NCBI GenBank assembly: GCA_020832375.1
Contig: JAFIEW010000030.1
Location: 1-36,182, forward strand
Length of the DNA: 36,182 nucleotides
Origin: Cyclobacteriaceae bacterium
GTDB taxonomy: Bacteria > Bacteroidota > Bacteroidia > Cytophagales > Cyclobacteriaceae
Direction of reading: 5' to 3'
The translations under genes and the position numbers were made by a program. Shown here in pieces: positions 1-36,182 of the stretch (position 1 is the first letter of the stretch; each line of letters starts with the position of its first letter). The notes beneath the pieces are model-generated. The model was not told where the DNA came from. It saw nothing but the letters and a program-made list of their open reading frames with translations, and ran no database searches.

Positions 1-638
1 GCACCATTCGAGGCGATTAGGCTTTGGGTATTGACACTAGCTTGCCAGGTTGCTTGCCATTCTTCGTTGTCAAAATTTTCTTGGTAATCAACTAGCGTGT
101 CCGTTTCTGTGCGGTACTGTGTGAATTCCAGGCGCTCCTTACCTTGATAAAGATAAGTGTTTTCTGTGGAATACACATTTTTATATTCATTGAAGGTGAG
201 ACCAAAGGGGTAGTAATCATCGGCTTGTATAATAGCATTGTAGTGATGCTCGATGCTGAAGTCATCAAAATACACTTCTACCGGGTTTTTGCTTTCATTG
301 CTTAAGAAAACCAATAAATAGCCGTCTTCTGGTATAATTAGTTCGTCTAAAGATAATCGTTGGTGACTGCCGGTTCCATCACCTGATACTTCGGCGTCTT
401 TTGTCAACCTATCAAAACCACTTGTGACATAATTGAAATTCTGATCAAGCAAGATATAATTTAAATAAGCTCTAGGGCTTTCTTCATTTGAGTTATCAAT
501 CATAGCTGCAGTGATAAACCCATTGTTCAGTTCATTGCCAATAAGACTTGCTTCACCTGAGGCCATCCATTTAAAATACTGGCTAGAGAACTTATATAGG
601 GTTTGTTTAGCAAAGATTCGTAAACTCGGCCCACTTAG
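1..638 (-). pseudogene. RHS-repeat protein fragment, 5'-truncated, running off the left edge
   Basis: Read on the minus strand, a frame stays open from an in-frame TAG at 639-641 to the window edge (about 212 codons). It contains VEVYFDDF (258-281), YYPFGLTF (192-215) and YLYQGKE (135-155), the signature order of the RHS-associated core in Bacteroidota. Full RHS proteins are usually well over 1000 residues with a signal peptide and YD repeats. Here the frame begins abruptly inside the 3' end of the neighbouring polyketide synthase with no start codon; the first ATG is at 564-566. After GKE the expected YDYGAR-like continuation is absent in the visible ~48 codons, replaced by an acidic, Trp-rich stretch (DNEEW, QATWQ). 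I infer a remnant or displaced module of a larger RHS locus further left. A short functional gene starting at 566 is possible. The family call is secure; pseudogene status is not. Confidence 0.62.
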
Positions 639-1732
639 CTATGCAATTTCAACTTCATCGCTTCTAGGCTCAACCCAGGACCAAAGCCTAGTGCAATAGA
701 TGGTGAGAAATCTCGCCGCTCAGGATGCTCAAGCATCTTTTTCAGCAAGAATAAAATGGTAACTGACGACATGTTGCCGTACTCGCTGAGTACCTCATAA
801 GATTTTTTCAGTGCAGTCTCCTCAATATTCAGCGCTTCAGCCACCGACTGCAAAATCCGCTTGCCTCCTGGGTGTATGAGCCAATTGATATCCTCATCCC
901 TCGCTAAACCAAACTTTTCGAGCATCTGTAGTTTAGTAACTGGAAGTGCTGCCTTCAGCGTGGCGGGCACCTCACCCGAAAGCTTCATTTTGTATCCATG
1001 ATTGCCAATGTCCCAAGCCATCTGCCTCCCACTGTCGGGTATGAAGGCTGAAAAAGCCTCGCATATCTCAATTGCATGTCCCTTCTGAGGGGTAGACTCT
1101 ACCAATAGAGCGGCGGCGCCGTCCGCAAACAAAGTGCCAGAGAGCAGGTCGTCGTCTTCAAGGCTATGCTGTAAATGCAGGGTACAGAGCTCCACATCTA
1201 CAATCACTACCTTGGCATCAGGCTGCCGAGCTAGGATATCTGCCGCCTGCCGCATTGCAGGAAAAGCCGCGTAGCATCCCATGAAAAAGATATTCTGCCG
1301 CTGTATCTGTTGCGATAGCCCCAACTTATGGATAACTGCAAAGTCGATACCCGGCGCTGACATACCCGTGCAGCTCACGCAAATGAGGTGAGTTATGGCT
1401 TCTTTTTTTACGTGGGATGAGGAGAGTAGTCGACTCACTGCCTTGATAGCCAGTTTGGAAGCGGCCTTATCGTATGCCTCTTGTCGCGACTGAGTGTCGG
1501 GAGCACCCCAATCTGGCACCGAGCGAGTGAAGAGCTTTGGCTCTAGAGAAAGGTCAAAGTCAGGTAACACCGAATAGCGCTGCTTAATGCCCGACATGCG
1601 GTAAAGTACCCGTAACTTGCGCTCGTCGGTAGTGTCTATTTTGAGATAGGCCTTCATAAATGCCAATATATGGTCTTGCTGATGACAATAATCTGCTTGC
1701 TGGGTAACCAATGATGTGATGTATGCACTCAT
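635..1732 (-). CDS. Type III polyketide synthase (chalcone/stilbene synthase-like)
   Basis: The 365-residue protein belongs to the thiolase-fold type III polyketide synthases, which extend an acyl-CoA starter with malonyl-CoA and cyclise the product in a single homodimeric active site. The catalytic triad is visible: Cys153 in MGCYAAFPAM, His287 in WLIHPGGKR and Asn320 in EYGNMSS. CTGMSAPGID (121-130) and the glycine-rich GFGPGLS near the C-terminus are also family hallmarks. Length is normal (350-400). The product cannot be read from sequence; bacterial relatives make alkylpyrones, alkylresorcinols or naphthalene derivatives. No tailoring enzyme adjoins it in the window. It starts 95 bp after the end of mfd on the same strand, so co-transcription is possible. 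The DNA for residues ~99-111 carries a copy of the dispersed motif also found in intergenic regions (see 1401-1438). Confidence 0.93.
   Translation of the reverse strand: MSAYITSLVTQQADYCHQQDHILAFMKAYLKIDTTDERKLRVLYRMSGIKQRYSVLPDFDLSLEPKLFTRSVPDWGAPDTQSRQEAYDKAASKLAIKAVSRLLSSSHVKKEAITHLICVSCTGMSAPGIDFAVIHKLGLSQQIQRQNIFFMGCYAAFPAMRQAADILARQPDAKVVIVDVELCTLHLQHSLEDDDLLSGTLFADGAAALLVESTPQKGHAIEICEAFSAFIPDSGRQMAWDIGNHGYKMKLSGEVPATLKAALPVTKLQMLEKFGLARDEDINWLIHPGGKRILQSVAEALNIEETALKKSYEVLSEYGNMSSVTILFLLKKMLEHPERRDFSPSIALGFGPGLSLEAMKLKLHS
1401..1438 (-). repeat. Dispersed motif copy D, inside the type III PKS gene
   Basis: On the plus strand the T-run is followed by CGTGGGATGAGG and AGAGTAGTCGACTCA. 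It aligns with the intergenic copy at 21326-21365 over about 38 bp, including the identical 12-mer AGTAGTCGACTC. On the coding strand it encodes SRLLSSSHVKKEA. Confidence 0.5.
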
Positions 1733-1827
1733 GTAAGCCTAATTCTAAATGTTGTGTAATTGTTTGAGCGCCTATTTCTAAGATATTCTCTATTTTTAGA
1801 GCAATGAGAGGATATCAGGTTCATCTC

Positions 1828-4800
1828 TTACTTTTCAAGTTCGACCGATACGGGTAGCATCTCTTGCAAAAGACTGATAGCATCCTCGATCGTTTCGATA
1901 TCATGAATATACAAGATCAAGCGTTTTTTAGCATCTTTTAGTTTGCATTTTTTAGGCCTGCTTTGCACATATTGCAAAATTGAACCGAAGATGTCACTCT
2001 GATAGTATTTTTCATTTTCAGGGTCGAGGAAGTAGGCTTTTATTGAGCCATTTTTTAGGCTTAGGCGCTCTATGCCTAGTCTTTGAGCAATCCAACGTAG
2101 GCGCACCGTTTTAATGAGGTCAACCACAGGCGCTGGAATCGGTCCAAATCGGTCTTCCAATTCTTTTTCAAACTTTATAAGCTCTTCTTCTTTTTCTATA
2201 TTGTCGAGTCTTGAGTAGAGCTCGAGTCGTTCGGTAATATTTTGGACATATTCTTCAGGAATCAATATTTCCATGTCGGTTTCTACCGAGCATTCGTCGG
2301 CAAGCATCTCTGCAAATTCGCTTATCATCTGATCGGCAAAGAGCTCCTTGAAGTCATTTTCTTTCAGCTCCTGTACGGCATCTTCGAGTATTTTATGGTA
2401 CATATCAAAACCTAAGTCAGAAATGAAGCCACTTTGCTCACCGCCGAGCAGGTTTCCTGCTCCCCTTATGTCAAGGTCGCGCATGGCTACCTTGATGCCG
2501 TCGCCCAGGCCGCTGAATTCCTCAAGGGTGCTCAAGCGCTTGCGAGCTTCGCTAGTAAGTAGTGATACTGGTGGGGTAAGTAGGTAGCAAAATGCCTTCT
2601 TGTTTGATCTTCCCACACGACCCCGCATCTGGTGCAAATCGCTCAAACCAAACATATGCGCATGATTGATGATGATGGTATTGGCATTGGGAATGTCCAG
2701 ACCCGACTCAATGATATTGGTAGATACCAACACATCGTACTCTCCTTCGATGAACTTAAGCATGATTTTCTCCAACTGAGGCCCTGGCATTTGACCATGC
2801 GCCACGCCGATTCTTGCCTCGGGAACCAACTTATAAATCACGTTGGCCAGATTTTCAATATCCGCAACCCTGTTGTGCACAAAATACACTTGTCCACCTC
2901 TTTGCACCTCATAGCTCACCGCATCCCTCACTACTTCTTCACCAAAAGTATGAATTTCAGTGGTGACAGGCTGCCGGTTGGGTGGAGGTGTGCTGATGAC
3001 GCTAAGGTCGCGTGCACCCATCAATGAAAAGTGTAAGGTACGTGGGATGGGGGTAGCCGTAAGCGTAAGGCTATCCACATTGACCTTGAAGGACTTGAGC
3101 TTCTCTTTTACGCTCACCCCAAACTTCTGCTCCTCATCAATAATCATTAGCCCCAGGTCTTTGAACTTCACGTCTTTATTGACAATGCGGTGGGTGCCGA
3201 TTAAAATGTTGACCTCCCCTTCAGCTACGGCCTTTAAAATTTCCTTGATCTTTTTTGCAGAACGAAAGCGATTGATAAACTCTACTTTCACAGGAAATCG
3301 CTCCAGTCTATTTTGGAATGTCTGAAAATGCTGCATGGCAAGAATGGTTGTGGGCACGAGCACTGCCACCTGCTTGCCTTCGGTAACCGCCTTGAAAGCC
3401 GCTCTAATCGCCACCTCGGTTTTTCCGAATCCAACATCTCCACAAACCAATCGATCCATAGGGTGCGGCTTTTCCATGTCGGTTTTCACATCATCGGTGG
3501 CTTTGCTTTGGTCAGGGGTGTCTTCATAAATAAAGGAGGACTCCAACTCTGCCTGCATAAATGAATCGGCACTAAAAGCAAAGCCTGGAGCTTGCATCCG
3601 CTTGGCGTAGAGGTCAATAAGCTCCTTGGCGATGTCTTTTACCTTTCGCTTTGCGCTGCGCTTTTTGTTTTCCCACTCCTGCGAACCTAGCTTGCTGATG
3701 GCGGGTGCATTTCCCTCTTTGCCAGTGTACTTACTGATCTTATGCAGATTGTGAAGGTTGACGTAGAGCAAATCATTGTCTCGGTATACCAAGCGGATGG
3801 TTTCTTGCTTTTTGCCATTTACCTCTTGAATCTGCATACCTGCAAATCGACCGATGCCATGATCTACATGGACTACAAAATCACCCGGCTGCAAGGTGCG
3901 CAGTTCTTTCAAAGTCAGCGCCTTGGATCTAGACTTAGTTTTCTTGAGTTTGTATTTATGGTACCTCTCAAAGATCTGGTGATCCGTATAGCAGGCTATT
4001 TTCAAAATGTGATCTTGAAAACCCGCTCTTAATGAAAGGTCTAAACCTTGAAAGGATAAGTTAGGCCTCATCTCATCGAAGATAGCCTGTAAGCGCTCCA
4101 GTTGCTTCGGCGCATCGGAAGCGATGAGGTTGGTATAGCCTTGCGAGGCTAGCTCCTCAAGAGCGTCTGCGAGAAGATCGAAGTCTTTATTGAAACTTGG
4201 CTGAGGACTGCTGTCTAGCTTGATCGATGCTGCCTTCTGCGTGCTAAAACGATTGCCTATTTCCATGATTTTAAACTCGGAAAGGCTTTTTTTAAATAAA
4301 TCCGCTTTTTCAAAAAGCTCCTCAGGGCTTTTCACTATGGTAGTGCCGTAGGCCTTGCGTACTAGCTCCTCGAAGTCTTCCGAAACCTTAGCAAATTGAC
4401 CGGATATGATATCGAGCAAAAGCTCATAGTCTTTAATGAAAACAAATGCATCGGGCTGCAGGAAGTTTAAAAAGGATGCACGCTCTTCTTCCATCAGCTG
4501 GGTTTGTACATTAGGAATCAGGCTTACCCTTTCCATTGCTCGCTCCGACAGCTGTGTCGATGGGTCAAAGATACGGATGCTCTCTACCTCATCCCCAAAA
4601 AACTCTAATCGGTAGGGTTCATCTGAAGAGTAAGAAAAGATATCTACGATTCCCCCTCTTACGGCAAATTGCCCCACCTCGTACACAAAGTCTTCTTTCT
4701 CAAAGCCGTAGCTATGTAGCAACTCAGTCAAAAATGGAATGTCGATCTGCTCACCTCGTTTTATACTAAAAGTGTTTTGAGAAAGCGTCTTTTTATTGAT

Positions 4801-5199
4801 TACTTTTTCACACAAAGCCTCTGGGTAGGTTACGATAATTTCGTTATGATCTCCTTGGCTATTGATGCGGGTAAGAATTTCGGCCCGCATGAGTACATTG
4901 GCATTTTCGGTTTCTTCAAATTGATAGGCTCGCTTAAAGCTACTAGGGAAAATAGAAACCTGCGCCTCGGGAAGCAGCTGCGACAGGTCGTCGGCCAAAA
5001 AAGCCGCTTCCTCCTTGTCGTGAGCAATGATTAGACTCTGCTTTTGATTACTCAATTGGTAAATAGAGGCAAGCAAAAGCATATCTTGGCTGCCTGTAAG
5101 CCCCTTGAGCTGAAAGTGCTTTTGATTGGAAAATTCAAAATGAAGATTTTGAACAAATGAATCTTGCGTGTAAATATGAAGGATCTGTTCCGCTTTCAA
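1828..5199 (-). CDS. mfd: Transcription-repair coupling factor Mfd
   Basis: The 1123-residue ATP-dependent DNA translocase removes RNA polymerase stalled at lesions and recruits UvrA. Domains in order: a UvrB-like N-terminal module (YEVGQFAVRGGIVDIF near 173-188), the CarD-like RNA polymerase interaction domain (LQPGDFVVHVDHGIGRF, ~436-452), and an SF2/RecG-like motor with Walker A GDVGFGKTE (587-595), Walker B-type DEEQ (688-691) and TPIPRTL (716-722). Then come the second RecA lobe (STNIIESGLDIPNA, QMRGRVGR) and the C-terminal UvrA-inhibiting domain. Length is typical. It begins at ATG 5199 and is the first gene of its strand here, with 323 bp upstream shared with the divergent pxpB. The type III PKS follows 95 bp after its stop. 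Confidence 0.98.
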   Translation of the reverse strand: MKAEQILHIYTQDSFVQNLHFEFSNQKHFQLKGLTGSQDMLLLASIYQLSNQKQSLIIAHDKEEAAFLADDLSQLLPEAQVSIFPSSFKRAYQFEETENANVLMRAEILTRINSQGDHNEIIVTYPEALCEKVINKKTLSQNTFSIKRGEQIDIPFLTELLHSYGFEKEDFVYEVGQFAVRGGIVDIFSYSSDEPYRLEFFGDEVESIRIFDPSTQLSERAMERVSLIPNVQTQLMEEERASFLNFLQPDAFVFIKDYELLLDIISGQFAKVSEDFEELVRKAYGTTIVKSPEELFEKADLFKKSLSEFKIMEIGNRFSTQKAASIKLDSSPQPSFNKDFDLLADALEELASQGYTNLIASDAPKQLERLQAIFDEMRPNLSFQGLDLSLRAGFQDHILKIACYTDHQIFERYHKYKLKKTKSRSKALTLKELRTLQPGDFVVHVDHGIGRFAGMQIQEVNGKKQETIRLVYRDNDLLYVNLHNLHKISKYTGKEGNAPAISKLGSQEWENKKRSAKRKVKDIAKELIDLYAKRMQAPGFAFSADSFMQAELESSFIYEDTPDQSKATDDVKTDMEKPHPMDRLVCGDVGFGKTEVAIRAAFKAVTEGKQVAVLVPTTILAMQHFQTFQNRLERFPVKVEFINRFRSAKKIKEILKAVAEGEVNILIGTHRIVNKDVKFKDLGLMIIDEEQKFGVSVKEKLKSFKVNVDSLTLTATPIPRTLHFSLMGARDLSVISTPPPNRQPVTTEIHTFGEEVVRDAVSYEVQRGGQVYFVHNRVADIENLANVIYKLVPEARIGVAHGQMPGPQLEKIMLKFIEGEYDVLVSTNIIESGLDIPNANTIIINHAHMFGLSDLHQMRGRVGRSNKKAFCYLLTPPVSLLTSEARKRLSTLEEFSGLGDGIKVAMRDLDIRGAGNLLGGEQSGFISDLGFDMYHKILEDAVQELKENDFKELFADQMISEFAEMLADECSVETDMEILIPEEYVQNITERLELYSRLDNIEKEEELIKFEKELEDRFGPIPAPVVDLIKTVRLRWIAQRLGIERLSLKNGSIKAYFLDPENEKYYQSDIFGSILQYVQSRPKKCKLKDAKKRLILYIHDIETIEDAISLLQEMLPVSVELEK

Positions 5200-5522
5200 G
5201 GTGTAAAATTAAATTGAAAATCACTTTCCCTTAGGAAAAGATTGAATTAAGTATGCTATTTTTCACTCTCAAAGCACGCATCGATGGACTATATGATGAC
5301 CATGCAGTTTATGCTTTCAAATACCTACCTTCAAACTGTCTGTAAGCCGCTATGTTTCCCAAAGGGTGCGAAAATTAAGTCTAATAGTTTTTGCTTCCAC
5401 AAAAGTAAGCATATTTGATCATTGCATTTCCATCCATAGCCCTTTGATTATTTCCGCTATTTCTTGCATATTGAAGCAGTTATGGGTTTCGTTGATATTT
5501 TTTACTAAGGCTTTAGAAAAAA
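5200..5522. other. Divergent intergenic region between mfd and pxpB
   Basis: 323 bp, AT-rich, between divergent start codons, so it must hold promoters for both directions. I see no exact TAnnTTTG; TAGTTTTTG near 5378 on the plus strand is one base too long. No convincing hairpin, repeat or small gene is present. Confidence 0.4.
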
Positions 5523-6233
5523 ATGACATCATTTCAGGTGAATAATACCACTTATTTCATCAAAACAGTGAGGCACTGGAGCGCCGTGCAGGTGCGCACA
5601 GTTCAAAAACAGCTTTTGTCGGGCTCTTTTGGCTTGGAAGATGTGGTATATGGATCCAATGAGTGGGCTTTATTTTTTGACTCTTCTCAGGCAGCGGCCC
5701 ATTATTTGGATAATGTAATCCAACTTTTAGAAGCGCCATCACTAGAGCCGGAAGATGGCTCAAGCGTCAAAAAGTGGAGCATCCCTGTTTGCTATGATTT
5801 AGAGGGGCCTTCCGATTGGGATGAGCTCACCAAGCAGCTTAAGATGGATAAAGAGGTCATCATTCAGCAATTGAGTGAGGCTGTTTTTCAGGTAGAGATG
5901 ACGGGTTTTTTGCCTGGCTTTTCCTACCTATCGGGCTTGCCCGAAAGTTTTTATCTACCTCGCAGAGAAAAGGCTAGGGGGCATGTGCCGGCAGGATCAC
6001 TAGCGATGGCACACGCTTACTGTGGCATTTACCCTACCGAGGGACCAGGGGGGTGGCATATCTTAGGGAATTGCCCCCTACCACTTTTTGATGTACGCGA
6101 AACACAACCTATGTTTTTAAACTTGGGAGATCAAGTGCAGTTCTTTCGTATTAGTAAGGAGCAGCATAGAAAGTGGTATAAAAAATTCCATTCGCAGCAA
6201 AGAAAGGAATGGCTGCATGAAATCGCGAAGTAG
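5523..6233 (+). CDS. pxpB: 5-oxoprolinase subunit PxpB (KipI family)
   Basis: The 236-residue protein is the PxpB/KipI (allophanate hydrolase subunit 1-like) component of the ATP-dependent 5-oxoprolinase PxpABC, which opens 5-oxo-L-proline (pyroglutamate) to glutamate in the cytoplasm. Diagnostic stretches are FLPGFSYLSGLP (129-140) and VPAGSLAMAHAYCGIYP (155-171) followed by EGPGGWHILG, the cyclophilin-like fold signature. Length is normal for PxpB. It is followed after 52 bp by pxpC on the same strand, the usual order. The LamB/YcsF-type subunit PxpA is not in the window, although all three are commonly adjacent. The older name KipI refers to a B. subtilis kinase inhibitor; the oxoprolinase role is the safer reading given the pair. 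Confidence 0.9.
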   Translation: MTSFQVNNTTYFIKTVRHWSAVQVRTVQKQLLSGSFGLEDVVYGSNEWALFFDSSQAAAHYLDNVIQLLEAPSLEPEDGSSVKKWSIPVCYDLEGPSDWDELTKQLKMDKEVIIQQLSEAVFQVEMTGFLPGFSYLSGLPESFYLPRREKARGHVPAGSLAMAHAYCGIYPTEGPGGWHILGNCPLPLFDVRETQPMFLNLGDQVQFFRISKEQHRKWYKKFHSQQRKEWLHEIAK

Positions 6234-6285
6234 ATAGATGAGACTGTTGAAAAATCTATAAGTAGGGGATAATAAATTTTCATCG

Positions 6286-7161
6286 ATGGCAACAATCACT
6301 TTTTTGAAAGCGGGCTTATTTAGTAGTATCCAAGATGGAGGTCGGAGGGGCTATCGACATTTGGGAGTGCCAAGTTCTGGCTTTATGGATCCGCCAGCGG
6401 CTCACTTGGCCAATCATATTTTACGAAAGCCAGCAGATAACCCTTGTCTTGAATTTAGCTTTCCTGCGCCTCATCTTCGCTTTGATGCAGAAACGTCTAT
6501 TGTGATCACAGGAGCTGATTTTCACCCTCATAAAAATGATGAAGCCATTCCGATGGGCCAAAGAATTCGATTTTTTGCAGGGGATGAGCTGAGCTTTAGA
6601 GCTGCCCGATCAGGAAGATGGTCATATATCGCTTTTTCTACCCCACCCAATGTGCCCGCTGTATTAGGTTCAAAAAGTGCTTATGCAGCCGTGACGGGTA
6701 ATTATCCCATAAAAAACAGAAAGGAGTTAACATTTGAGCCTGGAAGTTCATCAATGCCTGCTACCTATAGTAGGGTGAAGTTACCCCCACATCTCACGCA
6801 AATAAAAAGCCATCTACTTCCCATTGCCCCAGGACCAGACTGGGCCTTGCTTGATGAACATACTCAGGCAGCGATTCTTGATGGAGAGTATCAGCTTTCT
6901 GCTTCCATCAGTCGACAGGCCTATGTTTTAGAGGGTGCCATTGATAGGGTTTTGAAGCTACCCGATCTTGATAGTGTACCCGTAGCGCTGGGTATTGTTC
7001 AGCTCACACCTGCAGGGCAACTAGTCGTACTCATGCCTGATGCTCAAAATCTAGGAGGCTATCTACGCGCTTTCATGATGGTTGATCACCAGCGAAGGCT
7101 CCTAGTTCAGGCTCCCATAGGTACAAAGTACCGATTGCGATTAGTGGAGTCTGTCATATAA
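6286..7161 (+). CDS. pxpC: 5-oxoprolinase subunit PxpC (KipA / biotin-dependent carboxyltransferase family)
   Basis: The 291-residue partner of PxpB has the KipA/allophanate hydrolase subunit 2 fold. The N-terminal signature FLKAGLFSSIQDGGRRGY (6-23) followed by HLGVPSSGFMDP and then LANHIL and NPCLEFSFPAP is clear. Late motifs are VPVALGIVQL and PAGQLVVLMPDAQ. It is slightly shorter than many homologues (310-330). It probably forms a translationally linked pair with pxpB (52-bp gap, same strand). No terminator is obvious in the 178 bp before the next gene. With PxpA from elsewhere it would hydrolyse 5-oxoproline with ATP. Function is inferred from family and neighbour. Confidence 0.9.
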   Translation: MATITFLKAGLFSSIQDGGRRGYRHLGVPSSGFMDPPAAHLANHILRKPADNPCLEFSFPAPHLRFDAETSIVITGADFHPHKNDEAIPMGQRIRFFAGDELSFRAARSGRWSYIAFSTPPNVPAVLGSKSAYAAVTGNYPIKNRKELTFEPGSSSMPATYSRVKLPPHLTQIKSHLLPIAPGPDWALLDEHTQAAILDGEYQLSASISRQAYVLEGAIDRVLKLPDLDSVPVALGIVQLTPAGQLVVLMPDAQNLGGYLRAFMMVDHQRRLLVQAPIGTKYRLRLVESVI

Positions 7162-7339
7162 AGGATCATCACTTACCTTTAAAATCTTTATTTTGCCATT
7201 GATTGATTGATCATTTGAAATATCAATGATATATCATCTATTTGAATGAGTTAGCATCCACTAGCTCTACTTTTTCTACTTAGAAAACTTAGAATTGACC
7301 TAGTCTTTGCATAAAACTTTACAACCTTAAACCAACAGA

Positions 7340-8854
7340 ATGAAAAGTGCATTGAAATCAGTGATCATACTTTTTTTAAGTGTGGTACACACCCTAGTTT
7401 TTGCCCAAAAGGCGGCAGAGTATGAGTCCTACATCAACCAAGATAACCTTAGAACGTATTTGACCATTCTTGCCTCAGATAGTTTAGAGGGCCGCGAGAC
7501 TGGAAAGAAAGGTCAAAAAATGGCCGCTGACTATATAAAAAGTCACTTTGAGCATATCGGTCTACAGCCAGTAGTGGCTACAGAAGAAGGTGAATTGAGT
7601 TATTATCAGCCCATCGTATTGGAAGAAATAAGCCAAGGTGAAACCTATCTAGAAACGGCCAATATGCGTTATGAAAACCTAGAAGATGTTTTGTTTCTTG
7701 GTAATGCTTCCATCGAAGAGCCAACCTCTTATGAGCTTATTTTTATTGGGCAAGGTGCCGTTGATGAGTTTTCTTCTGCTGATGTGGAAGGGAAAGTGGC
7801 CGTCATTTACAACGAAAACAATCGCCTAATGCGAGAGCTGAGTGCACGCGCTATCGACGCAGGAGCCATGGGTTTGCTTATTGTCAACAAAAGCAAAGAT
7901 GAAGAGTTTCAGCGGTCGGTGGCCATGTACAAAAACTGGTTGAGCCGACCACGACTTACCTTTCCTGAGGAAGTAAAGGAGGGCGTTCAGAACCGAAGTA
8001 ATGCCTTCTTTGTGGGGCCTAATTTCTTAAAAGATGCTTTTGCCTTGTCTGAAGACTTTTTTGAATTGAATAAAGAAGTAGATGAAATGAAAGCCTCATT
8101 GAAAGGAAAAACGGCGGAGGTGACTTTTTATGTTACCAAAGATGTCGTGCCGATCAATACAGAAAATGTACTGGGCTTCTTAGAAGGTACTGATAAAAAA
8201 GATGAAATACTGGTCATCACTTCTCACTATGATCACCTAGGTATAATAGACGGTGAAATCTACAATGGTGCCGACGATGATGGTTCTGGTACCGCCGGCG
8301 TAATGGCCATTGCTGAAGCTTTTGCTCAGGCCGCTGCCGCTGGCGACCGACCTAGAAGAAGCATACTCTTCATGCCAGTGACAGGTGAGGAAAAAGGACT
8401 GTTAGGTTCGCAATACTATACAGATAATCCCGTTTTCCCCTTAGAACAAACAGTCGCTAATCTCAATATAGATATGATCGGCAGAATCGATACTGATTAT
8501 GTAGACGATCCAGATTATATCTACCTCATTGGTTCGGACAAGCTTTCAACGGAACTTCACGAATTAGGCGAGGAGGCCAATCGAAATAGTGTAAACCTTA
8601 AGCTCGATTACCGTTACAATGATGAGAATGATCCTAATCGTTTTTATTATCGGTCGGATCATTATAATTTCGCCAAAAATAATATTCCGGTGATCTTCTA
8701 CTTCAACGGGGTACATGCAGATTATCATCAACCTACTGATACGGTAGATAAGATTCACTTTGGAAAAATGGAAAAAATTAGTCGGTTGATTTTTCACACA
8801 GCTTGGGAAATTGCCAATCGCGAAAATCGACTCGAAGTAGATAAGATTGATTAA
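7340..8854 (+). CDS. Secreted M28-family zinc aminopeptidase with PA domain
   Basis: The 504-residue protein has a signal peptide (hydrophobic 7-21, cleavage near FAQ-K) and is probably exported to the periplasm or outer surface. A protease-associated (PA) insert lies roughly at 110-260, and the M28 zinc peptidase domain from about 270. The co-catalytic zinc ligands are visible: His296 (TSHYDHLG), Asp312 (NGADDDGSG), Glu350/Glu351 (VTGEEKGLLGS), Asp378 (LNIDMIGR) and His463 (ADYHQPTDT). It should release N-terminal residues from peptides; specificity cannot be read. It stands alone and ends 36 bp before a hairpin terminator. Peptide catabolism is consistent with its neighbours pxpBC and pruA, which feed amino-acid breakdown to glutamate, but no operon is evident. 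Confidence 0.93.
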   Translation: MKSALKSVIILFLSVVHTLVFAQKAAEYESYINQDNLRTYLTILASDSLEGRETGKKGQKMAADYIKSHFEHIGLQPVVATEEGELSYYQPIVLEEISQGETYLETANMRYENLEDVLFLGNASIEEPTSYELIFIGQGAVDEFSSADVEGKVAVIYNENNRLMRELSARAIDAGAMGLLIVNKSKDEEFQRSVAMYKNWLSRPRLTFPEEVKEGVQNRSNAFFVGPNFLKDAFALSEDFFELNKEVDEMKASLKGKTAEVTFYVTKDVVPINTENVLGFLEGTDKKDEILVITSHYDHLGIIDGEIYNGADDDGSGTAGVMAIAEAFAQAAAAGDRPRRSILFMPVTGEEKGLLGSQYYTDNPVFPLEQTVANLNIDMIGRIDTDYVDDPDYIYLIGSDKLSTELHELGEEANRNSVNLKLDYRYNDENDPNRFYYRSDHYNFAKNNIPVIFYFNGVHADYHQPTDTVDKIHFGKMEKISRLIFHTAWEIANRENRLEVDKID

Positions 8855-8890
8855 AAAATCTCTATCTTGCAGTCATAATTTAATGGACGG

Positions 8891-8932
8891 GAGCCTCAGA
8901 TATCAATTATCTGCGGCTCTCTTCTTTTATCG
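8891..8932 (+). terminator. Intrinsic terminator after the M28 peptidase gene
   Basis: The stem is GAGCC-T-CAGATA with TATCTG-C-GGCTC around the 5-nt loop TCAAT, 11 paired bases with one T/C mismatch. It is followed by the pyrimidine-rich tail TCTTCTTTTATC. Confidence 0.75.
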
Positions 8933-8974
8933 GTTAAGTAACATACTTTAGCAATCATATAAACAGACAACAAC

Positions 8975-10603
8975 ATGCCTAAAGGAGTATTTGAAATCCC
9001 CTATCCGGTCAATGAACCGATCAACAGCTACGCTCCCGGTACAGCCGAGCGTGAAAGTTTACAAGCTAAGATCAAAGCGCTTCGATCTCAAGAAATTGAT
9101 GTGCCAATGTATATTGGCTCTGAGGAAGTGCGCACCGACAAGAAAGTGCGCATGAGTCCGCCTCACGACCACAAGCACACTTTGGGTCATTTTCACGAAG
9201 GTGATGCCTCTCACGTTGAGCAAGCGATACGTGCAGCTTTAGGAGCCAAAGAGGCTTGGGCCAATATGAGCTGGGAGCATAGAGCATCGATCTTTTTGAA
9301 AGCTGCAGACCTTATCGCTGGCCCATACCGCGACGAGATGAATGCCGCTACGATGTTAGGACAGTCAAAAAATGCCTACCAAGCTGAAATTGATTCCGCT
9401 TGTGAGATTGTTGACTTTCTAAGGTTCAATGTCCACTACATGCAAGAGATCTATGAGCAGCAGCCGAATAGCGATGCGGGCATGTGGAATCGCGTAGAAC
9501 AGCGTCCATTGGAAGGCTTCGTTTTTGCAATTACCCCATTTAACTTCACCGCTATTGCCGGTAACTTACCCACTGCCCCTGCCATGATGGGTAATACCGT
9601 GGTCTGGAAGCCTGCCTATACACAGGTATATTCCACTGCAGTGCTCATGAAGGTATTTAAAGAAGCGGGTATCCCTGATGGTGTTATCAACCTTGTAATG
9701 GTCGATGGCCCTACAGCCGGAGAGGTTATTTTTAACCACCCAGATTTTGCTGGCCTTCACTTTACAGGTTCTACCAAGGTGTTTAAGCACTTGTGGAAGA
9801 CCATCGGTGCCAATATAGATATTTATAAAACTTACCCGCGCATTGTGGGTGAAACAGGGGGTAAAGACTTTATCGTAGCTCACAAAACAGCCAAGCCAAG
9901 AGAGTTAGCGATTGCCATGCTGCGTGGTGCATTTGAGTTTCAAGGTCAGAAATGTTCTGCCGCTTCCAGAGCTTACATCCCAGACAATCTTTGGGAGGAA
10001 ACGAAAGATCACCTGTTGACTGAGTTGAAAACAGTTAAAATGGGTGGTACTGAAGACTTCTCTAATTTTGTGAATGCGGTAATCGATGAAGCATCTTTCG
10101 ATAAAATAAAAGGTTATATCGACCGCGCGAAGGAAAGTAAGATGTGCGAAATAATAGCCGGTGGCAATTGCGATAAGTCAAAGGGATACTTCATTGAGCC
10201 TACGGTTATTGTGACTACCGACCCTATGTACGAGAGCATGGAAGAAGAGATCTTTGGGCCTGTGTTGACGGTATATGTCTACCACTCAGAAAACTTTGAG
10301 CAGACGCTAGAGCTTGTTGATCAGACTTCACCTTATGCACTTACTGGCGCCATCTTAGCTCAAGATCGCTATGCAATCGAGCTGGCTACCAAGAAGCTGG
10401 TAAATGCGGCAGGTAATTTCTACATCAATGATAAGCCGACGGGAGCAGTAGTGGGTCAGCAACCATTCGGTGGAGCTCGTGGATCTGGTACCAACGACAA
10501 GGCTGGTTCTATGATCAACCTACTCAGATGGGTGAGTCCAAGACTGATAAAAGAAACTTTCGTGCCGCCAGTAGATTACAGATATCCATTCTTAGGAGAG
10601 TAA
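8975..10603 (+). CDS. pruA: L-glutamate gamma-semialdehyde (1-pyrroline-5-carboxylate) dehydrogenase
   Basis: The 542-residue NAD-dependent aldehyde dehydrogenase oxidises glutamate-5-semialdehyde/P5C to glutamate, the second step of proline catabolism. The catalytic nucleophile is Cys327 in FQGQKCSAASRAY and the general base Glu293 in VGETGGKDF. The substrate-binding PFNFTAIAGNLP (188-199) and HFTGSTKVFKHLW (262-274) are typical of the monofunctional P5CDH1/ALDH4 group rather than of the bifunctional PutA. Length matches that group (~540). Proline dehydrogenase is not adjacent. A weak TACTTTAG near 8943 could be its -7 element. A strong hairpin terminator closes the gene. Its product, glutamate, is also the product of PxpABC encoded upstream. 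Confidence 0.95.
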   Translation: MPKGVFEIPYPVNEPINSYAPGTAERESLQAKIKALRSQEIDVPMYIGSEEVRTDKKVRMSPPHDHKHTLGHFHEGDASHVEQAIRAALGAKEAWANMSWEHRASIFLKAADLIAGPYRDEMNAATMLGQSKNAYQAEIDSACEIVDFLRFNVHYMQEIYEQQPNSDAGMWNRVEQRPLEGFVFAITPFNFTAIAGNLPTAPAMMGNTVVWKPAYTQVYSTAVLMKVFKEAGIPDGVINLVMVDGPTAGEVIFNHPDFAGLHFTGSTKVFKHLWKTIGANIDIYKTYPRIVGETGGKDFIVAHKTAKPRELAIAMLRGAFEFQGQKCSAASRAYIPDNLWEETKDHLLTELKTVKMGGTEDFSNFVNAVIDEASFDKIKGYIDRAKESKMCEIIAGGNCDKSKGYFIEPTVIVTTDPMYESMEEEIFGPVLTVYVYHSENFEQTLELVDQTSPYALTGAILAQDRYAIELATKKLVNAAGNFYINDKPTGAVVGQQPFGGARGSGTNDKAGSMINLLRWVSPRLIKETFVPPVDYRYPFLGE

Positions 10604-10607
10604 AAAT

Positions 10608-10645
10608 AAACCCGAAGCTTTAAAAACTTCGGGTTTATTCTTTTT
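10608..10645. terminator. Bidirectional terminator between pruA and the peroxiredoxin gene
   Basis: A perfect 10-bp stem, AAACCCGAAG (10608-10617) with CTTCGGGTTT (10627-10636), encloses a 9-nt loop. ATTCTTTTT follows on the plus strand and TTTATTTTT on the minus strand, so it can serve both converging genes. Confidence 0.85.
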
Positions 10646-10666
10646 AGCGTGAGATGAGACTGTGAC
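10637..10666 (+). repeat. Dispersed motif copy I, directly after the pruA terminator
   Basis: CTTTTTAGCGTGAGATGAG followed by ACTGTGACT matches the family pattern (T-run, GCGTGGGATGAG, AATAGTAGTCGACT), in the same orientation relative to transcription as the copy at 21326-21365. Confidence 0.45.
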
Positions 10667-10711
10667 TTTATGAATACAACCCACATCTACCTATAACGCA
10701 TGCCAATGGAC

Positions 10712-11347
10712 TTACTTCTTAGGTGGCTGGGTTGTTCTTAAGTAAGGGCGGATAGTTTTGTATCCTGGGAAGCGCTTTTCAGCCTCTTCATTACTTACCG
10801 AAGGTGCAATTACCACATCTTCACCTTCCTTCCAGTCGGCAGGAGTGGCTAATTGATGGTGTGCTGTCAACTGTAAGCTATCAATTACGCGGATTAATTC
10901 ATCGAAATTTCTACCGGTTGATGGCGGATAAGTCAATGTTAGCTTGATCTTCTTATCGGGCCCAATTACGAATACAGATCGTACCGTTGCTTTTTCTGAA
11001 GCATTCGGATGGATCATATCATATAGCTCAGCTACCTTGCGATCCTCATCGGCAATGATGGGGAAGTTGACTGTAGTATTTTGCGTATCGTTGATATCTT
11101 TCACCCATTCGATATGATCGCCAAGTGGGTCTACACTCAGCGCAAGTACTTTTACATTTCTTTCTTCGAATTGGGCTTTAAGCTTTGCTGTTCTTCCAAG
11201 TTCAGTAGTACATACAGGCGTGAAGTCTGCAGGGTGAGAAAACAATACTCCCCAAGAGTCACCTAGCCAATCATGAAATTGGATGTCTCCTTCGGTCGTT
11301 TTTGCTTTGAAATCTGGGGCAATATCCCCGAGTCTTAAATGTGCCAT
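10712..11347 (-). CDS. Peroxiredoxin of the 1-Cys (Prx6) type
   Basis: The 211-residue thioredoxin-fold peroxidase reduces hydrogen peroxide and organic hydroperoxides. The peroxidatic Cys46 lies in HPADFTPVCTTELGR (38-52) with the conserved Pro, Thr and Arg of the active site. There is no second cysteine in the protein, and the C-terminal extension (ATPADWKEGEDVVIAPSVS, then GYKTIRPYLR) is the arm found in Prx6-type enzymes, so I call it 1-Cys. Length fits (210-220). It is cytoplasmic, with no signal peptide. A 19-bp perfect palindrome lies 24 bp upstream of its start codon, and an Rrf2-family regulator is the next gene upstream on the same strand. Oxidative or redox control is therefore plausible but unproven. 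It converges on pruA at a shared terminator. Confidence 0.95.
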   Translation of the reverse strand: MAHLRLGDIAPDFKAKTTEGDIQFHDWLGDSWGVLFSHPADFTPVCTTELGRTAKLKAQFEERNVKVLALSVDPLGDHIEWVKDINDTQNTTVNFPIIADEDRKVAELYDMIHPNASEKATVRSVFVIGPDKKIKLTLTYPPSTGRNFDELIRVIDSLQLTAHHQLATPADWKEGEDVVIAPSVSNEEAEKRFPGYKTIRPYLRTTQPPKK

Positions 11348-11370
11348 AACAAAGTGTTTCTAAATTTTAA

Positions 11371-11389
11371 TCCTATAAATCTTATAGGA
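11371..11389. promoter_or_regulatory. Perfect palindrome upstream of the peroxiredoxin gene, candidate operator
   Basis: TCCTATAA-ATC-TTATAGGA: two 8-bp arms around 3 bp, ending 24 bp before the peroxiredoxin ATG (11347). No T-run follows, so it is unlikely to be a terminator. The adjacent rrf2-type gene is the obvious candidate regulator, but this is inference. Confidence 0.5.
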
Positions 11390-11698
11390 GTTAAACTCAA
11401 AGGAAATATCTTTGTTTCAATTATGAGCTTTTTTCGCAAAAAGAGACTTCAGTTTTTTAAATTTACGCTTATCCGCAATTACATAAATAGATATACGCTT
11501 TGAAAAAACACAAATGCTTAGGTTGTGACACCCTTTCAGGGCTCATGCTTTCTACTTTTCAAAGGCTTCACCCTGTGCTATGCTATATTGCGCCTTCAGC
11601 GCTTTTGAGGAATAATAGTTCATTTCAAACTTAAGGTGCAAACAAGCGGATATGTATATTTAAATTTATCCGTCAGTCCATCTTATCGATATAAAAAA
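11390..11698. other. Intergenic region between the Rrf2 and peroxiredoxin genes, with a repeat-like segment
   Basis: No gene is seen. About 11525-11610 holds three related short blocks, ACACCCTTTCAGGGCT, CTTCACCCTGTGCT and GCGCCTTCAGCGCTT, each partly self-complementary, with CTATGCTATATT between them. This resembles the degenerate intergenic repeats common in Bacteroidota. The rest is AT-rich. No clean terminator for the rrf2 gene is visible. Confidence 0.35.
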
Positions 11699-12118
11699 TT
11701 ATTTTTCGTTTTTGACTAGCTCTTCTAAAGTGGCGGCTCCTAGTATTTCAAGAGTTGCATCACGAACCTGTAGGGCTACCTTCCTGATGCTACAGTTATT
11801 TTCGTCTAGGCACTCCTCGCATGTATCGTAAAAGTTAAGGCTTACGCAGGGCAATAAAGCTATAGGCCCGTCTAATAGCCGCATAATGTCAGACATTTTG
11901 ATTTCGCTAGCCTTTACATTTAATTGATAACCGCCCATTTTACCTTTTTTACTTTTAAGGATTCCTCCTGTGCGAAGGTCATTGAGAATTGCCTCTAAGA
12001 ACTTGACTGAAATTTTTTGACTTTCAGCAATCTGACTTACTGGAAGTGGCCTTTCCTCTGACTCTTTTGCCAGATAGATCAGCGCTTTTAATCCATATTT
12101 CGCTTTTTTCGATAGCAA
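11699..12118 (-). CDS. Rrf2-family transcriptional regulator
   Basis: The 139-residue protein has an N-terminal winged helix-turn-helix (MLSKKAKYGLKALIYLA, then PLPVSQIAESQKISVKFLE as the recognition region) and the GGILKSKKGKMGGYQL wing typical of Rrf2/IscR/NsrR/CymR regulators. Four cysteines (91, 100, 103, 109; pattern LPC, DTCEEC, NNCS) sit where IscR and NsrR hold an Fe-S cluster. It may therefore sense iron-sulfur status, NO or oxidants, although ligands differ between subgroups. No cysteine-biosynthesis or isc/suf genes adjoin. It lies upstream of the peroxiredoxin gene on the same strand with 351 bp between, and a palindrome precedes that gene. A 17-bp inverted repeat TAAGCT-AGTTG-AGCTTA lies at 12152-12168, 34 bp upstream of its own start, and may be an autoregulatory site. 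Confidence 0.92.
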   Translation of the reverse strand: MLSKKAKYGLKALIYLAKESEERPLPVSQIAESQKISVKFLEAILNDLRTGGILKSKKGKMGGYQLNVKASEIKMSDIMRLLDGPIALLPCVSLNFYDTCEECLDENNCSIRKVALQVRDATLEILGAATLEELVKNEK

Positions 12119-12151
12119 TTGGTTTCTATTTTGATGAGCTGTTTATTTCTG

Positions 12152-12168
12152 TAAGCTAGTTGAGCTTA
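12152..12168. promoter_or_regulatory. Inverted repeat upstream of the rrf2-type gene
   Basis: TAAGCT-AGTTG-AGCTTA: perfect 6-bp arms, 34 bp before the start codon at 12118. It could be an autoregulatory operator. Its sequence does not clearly match the palindrome at 11371-11389, which weakens a shared-regulator reading. Confidence 0.3.
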
Positions 12169-12272
12169 TCACAAAAGTACCAAGTATTTGATGTATCTGA
12201 AAGTATGCTGATTGATTCATCAAAATTCAGCGACTTTATGCAGATGGACTTCATTTAATCTGAAAAGGAAGG

Positions 12273-12304
12273 TACTACTATCTTCATCCCACGAAAAAAG
12301 AAAA
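12273..12304 (+). repeat. Dispersed motif copy A, just beyond the terminator of the tricorn-like gene
   Basis: TACTACTATCTTCATCCCAC followed by GAAAAAAG. Read on the minus strand it follows the terminator hairpin of the gene at 12363-15623: T-run, CGTGGGATGA, AGATAGTAGTA. Confidence 0.5.
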
Positions 12305-12330
12305 CCCCAAGCAAATACTTAGGGTTTTCT
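12295..12330 (-). terminator. Intrinsic terminator of the tricorn-like protease gene
   Basis: AAAACCC-C-AAG (12301-12311) pairs with CTT-A-GGGTTTT (12318-12328) around CAAATA with one internal mismatch. On the minus strand the stem is followed by CTTTTTTCG, giving the U-tract. It lies 35 bp past the stop codon. Confidence 0.8.
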
Positions 12331-12362
12331 GTATAGGTGTTATTTTGAATTGTTCTTAACTT

Positions 12363-15300
12363 TTATTTTTCATCATCATAGCCATCAGGACGCACCCATC
12401 TTACTGGTGCTGCTGGCTCGGGCTTTAATTCAAAAGCTTCGGTTTCGAGTAGTTTAAGCGCTTCTTTTACTGCACGCTCAAGCTGGGCATCACCACCCTC
12501 TACAGCGATCTTAGGCTCATCGATTACTTCGATGTCGGGTGCCACTCCTTCACCTTCTACGGCCCACTCACCGTCGGTATCGAAGAAGCCACCTCGCGGT
12601 GCTACCATTCTACCACCGTCTACGAAGCGAGGGGTATCCCAAGTACCTACAAGGCCACCCCAGGTGCGCGTACCTACCAACGGGCCGATCGACTTTTTAT
12701 GGAACATATAGGGCAACAAGTCGCCGCCAGAGCCTGCGCGTTCATTGATAATCATCACCTTCGGACCCCAAATGCCAGCTATTGGCGAAGTCCATGGGCG
12801 GTTGTCGCCAGCTTTGCTGTTGAAGTAGCCAACAGGCTCTCTGGTGAGGATGTCGATGATATAGTCAGCTGCTGAGCCACCGCCATTGTTGCGCTCGTCG
12901 AGAACGACGCCTTGCTTATCTTGCTGAGAGAAGTAGTAGCGGTTGAAGCTCGTAAAGCCTGGCCCGCTGGTATTTGGAATGTACACATAAGCTAACTTAC
13001 CATCTGATAGGGCGTCTACTTTGCGGCGATTGCCTTCTACCCAGTCGATATAGCGGAGGCTATTTTCACTGGCTACTGGATTCACTAGCATGGTCACTGC
13101 ACCCTCTGCTGTAGGGCGGCTATTGACAGTGAGCCGAATGGTACGACCTGCCGTTTGGGCGAGATGCTCGTAAATATTTTCCTCCTCGGTGATTTCCCTA
13201 CCCTCAATCGAAATGATGTAGTCGCCTTCTTTCACCTTCATGCCGGGTACGGCCAATGGCGCAGAAATATTAGGATTCCAATCTTCACCGCTATAGATTT
13301 TTTGGATGCGATACCGTCCATCAGCGAGCTCAAAGTCAGCGCCTAGTAGGCCTACCGGCACGCGATTTACATTGGGCATATCTCCGCCTGACACATAAGA
13401 GTGACCAATAGAAACCTCACCGCTCAGAATTTCTATAAGGTAGTTGAGGTCTCTGCGATGGTGCACATGGTCGAGCCATGGCTCATACCAGTTGTATACT
13501 TTTTCCCAAGGAGCTCCGTGCACATTGTCCACATAAAGGAAGTCACGCATGAAGCGCCAGCCTTCCTTAAACATTTGACGGTATTCTTCATGAGGCACCA
13601 CCTTCATTTTGGCGGAAACCTTGATCTTATCATCAGGCTTTGGCTTCGATTTGGTGCCGCTGATACTCCAGCTCCCAGATGTTTGAAAGAGCGTATGCTC
13701 CCCATTTTTCGAAACTACCATCGCACTCACCCCTGACAGGAAGTCTTCTGCTTTTTCTTTTTTCACATCGTATTGATGTACTTTCAAGCCTGTTTCGTTA
13801 GGAATCGATTCAGCAATGAACAATTGGTGCTTACCCGCACTTTTGATAAAAGGATAGTTTCGTGCTGGCAATTTGAGAGCGACCACTCGCTTTTGAATGC
13901 CATCAAAGTCGATGCTCGCGGCTTTCTCCTCTTTTGCATCCTTCGCTTTTTTCTTCTTTTTCTCCTCCTCCTTCTCTTCTTCTTTTTGGGCTTCCTCCTC
14001 GTCGCTTGTTGGAATGTTATGAGCTTTACCATCCGCTGTGAGCACCAAAGCATAAAGGCTTCGAGTGGTCTGTGGGTCATAAGAGCTCATGTCCAGCCAT
14101 CCTGTATTTAGACCGTAGTTGGTGCTGGCCAAAAAGTATAAGTATTCACCTGACTGATCCCAAGCTGCAGAAGTGGCATCTGCTAGACCATCAGATACTT
14201 GATGGCGATTATCGCTTTGAGTGTCATAGATCCATATTGCTTTGAAGTGACTATTCTGTTGCTTTTCGTATGCAATGTATCGGCTGTCAGGCGACCAATT
14301 GGGATTCATGGTTCTGTTGGGATGTGCAAATCCATCAGTGTCCACTTTTTTAACACGACCCGTGCCTAGGTCGATATACCAAAGGTTGTAGTGGGTATCG
14401 GTGAAGCTGATCATTTTACCGTTAGGCGACCAGTCGGGGGTAAAGTAGAAGCTAGGTTGCTCTTCGTCGAGATCGTAGTATTTGCGATCTTGTCCGAATT
14501 GGTCGGCAACTACCAGTTGGTATTCTCCGCTTTCATCAGTAAACCATGCGATCTTATCGCCTTCAGGTGACCAAATAGGGTAGCGGTCTGCGGCATTGCT
14601 GCTTTCGGTGAGGTTGCGCCAGCTTCCTTCTTCTTTGGGGAAGGTGAAAATGTCACCCCTATATTCGAAGAGGGCGCGTTTTCCATTGGGAGAGACCTGT
14701 GGATTGAGAACCTTGCTTCCTGTAACCTCATCCCACCTTGCTCTACTGAAGTTAAGGTCTCCCTGCACATTTATTTCTAGCTGCTGGGTAGATTTATTGG
14801 CTGTATTAAGCAAGTGGAGGTATCCACCCTGTTCGTAAGCAATTTCAGTACCATTGGCGCTGAGGCTTTTCACATCAAATTTTTTGTGAAAGGTGATTTG
14901 CTCTTCTTCACCGGTATTGATGTCGTAGCTCCATATATTGCTCGCTAAGTCCCTTTCTGATAGGTAGTAGATTTTCTCACCTACCCACACAGGGTAGAGA
15001 TGACGCTCTTTATCAGGCTGAGGGGTTCTGATTAGATCAAAGGTTTCGAGGTTTAAAATCCAAATGGGCATCGCCTGTCCACCTCTATAGTTTCTCCATT
15101 CGGGATCCCAAGAGCTGATGGGAGTGTAGGCAAGATGTTTGCCATCGGGTGATATCTCCCCGTAGGTAGCTCGGATGTCTACCAATACGTTTGGGTATCC
15201 ACCTTCTGGTGAGACGGTGTAAAGTTGTGATATTTTAGTGGGGTGTCCTCTTCTACCTGTGCGAAATAAAATGTCGCCTTCGGGTGTCCAGCCTTCCACA

Positions 15301-15623
15301 AAGTCGGGACCAGGGTGATAGGTTACTCGCTTAGGAGTGCCACCCGTTACAGGAACGGTGTATACATCAATATTGCCATCATATTCAGCACTAAAGGCAA
15401 TGGTTTTGCTGTCTTTAGAGAAATGCGGCGCAGACTCGTATCCTTCAAAAGTAGTGAGCCTTACAGCATCTCCGCCTGACTTAGGCGCGCGCCAAAGGTC
15501 ATTGGCATGAATGAATACCACATACTCATCTGAAAGGGTAGGCTGTCGGAGAACCCTTGTGCCTTGGGCGGCTAGCTCTAGGATTACAAAAGTTAGCGAC
15601 AATGCCAAAAGTAGTTTTTTCAT
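12363..15623 (-). CDS. Tricorn-like S41 protease with PD40 propeller and PDZ domain, secreted
   Basis: The 1086-residue protein starts with a signal peptide (MKKLLLALSLTFVILELAAQ). The first ~530 residues carry repeated PD40/WD40-like propeller blades (for example SPDGKHLAY, SPNGKMISF, SPDSRYIAYE). A highly charged Glu/Lys linker follows at about 540-570. Then come a tricorn core, a PDZ domain near 770-840 (GDYIISIEGREI), and a C-terminal S41-type serine protease lobe with His741 (SIGHSYVSGG) and nucleophile Ser965 in NERAGSGGDLLPY. The late GEWAVEGEGVAPDIEV matches the tricorn acidic region. Archaeal tricorn is cytosolic and degrades peptides; Bacteroidota versions such as this are exported, so periplasmic peptide degradation is inferred. 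It is monocistronic: terminator 35 bp downstream, 425 bp of shared upstream region. Confidence 0.93.
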   Translation of the reverse strand: MKKLLLALSLTFVILELAAQGTRVLRQPTLSDEYVVFIHANDLWRAPKSGGDAVRLTTFEGYESAPHFSKDSKTIAFSAEYDGNIDVYTVPVTGGTPKRVTYHPGPDFVEGWTPEGDILFRTGRRGHPTKISQLYTVSPEGGYPNVLVDIRATYGEISPDGKHLAYTPISSWDPEWRNYRGGQAMPIWILNLETFDLIRTPQPDKERHLYPVWVGEKIYYLSERDLASNIWSYDINTGEEEQITFHKKFDVKSLSANGTEIAYEQGGYLHLLNTANKSTQQLEINVQGDLNFSRARWDEVTGSKVLNPQVSPNGKRALFEYRGDIFTFPKEEGSWRNLTESSNAADRYPIWSPEGDKIAWFTDESGEYQLVVADQFGQDRKYYDLDEEQPSFYFTPDWSPNGKMISFTDTHYNLWYIDLGTGRVKKVDTDGFAHPNRTMNPNWSPDSRYIAYEKQQNSHFKAIWIYDTQSDNRHQVSDGLADATSAAWDQSGEYLYFLASTNYGLNTGWLDMSSYDPQTTRSLYALVLTADGKAHNIPTSDEEEAQKEEEKEEEKKKKKAKDAKEEKAASIDFDGIQKRVVALKLPARNYPFIKSAGKHQLFIAESIPNETGLKVHQYDVKKEKAEDFLSGVSAMVVSKNGEHTLFQTSGSWSISGTKSKPKPDDKIKVSAKMKVVPHEEYRQMFKEGWRFMRDFLYVDNVHGAPWEKVYNWYEPWLDHVHHRRDLNYLIEILSGEVSIGHSYVSGGDMPNVNRVPVGLLGADFELADGRYRIQKIYSGEDWNPNISAPLAVPGMKVKEGDYIISIEGREITEEENIYEHLAQTAGRTIRLTVNSRPTAEGAVTMLVNPVASENSLRYIDWVEGNRRKVDALSDGKLAYVYIPNTSGPGFTSFNRYYFSQQDKQGVVLDERNNGGGSAADYIIDILTREPVGYFNSKAGDNRPWTSPIAGIWGPKVMIINERAGSGGDLLPYMFHKKSIGPLVGTRTWGGLVGTWDTPRFVDGGRMVAPRGGFFDTDGEWAVEGEGVAPDIEVIDEPKIAVEGGDAQLERAVKEALKLLETEAFELKPEPAAPVRWVRPDGYDDEK

Positions 15624-15636
15624 TTTGTTAGAATGG

Positions 15637-15665
15637 TTTTAGTTTAAGTGGGAATGAGAATCAAG
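15637..15665 (+). repeat. Dispersed motif copy G (degenerate)
   Basis: TTTTAGTTTAAGTGGGAATG then AGAATCAAG: matches the GTGGGAATGAGAAT core but has a poor T-run and no AGTCGACT. It is the weakest member of the set and is not near a terminator. Confidence 0.3.
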
Positions 15666-15933
15666 CACGTTTTGCTCTTAAGTTCATGCTCAATTTACCA
15701 AATATGGGTTTGATAAAGGAGCTTTTTTACACGAACGCATTCGAATGGGACTGGAAAGGAGTTGGTTGGATAGCGAAAAATATTCTTAGCTGGTAGATTA
15801 GTAATCATCTCAACTTTTGAAAGTTGGTTGTGCAGCAACTCTTTTGAAAAAAATCAATTTTGATACGTTAGTTTTATGTGTCTGATTTTCAGTTTTTTAT
15901 GAATAAATACCTAACCTATGTTAATTCTCTTCG

Positions 15934-15941
15934 TATTTTTG
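15934..15941 (+). promoter_or_regulatory. Candidate -7 element for the first BamA-like gene
   Basis: TATTTTTG fits the Bacteroidota -7 consensus TAnnTTTG. It would give a 5' untranslated leader of about 100 nt before ATG 16049. No clear -33 element is seen. Confidence 0.35.
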
Positions 15942-16048
15942 CAAGTAAATTGATAATGTACAAATGCGCTTCTATACCTCACCTACAGTTCGATCATCAA
16001 TTTTTAAAAACTAAATAATCTACACACACATAAAATATTTCTGATAAC

Positions 16049-17602
16049 ATGAAAAAAGCTCTATTGCTAGCCATTACACTTTTTTGTATTCAAATCGCAG
16101 TAGCTCAAGAAGACGTATTTAATCCACCAACAGCTAAAGAAAGAGATCTTAGAGAGCAAAACCGCTATCGCCTACAAATAGCGGATACCATTACCACCCC
16201 TTTCAATATTGACTCTCGAAAGCGACTAAGTGAGGATGATATTTTGACTAAAAAAGAGGGCTTTTTTGTGACAGGCTTTCCTGATGTAGAAGTTGACCCT
16301 ATTCGAGGTTTGGGTATTGGGGGAAGAGCCTTTTTTTACCAGAATCGCGATGCACAAGATCCATTCTTTTACTATACACCTTACCGATATCGACTTTCAA
16401 CGGATTTTAAATATTTCACCAACGGACGATTGCAAGGAGGATTCAATCTTGACGTACCTTATATCTTCAATAGTCCCTGGCGCTTGAGAGTAGATGCTCT
16501 TTACGAATTTGACCCTAACTTCCAGTATTTTGGTATAGGTGAGCAAAGTAAGCGGTCTTTAGAGGAGATGAATTCAGCTAGGACGGGTCAGCCTTCCCCT
16601 AGTTTCAACACGATTGACTCTTATTTAGACAATCTGTCGAGAGCTAGCGTTCGCAATGGAGGCTTCGCTACCAATACCCACTACAATGAAATTGAAATAG
16701 AAGAGATGCTTTATAACCTTCTCGGCGAAAGGGTGTGGTATGGGGGTAGACTACGATTTATGTTTGGCTACGAAATGCTCTTTACAAGAACCAATGACTG
16801 GTCGGGTAGAATAGCCGAAGAGGCTTTCCTTTCTGATGGTACGAGAGTAGAAGCGCTCAATGAGCAAACGCTCATCAATAAAGATGCGATTGCTCGAACC
16901 GGAGATGGCAGCACAGATGGGAGTAAGTGGGACCGCTTCAATATAGGAGGTGTTAACGAGATTGGAAATACCGACTGGTTTTTTACATCTATGCTGGCAG
17001 GTGCCTTAATTTGGGATACTAGAGATTTAGAGCCTGATCCATCAGAGGGTGTTTTTCTTCAATATTCGCATGAGTACTCTGCTCCTTGGTTAGGTTCACA
17101 GTTTGACTTCAATAAATTCATGGTTCAGGGTCAGTATTTTAATACCGTCGCTCGCTGGAGGGGAGGTAAAAGCCGCTTGACGCTCGCCGGTATGGCTTCT
17201 ATTGGATACGTATGGGGAAGTAGTATCAACTGGCTAGAGATGTTTGACCTTTCCTCACAAGCCGAAGCTGGAGGAATCAACGTGCTCGGTGGCGATCGAT
17301 CACTAAGAGCTTTCCGGGAGTCGCGATTTGTAGCACCTGCCATTGGATTAATTAATTTGGAGGCAAGATTTAGACTTTATGATTTCAATATGCTTAATCA
17401 GCACTTTGCTTTAGGCCTGCAGCCTTTTTATGATATGGGTAGAGGATGGGACGATTTAAGCCGTGTTGGTTTCGATGGTTGGAGAGGTGCACCCGGTATC
17501 GGTGGCCGCATTGCTTGGAATCAGTCTACCGTTGTGAGACTCGACTTTGCAAGTGGCGCTGAAGGATCGCAGTTCTTCTTTGGCTTCGGACATATTTTTT
17601 AG
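16049..17602 (+). CDS. BamA/TamA-like outer membrane beta-barrel protein, paralogue 1
   Basis: The 517-residue protein has a signal peptide (MKKALLLAITLFCIQIAVAQ) and ends in FFFGFGHIF, with the terminal aromatic residue typical of outer membrane barrels inserted by BAM. The conserved block GFFVTGFPDVEVDPIRGLGI (~70-90) and the C-terminal GRIAWNQSTVVRLDFASGAE resemble the Omp85/surface-antigen (D15-like) barrels found as short stand-alone proteins in Bacteroidota. No long POTRA array is present, only about 60 residues before the barrel-like region. The gene at 19712 encodes a near-copy of the same length. mgtE sits between the two. Substrate or function cannot be read; association with Mg transport is inferred from position only. 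The first terminator-like hairpin is 266 nt past the stop. Confidence 0.85.
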   Translation: MKKALLLAITLFCIQIAVAQEDVFNPPTAKERDLREQNRYRLQIADTITTPFNIDSRKRLSEDDILTKKEGFFVTGFPDVEVDPIRGLGIGGRAFFYQNRDAQDPFFYYTPYRYRLSTDFKYFTNGRLQGGFNLDVPYIFNSPWRLRVDALYEFDPNFQYFGIGEQSKRSLEEMNSARTGQPSPSFNTIDSYLDNLSRASVRNGGFATNTHYNEIEIEEMLYNLLGERVWYGGRLRFMFGYEMLFTRTNDWSGRIAEEAFLSDGTRVEALNEQTLINKDAIARTGDGSTDGSKWDRFNIGGVNEIGNTDWFFTSMLAGALIWDTRDLEPDPSEGVFLQYSHEYSAPWLGSQFDFNKFMVQGQYFNTVARWRGGKSRLTLAGMASIGYVWGSSINWLEMFDLSSQAEAGGINVLGGDRSLRAFRESRFVAPAIGLINLEARFRLYDFNMLNQHFALGLQPFYDMGRGWDDLSRVGFDGWRGAPGIGGRIAWNQSTVVRLDFASGAEGSQFFFGFGHIF

Positions 17603-17665
17603 GCTTGAACCTGATATTTTACCATTGGTAATTTAACCCGAAATATGCATTAGAATTTCTATTCC

Positions 17666-17772
17666 GAGCTAAAAGTACAAGAAAACCAAGTGTTTAACGA
17701 CTAAGGCACAGCACCGCTATTGTGAAGGCGTTAAATGCAGCGAAGCGTTTGATTTTGAAGTATTTTTAGCTC
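17666..17772. repeat. 107-nt imperfect inverted repeat (structured or MITE/attC-like element)
   Basis: Outer arms GAGCTAAAAGTAC (17666-17678) and GTATTTTTAGCTC (17760-17772) pair over 13 bp with one G-U. An inner pair GTTTAACG (17692-17699) with CGTTAAAT (17729-17736) lies inside, and a short CACA/TGTG inside that. The inner boxes GTTTAAC and GTTAAAT also fit the integron attC patterns RYYYAAC and GTTRRRY, but they are only 45 nt apart, short for attC. There is no gene here and no integrase in the window. Confidence 0.5.
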
Positions 17773-17868
17773 TCATAACGAACCCTAACGCATAATTCCA
17801 TCTAACTAATTTTTAGAGCAGCATTTAATTCATCAACTGACATGTTCAATGAAAGTATCTTTTTTTTC

Positions 17869-17903
17869 AAAAACCCTAACTTGTGCAGTTGGGTTTTTAC
17901 ATT
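17869..17903 (+). terminator. Terminator-like hairpin downstream of the first BamA-like gene
   Basis: AAAAACCC(T)AAC (17869-17880) pairs with GTTGGGTTTTT (17888-17898) around TTGTGCA with one bulged T. The T-run is part of the stem. It lies 266 nt past the stop, so it leaves a long 3' leader or ends a separate RNA. Confidence 0.55.
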
Positions 17904-18237
17904 TCTACCAGAATTCGGGAAGGGATAAAATCACCATTTGATACATAGGCACTTTCATGCTACAATCAAAAGTTAGCTATTTACGTTACTTATTTTTCAA
18001 GTTGTAGAATCCGGGTTTAATAAGAGAAACATCCTAGTAGTAAGATCTTTTTACAATACACTAGGATGTTTTTTATTTTTTTGAAGTTAATCTCCATACT
18101 AGGAGATAAGAAATCATCAAAATCTTACTGACACTTCAGACTCGTTTGCAGTGATCTACCTTTCTTGACTGCCGATTCTAATCGTATTCTAATGATATTC
18201 TAAAATACCTCTAACCAGCTTTGAGGCATGGCTTCCC
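17904..18237. other. Intergenic region upstream of mgtE with a second terminator
   Basis: No gene is seen. The segment between the terminators at 17869-17903 and 18027-18083 is about 120 nt, bounded by hairpins but without an exact TAnnTTTG. The remaining ~150 bp up to the mgtE promoter is AT-rich and featureless apart from CTCC-ATACTA-GGAG near 18091-18105. Confidence 0.3.
18027..18083 (+). terminator. Strong intrinsic terminator upstream of mgtE
   Basis: AAACATCCTAG (18027-18037) and CTAGGATGTTT (18061-18071) form a perfect 11-bp stem around a 23-nt loop, followed by TTTATTTTTTTG. No gene lies immediately before it; the nearest upstream stop is over 400 nt away. Confidence 0.75.
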
Positions 18238-18245
18238 TACTTTTG
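18238..18245 (+). promoter_or_regulatory. Candidate -7 element for mgtE
   Basis: TACTTTTG is an exact TAnnTTTG. TTTG at 18220-18223 is a possible -33 box, but the 14-bp spacing is short. Transcription would begin near 18251, which supports translation from ATG 18274 rather than from the GTG at 18250. Confidence 0.45.
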
Positions 18246-18273
18246 CATCGTGATTATAAAAGAGGAAGGAAGT

Positions 18274-19653
18274 ATGCAGCAAGTTATCGACAGATGGAAA
18301 GGGCAATTAGAGCAAACAAGGTTTTCTCTTGATTTAGCTCAGGAGCTGAAGAAGCTTCCGCCTATAGAGCTTGCGCAGTTCATGCAAGAGCTAGATAATA
18401 GTGACTTGGTAAGAGCACTTTCTTATTTTGATAGTGAAGAGCAAGGGCTATTGTTTTCTCAATTTACTATTAGTCGGCAGCTAGATTTCTATCGGTCATT
18501 CAGTGCCAAGCGATTTGCTTCTCTTTTCAATCATATGCCATCTGAAGATCGCACGGATCTTTTTCAGCAACTGACAAAAGAAGAACAGCAAGAGTTGCTG
18601 CCTTTTTTAGAGCCTCTAGTCAGGCAGGATGTATTGAATTTGGCTGCCTATCCTGCTGAAAGCGCTGGAGGGATCATGTCCACCGACTTTGCTACGCTCA
18701 ACCTTCACATGAGCGTAGAGTCTGCCTTGATGAAACTCAGGAAGGATGCAGACTCAAAGAAGATGATGTACCATGTATATGTGGTGGATCCTTATAAGAA
18801 TTTGGTGGGATATCTCAGCTTGAAAGATCTCATTTTGAGTAAGCCTAGCGAGACCTTAGATCAAATTATCAAAAGTCCAGCACCTAGCGCATTGGTGACA
18901 GAAGACAGGGAGGAAGTGGCACGGAAAATTGAGAAGTACGATTTGGTTGCTTTGCCTATCGTCAACGCTCAAGGCCAGCTGCTAGGCATAGTAACCTATG
19001 ACGAGGCAATCGATGTGATTCGAGAAGAGCATACGGAGGATATGGAAAAGTTCATGGGTATCCATAGCGAGCAAGAGAGCCTTCCTTACCTAGAAACTAA
19101 TGTATGGCAGCACTTTCGCGCACGGGTAGTTTGGGTGGTTTCTTTAGCTGCGGTAGGCATCGTAAGCGGCATGATCATTCATCGGTATGAGGCTACGCTA
19201 GAGAGCCTTATCATTCTTGCGCTTTACATGCCGATGCTGGCCGATACGGGCGGTAATGCTGGCTCTCAGTCGGCAACAGTGATTGTAAGGGCTTTGGCTC
19301 TCGGGCAAATTAAGCCATTGCATTGGATGAAAGTAATCTTTAAAGAATTCAGGATTTCATTTTTCATCGCTTGTTGCCTCGGCTTATTAGCCTACGGTAA
19401 AGTCTTATACCTGAGTTGGGAAACAGAGGTGCCTGAAATGTATTCACTTTGGCAAATTGCGGGCGTGATCTCATTTGCACTAAGCCTACAAGTGATAACC
19501 GCTACCTGCATAGGAGCTAGCCTTCCCCTCATGGTCAGAAAGTTTGGTGGAGACCCCGCTGTGGCAGCATCCCCCGCAATTACTACTATCGTCGATATTA
19601 CAGGACTACTCATCTACTTCGGATGCGCAGTTTGGTTGCTAGGTCTTCAATAA
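18274..19653 (+). CDS. mgtE: Magnesium transporter MgtE
   Basis: The channel-like Mg2+ importer has a cytoplasmic N domain of helical repeats (~1-125), a CBS-domain pair (~130-250) that senses Mg2+, and a C-terminal pore of five membrane helices from about residue 280. The family signature PMLADTGGNAGSQSATVIVR (~320-339) is intact, with PAVAASPAITTIVDITG in the last helices. I prefer ATG 18274 (459 aa): AGGAAGGA lies just upstream and a TAnnTTTG element at 18238 would start the mRNA near 18251. The longer GTG start at 18250 (467 aa) adds MIIKEEGS only. It sits between two nearly identical BamA-like genes, 58 bp before the second, so mgtE and that barrel are probably co-transcribed. Confidence 0.95.
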   Translation: MQQVIDRWKGQLEQTRFSLDLAQELKKLPPIELAQFMQELDNSDLVRALSYFDSEEQGLLFSQFTISRQLDFYRSFSAKRFASLFNHMPSEDRTDLFQQLTKEEQQELLPFLEPLVRQDVLNLAAYPAESAGGIMSTDFATLNLHMSVESALMKLRKDADSKKMMYHVYVVDPYKNLVGYLSLKDLILSKPSETLDQIIKSPAPSALVTEDREEVARKIEKYDLVALPIVNAQGQLLGIVTYDEAIDVIREEHTEDMEKFMGIHSEQESLPYLETNVWQHFRARVVWVVSLAAVGIVSGMIIHRYEATLESLIILALYMPMLADTGGNAGSQSATVIVRALALGQIKPLHWMKVIFKEFRISFFIACCLGLLAYGKVLYLSWETEVPEMYSLWQIAGVISFALSLQVITATCIGASLPLMVRKFGGDPAVAASPAITTIVDITGLLIYFGCAVWLLGLQ

Positions 19654-19711
19654 TTAGAAAAACAAGTTTGGTTAACAACAATTAAAAATTCACCCAATTT
19701 AAAACAGTAGA

Positions 19712-21271
19712 ATGATGAAAAAACTACTAGTCGCAATATTTTTTATTGCAAGTGTATCAGTAGCTTATGCGCAGGAGAATGTAATAACCCCGCCTACCAA
19801 AAAAGCACTACAGATGAGAGAGCAAAATCAATACAGGCTGCAAATAGCTGATACGATTACTATGCCTTTTGAAGTAGATAGAATTAAAAGACTCAGTGAT
19901 GATGACATTCTCACCAAGAGAGAGGGTTTTTTTGTGACGGGCTTCCCTGATATTGAAATTGATCCAATACGTGGACTTGGGGTGGGAGGTACTGCCTTCT
20001 TCTACCAAAACCGCGATGCCAACGATCCCTTTTTCTACTACACCCCTTATCGCTATCGGTTGACGACAGACTTTAAGTTTTTCACCAACGGACGATTGCA
20101 GGGAGGATTCAATCTTGACGTACCTTATCTGTTCAATAGTCCTTGGCGCTTGAGGGTAGATGCGCTTTATGAATTTGACCCTAACTTCCAATATTTCGGA
20201 ATTGGTGAGCAAAGCTTACGTTCTTTAGAGGAGTTCGATCAAGCAAGAACGGGTCAGGCACCTGCGGCCTCTTTTGGTACTATCGATAGCTATTTAGACA
20301 ATTTGGCTAGAGCAAGAACCCGAAATGGTGGCTTGGTTACTAACACTCACTACAATGAGATAGAAATTGAAGAAATGCTTTTCAACGTACTTCCTGAGCG
20401 CGTATGGTATGGGGGTAAGTTGAGGTTCATGTTTGGTTATGAGGCGCTTTTCACCCGAACCAACGACTGGACAGGTAGAGTGGCAGAGGAGGCCTTCGAT
20501 GCTATGGGCAATGAGGTAGAGGCTATCAATGAGCAAACGCTCATCAACAAAGATGCCATTGCTAGAACAGGCGATGGAAGCACCCAAGGCAGCACATGGG
20601 ATGAATTCAACATCAGCGGTGTCAATGCAATAGGCAATAATGATTGGTTCTTCACATCCATGCTCGCGACAGCCTTAATCTGGGATACACGTGACTTAGA
20701 GCCAGATCCATCAAAAGGTGTTTTCTTAGAATATTCTCATGAGTATTCTGCGCCTTGGTTAGGGTCAGACTTTGACTTTAACAAATTCATGGTGCAAGGT
20801 CAATATTTCAATACCGTGGCTAAGTGGAGAGGAGGAAAAAGCCGATTGACCCTTGCGGGTATGGCCTCATTCGGGTACGTTTGGGGTAATAATATCAACT
20901 GGTTAGAAATGTTCGACCTTTCTTCGCAAGCTGAAGCGGGTGGTATCAACGTATTAGGTGGCGACAGGTCCTTAAGAGCTTTCCGCGAGTCACGTTTCGT
21001 GGCTCCAGCAATCGGCTTGGTAAATATTGAAGCTAGATTCAGGCTATACGATTTCAATGCCTTGAATCAGCACTTTGCTATCGGCGTACAGCCATTCTAC
21101 GACATGGGTCGCGGATGGGACAACTTAAGCAATGTAGGCTTGAGCGGATGGAGAGGAGCACCAGGCATTGGTGGTCGTATCGCTTGGAACCAGTCCACTA
21201 TTGTAAGACTTGATTTTGCTAGTGGCGCTGAAGGCTCTCAGTTCTTCTTCGGCTTTGGCCATATTTTCTAG
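19712..21271 (+). CDS. BamA/TamA-like outer membrane beta-barrel protein, paralogue 2
   Basis: The 519-residue near-copy of the protein at 16049 has its own signal peptide (MMKKLLVAIFFIASVSVAYAQ) and the same terminal FFFGFGHIF. By eye, roughly four in five residues are identical across the whole length; differences cluster near 175-190 and 240-290. At DNA level 16415-16462 and 20081-20128 differ at one base, while other segments differ at most third positions. Lying 58 bp after mgtE, it is probably in an mgtE-barrel operon, closed by a terminator 24 bp past its stop. Function is not established. A role in passing or organising something linked to Mg2+ uptake at the outer membrane is only a guess from the gene order. 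Confidence 0.86.
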   Translation: MMKKLLVAIFFIASVSVAYAQENVITPPTKKALQMREQNQYRLQIADTITMPFEVDRIKRLSDDDILTKREGFFVTGFPDIEIDPIRGLGVGGTAFFYQNRDANDPFFYYTPYRYRLTTDFKFFTNGRLQGGFNLDVPYLFNSPWRLRVDALYEFDPNFQYFGIGEQSLRSLEEFDQARTGQAPAASFGTIDSYLDNLARARTRNGGLVTNTHYNEIEIEEMLFNVLPERVWYGGKLRFMFGYEALFTRTNDWTGRVAEEAFDAMGNEVEAINEQTLINKDAIARTGDGSTQGSTWDEFNISGVNAIGNNDWFFTSMLATALIWDTRDLEPDPSKGVFLEYSHEYSAPWLGSDFDFNKFMVQGQYFNTVAKWRGGKSRLTLAGMASFGYVWGNNINWLEMFDLSSQAEAGGINVLGGDRSLRAFRESRFVAPAIGLVNIEARFRLYDFNALNQHFAIGVQPFYDMGRGWDNLSNVGLSGWRGAPGIGGRIAWNQSTIVRLDFASGAEGSQFFFGFGHIF

Positions 21272-21294
21272 CAATCACTTGTTTGTTAAAAGCG

Positions 21295-21335
21295 AAAAGA
21301 TCCGATTGCCACTATGGCTTTTGGGTCTTTTTTTT
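21295..21335 (+). terminator. Intrinsic terminator after the second BamA-like gene
   Basis: AAAAGATCC (21295-21303) pairs with GGGTCTTTT (21323-21331), 9 bp with one G-U, enclosing a small GCC/GGC hairpin, followed by an uninterrupted T-run. Confidence 0.75.
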
Positions 21336-21365
21336 GCGGGGAATGAGAATAGTAGTCGACTCATG
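21326..21365 (+). repeat. Dispersed motif copy E, directly after a terminator
   Basis: T-run, GCGGGGAATGAGAATAG, TAGTCGACTCATGA. It shares an identical AGTAGTCGACTCA block with the copy inside the PKS gene (1401-1438) and begins in the T-run of the preceding terminator. Confidence 0.55.
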
Positions 21366-21671
21366 ATCTAAACGAGGCCATACGAACTGGTAAAGGCTGC
21401 ATACTTTTAAAAGGGGGTAGTGATTATTCAAACACATGCTGCCTCAAGTCTAACAAGCTGATCTATGCATCGTATTTATGTCTACCCGATCTGAAGACAA
21501 ACGCGAGTAGCCTATTGCTTTATCCTTTTTTGGGAGGTTTCTAATTTTTAAATGGGGTGATGCTGAATAGCTTAAAATGCTCTTAATCAGCCTAATAATC
21601 AATTGATGACAGTTTTTTCAAGAATTATTAAAATTATTTAGCTTAAATGTTAGATTCCTGAAAAAAAGCCT
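21366..21671. other. Intergenic region upstream of the cold-shock gene
   Basis: About 300 bp without a gene, repeat or strong hairpin; AT-rich toward the cold-shock promoter. Nothing supported beyond that. Confidence 0.3.
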
Positions 21672-21679
21672 TACCTTTA
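21672..21679 (+). promoter_or_regulatory. Candidate -7 element for the cold-shock gene
   Basis: TACCTTTA matches TAnnTTTG except for the last base. It would give a leader of about 20 nt before ATG 21707. Confidence 0.35.
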
Positions 21680-21706
21680 CGTCAGTTTAAATATAATATT
21701 TCAAGA

Positions 21707-21898
21707 ATGAACAAAGGTACAGTTAAGTTCTTTAATGACACCAAAGGATATGGTTTCATTAAAGAGGAAGAATCAGAGAAAGAATATTTCGTACACGCTA
21801 AAGGTCTTATTGATGAGATCCGCGAAAATGACGAAGTTACATTCGATCTTGAAGAAGGAAGAAAAGGACTAAACGCGGTTAACGTAAAGTTAGCTTAA
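21707..21898 (+). CDS. Cold-shock domain protein (CspA family)
   Basis: The 63-residue single OB-fold protein is an RNA chaperone type. KGTVKFFNDTKGYGFI (3-18) holds the RNP1-like KGYGFI, and EYFVHAKGL (26-34) holds an RNP2-like FVHA with the usual aromatic residues. The C-terminal EEGRKGLNAVNVKLA is typical. It is slightly shorter than E. coli CspA (70), as is normal in Bacteroidota, where RNP2 often reads YFVH. It is monocistronic, with a short leader and a perfect hairpin terminator 32 bp past the stop. Cold induction is not shown by the sequence; many such genes are constitutive. Confidence 0.95.
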   Translation: MNKGTVKFFNDTKGYGFIKEEESEKEYFVHAKGLIDEIRENDEVTFDLEEGRKGLNAVNVKLA

Positions 21899-21930
21899 TT
21901 TTAGTTTAAACATATTAGAGTATGTTTTTG

Positions 21931-21961
21931 AGCTTCGCTATAAAAAGCGAAGCTTTTTTAT
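21931..21961 (+). terminator. Intrinsic terminator of the cold-shock gene
   Basis: Perfect 9-bp stem AGCTTCGCT (21931-21939) and AGCGAAGCT (21946-21954) around ATAAAA, followed by TTTTTTATT. Confidence 0.92.
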
Positions 21962-22077
21962 TGCCTTTACTTTTTTAGCTTAGGGATATGTGCTGTTATA
22001 AATAGTAGCTGAGTAGGAGAATTCAATTTTTCAAAGCTTGCTTTGCATCCGTAAAACATCCCAAGACAGGCTGTTGT

Positions 22078-22121
22078 AGCTTATACAATCGTATAGTTAA
22101 ATTTACGATAAGCTTTTTTTA
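22078..22121 (+). terminator. Orphan terminator-like hairpin
   Basis: AGCTTAT (22078-22084) pairs with ATAAGCT (22108-22114), enclosing a second CGTA/TACG stem, followed by TTTTTTTA. It lies ~180 nt after the end of the cold-shock gene, which already has its own terminator. It may therefore end a small RNA or be a secondary terminator. Confidence 0.5.
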
Positions 22122-22308
22122 TGCACTATTATTTTTAGTGCCTGCTGTCATGAAGCTTACACCACGCTTCATTGTTCCTAGCTCCCTTATTAATTAAAGC
22201 CAATTTTAAGCTTTTTATTTTGAAAAATGGATCATCAGATATGGCCTTTAACATTATAGTTTTATTGCTGGTAGGTCTTTTAAAAAACGTGTGGCAAGCA
22301 TTTTAAGC

Positions 22309-22410
22309 ATGCTCAATAGTACCTTGATTCTTTTTGGGGTAGGAGGCTTTCTTATATCCTCATTCCACGCAAAAAGAAATGCCGAACACTTAAAATCTCA
22401 AATAAGCTGA
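22309..22410 (+). CDS. Possible 33-aa single-pass membrane peptide
   Basis: ATG 22309 to TGA 22410 encodes 33 residues: a short lead (MLNS), the hydrophobic run TLILFGVGGFLIS, then the basic FHAKRNAEHLKSQIS. This is one predicted membrane segment with a positively charged tail. The open frame extends back to 22252 without another ATG (GTG at 22291). There is no recognised family and no clear ribosome binding site. The dispersed motif copy B codes for SSFHAKRNA. It could equally be a chance frame. Confidence 0.22.
   Translation: MLNSTLILFGVGGFLISSFHAKRNAEHLKSQIS
22353..22380 (+). repeat. Dispersed motif copy B
   Basis: TATATCCTCATTCCACGC then AAAAAGAAAT, in the same orientation as copies A and C. 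The 5' AGTCGACT part is not conserved. Confidence 0.45.
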
Positions 22411-22432
22411 GTAATCCCCCAACAAAATGATT

Positions 22433-22440
22433 TATCTTTG
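22433..22440 (+). promoter_or_regulatory. Candidate -7 element for the carotenoid desaturase gene
   Basis: TATCTTTG is an exact TAnnTTTG and would start transcription ~43 nt before ATG 22490. No matching -33 box is visible. Confidence 0.42.
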
Positions 22441-22489
22441 ATTTGACTTATGTGCGGTTTATTATGCATTGGAGTGAAAAAATCAGATT

Positions 22490-23953
22490 ATGAGCAATAA
22501 AAAAGTGGTAATCATAGGTGCTGGCATAGCGGGCTTAGCATCGGCTGTGAGGATGGCTGTAAGAGGATATGAAGTTGAGGTTTTGGAAGGCAATGCTTTC
22601 CCGGGCGGTAAGCTGAGTGAATTTCGTTTGAGAAACTATCGCTTTGATGCAGGGCCTTCACTATTTACTATGCCAGAGTATGTAAAAGAGCTATTTGACT
22701 TGGCAGGTAAGCCAATGGAGAAATATTTTGCCTACGATCGCCTAGCTGTAAATTGTCATTATTTTTATGAAGATGGCACTTTTATCAAAGCCTATGCAGA
22801 CATAGATCGGTTTATACAGGAGGTGCACGATAAGACAGGAGAGCCTGTGGAAAACTTAGAGAAAGCATTGAAAAAAAGTGAGGAGTTGTATCGCTACCTG
22901 AGTCCTGTTTTTATGGAGAGAAGTGTACATAAGGCCTCTACTTTTTTGAATAAAGATGCACTAAAAGCCTACTCTAAAATTCACCGCTTTGATTTTTTCC
23001 GAACAATGGATGAGGCTAATCGAGCCGCATTTGATGATGATCGGGTGGTGCAACTTTTCAATCGGTATGCAACTTACAATGGTAGTAATCCTTATCAGGC
23101 ACCTGCGACTTTAAACATCATTCCAAGCTTAGAATTTCATAAAGGAGCTTACTTTCCACGTAGAGGAATGTATAGTATTACCTTGGCAATCTTCAATTTG
23201 GCAAAAGATTTAGGGGTAAAGTTTCATTTTAATCAGAAGGTCGATCGTATCATTCATAAAGGGGGAAGAGCGATAGGAGTGGCCACTGATCGAGCTGAGA
23301 TTGCTGCAGATATAATTATTAACAATCGGGATGTGGTGAATACCTATAAAGATCTTTTGCCTGATGTGAAGGCACCAAAACGATTGGTGAGTCAAGAAAA
23401 ATCGAGTAGCGCGCTTATTTTTTATTGGGGAATGAAGAAAAGTTTTGAGCAGCTTGATTTGCACAATATCTTTTTTACCAAAGATTATGAGAAGGAGTTT
23501 GCTGCGATTTTTTCAGGCACGCTTTATGAAGATCCGACCGTATATGTCAACATCAGTTCAAAGTATGAACCTGCAGATGCTCCCATAGGCTGTGAAAATT
23601 GGTTTACCATGATCAATGTACCCAATAATTCAGGCCAAGATTGGGCGGAGCTGGTGAAGCAAGCACGACAGATGATTATCGATAAGCTAAGTCGTATGTT
23701 GGATTTTCCGATCGGCGGTTTAATTGAAGTAGAGGAAGTCCTAGATCCTATTCGTATTGAGAGTCGCACAAGCTCTGCGCAAGGTTCGCTTTATGGAAAT
23801 AGTAGTAACAATAAGTTTGCTGCATTTTTGAGGCATTCTAATCGCTCTTCAAAAATAAAGAATCTATATTTTTGTGGGGGGAGTGTGCATCCTGGAGGAG
23901 GAATTCCTTTGAGTCTGCTTTCTGCCAAATTGGTAGATGATTGGGTCAAATAA
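22490..23953 (+). CDS. Carotenoid desaturase of the CrtI/CrtD family
   Basis: The 487-residue FAD-dependent amine-oxidase-fold protein begins with the dinucleotide-binding motif VVIIGAGIAGLASAVRMA (6-23) then the acidic end of strand 2 and FPGGKLSEFR. The C-terminal FCGGSVHPGGGIPLSLLSAK is the carotenoid desaturase signature. YATYNGSNPYQAPATLNIIP and KGAYFPRRGMYSI are the mid-protein family blocks. Length is normal (~490). These enzymes act on membrane carotenoids (phytoene desaturation or 3,4-desaturation of hydroxy-carotenoids). The lone position without crtB and the general look suggest the CrtD (1-hydroxycarotenoid 3,4-desaturase) branch, but I cannot separate CrtI from CrtD by eye. It has its own -7 element and a terminator 93 bp downstream. 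The next operon makes pteridines behind a candidate operator, so joint light-related control is an idea worth testing. Confidence 0.9.
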   Translation: MSNKKVVIIGAGIAGLASAVRMAVRGYEVEVLEGNAFPGGKLSEFRLRNYRFDAGPSLFTMPEYVKELFDLAGKPMEKYFAYDRLAVNCHYFYEDGTFIKAYADIDRFIQEVHDKTGEPVENLEKALKKSEELYRYLSPVFMERSVHKASTFLNKDALKAYSKIHRFDFFRTMDEANRAAFDDDRVVQLFNRYATYNGSNPYQAPATLNIIPSLEFHKGAYFPRRGMYSITLAIFNLAKDLGVKFHFNQKVDRIIHKGGRAIGVATDRAEIAADIIINNRDVVNTYKDLLPDVKAPKRLVSQEKSSSALIFYWGMKKSFEQLDLHNIFFTKDYEKEFAAIFSGTLYEDPTVYVNISSKYEPADAPIGCENWFTMINVPNNSGQDWAELVKQARQMIIDKLSRMLDFPIGGLIEVEEVLDPIRIESRTSSAQGSLYGNSSNNKFAAFLRHSNRSSKIKNLYFCGGSVHPGGGIPLSLLSAKLVDDWVK

Positions 23954-24046
23954 ACTGAGTGTTTTTACTCAATTTCCTTTTTTTCAATAGAAAACCCAAT
24001 TAGAAAAAATTTATAAATTAGTTTAGGTGCTAATAATCAATTGATT

Positions 24047-24081
24047 AGCCAGTGGCCTCAATAGAGGCGCTGGCTTTTTTG
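24047..24081 (+). terminator. Intrinsic terminator of the desaturase gene
   Basis: AGCCAGTG-CCTC pairs with GAGG-CGCTGGCT around AATA (one bulged G, one G-U), followed by TTTTTT. Confidence 0.85.
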
Positions 24082-24100
24082 TTTAACATAAGTTGAACAA

Positions 24101-24127
24101 AATGACAAAAGTCATTGTTTTTGTCAT
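24101..24127. promoter_or_regulatory. Candidate operator upstream of the pteridine operon
   Basis: ATGACAAAA (24102-24110) and TTTTGTCAT (24119-24127) are perfect 9-bp arms. The inner AATGAC-AAAA-GTCATT (24101-24116) makes a second overlapping palindrome, giving three TGAC half-sites. It lies ~110 bp upstream of the first start codon, with no T-run after it, so a protein-binding site is more likely than a terminator. Confidence 0.5.
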
Positions 24128-24236
24128 GGTTGTAATTACTTAAATACACTATTATATAAATTTTTGTAGAACTTTCGTCCATAGCTTTCAGTTCATACTA
24201 TTCATAAATAAAACAAAAAAGAACCAATATAAAAGA

Positions 24237-24647
24237 ATGCCAAAAATAGCCGTATTCAGACAAGAGCATTTCAATGCAGCTCATCGATTAAACAATCCCA
24301 ACTGGTCTGATGAAAAGAATGAAAAAGTATTTGGAAAATGCAATAACAATAACTATCACGGGCACAATTATGAATTGATAGTGAAGGTAATTGGTGAACC
24401 CGATCCTGACACTGGATATGTTGTAGATATGAAAGAGCTTAGCGATATCATCAAAGAGCACGTCTTAGATAGATTTGATCACAAAAACTTAAATTTAGAT
24501 ACCGATGAATTTAAAGATCTCAACCCCTCTGCGGAAAACATTGCAGTGGTTATTTGGAATATTTTAAGAGAGAAAATTAATAACAAGCTTGAACTAAATG
24601 TACGATTATATGAAACCCCAAGAAACTTCGTTGAATACCCCGCTTAA
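24237..24647 (+). CDS. 6-pyruvoyl-tetrahydropterin synthase (PTPS-type, BH4-like pathway)
   Basis: The 136-residue T-fold enzyme binds zinc through His16 (NAAHRL), His41 and His43 (YHGHNYEL). The catalytic Cys35 lies in VFGKCNNNNYHGHNY, with Asp81-His82 (RFDHKNLNLD) and the pterin-anchoring Glu126 (LYETPRNFVEY). The CNNxNxHGHNY and DHKNLDLD-like strings match eukaryotic PTPS, which converts 7,8-dihydroneopterin triphosphate to 6-pyruvoyl-tetrahydropterin, better than QueD, whose Cys lies closer to the His pair. It is first in an operon with folE (50-bp overlap) and an SDR, the classical order of reactions toward tetrahydrobiopterin. QueD/preQ0 function is not excluded, but no queC, queE or queF adjoins. 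A long inverted repeat lies upstream. Confidence 0.9.
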   Translation: MPKIAVFRQEHFNAAHRLNNPNWSDEKNEKVFGKCNNNNYHGHNYELIVKVIGEPDPDTGYVVDMKELSDIIKEHVLDRFDHKNLNLDTDEFKDLNPSAENIAVVIWNILREKINNKLELNVRLYETPRNFVEYPA

Positions 24648-25317
24648 AAATGGTAGTAAGCACACTGAAGAGATAGATGTAATTGGAGACAATCACATTG
24701 GCACCTCATCTGAAACACCCATGCGACCAGGAGCTTTCGATCAAGATGATGATCTTAAGATTGAGCTCATTGAAAAGCATTTCAGAGAAATCATGCATAT
24801 TTTAGGTCTAGACCTTACCGACGACAGCTTAAGAGGTACTCCTCATAGAGTAGCAAAAATGTATATCAAAGAGATATTCAGCGGTCTCAACCCAGCCAAT
24901 ATGCCTGATATCAAGCTGTTTGATAATAAGTACGGATATAATGAAATGCTCATAGAAAAGGATATTACCTTTTATTCTAATTGTGAGCATCACTTTGTAC
25001 CAATTATTGGTAAGGCACATGTTGCTTATATATCAAATGGTAAGGTTATTGGGTTATCAAAAATTAACCGTTTAGTTCAATATTTCGCTAAACGACCACA
25101 AGTACAGGAGCGATTAACAATGCAAGTTGCTGAATCGTTGAAAGAAATTTTAGGCACTGAAGATGTAGCTGTGGTCATGGATGCGAAGCATTTATGTGTC
25201 GCTTCTAGAGGTATTGAAGACGATACGAGTTCAACGACGACTTCGCAGTTTTGTGGTAAGTTTAAAGAGCATGCTACAAAATCAGAGTTTTTAAATCACA
25301 TTTATCAATCAAAATAA
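24598..25317 (+). CDS. folE: GTP cyclohydrolase I
   Basis: The 239-residue enzyme converts GTP to 7,8-dihydroneopterin triphosphate, the entry step for folate and biopterin-type cofactors. The zinc ligands are Cys129 and His132 (SNCEHHFVPIIG) and Cys200 (AKHLCVASRG). RGTPHRVAKMY (79-89), GLSKINRLVQYFAKRPQVQE (152-171) and TTTSQFCGKF are classic. The first ~45 residues form a non-conserved extension. The ATG at 24598 lies inside the PTPS gene (50-nt overlap); in-frame ATGs at 24610 and 24721 are alternatives. Tight overlap with PTPS and the following SDR argues for a dedicated biopterin-like product rather than housekeeping folate synthesis, although a second folE cannot be seen from this window. 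Confidence 0.96.
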   Translation: MYDYMKPQETSLNTPLKNGSKHTEEIDVIGDNHIGTSSETPMRPGAFDQDDDLKIELIEKHFREIMHILGLDLTDDSLRGTPHRVAKMYIKEIFSGLNPANMPDIKLFDNKYGYNEMLIEKDITFYSNCEHHFVPIIGKAHVAYISNGKVIGLSKINRLVQYFAKRPQVQERLTMQVAESLKEILGTEDVAVVMDAKHLCVASRGIEDDTSSTTTSQFCGKFKEHATKSEFLNHIYQSK

Positions 25318-25325
25318 ACATTTTT

Positions 25326-26036
25326 ATGAGTACCGAGAATAAAAACATTGTCATCATAGGAGGAAGCACAGGAGTAGGGTCGTCGTTAATCAAGCAGCTG
25401 GGCAAAGAAGGAGCCAACCTGCACGTATATGGACGAACTGAGTCTGATGAAATGAAGGAAGCCGGTGCTAACTATAATAGTTTCGATGTACTAAAAGATG
25501 AACTTAATAATTTGCCTGAGGAAATTCATGGTTTGGTTTATTTGCCAGGATCTATCAATTTGAAACCATTCAATAGGCTTAAAGATAAAGACTTCAGTAA
25601 TGATTTCGAGATCAACGTTTTGGGTGCTGTAAAAGTGCTGCAGGCTTGTCACGATGGTCTTAAGAAAGCCAAAGGTAGCTCTGTAGTGTTATATAGTACG
25701 GTAGCAGTAGGTACGGGAATGAATTTTCATGCTAGTATTGCTGCTGCGAAAGGGGCGTTAGAAGGTTTGGGGCGATCTTTAGCCGCTGAGTGGGCATCTA
25801 CACAGATTAGAGTCAATTTAATTGCTCCTTCACTTACCGACACACCTCTAGCAAAAAAGTTACTTTCGTCAGAAGATAAAAAAGAAGCATCCGATAAGCG
25901 TCATCCTATTGGTAGGGTGGGCGAGGCGTCCGATATTGCATCTATAAGTGCTTTCCTTTTATCTAGTCAGTCTTCCTGGATTACAGGACAAGTGATTGGT
26001 GTTGATGGAGGCATGGGTAATTTAAAACCTTTGTAA
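25326..26036 (+). CDS. Short-chain dehydrogenase/reductase in the pteridine operon, lacking the catalytic Tyr
   Basis: The 236-residue Rossmann protein has the cofactor loop IIGGSTGVGSSLI (10-22) and the C-terminal ITGQVIGVDGGMG. The active-site region reads STVAVGTGMNFHASIAAAKG: Ser124 and Lys142 are present, but the position four before Lys, normally Tyr in YxxxK, is Ile138. Such FHASIAAAKGA-type SDRs appear to be a distinct subfamily; catalysis may use another residue, or the protein may be non-canonical. Its place 8 bp after folE suggests the reductase that would take 6-pyruvoyl-tetrahydropterin further (sepiapterin or dihydromonapterin reductase role). The gene order supports that and the missing Tyr argues against simple transfer of the annotation. 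Confidence 0.85.
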   Translation: MSTENKNIVIIGGSTGVGSSLIKQLGKEGANLHVYGRTESDEMKEAGANYNSFDVLKDELNNLPEEIHGLVYLPGSINLKPFNRLKDKDFSNDFEINVLGAVKVLQACHDGLKKAKGSSVVLYSTVAVGTGMNFHASIAAAKGALEGLGRSLAAEWASTQIRVNLIAPSLTDTPLAKKLLSSEDKKEASDKRHPIGRVGEASDIASISAFLLSSQSSWITGQVIGVDGGMGNLKPL

Positions 26037-26087
26037 CCCAATAGTCAAGCGAGCGTTATATAAATAAAATAAAAGAACGTTAAAATA

Positions 26088-26525
26088 ATGAGCACAACGA
26101 CAAAAGATGGTTTCGTACTAGCGCTAGTTGAGGACTTCAAATACGCAGAAATTCATATGGTAGAAGGTACTAAGACTTGTATTGTATCTGCTGTAAAAAA
26201 TTACATTCCCATCGGTGATTTTAAAAAGCTTTTTGCCAAGATAGGTGAATTAACAAAAGCTGGAAAAGTCAATAAATTGGTGTTTGATAAAAGAAACTTG
26301 ACAGTATTTCATCAGCCTTCTATGGAATGGTATTTTATAGAATGGAAAGAAGAAATGTTTACTCACGGTCTTAAAACACATCGTAAGATTTTACCAAATG
26401 ATCGTGTATTTCAAGAGAGTGTAAAGATTGGAAGAGAAAAGATATTTCATGAAAACCCTGAAATAAAGGCTCGTGATATGGATATACAGTATGCAGATAG
26501 CTTGAAAGAAGCCATAGAGAAATAA
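26088..26525 (+). CDS. Uncharacterised ~145-aa protein, paralogue A, last gene of the pteridine operon
   Basis: I do not recognise a named family for this 145-residue protein. It has no signal peptide or membrane segment. The N-terminal half alternates hydrophobic strands (EIHMVEGTKTCIVSAVKNYI) and helices (FKKLFAKIGELTKAG), somewhat like a STAS/SpoIIAA-type fold, but that is only an impression. The most conserved part, shared with the protein at 26946-27380, is KLVFDKRNLTVFHQPSMEWY (about 64-83), then FIEWKEEM, HRKILP and a C-terminal YADSLKEAI. It starts 51 bp after the SDR stop and a strong terminator follows 26 bp after its own stop, so it belongs to the PTPS-folE-SDR transcript. A partner or sensor role linked to pterins or flavins is conceivable but unsupported. 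Confidence 0.75.
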   Translation: MSTTTKDGFVLALVEDFKYAEIHMVEGTKTCIVSAVKNYIPIGDFKKLFAKIGELTKAGKVNKLVFDKRNLTVFHQPSMEWYFIEWKEEMFTHGLKTHRKILPNDRVFQESVKIGREKIFHENPEIKARDMDIQYADSLKEAIEK

Positions 26526-26551
26526 ATAAGTTTTCTAGCTAAAAATATAAA

Positions 26552-26588
26552 AAGCTTTTCTCTCATGATTTGAGAGAGAAGCTTTTTT
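26552..26588 (+). terminator. Strong intrinsic terminator closing the pteridine operon
   Basis: A 14-bp stem AAGCTTTTCTCTCA (26552-26565) with TGAGAGAGAAGCTT (26571-26584), one G-U pair, 5-nt loop TGATT and a T6 tail. Confidence 0.93.
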
Positions 26589-26669
26589 GTTTGAGTAAAG
26601 TTAAACATATCCTTTTTTTGAAGGTTATAGTGTTGATAATTAGTTAGAAATAGAGCAGCCAATCCATAT

Positions 26670-26933
26670 ATGAAGACGCCCCCGGAATCATTTTTAATAT
26701 TGAAAGAGGAATTAGCAAAAGAAAAGAAAGCTAAAAAACGTATTCAAGAGAAGTACGAGGAGAAAATTTCGCAATTGAATGAAGAACTCTCTTTCCTGAA
26801 TGAACAGATTATGTCTCAGCAGAATATGATGAAGACAACTATTGACTATGCTAACCGTTTGGAAAAGGAGTTGAACTCACTGAAAAGAGATATTAACGGA
26901 AACAAAACGAAGGCAAGAACTTCTTTTCATTAA
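26670..26933 (+). CDS. Small coiled-coil protein
   Basis: The 87-residue protein is almost entirely charged and helical: from about residue 12 to 77 it shows heptad-like spacing of Leu/Ile/Met with dense Lys and Glu (EELAKEKKAKKRIQEKYEEK, then ISQLNEELSFLNEQIM). It has no signal peptide, membrane segment or cysteine. No family is recognised. It starts 82 bp after the operon terminator and is followed by the 144-aa protein after only 12 bp, so it opens a second unit (coiled coil, 144-aa protein, flavin reductase-like, MBL exonuclease). It may be a scaffold or oligomerisation partner for the following paralogue, which is inference from adjacency. Confidence 0.65.
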   Translation: MKTPPESFLILKEELAKEKKAKKRIQEKYEEKISQLNEELSFLNEQIMSQQNMMKTTIDYANRLEKELNSLKRDINGNKTKARTSFH

Positions 26934-26945
26934 ATAAAATAAGCT

Positions 26946-27380
26946 ATGGACCTCATAAGCGCAGAATTGCCTCTAGAAATTGCAGTAGATGATCGGTTTG
27001 CTTTGATAGCCTATGATAAAGAATCTGGCGTTATTTATTGCAAGTTGAAAGAAGAGTATACTCCGATTAAGTTTTTTAAAAGCACCTTGCTTAAAGTTTC
27101 CGACCTAGTAGCCTCTGGCATTAATAAAAAATTTATTCTTGATAAATCTAATTTAAAAGCTTTTCATCAGCCTTCTATGCGGTGGTATTTCACAGAGTGG
27201 AAAGTAGATCTCAAAGCAATGGGACTTAACAAACACAGAAAAATATTGCCTCAAGAAGAGTGGTTTAGGAAAATAGTAGAGCTAGAAAGAAATAAAATTC
27301 TAGAAGAATGGGATGGTGACTTTTTTGAACAATTTGATCTAAAATACTGCGAAACCGTAGAAGAAGCATTCCAATCATGA
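26946..27380 (+). CDS. Uncharacterised ~145-aa protein, paralogue B
   Basis: The 144-residue protein is homologous to the product of 26088-26525. Shared features are KFILDKSNLKAFHQPSMRWY, FTEWKVDLKAMGL, NKHRKILPQEEWF and the closing YCETVEEA, in the same order and spacing. The N-terminal half is more divergent (FALIAYDKESGVIYCKLKEE). It is cytoplasmic by composition. Its stop overlaps the start of the flavin reductase-like gene (ATGA, 27377-27380), indicating translational coupling to that protein. The two paralogues are thus each tied to cofactor genes, one to pterin synthesis and one to a flavoprotein. No named family or catalytic motif is recognised; the invariant FHQPSM-WYF stretch is the best candidate for a functional site. 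Confidence 0.75.
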   Translation: MDLISAELPLEIAVDDRFALIAYDKESGVIYCKLKEEYTPIKFFKSTLLKVSDLVASGINKKFILDKSNLKAFHQPSMRWYFTEWKVDLKAMGLNKHRKILPQEEWFRKIVELERNKILEEWDGDFFEQFDLKYCETVEEAFQS

Positions 27381-28021
27381 ATGAGCAAATCAATTATACG
27401 CTAGATAAAATTAATCAACTGCCTTCCCGATTTAGAGGGCAAATGATGAATAGCCTTTCCGGATTTAAAAATACCGTTTTAATAGGAAGTCAAAACTCGC
27501 AAGGAGATACCAATCTAGCCATATTTAGTCAAGTTTTCCATATAGGAGCCAACCCACCAGCTTTAGGCATTCTTTTTAGACCACATACAGTTGCGCGTCA
27601 CACCTTAGAAAATATATTAGAACACCGCTATTTTACTGTTAATTATATCCCTATGAATTACGCCTCGGAAGCTCATCATACGGCTGCAAAATGGGATGGT
27701 TCAGAGTTTGAGCATTGTGGTTTTGGTGTTGATTATCAAAATGAGTTTCCTGCACCTTATGTGAAAGAAAGCACAGTGAGGTTAGGTTTATCATATGAGG
27801 AACATTCTAAAATCACTTTTAATGATACCATCCTACTTGTTGGTAAAGTGCTAGAGGTGAGCTTTCCTTCATGTTTTCAGAAGGAAGACGGATACGTGGA
27901 CTTGAGCAAAGGTAACTTTGCTATGGGTACGGGTATGGATGCTTATCATTCTGTAAGTAGGGGTATTCGGTTTAGTTACCCTGAGCCTCATGAAAAGCCG
28001 AAAATTATAAGGTATGTATAA
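27377..28021 (+). CDS. Flavin reductase-like FMN-binding protein
   Basis: The 214-residue split-barrel protein of the flavin reductase-like family binds FMN and typically reduces flavin with NAD(P)H or serves as a flavoprotein. Recognisable parts are the nucleotide-binding core (NLAIFSQVFHIGANPPALGI, ~46-65), FRPHTVARHTLENILEH and the region EAHHTAAKWDGSEFEHCGF. This layout (HxTAAKxDxSEFE) is typical of the subgroup found in Bacteroidota. It has no signal peptide. It overlaps the preceding 144-aa protein gene by 4 nt, and the next gene starts directly after its stop, so it is inside a tightly packed operon. Substrate unknown. Confidence 0.88.
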   Translation: MNEQINYTLDKINQLPSRFRGQMMNSLSGFKNTVLIGSQNSQGDTNLAIFSQVFHIGANPPALGILFRPHTVARHTLENILEHRYFTVNYIPMNYASEAHHTAAKWDGSEFEHCGFGVDYQNEFPAPYVKESTVRLGLSYEEHSKITFNDTILLVGKVLEVSFPSCFQKEDGYVDLSKGNFAMGTGMDAYHSVSRGIRFSYPEPHEKPKIIRYV

Positions 28022-29011
28022 ATGGCACGGCTTCTAGAATTTCGACCTTCAGGTATTTATTGTCCACTGGCTGATGTTTTTATAGATCCTTGGTATCCTG
28101 AAAAAAAAGCACTCATCACCCATGCTCATGCCGATCACTCTAGGTATGGCCATCAGCACTATCTAGCGCACTATCATTCTGAGTCGATCATGAAACAACG
28201 ACTTGGTGACATTTCCTTTCAAGGAGTAGCCTACCACGAAAAAATCAATATCAATGGTGTAAACTTCACTTTTATCCCAGCAGGTCATATCTACGGCTCT
28301 GCACAGATACTCGTAGAGCATAAGGGTGAGCGGTGGGGTGTGTCGGGTGATTATAAAGTTGAGAATGACGGTATTTCCCAAGCTTGGGAACCTGCAATTT
28401 GCGATCACTTCATTACCGAATGCACCTTTGGCTTACCTATTTATAAGTGGGATCCTCAAGAAGTGGTTTTTGATGAAATCAACCAATGGTGGCAAGCTAA
28501 CGCTAGCCAAGGCATTTGTTCTATCATTACTGCTTATGCACTAGGAAAGGCACAACGAATTATGGAAGGCATTGACCCCTCCATTGGTCCCGTTTACTTG
28601 CATGGGGCTGTATATAATGCCACATCGGCTTTGAGAGCTGATGGAGCACAATTAAGAGATTTTCCTAAGGTAGAAGGTCGCGAAAAAAAAGATGACTATC
28701 GTGGAGCACTCATCATTGCGACGCCGGCGGCTTTAGGTAGTGCTTGGGTCAATAAATTCAAGCCTTTCCGTACAGCTATGGCGTCCGGATGGATGAGAAT
28801 ACGCGGTAATCAAAGACGACGAGCGGCAGATAGAGGATTTGTACTTTCCGATCACGTAGACTGGGATGGGATGATGAAGGCAATCAAAGCATCTGGTGCG
28901 CAATATATTTATCCTACGCATGGCAATACGGCCACGGTAGCTAAGTATCTCAATGAAATTGGCTACCATGCGCAAGAAGTACAGACCCTTTTTGAAGGTG
29001 AATCAGAGTAG
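28022..29011 (+). CDS. MBL-fold DNA exonuclease, ligase-associated type
   Basis: The 329-residue metallo-beta-lactamase/beta-CASP-like protein has the metal motif THAHADHSRYGH (33-44, HxHxDH), then PAGHIYGSAQILVEH and SGDYKVENDG for further ligands, and HGNTATVAKYL near the end. Its length and pattern match the exonucleases usually encoded next to an ATP-dependent DNA ligase and a Lhr-type helicase in a DNA-repair cluster. Here neither ligase nor helicase is within the window on either side, so the gene is detached from that context. It begins at the base after the flavin reductase stop. A weak AAGCAT/ATGCTT hairpin at 29031-29048 follows the stop. Confidence 0.88.
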   Translation: MARLLEFRPSGIYCPLADVFIDPWYPEKKALITHAHADHSRYGHQHYLAHYHSESIMKQRLGDISFQGVAYHEKININGVNFTFIPAGHIYGSAQILVEHKGERWGVSGDYKVENDGISQAWEPAICDHFITECTFGLPIYKWDPQEVVFDEINQWWQANASQGICSIITAYALGKAQRIMEGIDPSIGPVYLHGAVYNATSALRADGAQLRDFPKVEGREKKDDYRGALIIATPAALGSAWVNKFKPFRTAMASGWMRIRGNQRRRAADRGFVLSDHVDWDGMMKAIKASGAQYIYPTHGNTATVAKYLNEIGYHAQEVQTLFEGESE

Positions 29012-29097
29012 TCATTTTCTTATTCTTTATAAGCATAGCATGATGCTTTGGAAATTCATTAGCTAACTGAACCCATCAATGTTATTTCATTTCAATC

Positions 29098-29135
29098 GAT
29101 CAGCTGCTGTTCTCATCCCAAGCAAAAGAAAAGAA
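29098..29135 (+). repeat. Dispersed motif copy C, beyond the 3' end of the DUF5686 gene
   Basis: GATCAGCTGCTGTTCTCATC then CCAAGCAAAAGAAAAG. Compared with the copy at 21326-21365 the 5' half differs mainly by transitions. It is oriented like copy A relative to the minus-strand gene that ends at 29187. Confidence 0.45.
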
Positions 29136-29150
29136 AATACACCGCAACCA

Positions 29151-29180
29151 TCTAATTACTAGGCTCATTCCGGCCAAAAT
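29151..29180 (+). repeat. Dispersed motif copy H, directly after the DUF5686 gene stop
   Basis: TCTAATTACTAGGCTCATTC then CGGCCAAAATG. On the minus strand: TTTT, GGCCGGAATGAG, CCTAGTAATTAG. It begins 7 bp from the stop codon of the gene at 29187, in the same orientation as copy C. Degenerate. Confidence 0.35.
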
Positions 29181-29186
29181 GATTGA

Positions 29187-31634
29187 CTAAAGACCTATTT
29201 CTAAGCTTACGAGTAGCTGATAATTGTCTATAGTATTTTCTCTGGTGTATGCGCCCCAACGACGGACTGCGCCTATATTGATATTATAATAGGCTGTTCC
29301 AAGATAGTCGGCTCTCAATAAATTTTTGATGAGGAGACCACTTTCATGATAGCCTTCGCGATAGTCTTGTATGTTGATGCCGCCATCTTGTTGTTGCTCC
29401 TTGAGCCAGCCAAAGCCAGTGCCGTGGATGATATGAGCTTCTGGCCTAGAATAACTTCTTTCAAATCCTATATAGCCAAGATTATGAGTCAGAAATGCTG
29501 ATGCGAAGATATTAGCTGTGAACTCAAAGAGCCCCATAGCCTGAAAGAAGCTTTCGGTGAAGAAGAAATTGCCACTACCTGCACCTCTAGCATTGAAAAG
29601 GAACGGATAGGGGATGTCAGCGTCGGTATAGCCACCATAGAAGTTGATGCTGCTTGTGCCCAATCTACCCAGTCGAATATTGCCTCCCATTTTTGCGCTT
29701 AGCCGCCAAAAGTCGCTACTGATAGCATCCCACTCTGGAAAAATTTTTTCTGCCTTAAACACGAGGTATTGATTGCCTTGCTGTTGTAAGATTCGCTGTC
29801 CTGCTACATTGATAAAGCGCTCACCCCGCACATATCGGAAAGTGTAGCTGAGCCGCTGATAGTCAAAAAGCTGTATGTTATCTTCAAAGTTGTAATCGTA
29901 AAGAGGACGCAATTGCTCTTGGCCGGCGTATACTTCATGTCCTAGATTTGCGCCTGAGTTCATATGCAAAGAGGCGCTTACTGCCTGTATGCCATCGAAG
30001 CGACCCACAAAAAACTTGCGGAAAGCATCAGATTTGAGCATGTTTGCATCGCCAAGGAAGGGGGTAGCGCCAGGTTCTTGTAGATCATTGAGATAGTTAA
30101 GGCTTAAGTAGCCATTTGCATCAGGATAAAAGGTGTATTTTGCGCTACCAGCAAATTTCCACGCGCGATCCCCAAAACCATAGCCAGTATATCCACTAAG
30201 CTGAATTACTCTACTAAAATTTCGGCTAGTTTTTAGACCTAGGCCCGGCCGAATATTTTCGAAAGCATTAAACCTAACTAGAGCACTTAAGTCTAAGTCT
30301 ATCCATTTACCTAAACCCACTCGCCCGCTACTTAGGCTTTGAATTACTTTAATCATTCTACCCATACCTGGACTATTACCAAGACTATCCATTCGCTCAT
30401 AAGTGCTGAGCTCTTTACTTGAAAGCGTATCCAAACGCCGAGTGGCGAGCATCGTTTCTGCTGACTGCCGATTAAGAGCTTCTACTTGCATTGATTGGTC
30501 AAAGTACCTGACGCTATTCCAAAGTGCGGGGTCGGTGGAAGCATTGTATATTTGAAAATCGCCTTGCCCGTAGAGCTGCATGGCACCACTAGTCCCTGGC
30601 GAACTGCCTATCATGACCCTTAAATGCTGAGGAAACCACTTGCCATCTTCTATTTGTTGATAGTTTTGCTGTATGCGATATAAAATTTTTTCCTCAGCCA
30701 TTGCTGGCTCCGCAATTACTTCGCTGATGGCATAATTGGATGAATGAATATGCAAAACGCCCCTCATGCCATCAAAAACCTTTGATGGGATGGGATAAAA
30801 ACGAATGCTAAAAACGGTGTCCTGGCCACTGAGTTCAGCATTTTCTATCTTAAAGCGATAGTAGCGTTCACTCCCTTTGCTGATGGGGTTTAAAAACTGC
30901 TTATCCAGTAATTCAATGGTGTTGTCGTAAAAAGAAAAGGGTTGAAATGAGGTCGCCAAAGCTGCCAAGCTGGATTCCTGAAGTCCCGAACTGCGACTTG
31001 CCTCTACAATCTCCTTCTCTTTGTTAAGCCGTTTAAAATATTTTTTTGAAACACTTTCGTTGAGAAAAATATGCCTTTCATTGACATAAGCTAGCATGCT
31101 GCTATCTGGTTCAGGTCTATCGGTTTTTTCTTTTTCGTGGGATGAGGGTGCAAATCGCTCTCTGTTGAAAATGAGATCGTCTTCTGTTACAAAAGTGAAG
31201 TAAAGCTTATTGTAGCTTTCATAATAATAACCATCCCAAAATTTCGGATTGTTTTCTTTACGCCTAGCATAAGCTTCTTTTATGATCTCTATTGCACCAT
31301 CATCGGAGGCAACCGTCACTTCGTCGAGTTGCTTGAAAGCGGGTTGAAGTGCCACTAAATTTGGGGGTATCATCTTTTCATTGAGCTCGGCAAGCGTCAT
31401 TTCTAGGCTTTCATAACCTACATAGGTGATTTTGATTTTATCACTTGGGTTGAATAAATCAGAGATTTTAAATTCTCCATTCATTCCTGTGGTCAAAAGT
31501 ACTTTTTGATTAGGAAAAGAAATATGCGCAAAAGCGATGGGCTGGGAGGTGGTAGCGTCTACAAGGCGTAGCTCTTGAGAAGATGCATTTGCAACGATAA
31601 ATATCCCAAATAATAGTGATAAAGTTATTCTCAT
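29187..31634 (-). CDS. DUF5686-family outer membrane protein with carboxypeptidase-regulatory-like N-terminal domain
   Basis: The 815-residue protein begins with a signal peptide (MRITLSLLFGIFIVANASSQ), then a carboxypeptidase-D regulatory-like (CNA-B-like) domain at ~21-105 (LRLVDATTSQPIAFAHISFP, KITYVGYESLEM). The DUF5686 region follows from ~110 (AIEIIKEAYARRKENNPKFW, YYYESYNKLYF). The C-terminal half is rich in amphipathic strands and ends in QLLVSLEIGL, consistent with an outer membrane beta-barrel. No TonB plug is evident, so it is not a SusC-type receptor despite the shared N-terminal domain. Function of DUF5686 is unknown. It is monocistronic by spacing. The coding sequence near residues 161-170 carries a copy of the dispersed motif (31124-31149), encoding PSSHEKEKT. 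Confidence 0.88.
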   Translation of the reverse strand: MRITLSLLFGIFIVANASSQELRLVDATTSQPIAFAHISFPNQKVLLTTGMNGEFKISDLFNPSDKIKITYVGYESLEMTLAELNEKMIPPNLVALQPAFKQLDEVTVASDDGAIEIIKEAYARRKENNPKFWDGYYYESYNKLYFTFVTEDDLIFNRERFAPSSHEKEKTDRPEPDSSMLAYVNERHIFLNESVSKKYFKRLNKEKEIVEASRSSGLQESSLAALATSFQPFSFYDNTIELLDKQFLNPISKGSERYYRFKIENAELSGQDTVFSIRFYPIPSKVFDGMRGVLHIHSSNYAISEVIAEPAMAEEKILYRIQQNYQQIEDGKWFPQHLRVMIGSSPGTSGAMQLYGQGDFQIYNASTDPALWNSVRYFDQSMQVEALNRQSAETMLATRRLDTLSSKELSTYERMDSLGNSPGMGRMIKVIQSLSSGRVGLGKWIDLDLSALVRFNAFENIRPGLGLKTSRNFSRVIQLSGYTGYGFGDRAWKFAGSAKYTFYPDANGYLSLNYLNDLQEPGATPFLGDANMLKSDAFRKFFVGRFDGIQAVSASLHMNSGANLGHEVYAGQEQLRPLYDYNFEDNIQLFDYQRLSYTFRYVRGERFINVAGQRILQQQGNQYLVFKAEKIFPEWDAISSDFWRLSAKMGGNIRLGRLGTSSINFYGGYTDADIPYPFLFNARGAGSGNFFFTESFFQAMGLFEFTANIFASAFLTHNLGYIGFERSYSRPEAHIIHGTGFGWLKEQQQDGGINIQDYREGYHESGLLIKNLLRADYLGTAYYNINIGAVRRWGAYTRENTIDNYQLLVSLEIGL
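31124..31149 (-). repeat. Dispersed motif copy F, inside the DUF5686 gene
   Basis: Plus strand: TTTTTTCTTTTTCGTGGG then ATGAGGG. The coding strand encodes PSSHEKEK, the same S-S-H reading as the copy in the PKS gene (SSSHVKK). The AGTCGACT flank is absent. Confidence 0.4.
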
Positions 31635-32079
31635 AGTCTAGGTGGTAAGCTTATAAAAAACGAAAGACGGAGCTACTATAGCAGCCTATAAGATGTTATT
31701 GATTTTAATTTTAGTTAATGCAGCGCAAAGTTTATTACAACAAAGGATTATTTTGTGTTTGATTTATAGAGTAGCTTGTTTGGTGGGTGTTTTTTGATTG
31801 GTTAGCATGTTTCGCTTAGTATTTATTAAAAAAGTTAATTTTTTAATGACAGAGAGGTGCGCAAAAAAATGGCTACTTTATTACATTTTCGCTTTAATCA
31901 CCTAAGACTAGGGATATTTTGCGCATGGGTTGAAGGCTTGTTAAAAAAGATAGAGGGCTGGTAAAAAACTTTAGGGTGCATTTAAAAGCAATTTTACCAT
32001 GATGATTAGCTAGAGAGTAGATCTTTGTCTGGGGGCAACTCTCATTAAGGTTTCTATGGGGTCATCCAGGTAGTTTGCT
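31635..32079. other. Intergenic region between the MFS and DUF5686 genes
   Basis: 445 bp, AT-rich, between two minus-strand genes. It must carry the end of the MFS transcript and the promoter of the DUF5686 gene. GCGCAAAA near 31860 and TTTTGCGC near 31917 are complementary but too far apart to be a simple hairpin. No gene, clear terminator or exact TAnnTTTG on the minus strand was identified. Confidence 0.35.
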
Positions 32080-33312
32080 TCAGCTTGCTTTTTTATTGGT
32101 GGCGACTTTTAGCTTTTGTAGTAAAGGTTCAGGAGTGCTACCATCGAGTTTGCGGTGGTGATAATGGGGAAGTGCTAAAGTGAAGAAAAGGATAGCTGAT
32201 ACAAAAAGAAAGGCTGCCGACACAATGAACATATTAGCCAGGCCGAGGACGCTGCTAGTGTATCCGAGGATGACAGAGCCGATGCCGATGCCCAAATCGA
32301 TGGAAGAGAAAAAGGTGCCGTTGGCTACTCCGCGTCGGTCTGCAGGCACTAAATTGATCACCATGGTTTGAATAACAGGCATGATAATGCCATTACCGAC
32401 GCCAATGATGAAGCCTGCAATGAGATACTGAGTAAGATTTTGGACAAAACCCATATATACTAAACCGGCGATGGTAAAAACGAAACTTACCGCCATGAGC
32501 AGGCTTGGCCCTCTGACATCCATGATTTTTCCGGCAAAAGGCCTGAATACAGCAATACCGAGCGCAAGCACAAGAAAGAAAAGGCCTCCGTTGACAAGCT
32601 TGAGCTCCTCGGCATAAAGGGTAACGAAGCTCATCATGCCGGCATAGGGCACGGCGGCGAGTAGCATAACTGCCGAAAGTCTACCGGCCTTTTCTTCGAA
32701 GAGCGTTTTCCAAGTAATTTTAGTGTCGGGGTTTTGAACTTTCGGGATTTTAATGAATAATGAAATCATGAACCCCATAAATCCTAAGATCACGGCAAAC
32801 CAAAATAAGTGGGTATAGCCCCCGCGATTGACTGTTTCTATCGCCAAAATAGGCCCGAGTGCCATGGCGAGTGTCATGCTGAGTCCAAACATGCCGATGC
32901 CTTCGCCCCTCTTTTCGTTTGGTACAATGTCGGCGGTGATGGTGCTGCTTCCGGTGGTCATAATGCCCCATGCTACTCCCTGCAGGAAGCGTAAAAGTAG
33001 CAAAAGCAAGAAGGATGCGGCAAGATGGTAACCCGCCATGAGAAGAACGTAAGCGAATAAAGTAACTATATAAAGCGATCGTCTGCCGAATTTATCGAAA
33101 GAGTAGCCGGCAAGGGGACGGATAATGAGTGCCGAGATAGCATATACCCCAATGATGTATCCGACACGACTTTTATCTTCTTGCAGCACCTCGGTGACAT
33201 ACAGAGGCAGTGTTGGAAGCATGAAGTAAAATGACATGGCAATGAAGAAAAATGCCAGGCAATGAAAAATAAAGGCTGAGGTCCAAAGTCGGGGAGCTTG
33301 TGTCATAATCAA
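32080..33312 (-). CDS. Major facilitator superfamily transporter
   Basis: The 410-residue inner-membrane protein has about 12 hydrophobic segments in two halves separated by a charged loop near 195-215 (KIPKVQNPDTKITWKTL). The MFS loop 2-3 motif appears as GYSFDKFGRRSLYIV (~68-82) with RPLAG before it. GSSTITADIVPNEKRGEGIG (~121-140) is typical of MFS_1 exporters, and the second half repeats a motif-A-like AGKIMDVRGPSLLM. Length is typical. The substrate cannot be read; neighbours give no hint. It starts at ATG 33312; a second Met two codons later is equally possible. The upstream ~340 bp separates it from the divergent peptide-propeller cassettes. Confidence 0.92.
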   Translation of the reverse strand: MIMTQAPRLWTSAFIFHCLAFFFIAMSFYFMLPTLPLYVTEVLQEDKSRVGYIIGVYAISALIIRPLAGYSFDKFGRRSLYIVTLFAYVLLMAGYHLAASFLLLLLLRFLQGVAWGIMTTGSSTITADIVPNEKRGEGIGMFGLSMTLAMALGPILAIETVNRGGYTHLFWFAVILGFMGFMISLFIKIPKVQNPDTKITWKTLFEEKAGRLSAVMLLAAVPYAGMMSFVTLYAEELKLVNGGLFFLVLALGIAVFRPFAGKIMDVRGPSLLMAVSFVFTIAGLVYMGFVQNLTQYLIAGFIIGVGNGIIMPVIQTMVINLVPADRRGVANGTFFSSIDLGIGIGSVILGYTSSVLGLANMFIVSAAFLFVSAILFFTLALPHYHHRKLDGSTPEPLLQKLKVATNKKAS

Positions 33313-33447
33313 AGGTACAACGCTGATTGCATAGTATGAGTTCTTTTTTGGTTAGGAATGGTTTTGGCTTGACTTATCTGCATGGTAATAAGGTAAGTCT
33401 TTTTAAGATCCAAGAACTCTTGAAAAGCTATTTGGCTTCATTATCGT
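33313..33447. other. Divergent intergenic region upstream of the MFS gene
   Basis: About 135 bp holding, presumably, the MFS promoter. Nothing diagnostic is seen. The cassette leader repeat begins at 33448. Confidence 0.3.
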
Positions 33448-33485
33448 ACCCTCCAAGGGTTTTAAACCCTTGGAGGGTTTATTTT
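33448..33485. terminator. Perfect palindrome with T-run at the head of leader copy 1
   Basis: ACCCTCCAAGGGTTT (33448-33462) and AAACCCTTGGAGGGT (33464-33478) are perfect 15-bp arms around one T, followed by TTATTTTT. It looks like an intrinsic terminator, yet no plus-strand gene precedes it; the neighbour on the left is the divergent MFS gene. Confidence 0.7.
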
Positions 33486-33667
33486 TAATAATAGCCAAGT
33501 TCGTTGAGTTTTGTTTTTCTGTCGATAAATCGTGATATTAAACCGCTACAAATAATCAATACAATTTTTGTGAAAAAATTTGGTATAATTGATATATATA
33601 TATATTAGCTCATGAGATCTCAACTAAATCAATTTTCAACTAAAATTTTACGATGATGAAAAAATTA
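33448..33667 (+). repeat. Cassette leader, copy 1 of a 220-bp direct repeat
   Basis: This 220-bp segment recurs at 35090-35309 with the same length. The first ~30 bp is a palindrome (terminator-like). TTGTTTTTCTGTCGATAAAT lies in the middle. The last ~90 bp, from the (AT)7 run through TTAGCTCATGA and ATCTCAACTAAATCAATTTT to the peptide start codon, is almost identical. It contains the leader and presumably the promoter of the peptide gene. AATTTGG upstream of the AT run resembles the 3' part of a TAnnTTTG element. Confidence 0.85.
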
Positions 33668-33672
33668 AAACG

Positions 33673-33855
33673 ATGATGGTAGGCTTTAGCTTTTTGCTTG
33701 GCTTCGGCTTGTTTGTCATGCCAAGTTCAAGTATCGATGCAGCTTGTGTGGGTGCAAATGCTACTTGCTATGAAGTTTGGTGGTGCAATAACTGTAATGG
33801 GCAAGCGGGATTCCAAGTGGAGATTGTGGAGTTTAAAAATTTTAAAAATATTTAG
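33673..33855 (+). CDS. Small secreted Cys-rich peptide, cassette 1 (start probably frameshifted)
   Basis: The 60-residue product has a hydrophobic leader MMVGFSFLLGFGLFVMP ending near SIDA, then a short mature part with four Cys (ACVGANATCYEVWWCNNCNG) and a basic tail (EFKNFKNI). The expected start, by comparison with cassette 2, is ATG 33653/33656 (MMKKLK), but that frame stops at 33674. One extra A in the A-runs at 33659-33670 would join it to the downstream frame as MMKKLKTMMVGF. As it stands only the ATG at 33673 gives a product, lacking the basic n-region of a signal peptide. Such Cys-rich leader peptides beside 6-bladed-propeller lipoproteins resemble the NVEALA-type pairs of Bacteroidota; this relation is inference. 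Function unknown. Confidence 0.65.
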   Translation: MMVGFSFLLGFGLFVMPSSSIDAACVGANATCYEVWWCNNCNGQAGFQVEIVEFKNFKNI

Positions 33856-33879
33856 GCTATACTTTTTATTAAATTTATT

Positions 33880-33918
33880 AGCATTTCACGAGCTTGAGAA
33901 ATCGTGGAATGCTTTTTT
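33880..33918 (+). terminator. Intrinsic terminator between peptide and propeller genes, cassette 1
   Basis: AGCATTTCACGA (33880-33891) pairs with TCGTGGAATGCT (33902-33913), 12 bp with one G-U, followed by TTTTTT. It ends only 11 bp before the propeller start codon, so most transcripts should stop after the peptide gene. Confidence 0.85.
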
Positions 33919-33929
33919 AACATTCTATC

Positions 33930-35051
33930 ATGAAATATTCTGAGCAATTTATTCAGTATGCTTTTCTTGTTTCAATTTTCCTTTTATCCTGTTCTGATGA
34001 TTCCCGCCAAGAAGATCTTTACTATATCCAACCCGAACAGAAAGACCATATAATTGAAGGGCAAGTTATAAAAAAGGGTAACAGTATTTTTTATTATCGA
34101 AAAGTAGATATAACAATACAAGATGATTTCGTTTTCATTATAGATTTGGGCCCTGAGCAACATCCAATGTTAACTGTTTATCAAACTACTGACAACAAAT
34201 TCATTGACAGTTTTATATTAAAAGGAGAAGGCCCAGACCAGCTATTTGGTATCAGTGGAGTTTTTTTTAAAAATGACTCAATTTTTAGGTACTCAAGCTC
34301 TGAGAAGAAAATGCTTTCTGCTGATATTTCTGATTTTAAAATCACCAAGAAGTTAAAATTCCATTATTATTCATTTCCCATCTCTGGGCTAACAGTTGAG
34401 GCAACTACAGGCTTACAAAAAGCGAATGATTCTATATTTGTCACCGCACTGATTCCTGCTTTAAACGGTAGATTTATGATTTTCAACTACCGAATGGACT
34501 CCCTATATACTTTTGGAAAGTATCCCGAAATAGGAAGAGAACCCAATGAGTACTATCATCCAATAGATAGGCTTATTTATGTAGATCTTAATTTATCTGG
34601 CGTCAAATATTTTGTAAATCCATATAATCAAACAATGGTGTGCACTTATGACTATCATTTAATTGAAATTTACGATATCGCTGATGCTAAGTTGAAGAAT
34701 AGGATCACTGGTCCGATTTCAGACTTTCCAGTAAAGAACTTTGAAATACGAGGAAATGAAAAAAGAGCCTATTTATCCAAAGACCAAATAATGGCGTACA
34801 ACAAAGCAAGCTTTTCCAAAAATAAGATGTTCATTGCTTATAACGGTAGGAAATTCAATGGCTTCGAGGAGTCGTTATTGAGCCGTCGTATTTTTGTTTT
34901 TACCCATGATGGCGAGTTTCTTTACAGCCTCAATCCTCAAATGGATTTTTTCAGTTTTGACGTCAATGAGGAGGGTGATAAGCTTTTCATTATCCGCTCC
35001 TACGAAGAGGGTGAGGCTTATGTCGAGTTCGATCTGAGTGAGGTAGGTTGA
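33930..35051 (+). CDS. 6-bladed beta-propeller lipoprotein, cassette 1
   Basis: The 373-residue protein carries a lipoprotein signal ending in FLLSC (Cys21) followed by SDD, so it is probably lipid-anchored at the outer membrane. The body alternates short beta strands typical of a TolB-like/BF3164-type 6-bladed propeller. FILKGEGPDQLFGISGVFF (~95-113) matches the family GxGPxxL/F blade-1 signature, and KYPEIGREPNEYYHP and LFIIRSYEEGEAYVEFDLSE are later blades. It follows the Cys-rich peptide gene after 74 bp that hold a terminator, so it would be expressed by read-through at a lower level. The leader repeat copy 2, which starts with a terminator, lies 38 bp past its stop. No function is established; a receptor or immunity-like partner of the peptide is one hypothesis. 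Confidence 0.82.
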   Translation: MKYSEQFIQYAFLVSIFLLSCSDDSRQEDLYYIQPEQKDHIIEGQVIKKGNSIFYYRKVDITIQDDFVFIIDLGPEQHPMLTVYQTTDNKFIDSFILKGEGPDQLFGISGVFFKNDSIFRYSSSEKKMLSADISDFKITKKLKFHYYSFPISGLTVEATTGLQKANDSIFVTALIPALNGRFMIFNYRMDSLYTFGKYPEIGREPNEYYHPIDRLIYVDLNLSGVKYFVNPYNQTMVCTYDYHLIEIYDIADAKLKNRITGPISDFPVKNFEIRGNEKRAYLSKDQIMAYNKASFSKNKMFIAYNGRKFNGFEESLLSRRIFVFTHDGEFLYSLNPQMDFFSFDVNEEGDKLFIIRSYEEGEAYVEFDLSEVG

Positions 35052-35089
35052 AAACCATAGAAGGATTGTCCTGTCTTACGCTTCTTTCA

Positions 35090-35130
35090 ACCCTCCAAGG
35101 GTTCTAAACCCTTAGAGGGGTTATTTTTTT
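35090..35130 (+). terminator. Terminator of the cassette 1 propeller gene
   Basis: ACCCTCCAAGGGTT pairs with AACCCTTAGAGGGGT around a short loop, with one or two mismatches relative to copy 1, followed by TATTTTTTT. It lies 38 bp past the propeller stop. Confidence 0.8.
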
Positions 35131-35309
35131 AACAGCCAACTTCGTTGAGTGTTGTTTTTCTGTCGATAAATTATCATATTAAACGCCTGTAAATTACCAA
35201 TATAATTTTTTGGATAAAAATTTGGTGGAATTGATATATATATATATTAGCTCATGAAATCTCAACTAAATCAATTTTCAACTAAAATTTTACGAAGATG
35301 AAAAAATTA
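35090..35309 (+). repeat. Cassette leader, copy 2 of a 220-bp direct repeat
   Basis: Same length and order of elements as 33448-33667: palindrome with T-run, TTGTTTTTCTGTCGATAAAT, AATTTGG, (AT)7, TTAGCTCATGA, peptide start codon. Divergence is concentrated in the middle third; the last ~90 bp differ at only a few positions. Confidence 0.85.
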
Positions 35310-35519
35310 ATTATGTTTCTTTTTACCTCAATTGCCTTAATCCTCCTAGCTTTCCAATTGTCCGCTTTTAAGCAAATTAAGCCAGCCGAAGATGATGTTA
35401 CAATACAATTTATTTGTTGCGATGGGGAATCTGCTTGTGGAAATGGCGGAATGATATTTCTTAATGCTAGAGGTGTTGATGATAGCACCTGCACAGGCCA
35501 TGAATGGCTTAAGAAGTAA
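35298..35519 (+). CDS. Small secreted Cys-rich peptide, cassette 2
   Basis: The 73-residue product has a complete signal peptide: basic start MKKLIMFLFT, hydrophobic core to about residue 22, likely cleavage after LSA. The mature part is acidic (KPAEDDVTIQ) with four Cys in two groups, ICCDGESACGNGG and DDSTCTGHEW. Sequence similarity to the cassette 1 peptide is low beyond size, leader position and Cys content, whereas the upstream 220 bp are nearly identical. This is a pattern of constant leader and variable product. It starts right at the end of leader copy 2. A 12-bp perfect hairpin separates it from the next lipoprotein gene. No named family is assigned; NVEALA-like by context only. Confidence 0.75.
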   Translation: MKKLIMFLFTSIALILLAFQLSAFKQIKPAEDDVTIQFICCDGESACGNGGMIFLNARGVDDSTCTGHEWLKK

Positions 35520-35540
35520 TGAGATAATATCTGTTTTAAT

Positions 35541-35571
35541 TAGCGTTTGCTTTACTACCAAGCAAACGCTA
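35541..35571 (+). terminator. Hairpin between peptide and propeller genes, cassette 2
   Basis: Perfect 12-bp stem TAGCGTTTGCTT (35541-35552) and AAGCAAACGCTA (35560-35571) with loop TACTACC. It is followed by TTACTAGC, so the T-run is poor. It occupies the same position as the clear terminator of cassette 1 and may be a weaker attenuator or an RNA-stabilising structure. Confidence 0.55.
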
Positions 35572-35644
35572 TTACTAGCTACAAAAAAGATTCAATTGTA
35601 ACTCATTATATATAATCTATTTAACAGTTTGAAATACTGAAGCC

Positions 35645-36182
35645 ATGATACAAACACTGAAGTTTTTGATAAATGAAAAAAAAATTAAATTAATCAGGCC
35701 AATTGTTTTTTTTGTTGGGTTTTCCCTAATGTCATCCTGTTCTCCAGATTCGGTAGATGAGAATTATCAAATAGTTACTTTCACCGAAAAGGACATTAGT
35801 AAGTCGACACAGCTTAAGAGTAAAACATACCGAGACTCGTCTATTTTTATGCCTAAAATGATAAAATTAGTTGACGATGGTAAATTAATTTTAATAGACC
35901 AAGAGCGAGATACCATTATTCATGTGTTTGGGTTTTCTGATTCTATACTTGTACATGAGAATTCGTTTGGAATTGAAGGACAAGGGCCTGGAGAGTTGGG
36001 GCAAATTACAGATTTGTATCGAGCTAATGAACCAAATCACTTTTGGGTTCAACAAATGGCAATGAAAAAAATGAGCTTGTTTTCTAGCAATCAAAGTACC
36101 TTATATCCAGTTCAAGAAATAGATGCTGCCCAAGGAAAATTATTTAATGCCATTTGCATGACTCCTGCTACGGACAGTACTT
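35645..36182 (+). CDS. 6-bladed beta-propeller lipoprotein, cassette 2, partial at the right edge
   Basis: The frame is open from ATG 35645 to the end of the window (179 codons). It encodes a basic start (KFLINEKKIKLIRP), a hydrophobic segment and the lipobox LMSSC (Cys32), then SPDSVDENY. The family blade motif is GIEGQGPGELGQITDLY, closely matching GEGPDQL in cassette 1. DDGKLILIDQERDTIIHVF is a typical blade. The long 5' part before the hydrophobic core is unusual; no closer in-frame ATG precedes the lipobox except Met29. It follows the second Cys-rich peptide gene by 125 bp with a hairpin between, reproducing the layout of cassette 1. Confidence 0.85.
   Translation, partial: MIQTLKFLINEKKIKLIRPIVFFVGFSLMSSCSPDSVDENYQIVTFTEKDISKSTQLKSKTYRDSSIFMPKMIKLVDDGKLILIDQERDTIIHVFGFSDSILVHENSFGIEGQGPGELGQITDLYRANEPNHFWVQQMAMKKMSLFSSNQSTLYPVQEIDAAQGKLFNAICMTPATDST

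Follow-up and report, generated by a model that had tools for sequence, protein, structure and literature searches.

A four-gene operon of a Cyclobacteriaceae bacterium encodes a 6-pyruvoyl-tetrahydropterin synthase (PTPS), GTP cyclohydrolase I (FolE), an SDR-fold protein and a 145-aa protein, and the reading that we favour by a modest margin of belief, from gene content and gene order in relatives, is that it constitutes the pterin arm of a light/UV-response module of Bacteroidota. In those relatives the same genes lie with photolyase, carotenoid and B12-type regulator genes, and an inverted repeat precedes many of the clusters. The window analysed is the 36,182-nucleotide stretch of contig JAFIEW010000030.1.

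The operon and its limits

The four ORFs were present where a first-pass annotation of the sequence had placed them (Table 1), and their Pfam scores confirmed the gene assignments (GTP_cyclohydroI, 215.3 bits for FolE; adh_short_C2, 136.1 bits for the SDR). FolE exceeded two equivalog cut-offs, that of NF006824 (Table 1) and that of TIGR00063 (243.5 versus 181.6 bits), and was the sole PF01227 match in its genome. The folE gene overlaps ptps, and its coding sequence probably begins at 24610 (ATG) and not at 24598, judging from homologues that begin MKPxET or MKQxGT.

Table 1. Features of the pterin operon and its surroundings (positions within the window)
Feature	Position	Strand	Evidence or remark
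crtD, 1-hydroxycarotenoid 3,4-desaturase, separate upstream unit	22490..23953	+	NF042421 602.2 bits, cut-off 500
Terminator between crtD and ptps	24049..24078	+	Pattern scan, stem 24055-24068; outer stem by eye
Degenerate element TTTGTTTAA-N6-TTGAACAAA, spacer 6 not 16	24078..24101	.	Overlaps T run of the crtD-ptps terminator
ptps, 6-pyruvoyl-tetrahydropterin synthase, PTPS-II type	24237..24647	+	PF01242 123.4 bits; CxxxxxHGH; PDB matches; tree
folE, GTP cyclohydrolase I	24598..25317	+	NF006824 290.8 bits, cut-off 202
SDR-fold protein without catalytic Tyr (Ile138); His135 and Lys142 invariant	25326..26036	+	
145-aa protein, predicted weakly STAS-like fold	26088..26525	+	
Terminator hairpin 3' of the 145-aa gene	about 26553..26590	+	Sequence read by eye
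Second degenerate copy TTTGTTTGA-N6-TTAAACATA, 2 mismatches	26586..26609	.	Before cc87; starts in terminator T run
cc87, 87-aa protein, conserved neighbour, coiled-coil-like by eye	26670..26933	+	
144-aa paralogue of the 145-aa protein	26946..27380	+	35% identity; alignment
Flavin-reductase-like protein	27377..28021	+	PF01613 51.4 bits

The spacing of the four genes suggests a single transcript. Adjacency of ptps and folE is more than chance, as 27 of 29 genomes searched within the order show it (including one contig-end fragment and one case with a 281-bp gap), and it is also kept in relatives without the SDR. The operon had been described as ending in a 14-bp terminator; a long hairpin with one G-T pair, followed by a T run, was seen there by eye, and it is absent from the plus-strand list of the pattern scan. 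The carotenoid desaturase gene noted directly upstream was identified as crtD over the cut-off of its model. Because a terminator lies between crtD and ptps, crtD is probably outside the ptps transcript. Downstream, the conserved neighbourhood extends beyond the operon terminator to cc87, the 144-aa paralogue, the flavin-reductase-like protein and an exonuclease. The 145-aa protein had no match in Pfam and NCBIfam profile searches. Its predicted structure (pLDDT 94.0) gave STAS/SpoIIAA proteins as the best PDB matches (E 4.4e-3, TM about 0.55), which points to a weak resemblance to the STAS fold.

The PTPS is of the eukaryotic type

The window PTPS carries GKCNNNNYHGHNY and DHKNLNLD together with CxxxxxHGH, the motif that defines PTPS-II (PMC5041015). 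CxxxxxHGH was found in 76 of the 77 ptps genes of the loci, some of which overlap, and the QueD motif CxxxHGH in none of the 77. The best PDB matches were PTPS entries (1e-32 to 5e-28), with QueD entries at 4e-8 or weaker. In a FastTree phylogeny of 43 Bacteroidota genes and five references, a split with a support of 1.0 set the two QueD references apart from every animal and Bacteroidota PTPS, and the Bacteroidota PTPS formed a branch of their own (support 0.934). By these sequence criteria the protein is a eukaryote-type PTPS-II distinct from QueD, as the first-pass annotation had proposed from its motifs; the grouping with QueD that would have counted against that proposal was not seen, and the protein falls beside animal sequences. 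A QueD acting in queuosine synthesis is highly improbable. The two proteins share a superfamily and the NCBIfam QueD model does match (70.1 bits, below its cut-off of 89.25), but the Cys-His spacing is wrong, the tree separates the QueD references, and the sole match of a QueC profile search of the genome was argininosuccinate synthase. This identity was rejected on the missing QueC, the Cys-His motif and the tree. Among the 29 genomes from the order, one had a full-length QueC.

The SDR-fold protein lacks the catalytic tyrosine

The first-pass annotation had taken the SDR as the third enzyme of a three-step tetrahydrobiopterin (BH4) route, and this assignment found no support. Among 80 orthologues the position of the catalytic Tyr was occupied by Ile (44), Val (35) or Thr (1), and never by Tyr, so that the Ser-Tyr-Lys triad of sepiapterin reductase is not found in the window SDR. 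The nearest solved structures among the matches listed were of the tropinone/FabG/alcohol-dehydrogenase types. No sepiapterin reductase occurred among the PDB matches listed for the SDR or its profile, nor among the 50 fold matches listed. None of the 29 genomes had a protein over the cut-off of the sepiapterin reductase model TIGR01500 (206.55), and its best match in the window's own genome was another SDR (130.2 bits). The missing Tyr, the fold neighbours and the profile neighbours all lowered the identification with sepiapterin reductase, and by sequence the window SDR is not that enzyme.

The SDR encoded on contig C116 has an intact triad and is more like sepiapterin reductase. Its first PDB match was an SDR of unnamed function (5if3, 1.2e-27), followed by sepiapterin reductase entries (1.6e-23). 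It is a candidate only, because its best model was benzil reductase PRK06924 (224.7, under the cut-off of 258) and its TIGR01500 score (134.8) was also under the cut-off.

Gene neighbourhoods in relatives

Loci were chosen around ptps and the SDR, related genomes among them are not independent, and gene calls in the locus counts are mechanical ORFs. SDR matches below 40% identity were dropped, identical last 150 residues were counted once, and 116 of 154 SDR loci, each with at least 6 kb on both sides, were kept. Near the SDR, folE was found in 46 of these loci, a photolyase/cryptochrome gene in 33 and either in 76; about 0.6 and 3.3 would be expected for folE and photolyase-type genes, respectively, assuming a 3.3-Mb genome with one folE and six photolyase-type genes. 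Both occurred together in four loci, three of them among the 116, and none of the gene set was nearby in 28 of the 116. In 37 of the 116 a flavin-reductase-like gene lay no further than 7.5 kb from the SDR, and this gene is a recurrent SDR partner in folE and photolyase contexts alike. A CrtI-family gene lay within that distance in only six, the window included. This count and the terminator between the two units make the adjacency of crtD itself weak evidence for a light link.

Named loci are from the best 80 of 586. In two Flavobacteriales MAGs (L232 and L239) the genes form a tight run, MerR(B12)-ECF-crtI-crtB-idi-ptps-folE-SDR-flavin reductase-photolyase, whose gene families were checked, and L168 has the order MerR-ECF-folE-SDR-flavin reductase-photolyase-SRPBCC-DPRP. 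Across 241 genomes, with phylogeny ignored and small reduced genomes among the negatives, the SDR was present in 112 of 122 genomes with a DPRP cryptochrome versus 62 of 119 without, and in 125 of 148 with phenylalanine hydroxylase (PAH) versus 49 of 93 without (odds ratio 4.9).

An inverted repeat precedes genes of the proposed module

Upstream of ptps operons, ECF clusters and photolyase clusters lies an inverted repeat, TTTGTTTAA-N16/17-TTAAACAAA. With this spacing, 46 non-redundant copies were found in 193 loci (2.85 Mb), 42 of them nearest to genes of this set, whereas 400 kb of control DNA and one Markov simulation yielded no copy. The element was present at 28 of 65 ptps genes and missing at 37. 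The arms were found by word counts in ptps upstream regions, so the enrichment there is partly circular; independent support comes from the fixed spacer, the ECF/SRPBCC copies and the control DNA. The promoter sets comprise ptps genes of at least 62% identity with an upstream gap of 100 bp or more. Tandem direct repeats of the CarH type (TnnACA, 11 bp) were also considered as an operator. With up to two mismatches they were found in 11 of 50 ptps upstream regions versus 37 of 1067 others, and with up to one mismatch in none of the 50. This idea was dropped because many matches were pieces of the inverted repeat.

Possible light regulation in this genome and in Bacteroidota

The first-pass annotation had suggested searching the genome for PAH, a cryptochrome/photolyase and a CarH/LitR-type MerR regulator, and genes of all three kinds were found, the third as a CarH-like MerR that has a B12 domain. 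The MerR gene (L265, 8836-9735) adjoins a PF04240 carotenoid gene and a CrtZ-like PF04116 gene. The protein has Wx9EH; it also has ExH, but Ser follows (EMHEIS) where the published B12 motif is D/ExHx2G/P, and its NCBIfam CarH score is 98, under the cut-off of 400. In this genome the SDR has no photolyase gene as a neighbour. Both elements in the window are of the N6 form, and their left arms extend into the T tracts of the terminators. One N6 copy was also found in the 400 kb of control DNA, and a scan of the genome's own photolyase, DPRP and crtZ-MerR loci found no element.

The proposal that the operon belongs to a light regulon gained from the relatives, where the gene set joins MerR-ECF-carotenoid-photolyase clusters and the repeat, and lost in the window, where the element is degenerate and crtD is separately terminated. 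Sequence comparison argues strongly for a light link in Bacteroidota and only moderately for one in this genome, whose own crtZ/MerR and photolyase loci are without the element. A light transcriptome of another member of the Bacteroidota, Chryseobacterium lacus, counts against the proposal: it lists eight up-regulated genes, most of them for carotenoids, reports no genes of a car or lit operon, and leaves photolyase unmentioned in its main text (PMC7064467).

Alternative explanations and proposed mechanism

The operon might instead simply make BH4, with FolE, PTPS and the SDR, as a non-orthologous sepiapterin/6-pyruvoyl-tetrahydropterin reductase, serving PAH, and light being incidental. In its favour, this genome has a PAH gene, SDR and PAH co-occur, and in a set of 80 loci, mostly one per genus, 28 have folE no more than 7.5 kb from the SDR. 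We consider it unlikely, given the absence of the catalytic Tyr from every SDR orthologue and of sepiapterin reductase from the structural matches listed, and the more fitting SDR on C116 with its intact triad. In addition, only three of the 116 loci (L151, L198 and L200) have PAH at 7.5 kb or less from the SDR, and all three are SDR-photolyase pairs. Less likely still is that folE is induced with photolyases to supply folate for their methenyl-tetrahydrofolate antenna, PTPS-II being a side branch. This would suit the single folE copy of the genome and the folE-SDR pairs of L168, L177 and L173, which have no ptps in the vicinity; L168 also has a photolyase. Against it, PTPS-II, whose gene adjoins folE in 27 of the 29 genomes, would divert the folate precursor, and it does not carry the motif by which PTPS-III enzymes bypass FolB (PMC5041015).

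In the favoured reading, a pterin arm of a light/UV-response module, FolE and PTPS-II, judging from their families, would form dihydroneopterin triphosphate and from it 6-pyruvoyl-tetrahydropterin, respectively. The SDR-fold and flavin-reductase-like proteins would belong to the photolyase/cryptochrome gene set and may handle a redox step, either of the pterin itself or in supplying flavin/pterin to the photoenzymes. As its catalytic Tyr is absent, the SDR would use another acid, for which His135 is a candidate, or act without proton donation. A CarH/LitR-type MerR with a B12 domain would control the module through TTTGTTTAA-N16-TTAAACAAA, joined in some clusters by an ECF sigma factor; the repeat is associated with the module in the loci compared, and we infer that the MerR binds it. 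The product may be a biopterin-type tetrahydropterin for light protection or photoenzymes, and for PAH. A bolder version, which we put forward tentatively and hold to be possible at best, is a wide Bacteroidota CarH/LitR-type regulon marked by the repeat, in which FolE/PTPS-II, the Tyr-less SDR (with His135 as the acid) and the flavin reductase supply a chromophore of photolyases/cryptochromes or a photoprotectant.

Relation to known systems

FolX and FolM belong to the tetrahydromonapterin route. The folM-folE-folX genes of Pseudomonas mendocina are light-induced, and this LitR/PplR system resembles the present one in combining folE with an SDR and a further pterin enzyme. It lies in the regulon of a MerR LitR/CarH protein with photolyase and cryptochrome, as is proposed here; it has FolX/FolM, whereas the present operon has PTPS-II, a Tyr-less SDR, a flavin reductase and a different putative operator (PMC9758184). 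The CarH/LitR carotenoid clusters likewise have a MerR with a B12 domain and Wx9EH beside carotenoid genes, and the half-site TAAACA fits their TnnACA, but they use tandem 11-bp direct repeats in place of an inverted repeat with a 16-bp spacer (PMC9304148). In contrast to CarH, the MerR proteins here score 94 and 98 against the cut-off of 400, and that of this genome has Ser for Gly/Pro. Bacterial BH4 synthesis by PTPS-II was reportedly described by Kong et al. in 2006. It shares FolE and a PTPS-II with CxxxxxHGH (PMC5041015); the differences are a third enzyme that by sequence is not sepiapterin reductase and the photolyase ties in relatives. The product proposed here would resemble the biopterin-type pterins of cyanobacteria, which are tied to UV-A protection and have been proposed for cryptochromes; those pterins are glycosylated (PMC3546692). 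A Bacteroidota operon with PTPS, FolE, SDR and photolyase was not named in the titles and abstract openings searched, in which subscription journals are thinly covered, so an earlier description is possible.

Unusual SDR chemistry may be found in the Tyr-less SDR family, in which a His and a Lys are invariant. To our knowledge, the purpose of bacterial biopterin-type pterins is largely open in the field. The tight runs, in which these genes stand with carotenoid genes, a photolyase and a light regulator of the B12 type, suggest a direct and testable answer, a role in the light response, and the repeat offers a sequence element that may predict which genes respond. Should the product prove to be an antenna or a photoprotectant, it would add to the chromophores of bacterial photolyases and cryptochromes.

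Organization of the operon and its neighbours

The genome is 4.1 Mb in size, with an estimated completeness of 99.99%, and the window is one of its contigs. The observation of the first-pass annotation was confirmed: the PTPS, FolE, SDR and 145-aa protein genes are closely spaced and co-directional, with a terminator 3' of the 145-aa gene. Another terminator separates ptps from the carotenoid desaturase gene crtD. Past the operon terminator lie conserved neighbours: cc87, whose product is 87 aa long; a gene paralogous to that of the 145-aa protein; flavR, for a flavin-reductase-like protein; and a ligase-associated exonuclease gene. The order ptps-folE-SDR-cc87-d145-flavR-exo (d145, 145-aa gene) was kept in several same-family loci (e.g. 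L123, L125, L128 and L138), and the named loci sharing extended gene order came from Algoriphagus, Belliella and similar genera, which are Cyclobacteriaceae. In seven relatives (L036, L038, L042, L044, L049, L050 and L058), ptps-folE has as neighbours an epimerase-like gene and one with a PAPS-reductase domain.

Coordinates of the operon genes, related genes and inverted-repeat elements
Feature	Position	Remarks
ptps	24237-24647	same direction as folE, SDR and 145-aa genes
folE	end at 25317	same direction as ptps
SDR gene	25326-26036	same direction as ptps and folE
145-aa protein gene	26088-26525	same direction as ptps, folE and SDR
145-aa paralogue	26946-27380	
Spacer-6 (N6) element, copy 1	24078-24101	before ptps; 1 mismatch
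Spacer-6 (N6) element, copy 2	26586-26609	before cc87; 2 mismatches
Second PTPS-II paralogue	L002 1489-1914	same genome, contig C175
Divergent third PTPS paralogue	L069 (G013:C1:2952490-2952885)	catalytic Cys motif lost
Spacer-16 (N16) element	L257 4710-4743	perfect

The 145-aa family had no match in Pfam or NCBIfam. A confident model of the protein (pLDDT 94.0) weakly resembled STAS/SpoIIAA domains (best E 4.4e-3, TM about 0.55). Family members in the set came mainly from the same family of bacteria, with L104 and L134 from another. The two paralogues of the window share 35% identity, the motif FDKxxLxxFHQPSMxWYF and a weakly STAS-like predicted fold; such a pair is linked to the operon chiefly in same-family genomes.

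The predicted pterin route

The PTPS had been annotated as eukaryotic-type, and its CxxxxxHGH spacing, that of PTPS-II, agrees. The top relatives in a PDB search were PTPS-named entries (1e-32 to 5e-28), with QueD-named entries no better than 4e-8 and a Pseudomonas-type entry at 2e-9. A grouping with QueD, the relative from the queuosine pathway, together with complementation of queD, had been named among the outcomes that would overturn the proposed pathway. A small tree of 43 Bacteroidota genes with 5 references separated the two of QueD type from all others (support 1.0) and placed the folE-linked and second PTPS paralogues in one Bacteroidota branch (0.934) neighbouring animal PTPS. The PTPS-II motif was present in 76 of 77 ptps genes, and the QueD motif in none; the exception is a divergent third paralogue. 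The sole match to QueC in the genome was an argininosuccinate synthase, and of the 29 genomes searched in the order, G025 alone had a full-length QueC match (216.8 bits). With this motif, tree split and QueC result, the QueD reading fails. The folE gene is single-copy in the genome and ptps adjoins folE in 27 of the 29 genomes; the phenylalanine hydroxylase (PAH) gene that was to be sought is present. Together, PTPS type, folE linkage, the QueC result and PAH make a tetrahydrobiopterin (BH4)-type route as far as 6-PTP well supported, with enzyme activities predicted from sequence. The genome also carries a second PTPS-II paralogue (53% identity to the first), and at least two PTPS matches were found in 26 of the 29 genomes.

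Of the three-step BH4 route initially proposed, the FolE and PTPS steps are supported, but the assignment of the SDR to the third was not borne out. Orthologues were found in 21 of the 29 genomes, with a clear drop to the next SDR (44% vs 33% identity). The catalytic Tyr position is Ile, Val or Thr in all 80 aligned orthologues; Lys142 and His135 are invariant, and the three nucleotide-binding glycines are conserved in at least 77. The predicted structure (pLDDT 84.8) matched ordinary SDRs, the 50 listed fold matches being alcohol dehydrogenase, tropinone reductase, FabG and similar types. Another SDR of the genome, on contig C116, has a complete triad and matched sepiapterin reductase entries at 1.6e-23, behind a better unnamed SDR; it scores below model cut-offs. 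Given the substituted Tyr, the fold neighbours and this triad-bearing SDR, the operon SDR is unlikely to be the classical third enzyme of the BH4 route.

Gene neighbourhoods of the SDR in relatives

The loci comprised SDR and ptps regions, with later fetches at one per genus, plus 80 named loci (the best 80 of 586). They contained 154 distinct SDRs, of which 116, flanked by 6 kb or more on each side, were kept. Within 7.5 kb of these were found folE (46), ptps (40), flavin reductase (37), photolyase/cryptochrome (33), DUF2867 (12), SRPBCC (9) and DUF2805 (7) genes, labelled by BLAST matches to Pfam-checked representatives and, for SRPBCC, in part by the author's reading. Either folE or photolyase was present at 76 loci, any of the gene set at 88 and none at 28. 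Both occurred together at four loci, one of them outside the 116. L232 (Flavobacteriales MAG ih4) and L239 (Crocinitomicaceae MAG) share the order MerR, ECF, crtI, crtB, idi, ptps, folE, SDR, flavR, photolyase, with no intergenic gap after ECF exceeding 11 bases, and crtB, of the squalene/phytoene synthase family, named by context; L168 carries MerR with a B12 domain, ECF, folE, SDR, flavR, photolyase, SRPBCC and DPRP-class cryptochrome genes, and L213 photolyase, DUF2805, ptps, folE, SDR and flavR. Misbinning is possible for L232, L239 and L213, all three of them MAGs, yet each run lies within a single contig. One or two PAH genes lie within 7.5 kb of SDR-photolyase pairs at L151, L198 and L200 (also L183; Hymenobacter where named), a further tie of the gene set to pterin use.

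SDR orthologues were detected in 174 of 241 genomes (E 1e-35). Uncorrected for phylogeny, they occurred in 112 of 122 genomes with DPRP vs 62 of 119 without, and in 125 of 148 with PAH vs 49 of 93 without; DPRP and PAH were not associated across these 241 genomes. Contigs labelled as Desulfobacterales, Spirochaetales and Phycisphaera MAGs (L201, L210, L248 and L235) also carried orthologues, by transfer or misbinning.

A shared inverted repeat and the light hypothesis

Word counts in 42 non-redundant ptps upstream regions found TTTGTTTAA in 23, vs 1.5 expected. With TTAAACAAA it forms an inverted repeat of fixed spacer, and the spacer played no part in the word count. When 193 loci (2.85 Mb) were scanned with at most 1 mismatch and spacers of 0 to 40, spacer 16 gave 38 copies, spacer 17 gave 8 and any other at most 3. 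No copies arose in a second-order Markov simulation run once, and control DNA (20 stretches from four genomes, 400 kb) gave none with spacer 16 or 17 and one with spacer 6. All 46 spacer-16/17 copies were non-redundant by flank, and the nearest gene was ptps (27), ECF (6), SRPBCC (5), crtD (1, in a gap common with ptps), flavR, SDR or MerR (1 each), unknown (3) or none (1). The element was present at 28 of 65 ptps genes, and the five SRPBCC-nearest copies stand at the start of SRPBCC-SDR-photolyase clusters, two in Salegentibacter and one each in Psychroflexus, Leeuwenhoekiella and Christiangramia. At L257, the element lies 11 bp 5' of an unassigned gene, a possible further regulon member, upstream of a DUF2867-photolyase-SDR cluster. 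The arms hold TAAACA, compatible with the CarH half-site TnnACA in the available part of its source (PMC9304148), and the MerR protein is the putative binder.

Both copies in the window have spacer 6, ten shorter than 16, a difference of approximately one helical turn. As their left arms begin inside terminator T tracts, they may reflect decay or chance. The proposed genome search found DPRP and a photolyase on contig C82, and a MerR protein with a B12 domain, encoded next to a carotenoid gene of family PF04240 and a PF04116 gene resembling CrtZ. This protein has Wx9EH and ExH, but Ser at the Gly/Pro position of the published motif, where four relatives have Gly. The element was absent from the MerR-carotenoid, DPRP and photolyase loci. 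Since these loci lack it and the window copies are of the spacer-6 form, light control in this organism is inferred from relatives.

The nearest precedent is folM-folE-folX of Pseudomonas mendocina, described in the available text as light-induced under a LitR protein (folM about 2.5-fold, folE 1.6- to 3.3-fold, phrB about 27- to 33-fold; PMC9758184). A case counting against a simple light-regulon picture is Chryseobacterium lacus, for which the available text reports light-induced carotenoids with no car or lit genes found (PMC7064467). The light hypothesis, originally guessed from crtD, is unproven for the genome studied here, but the gene clusters and common element give it real support in relatives.
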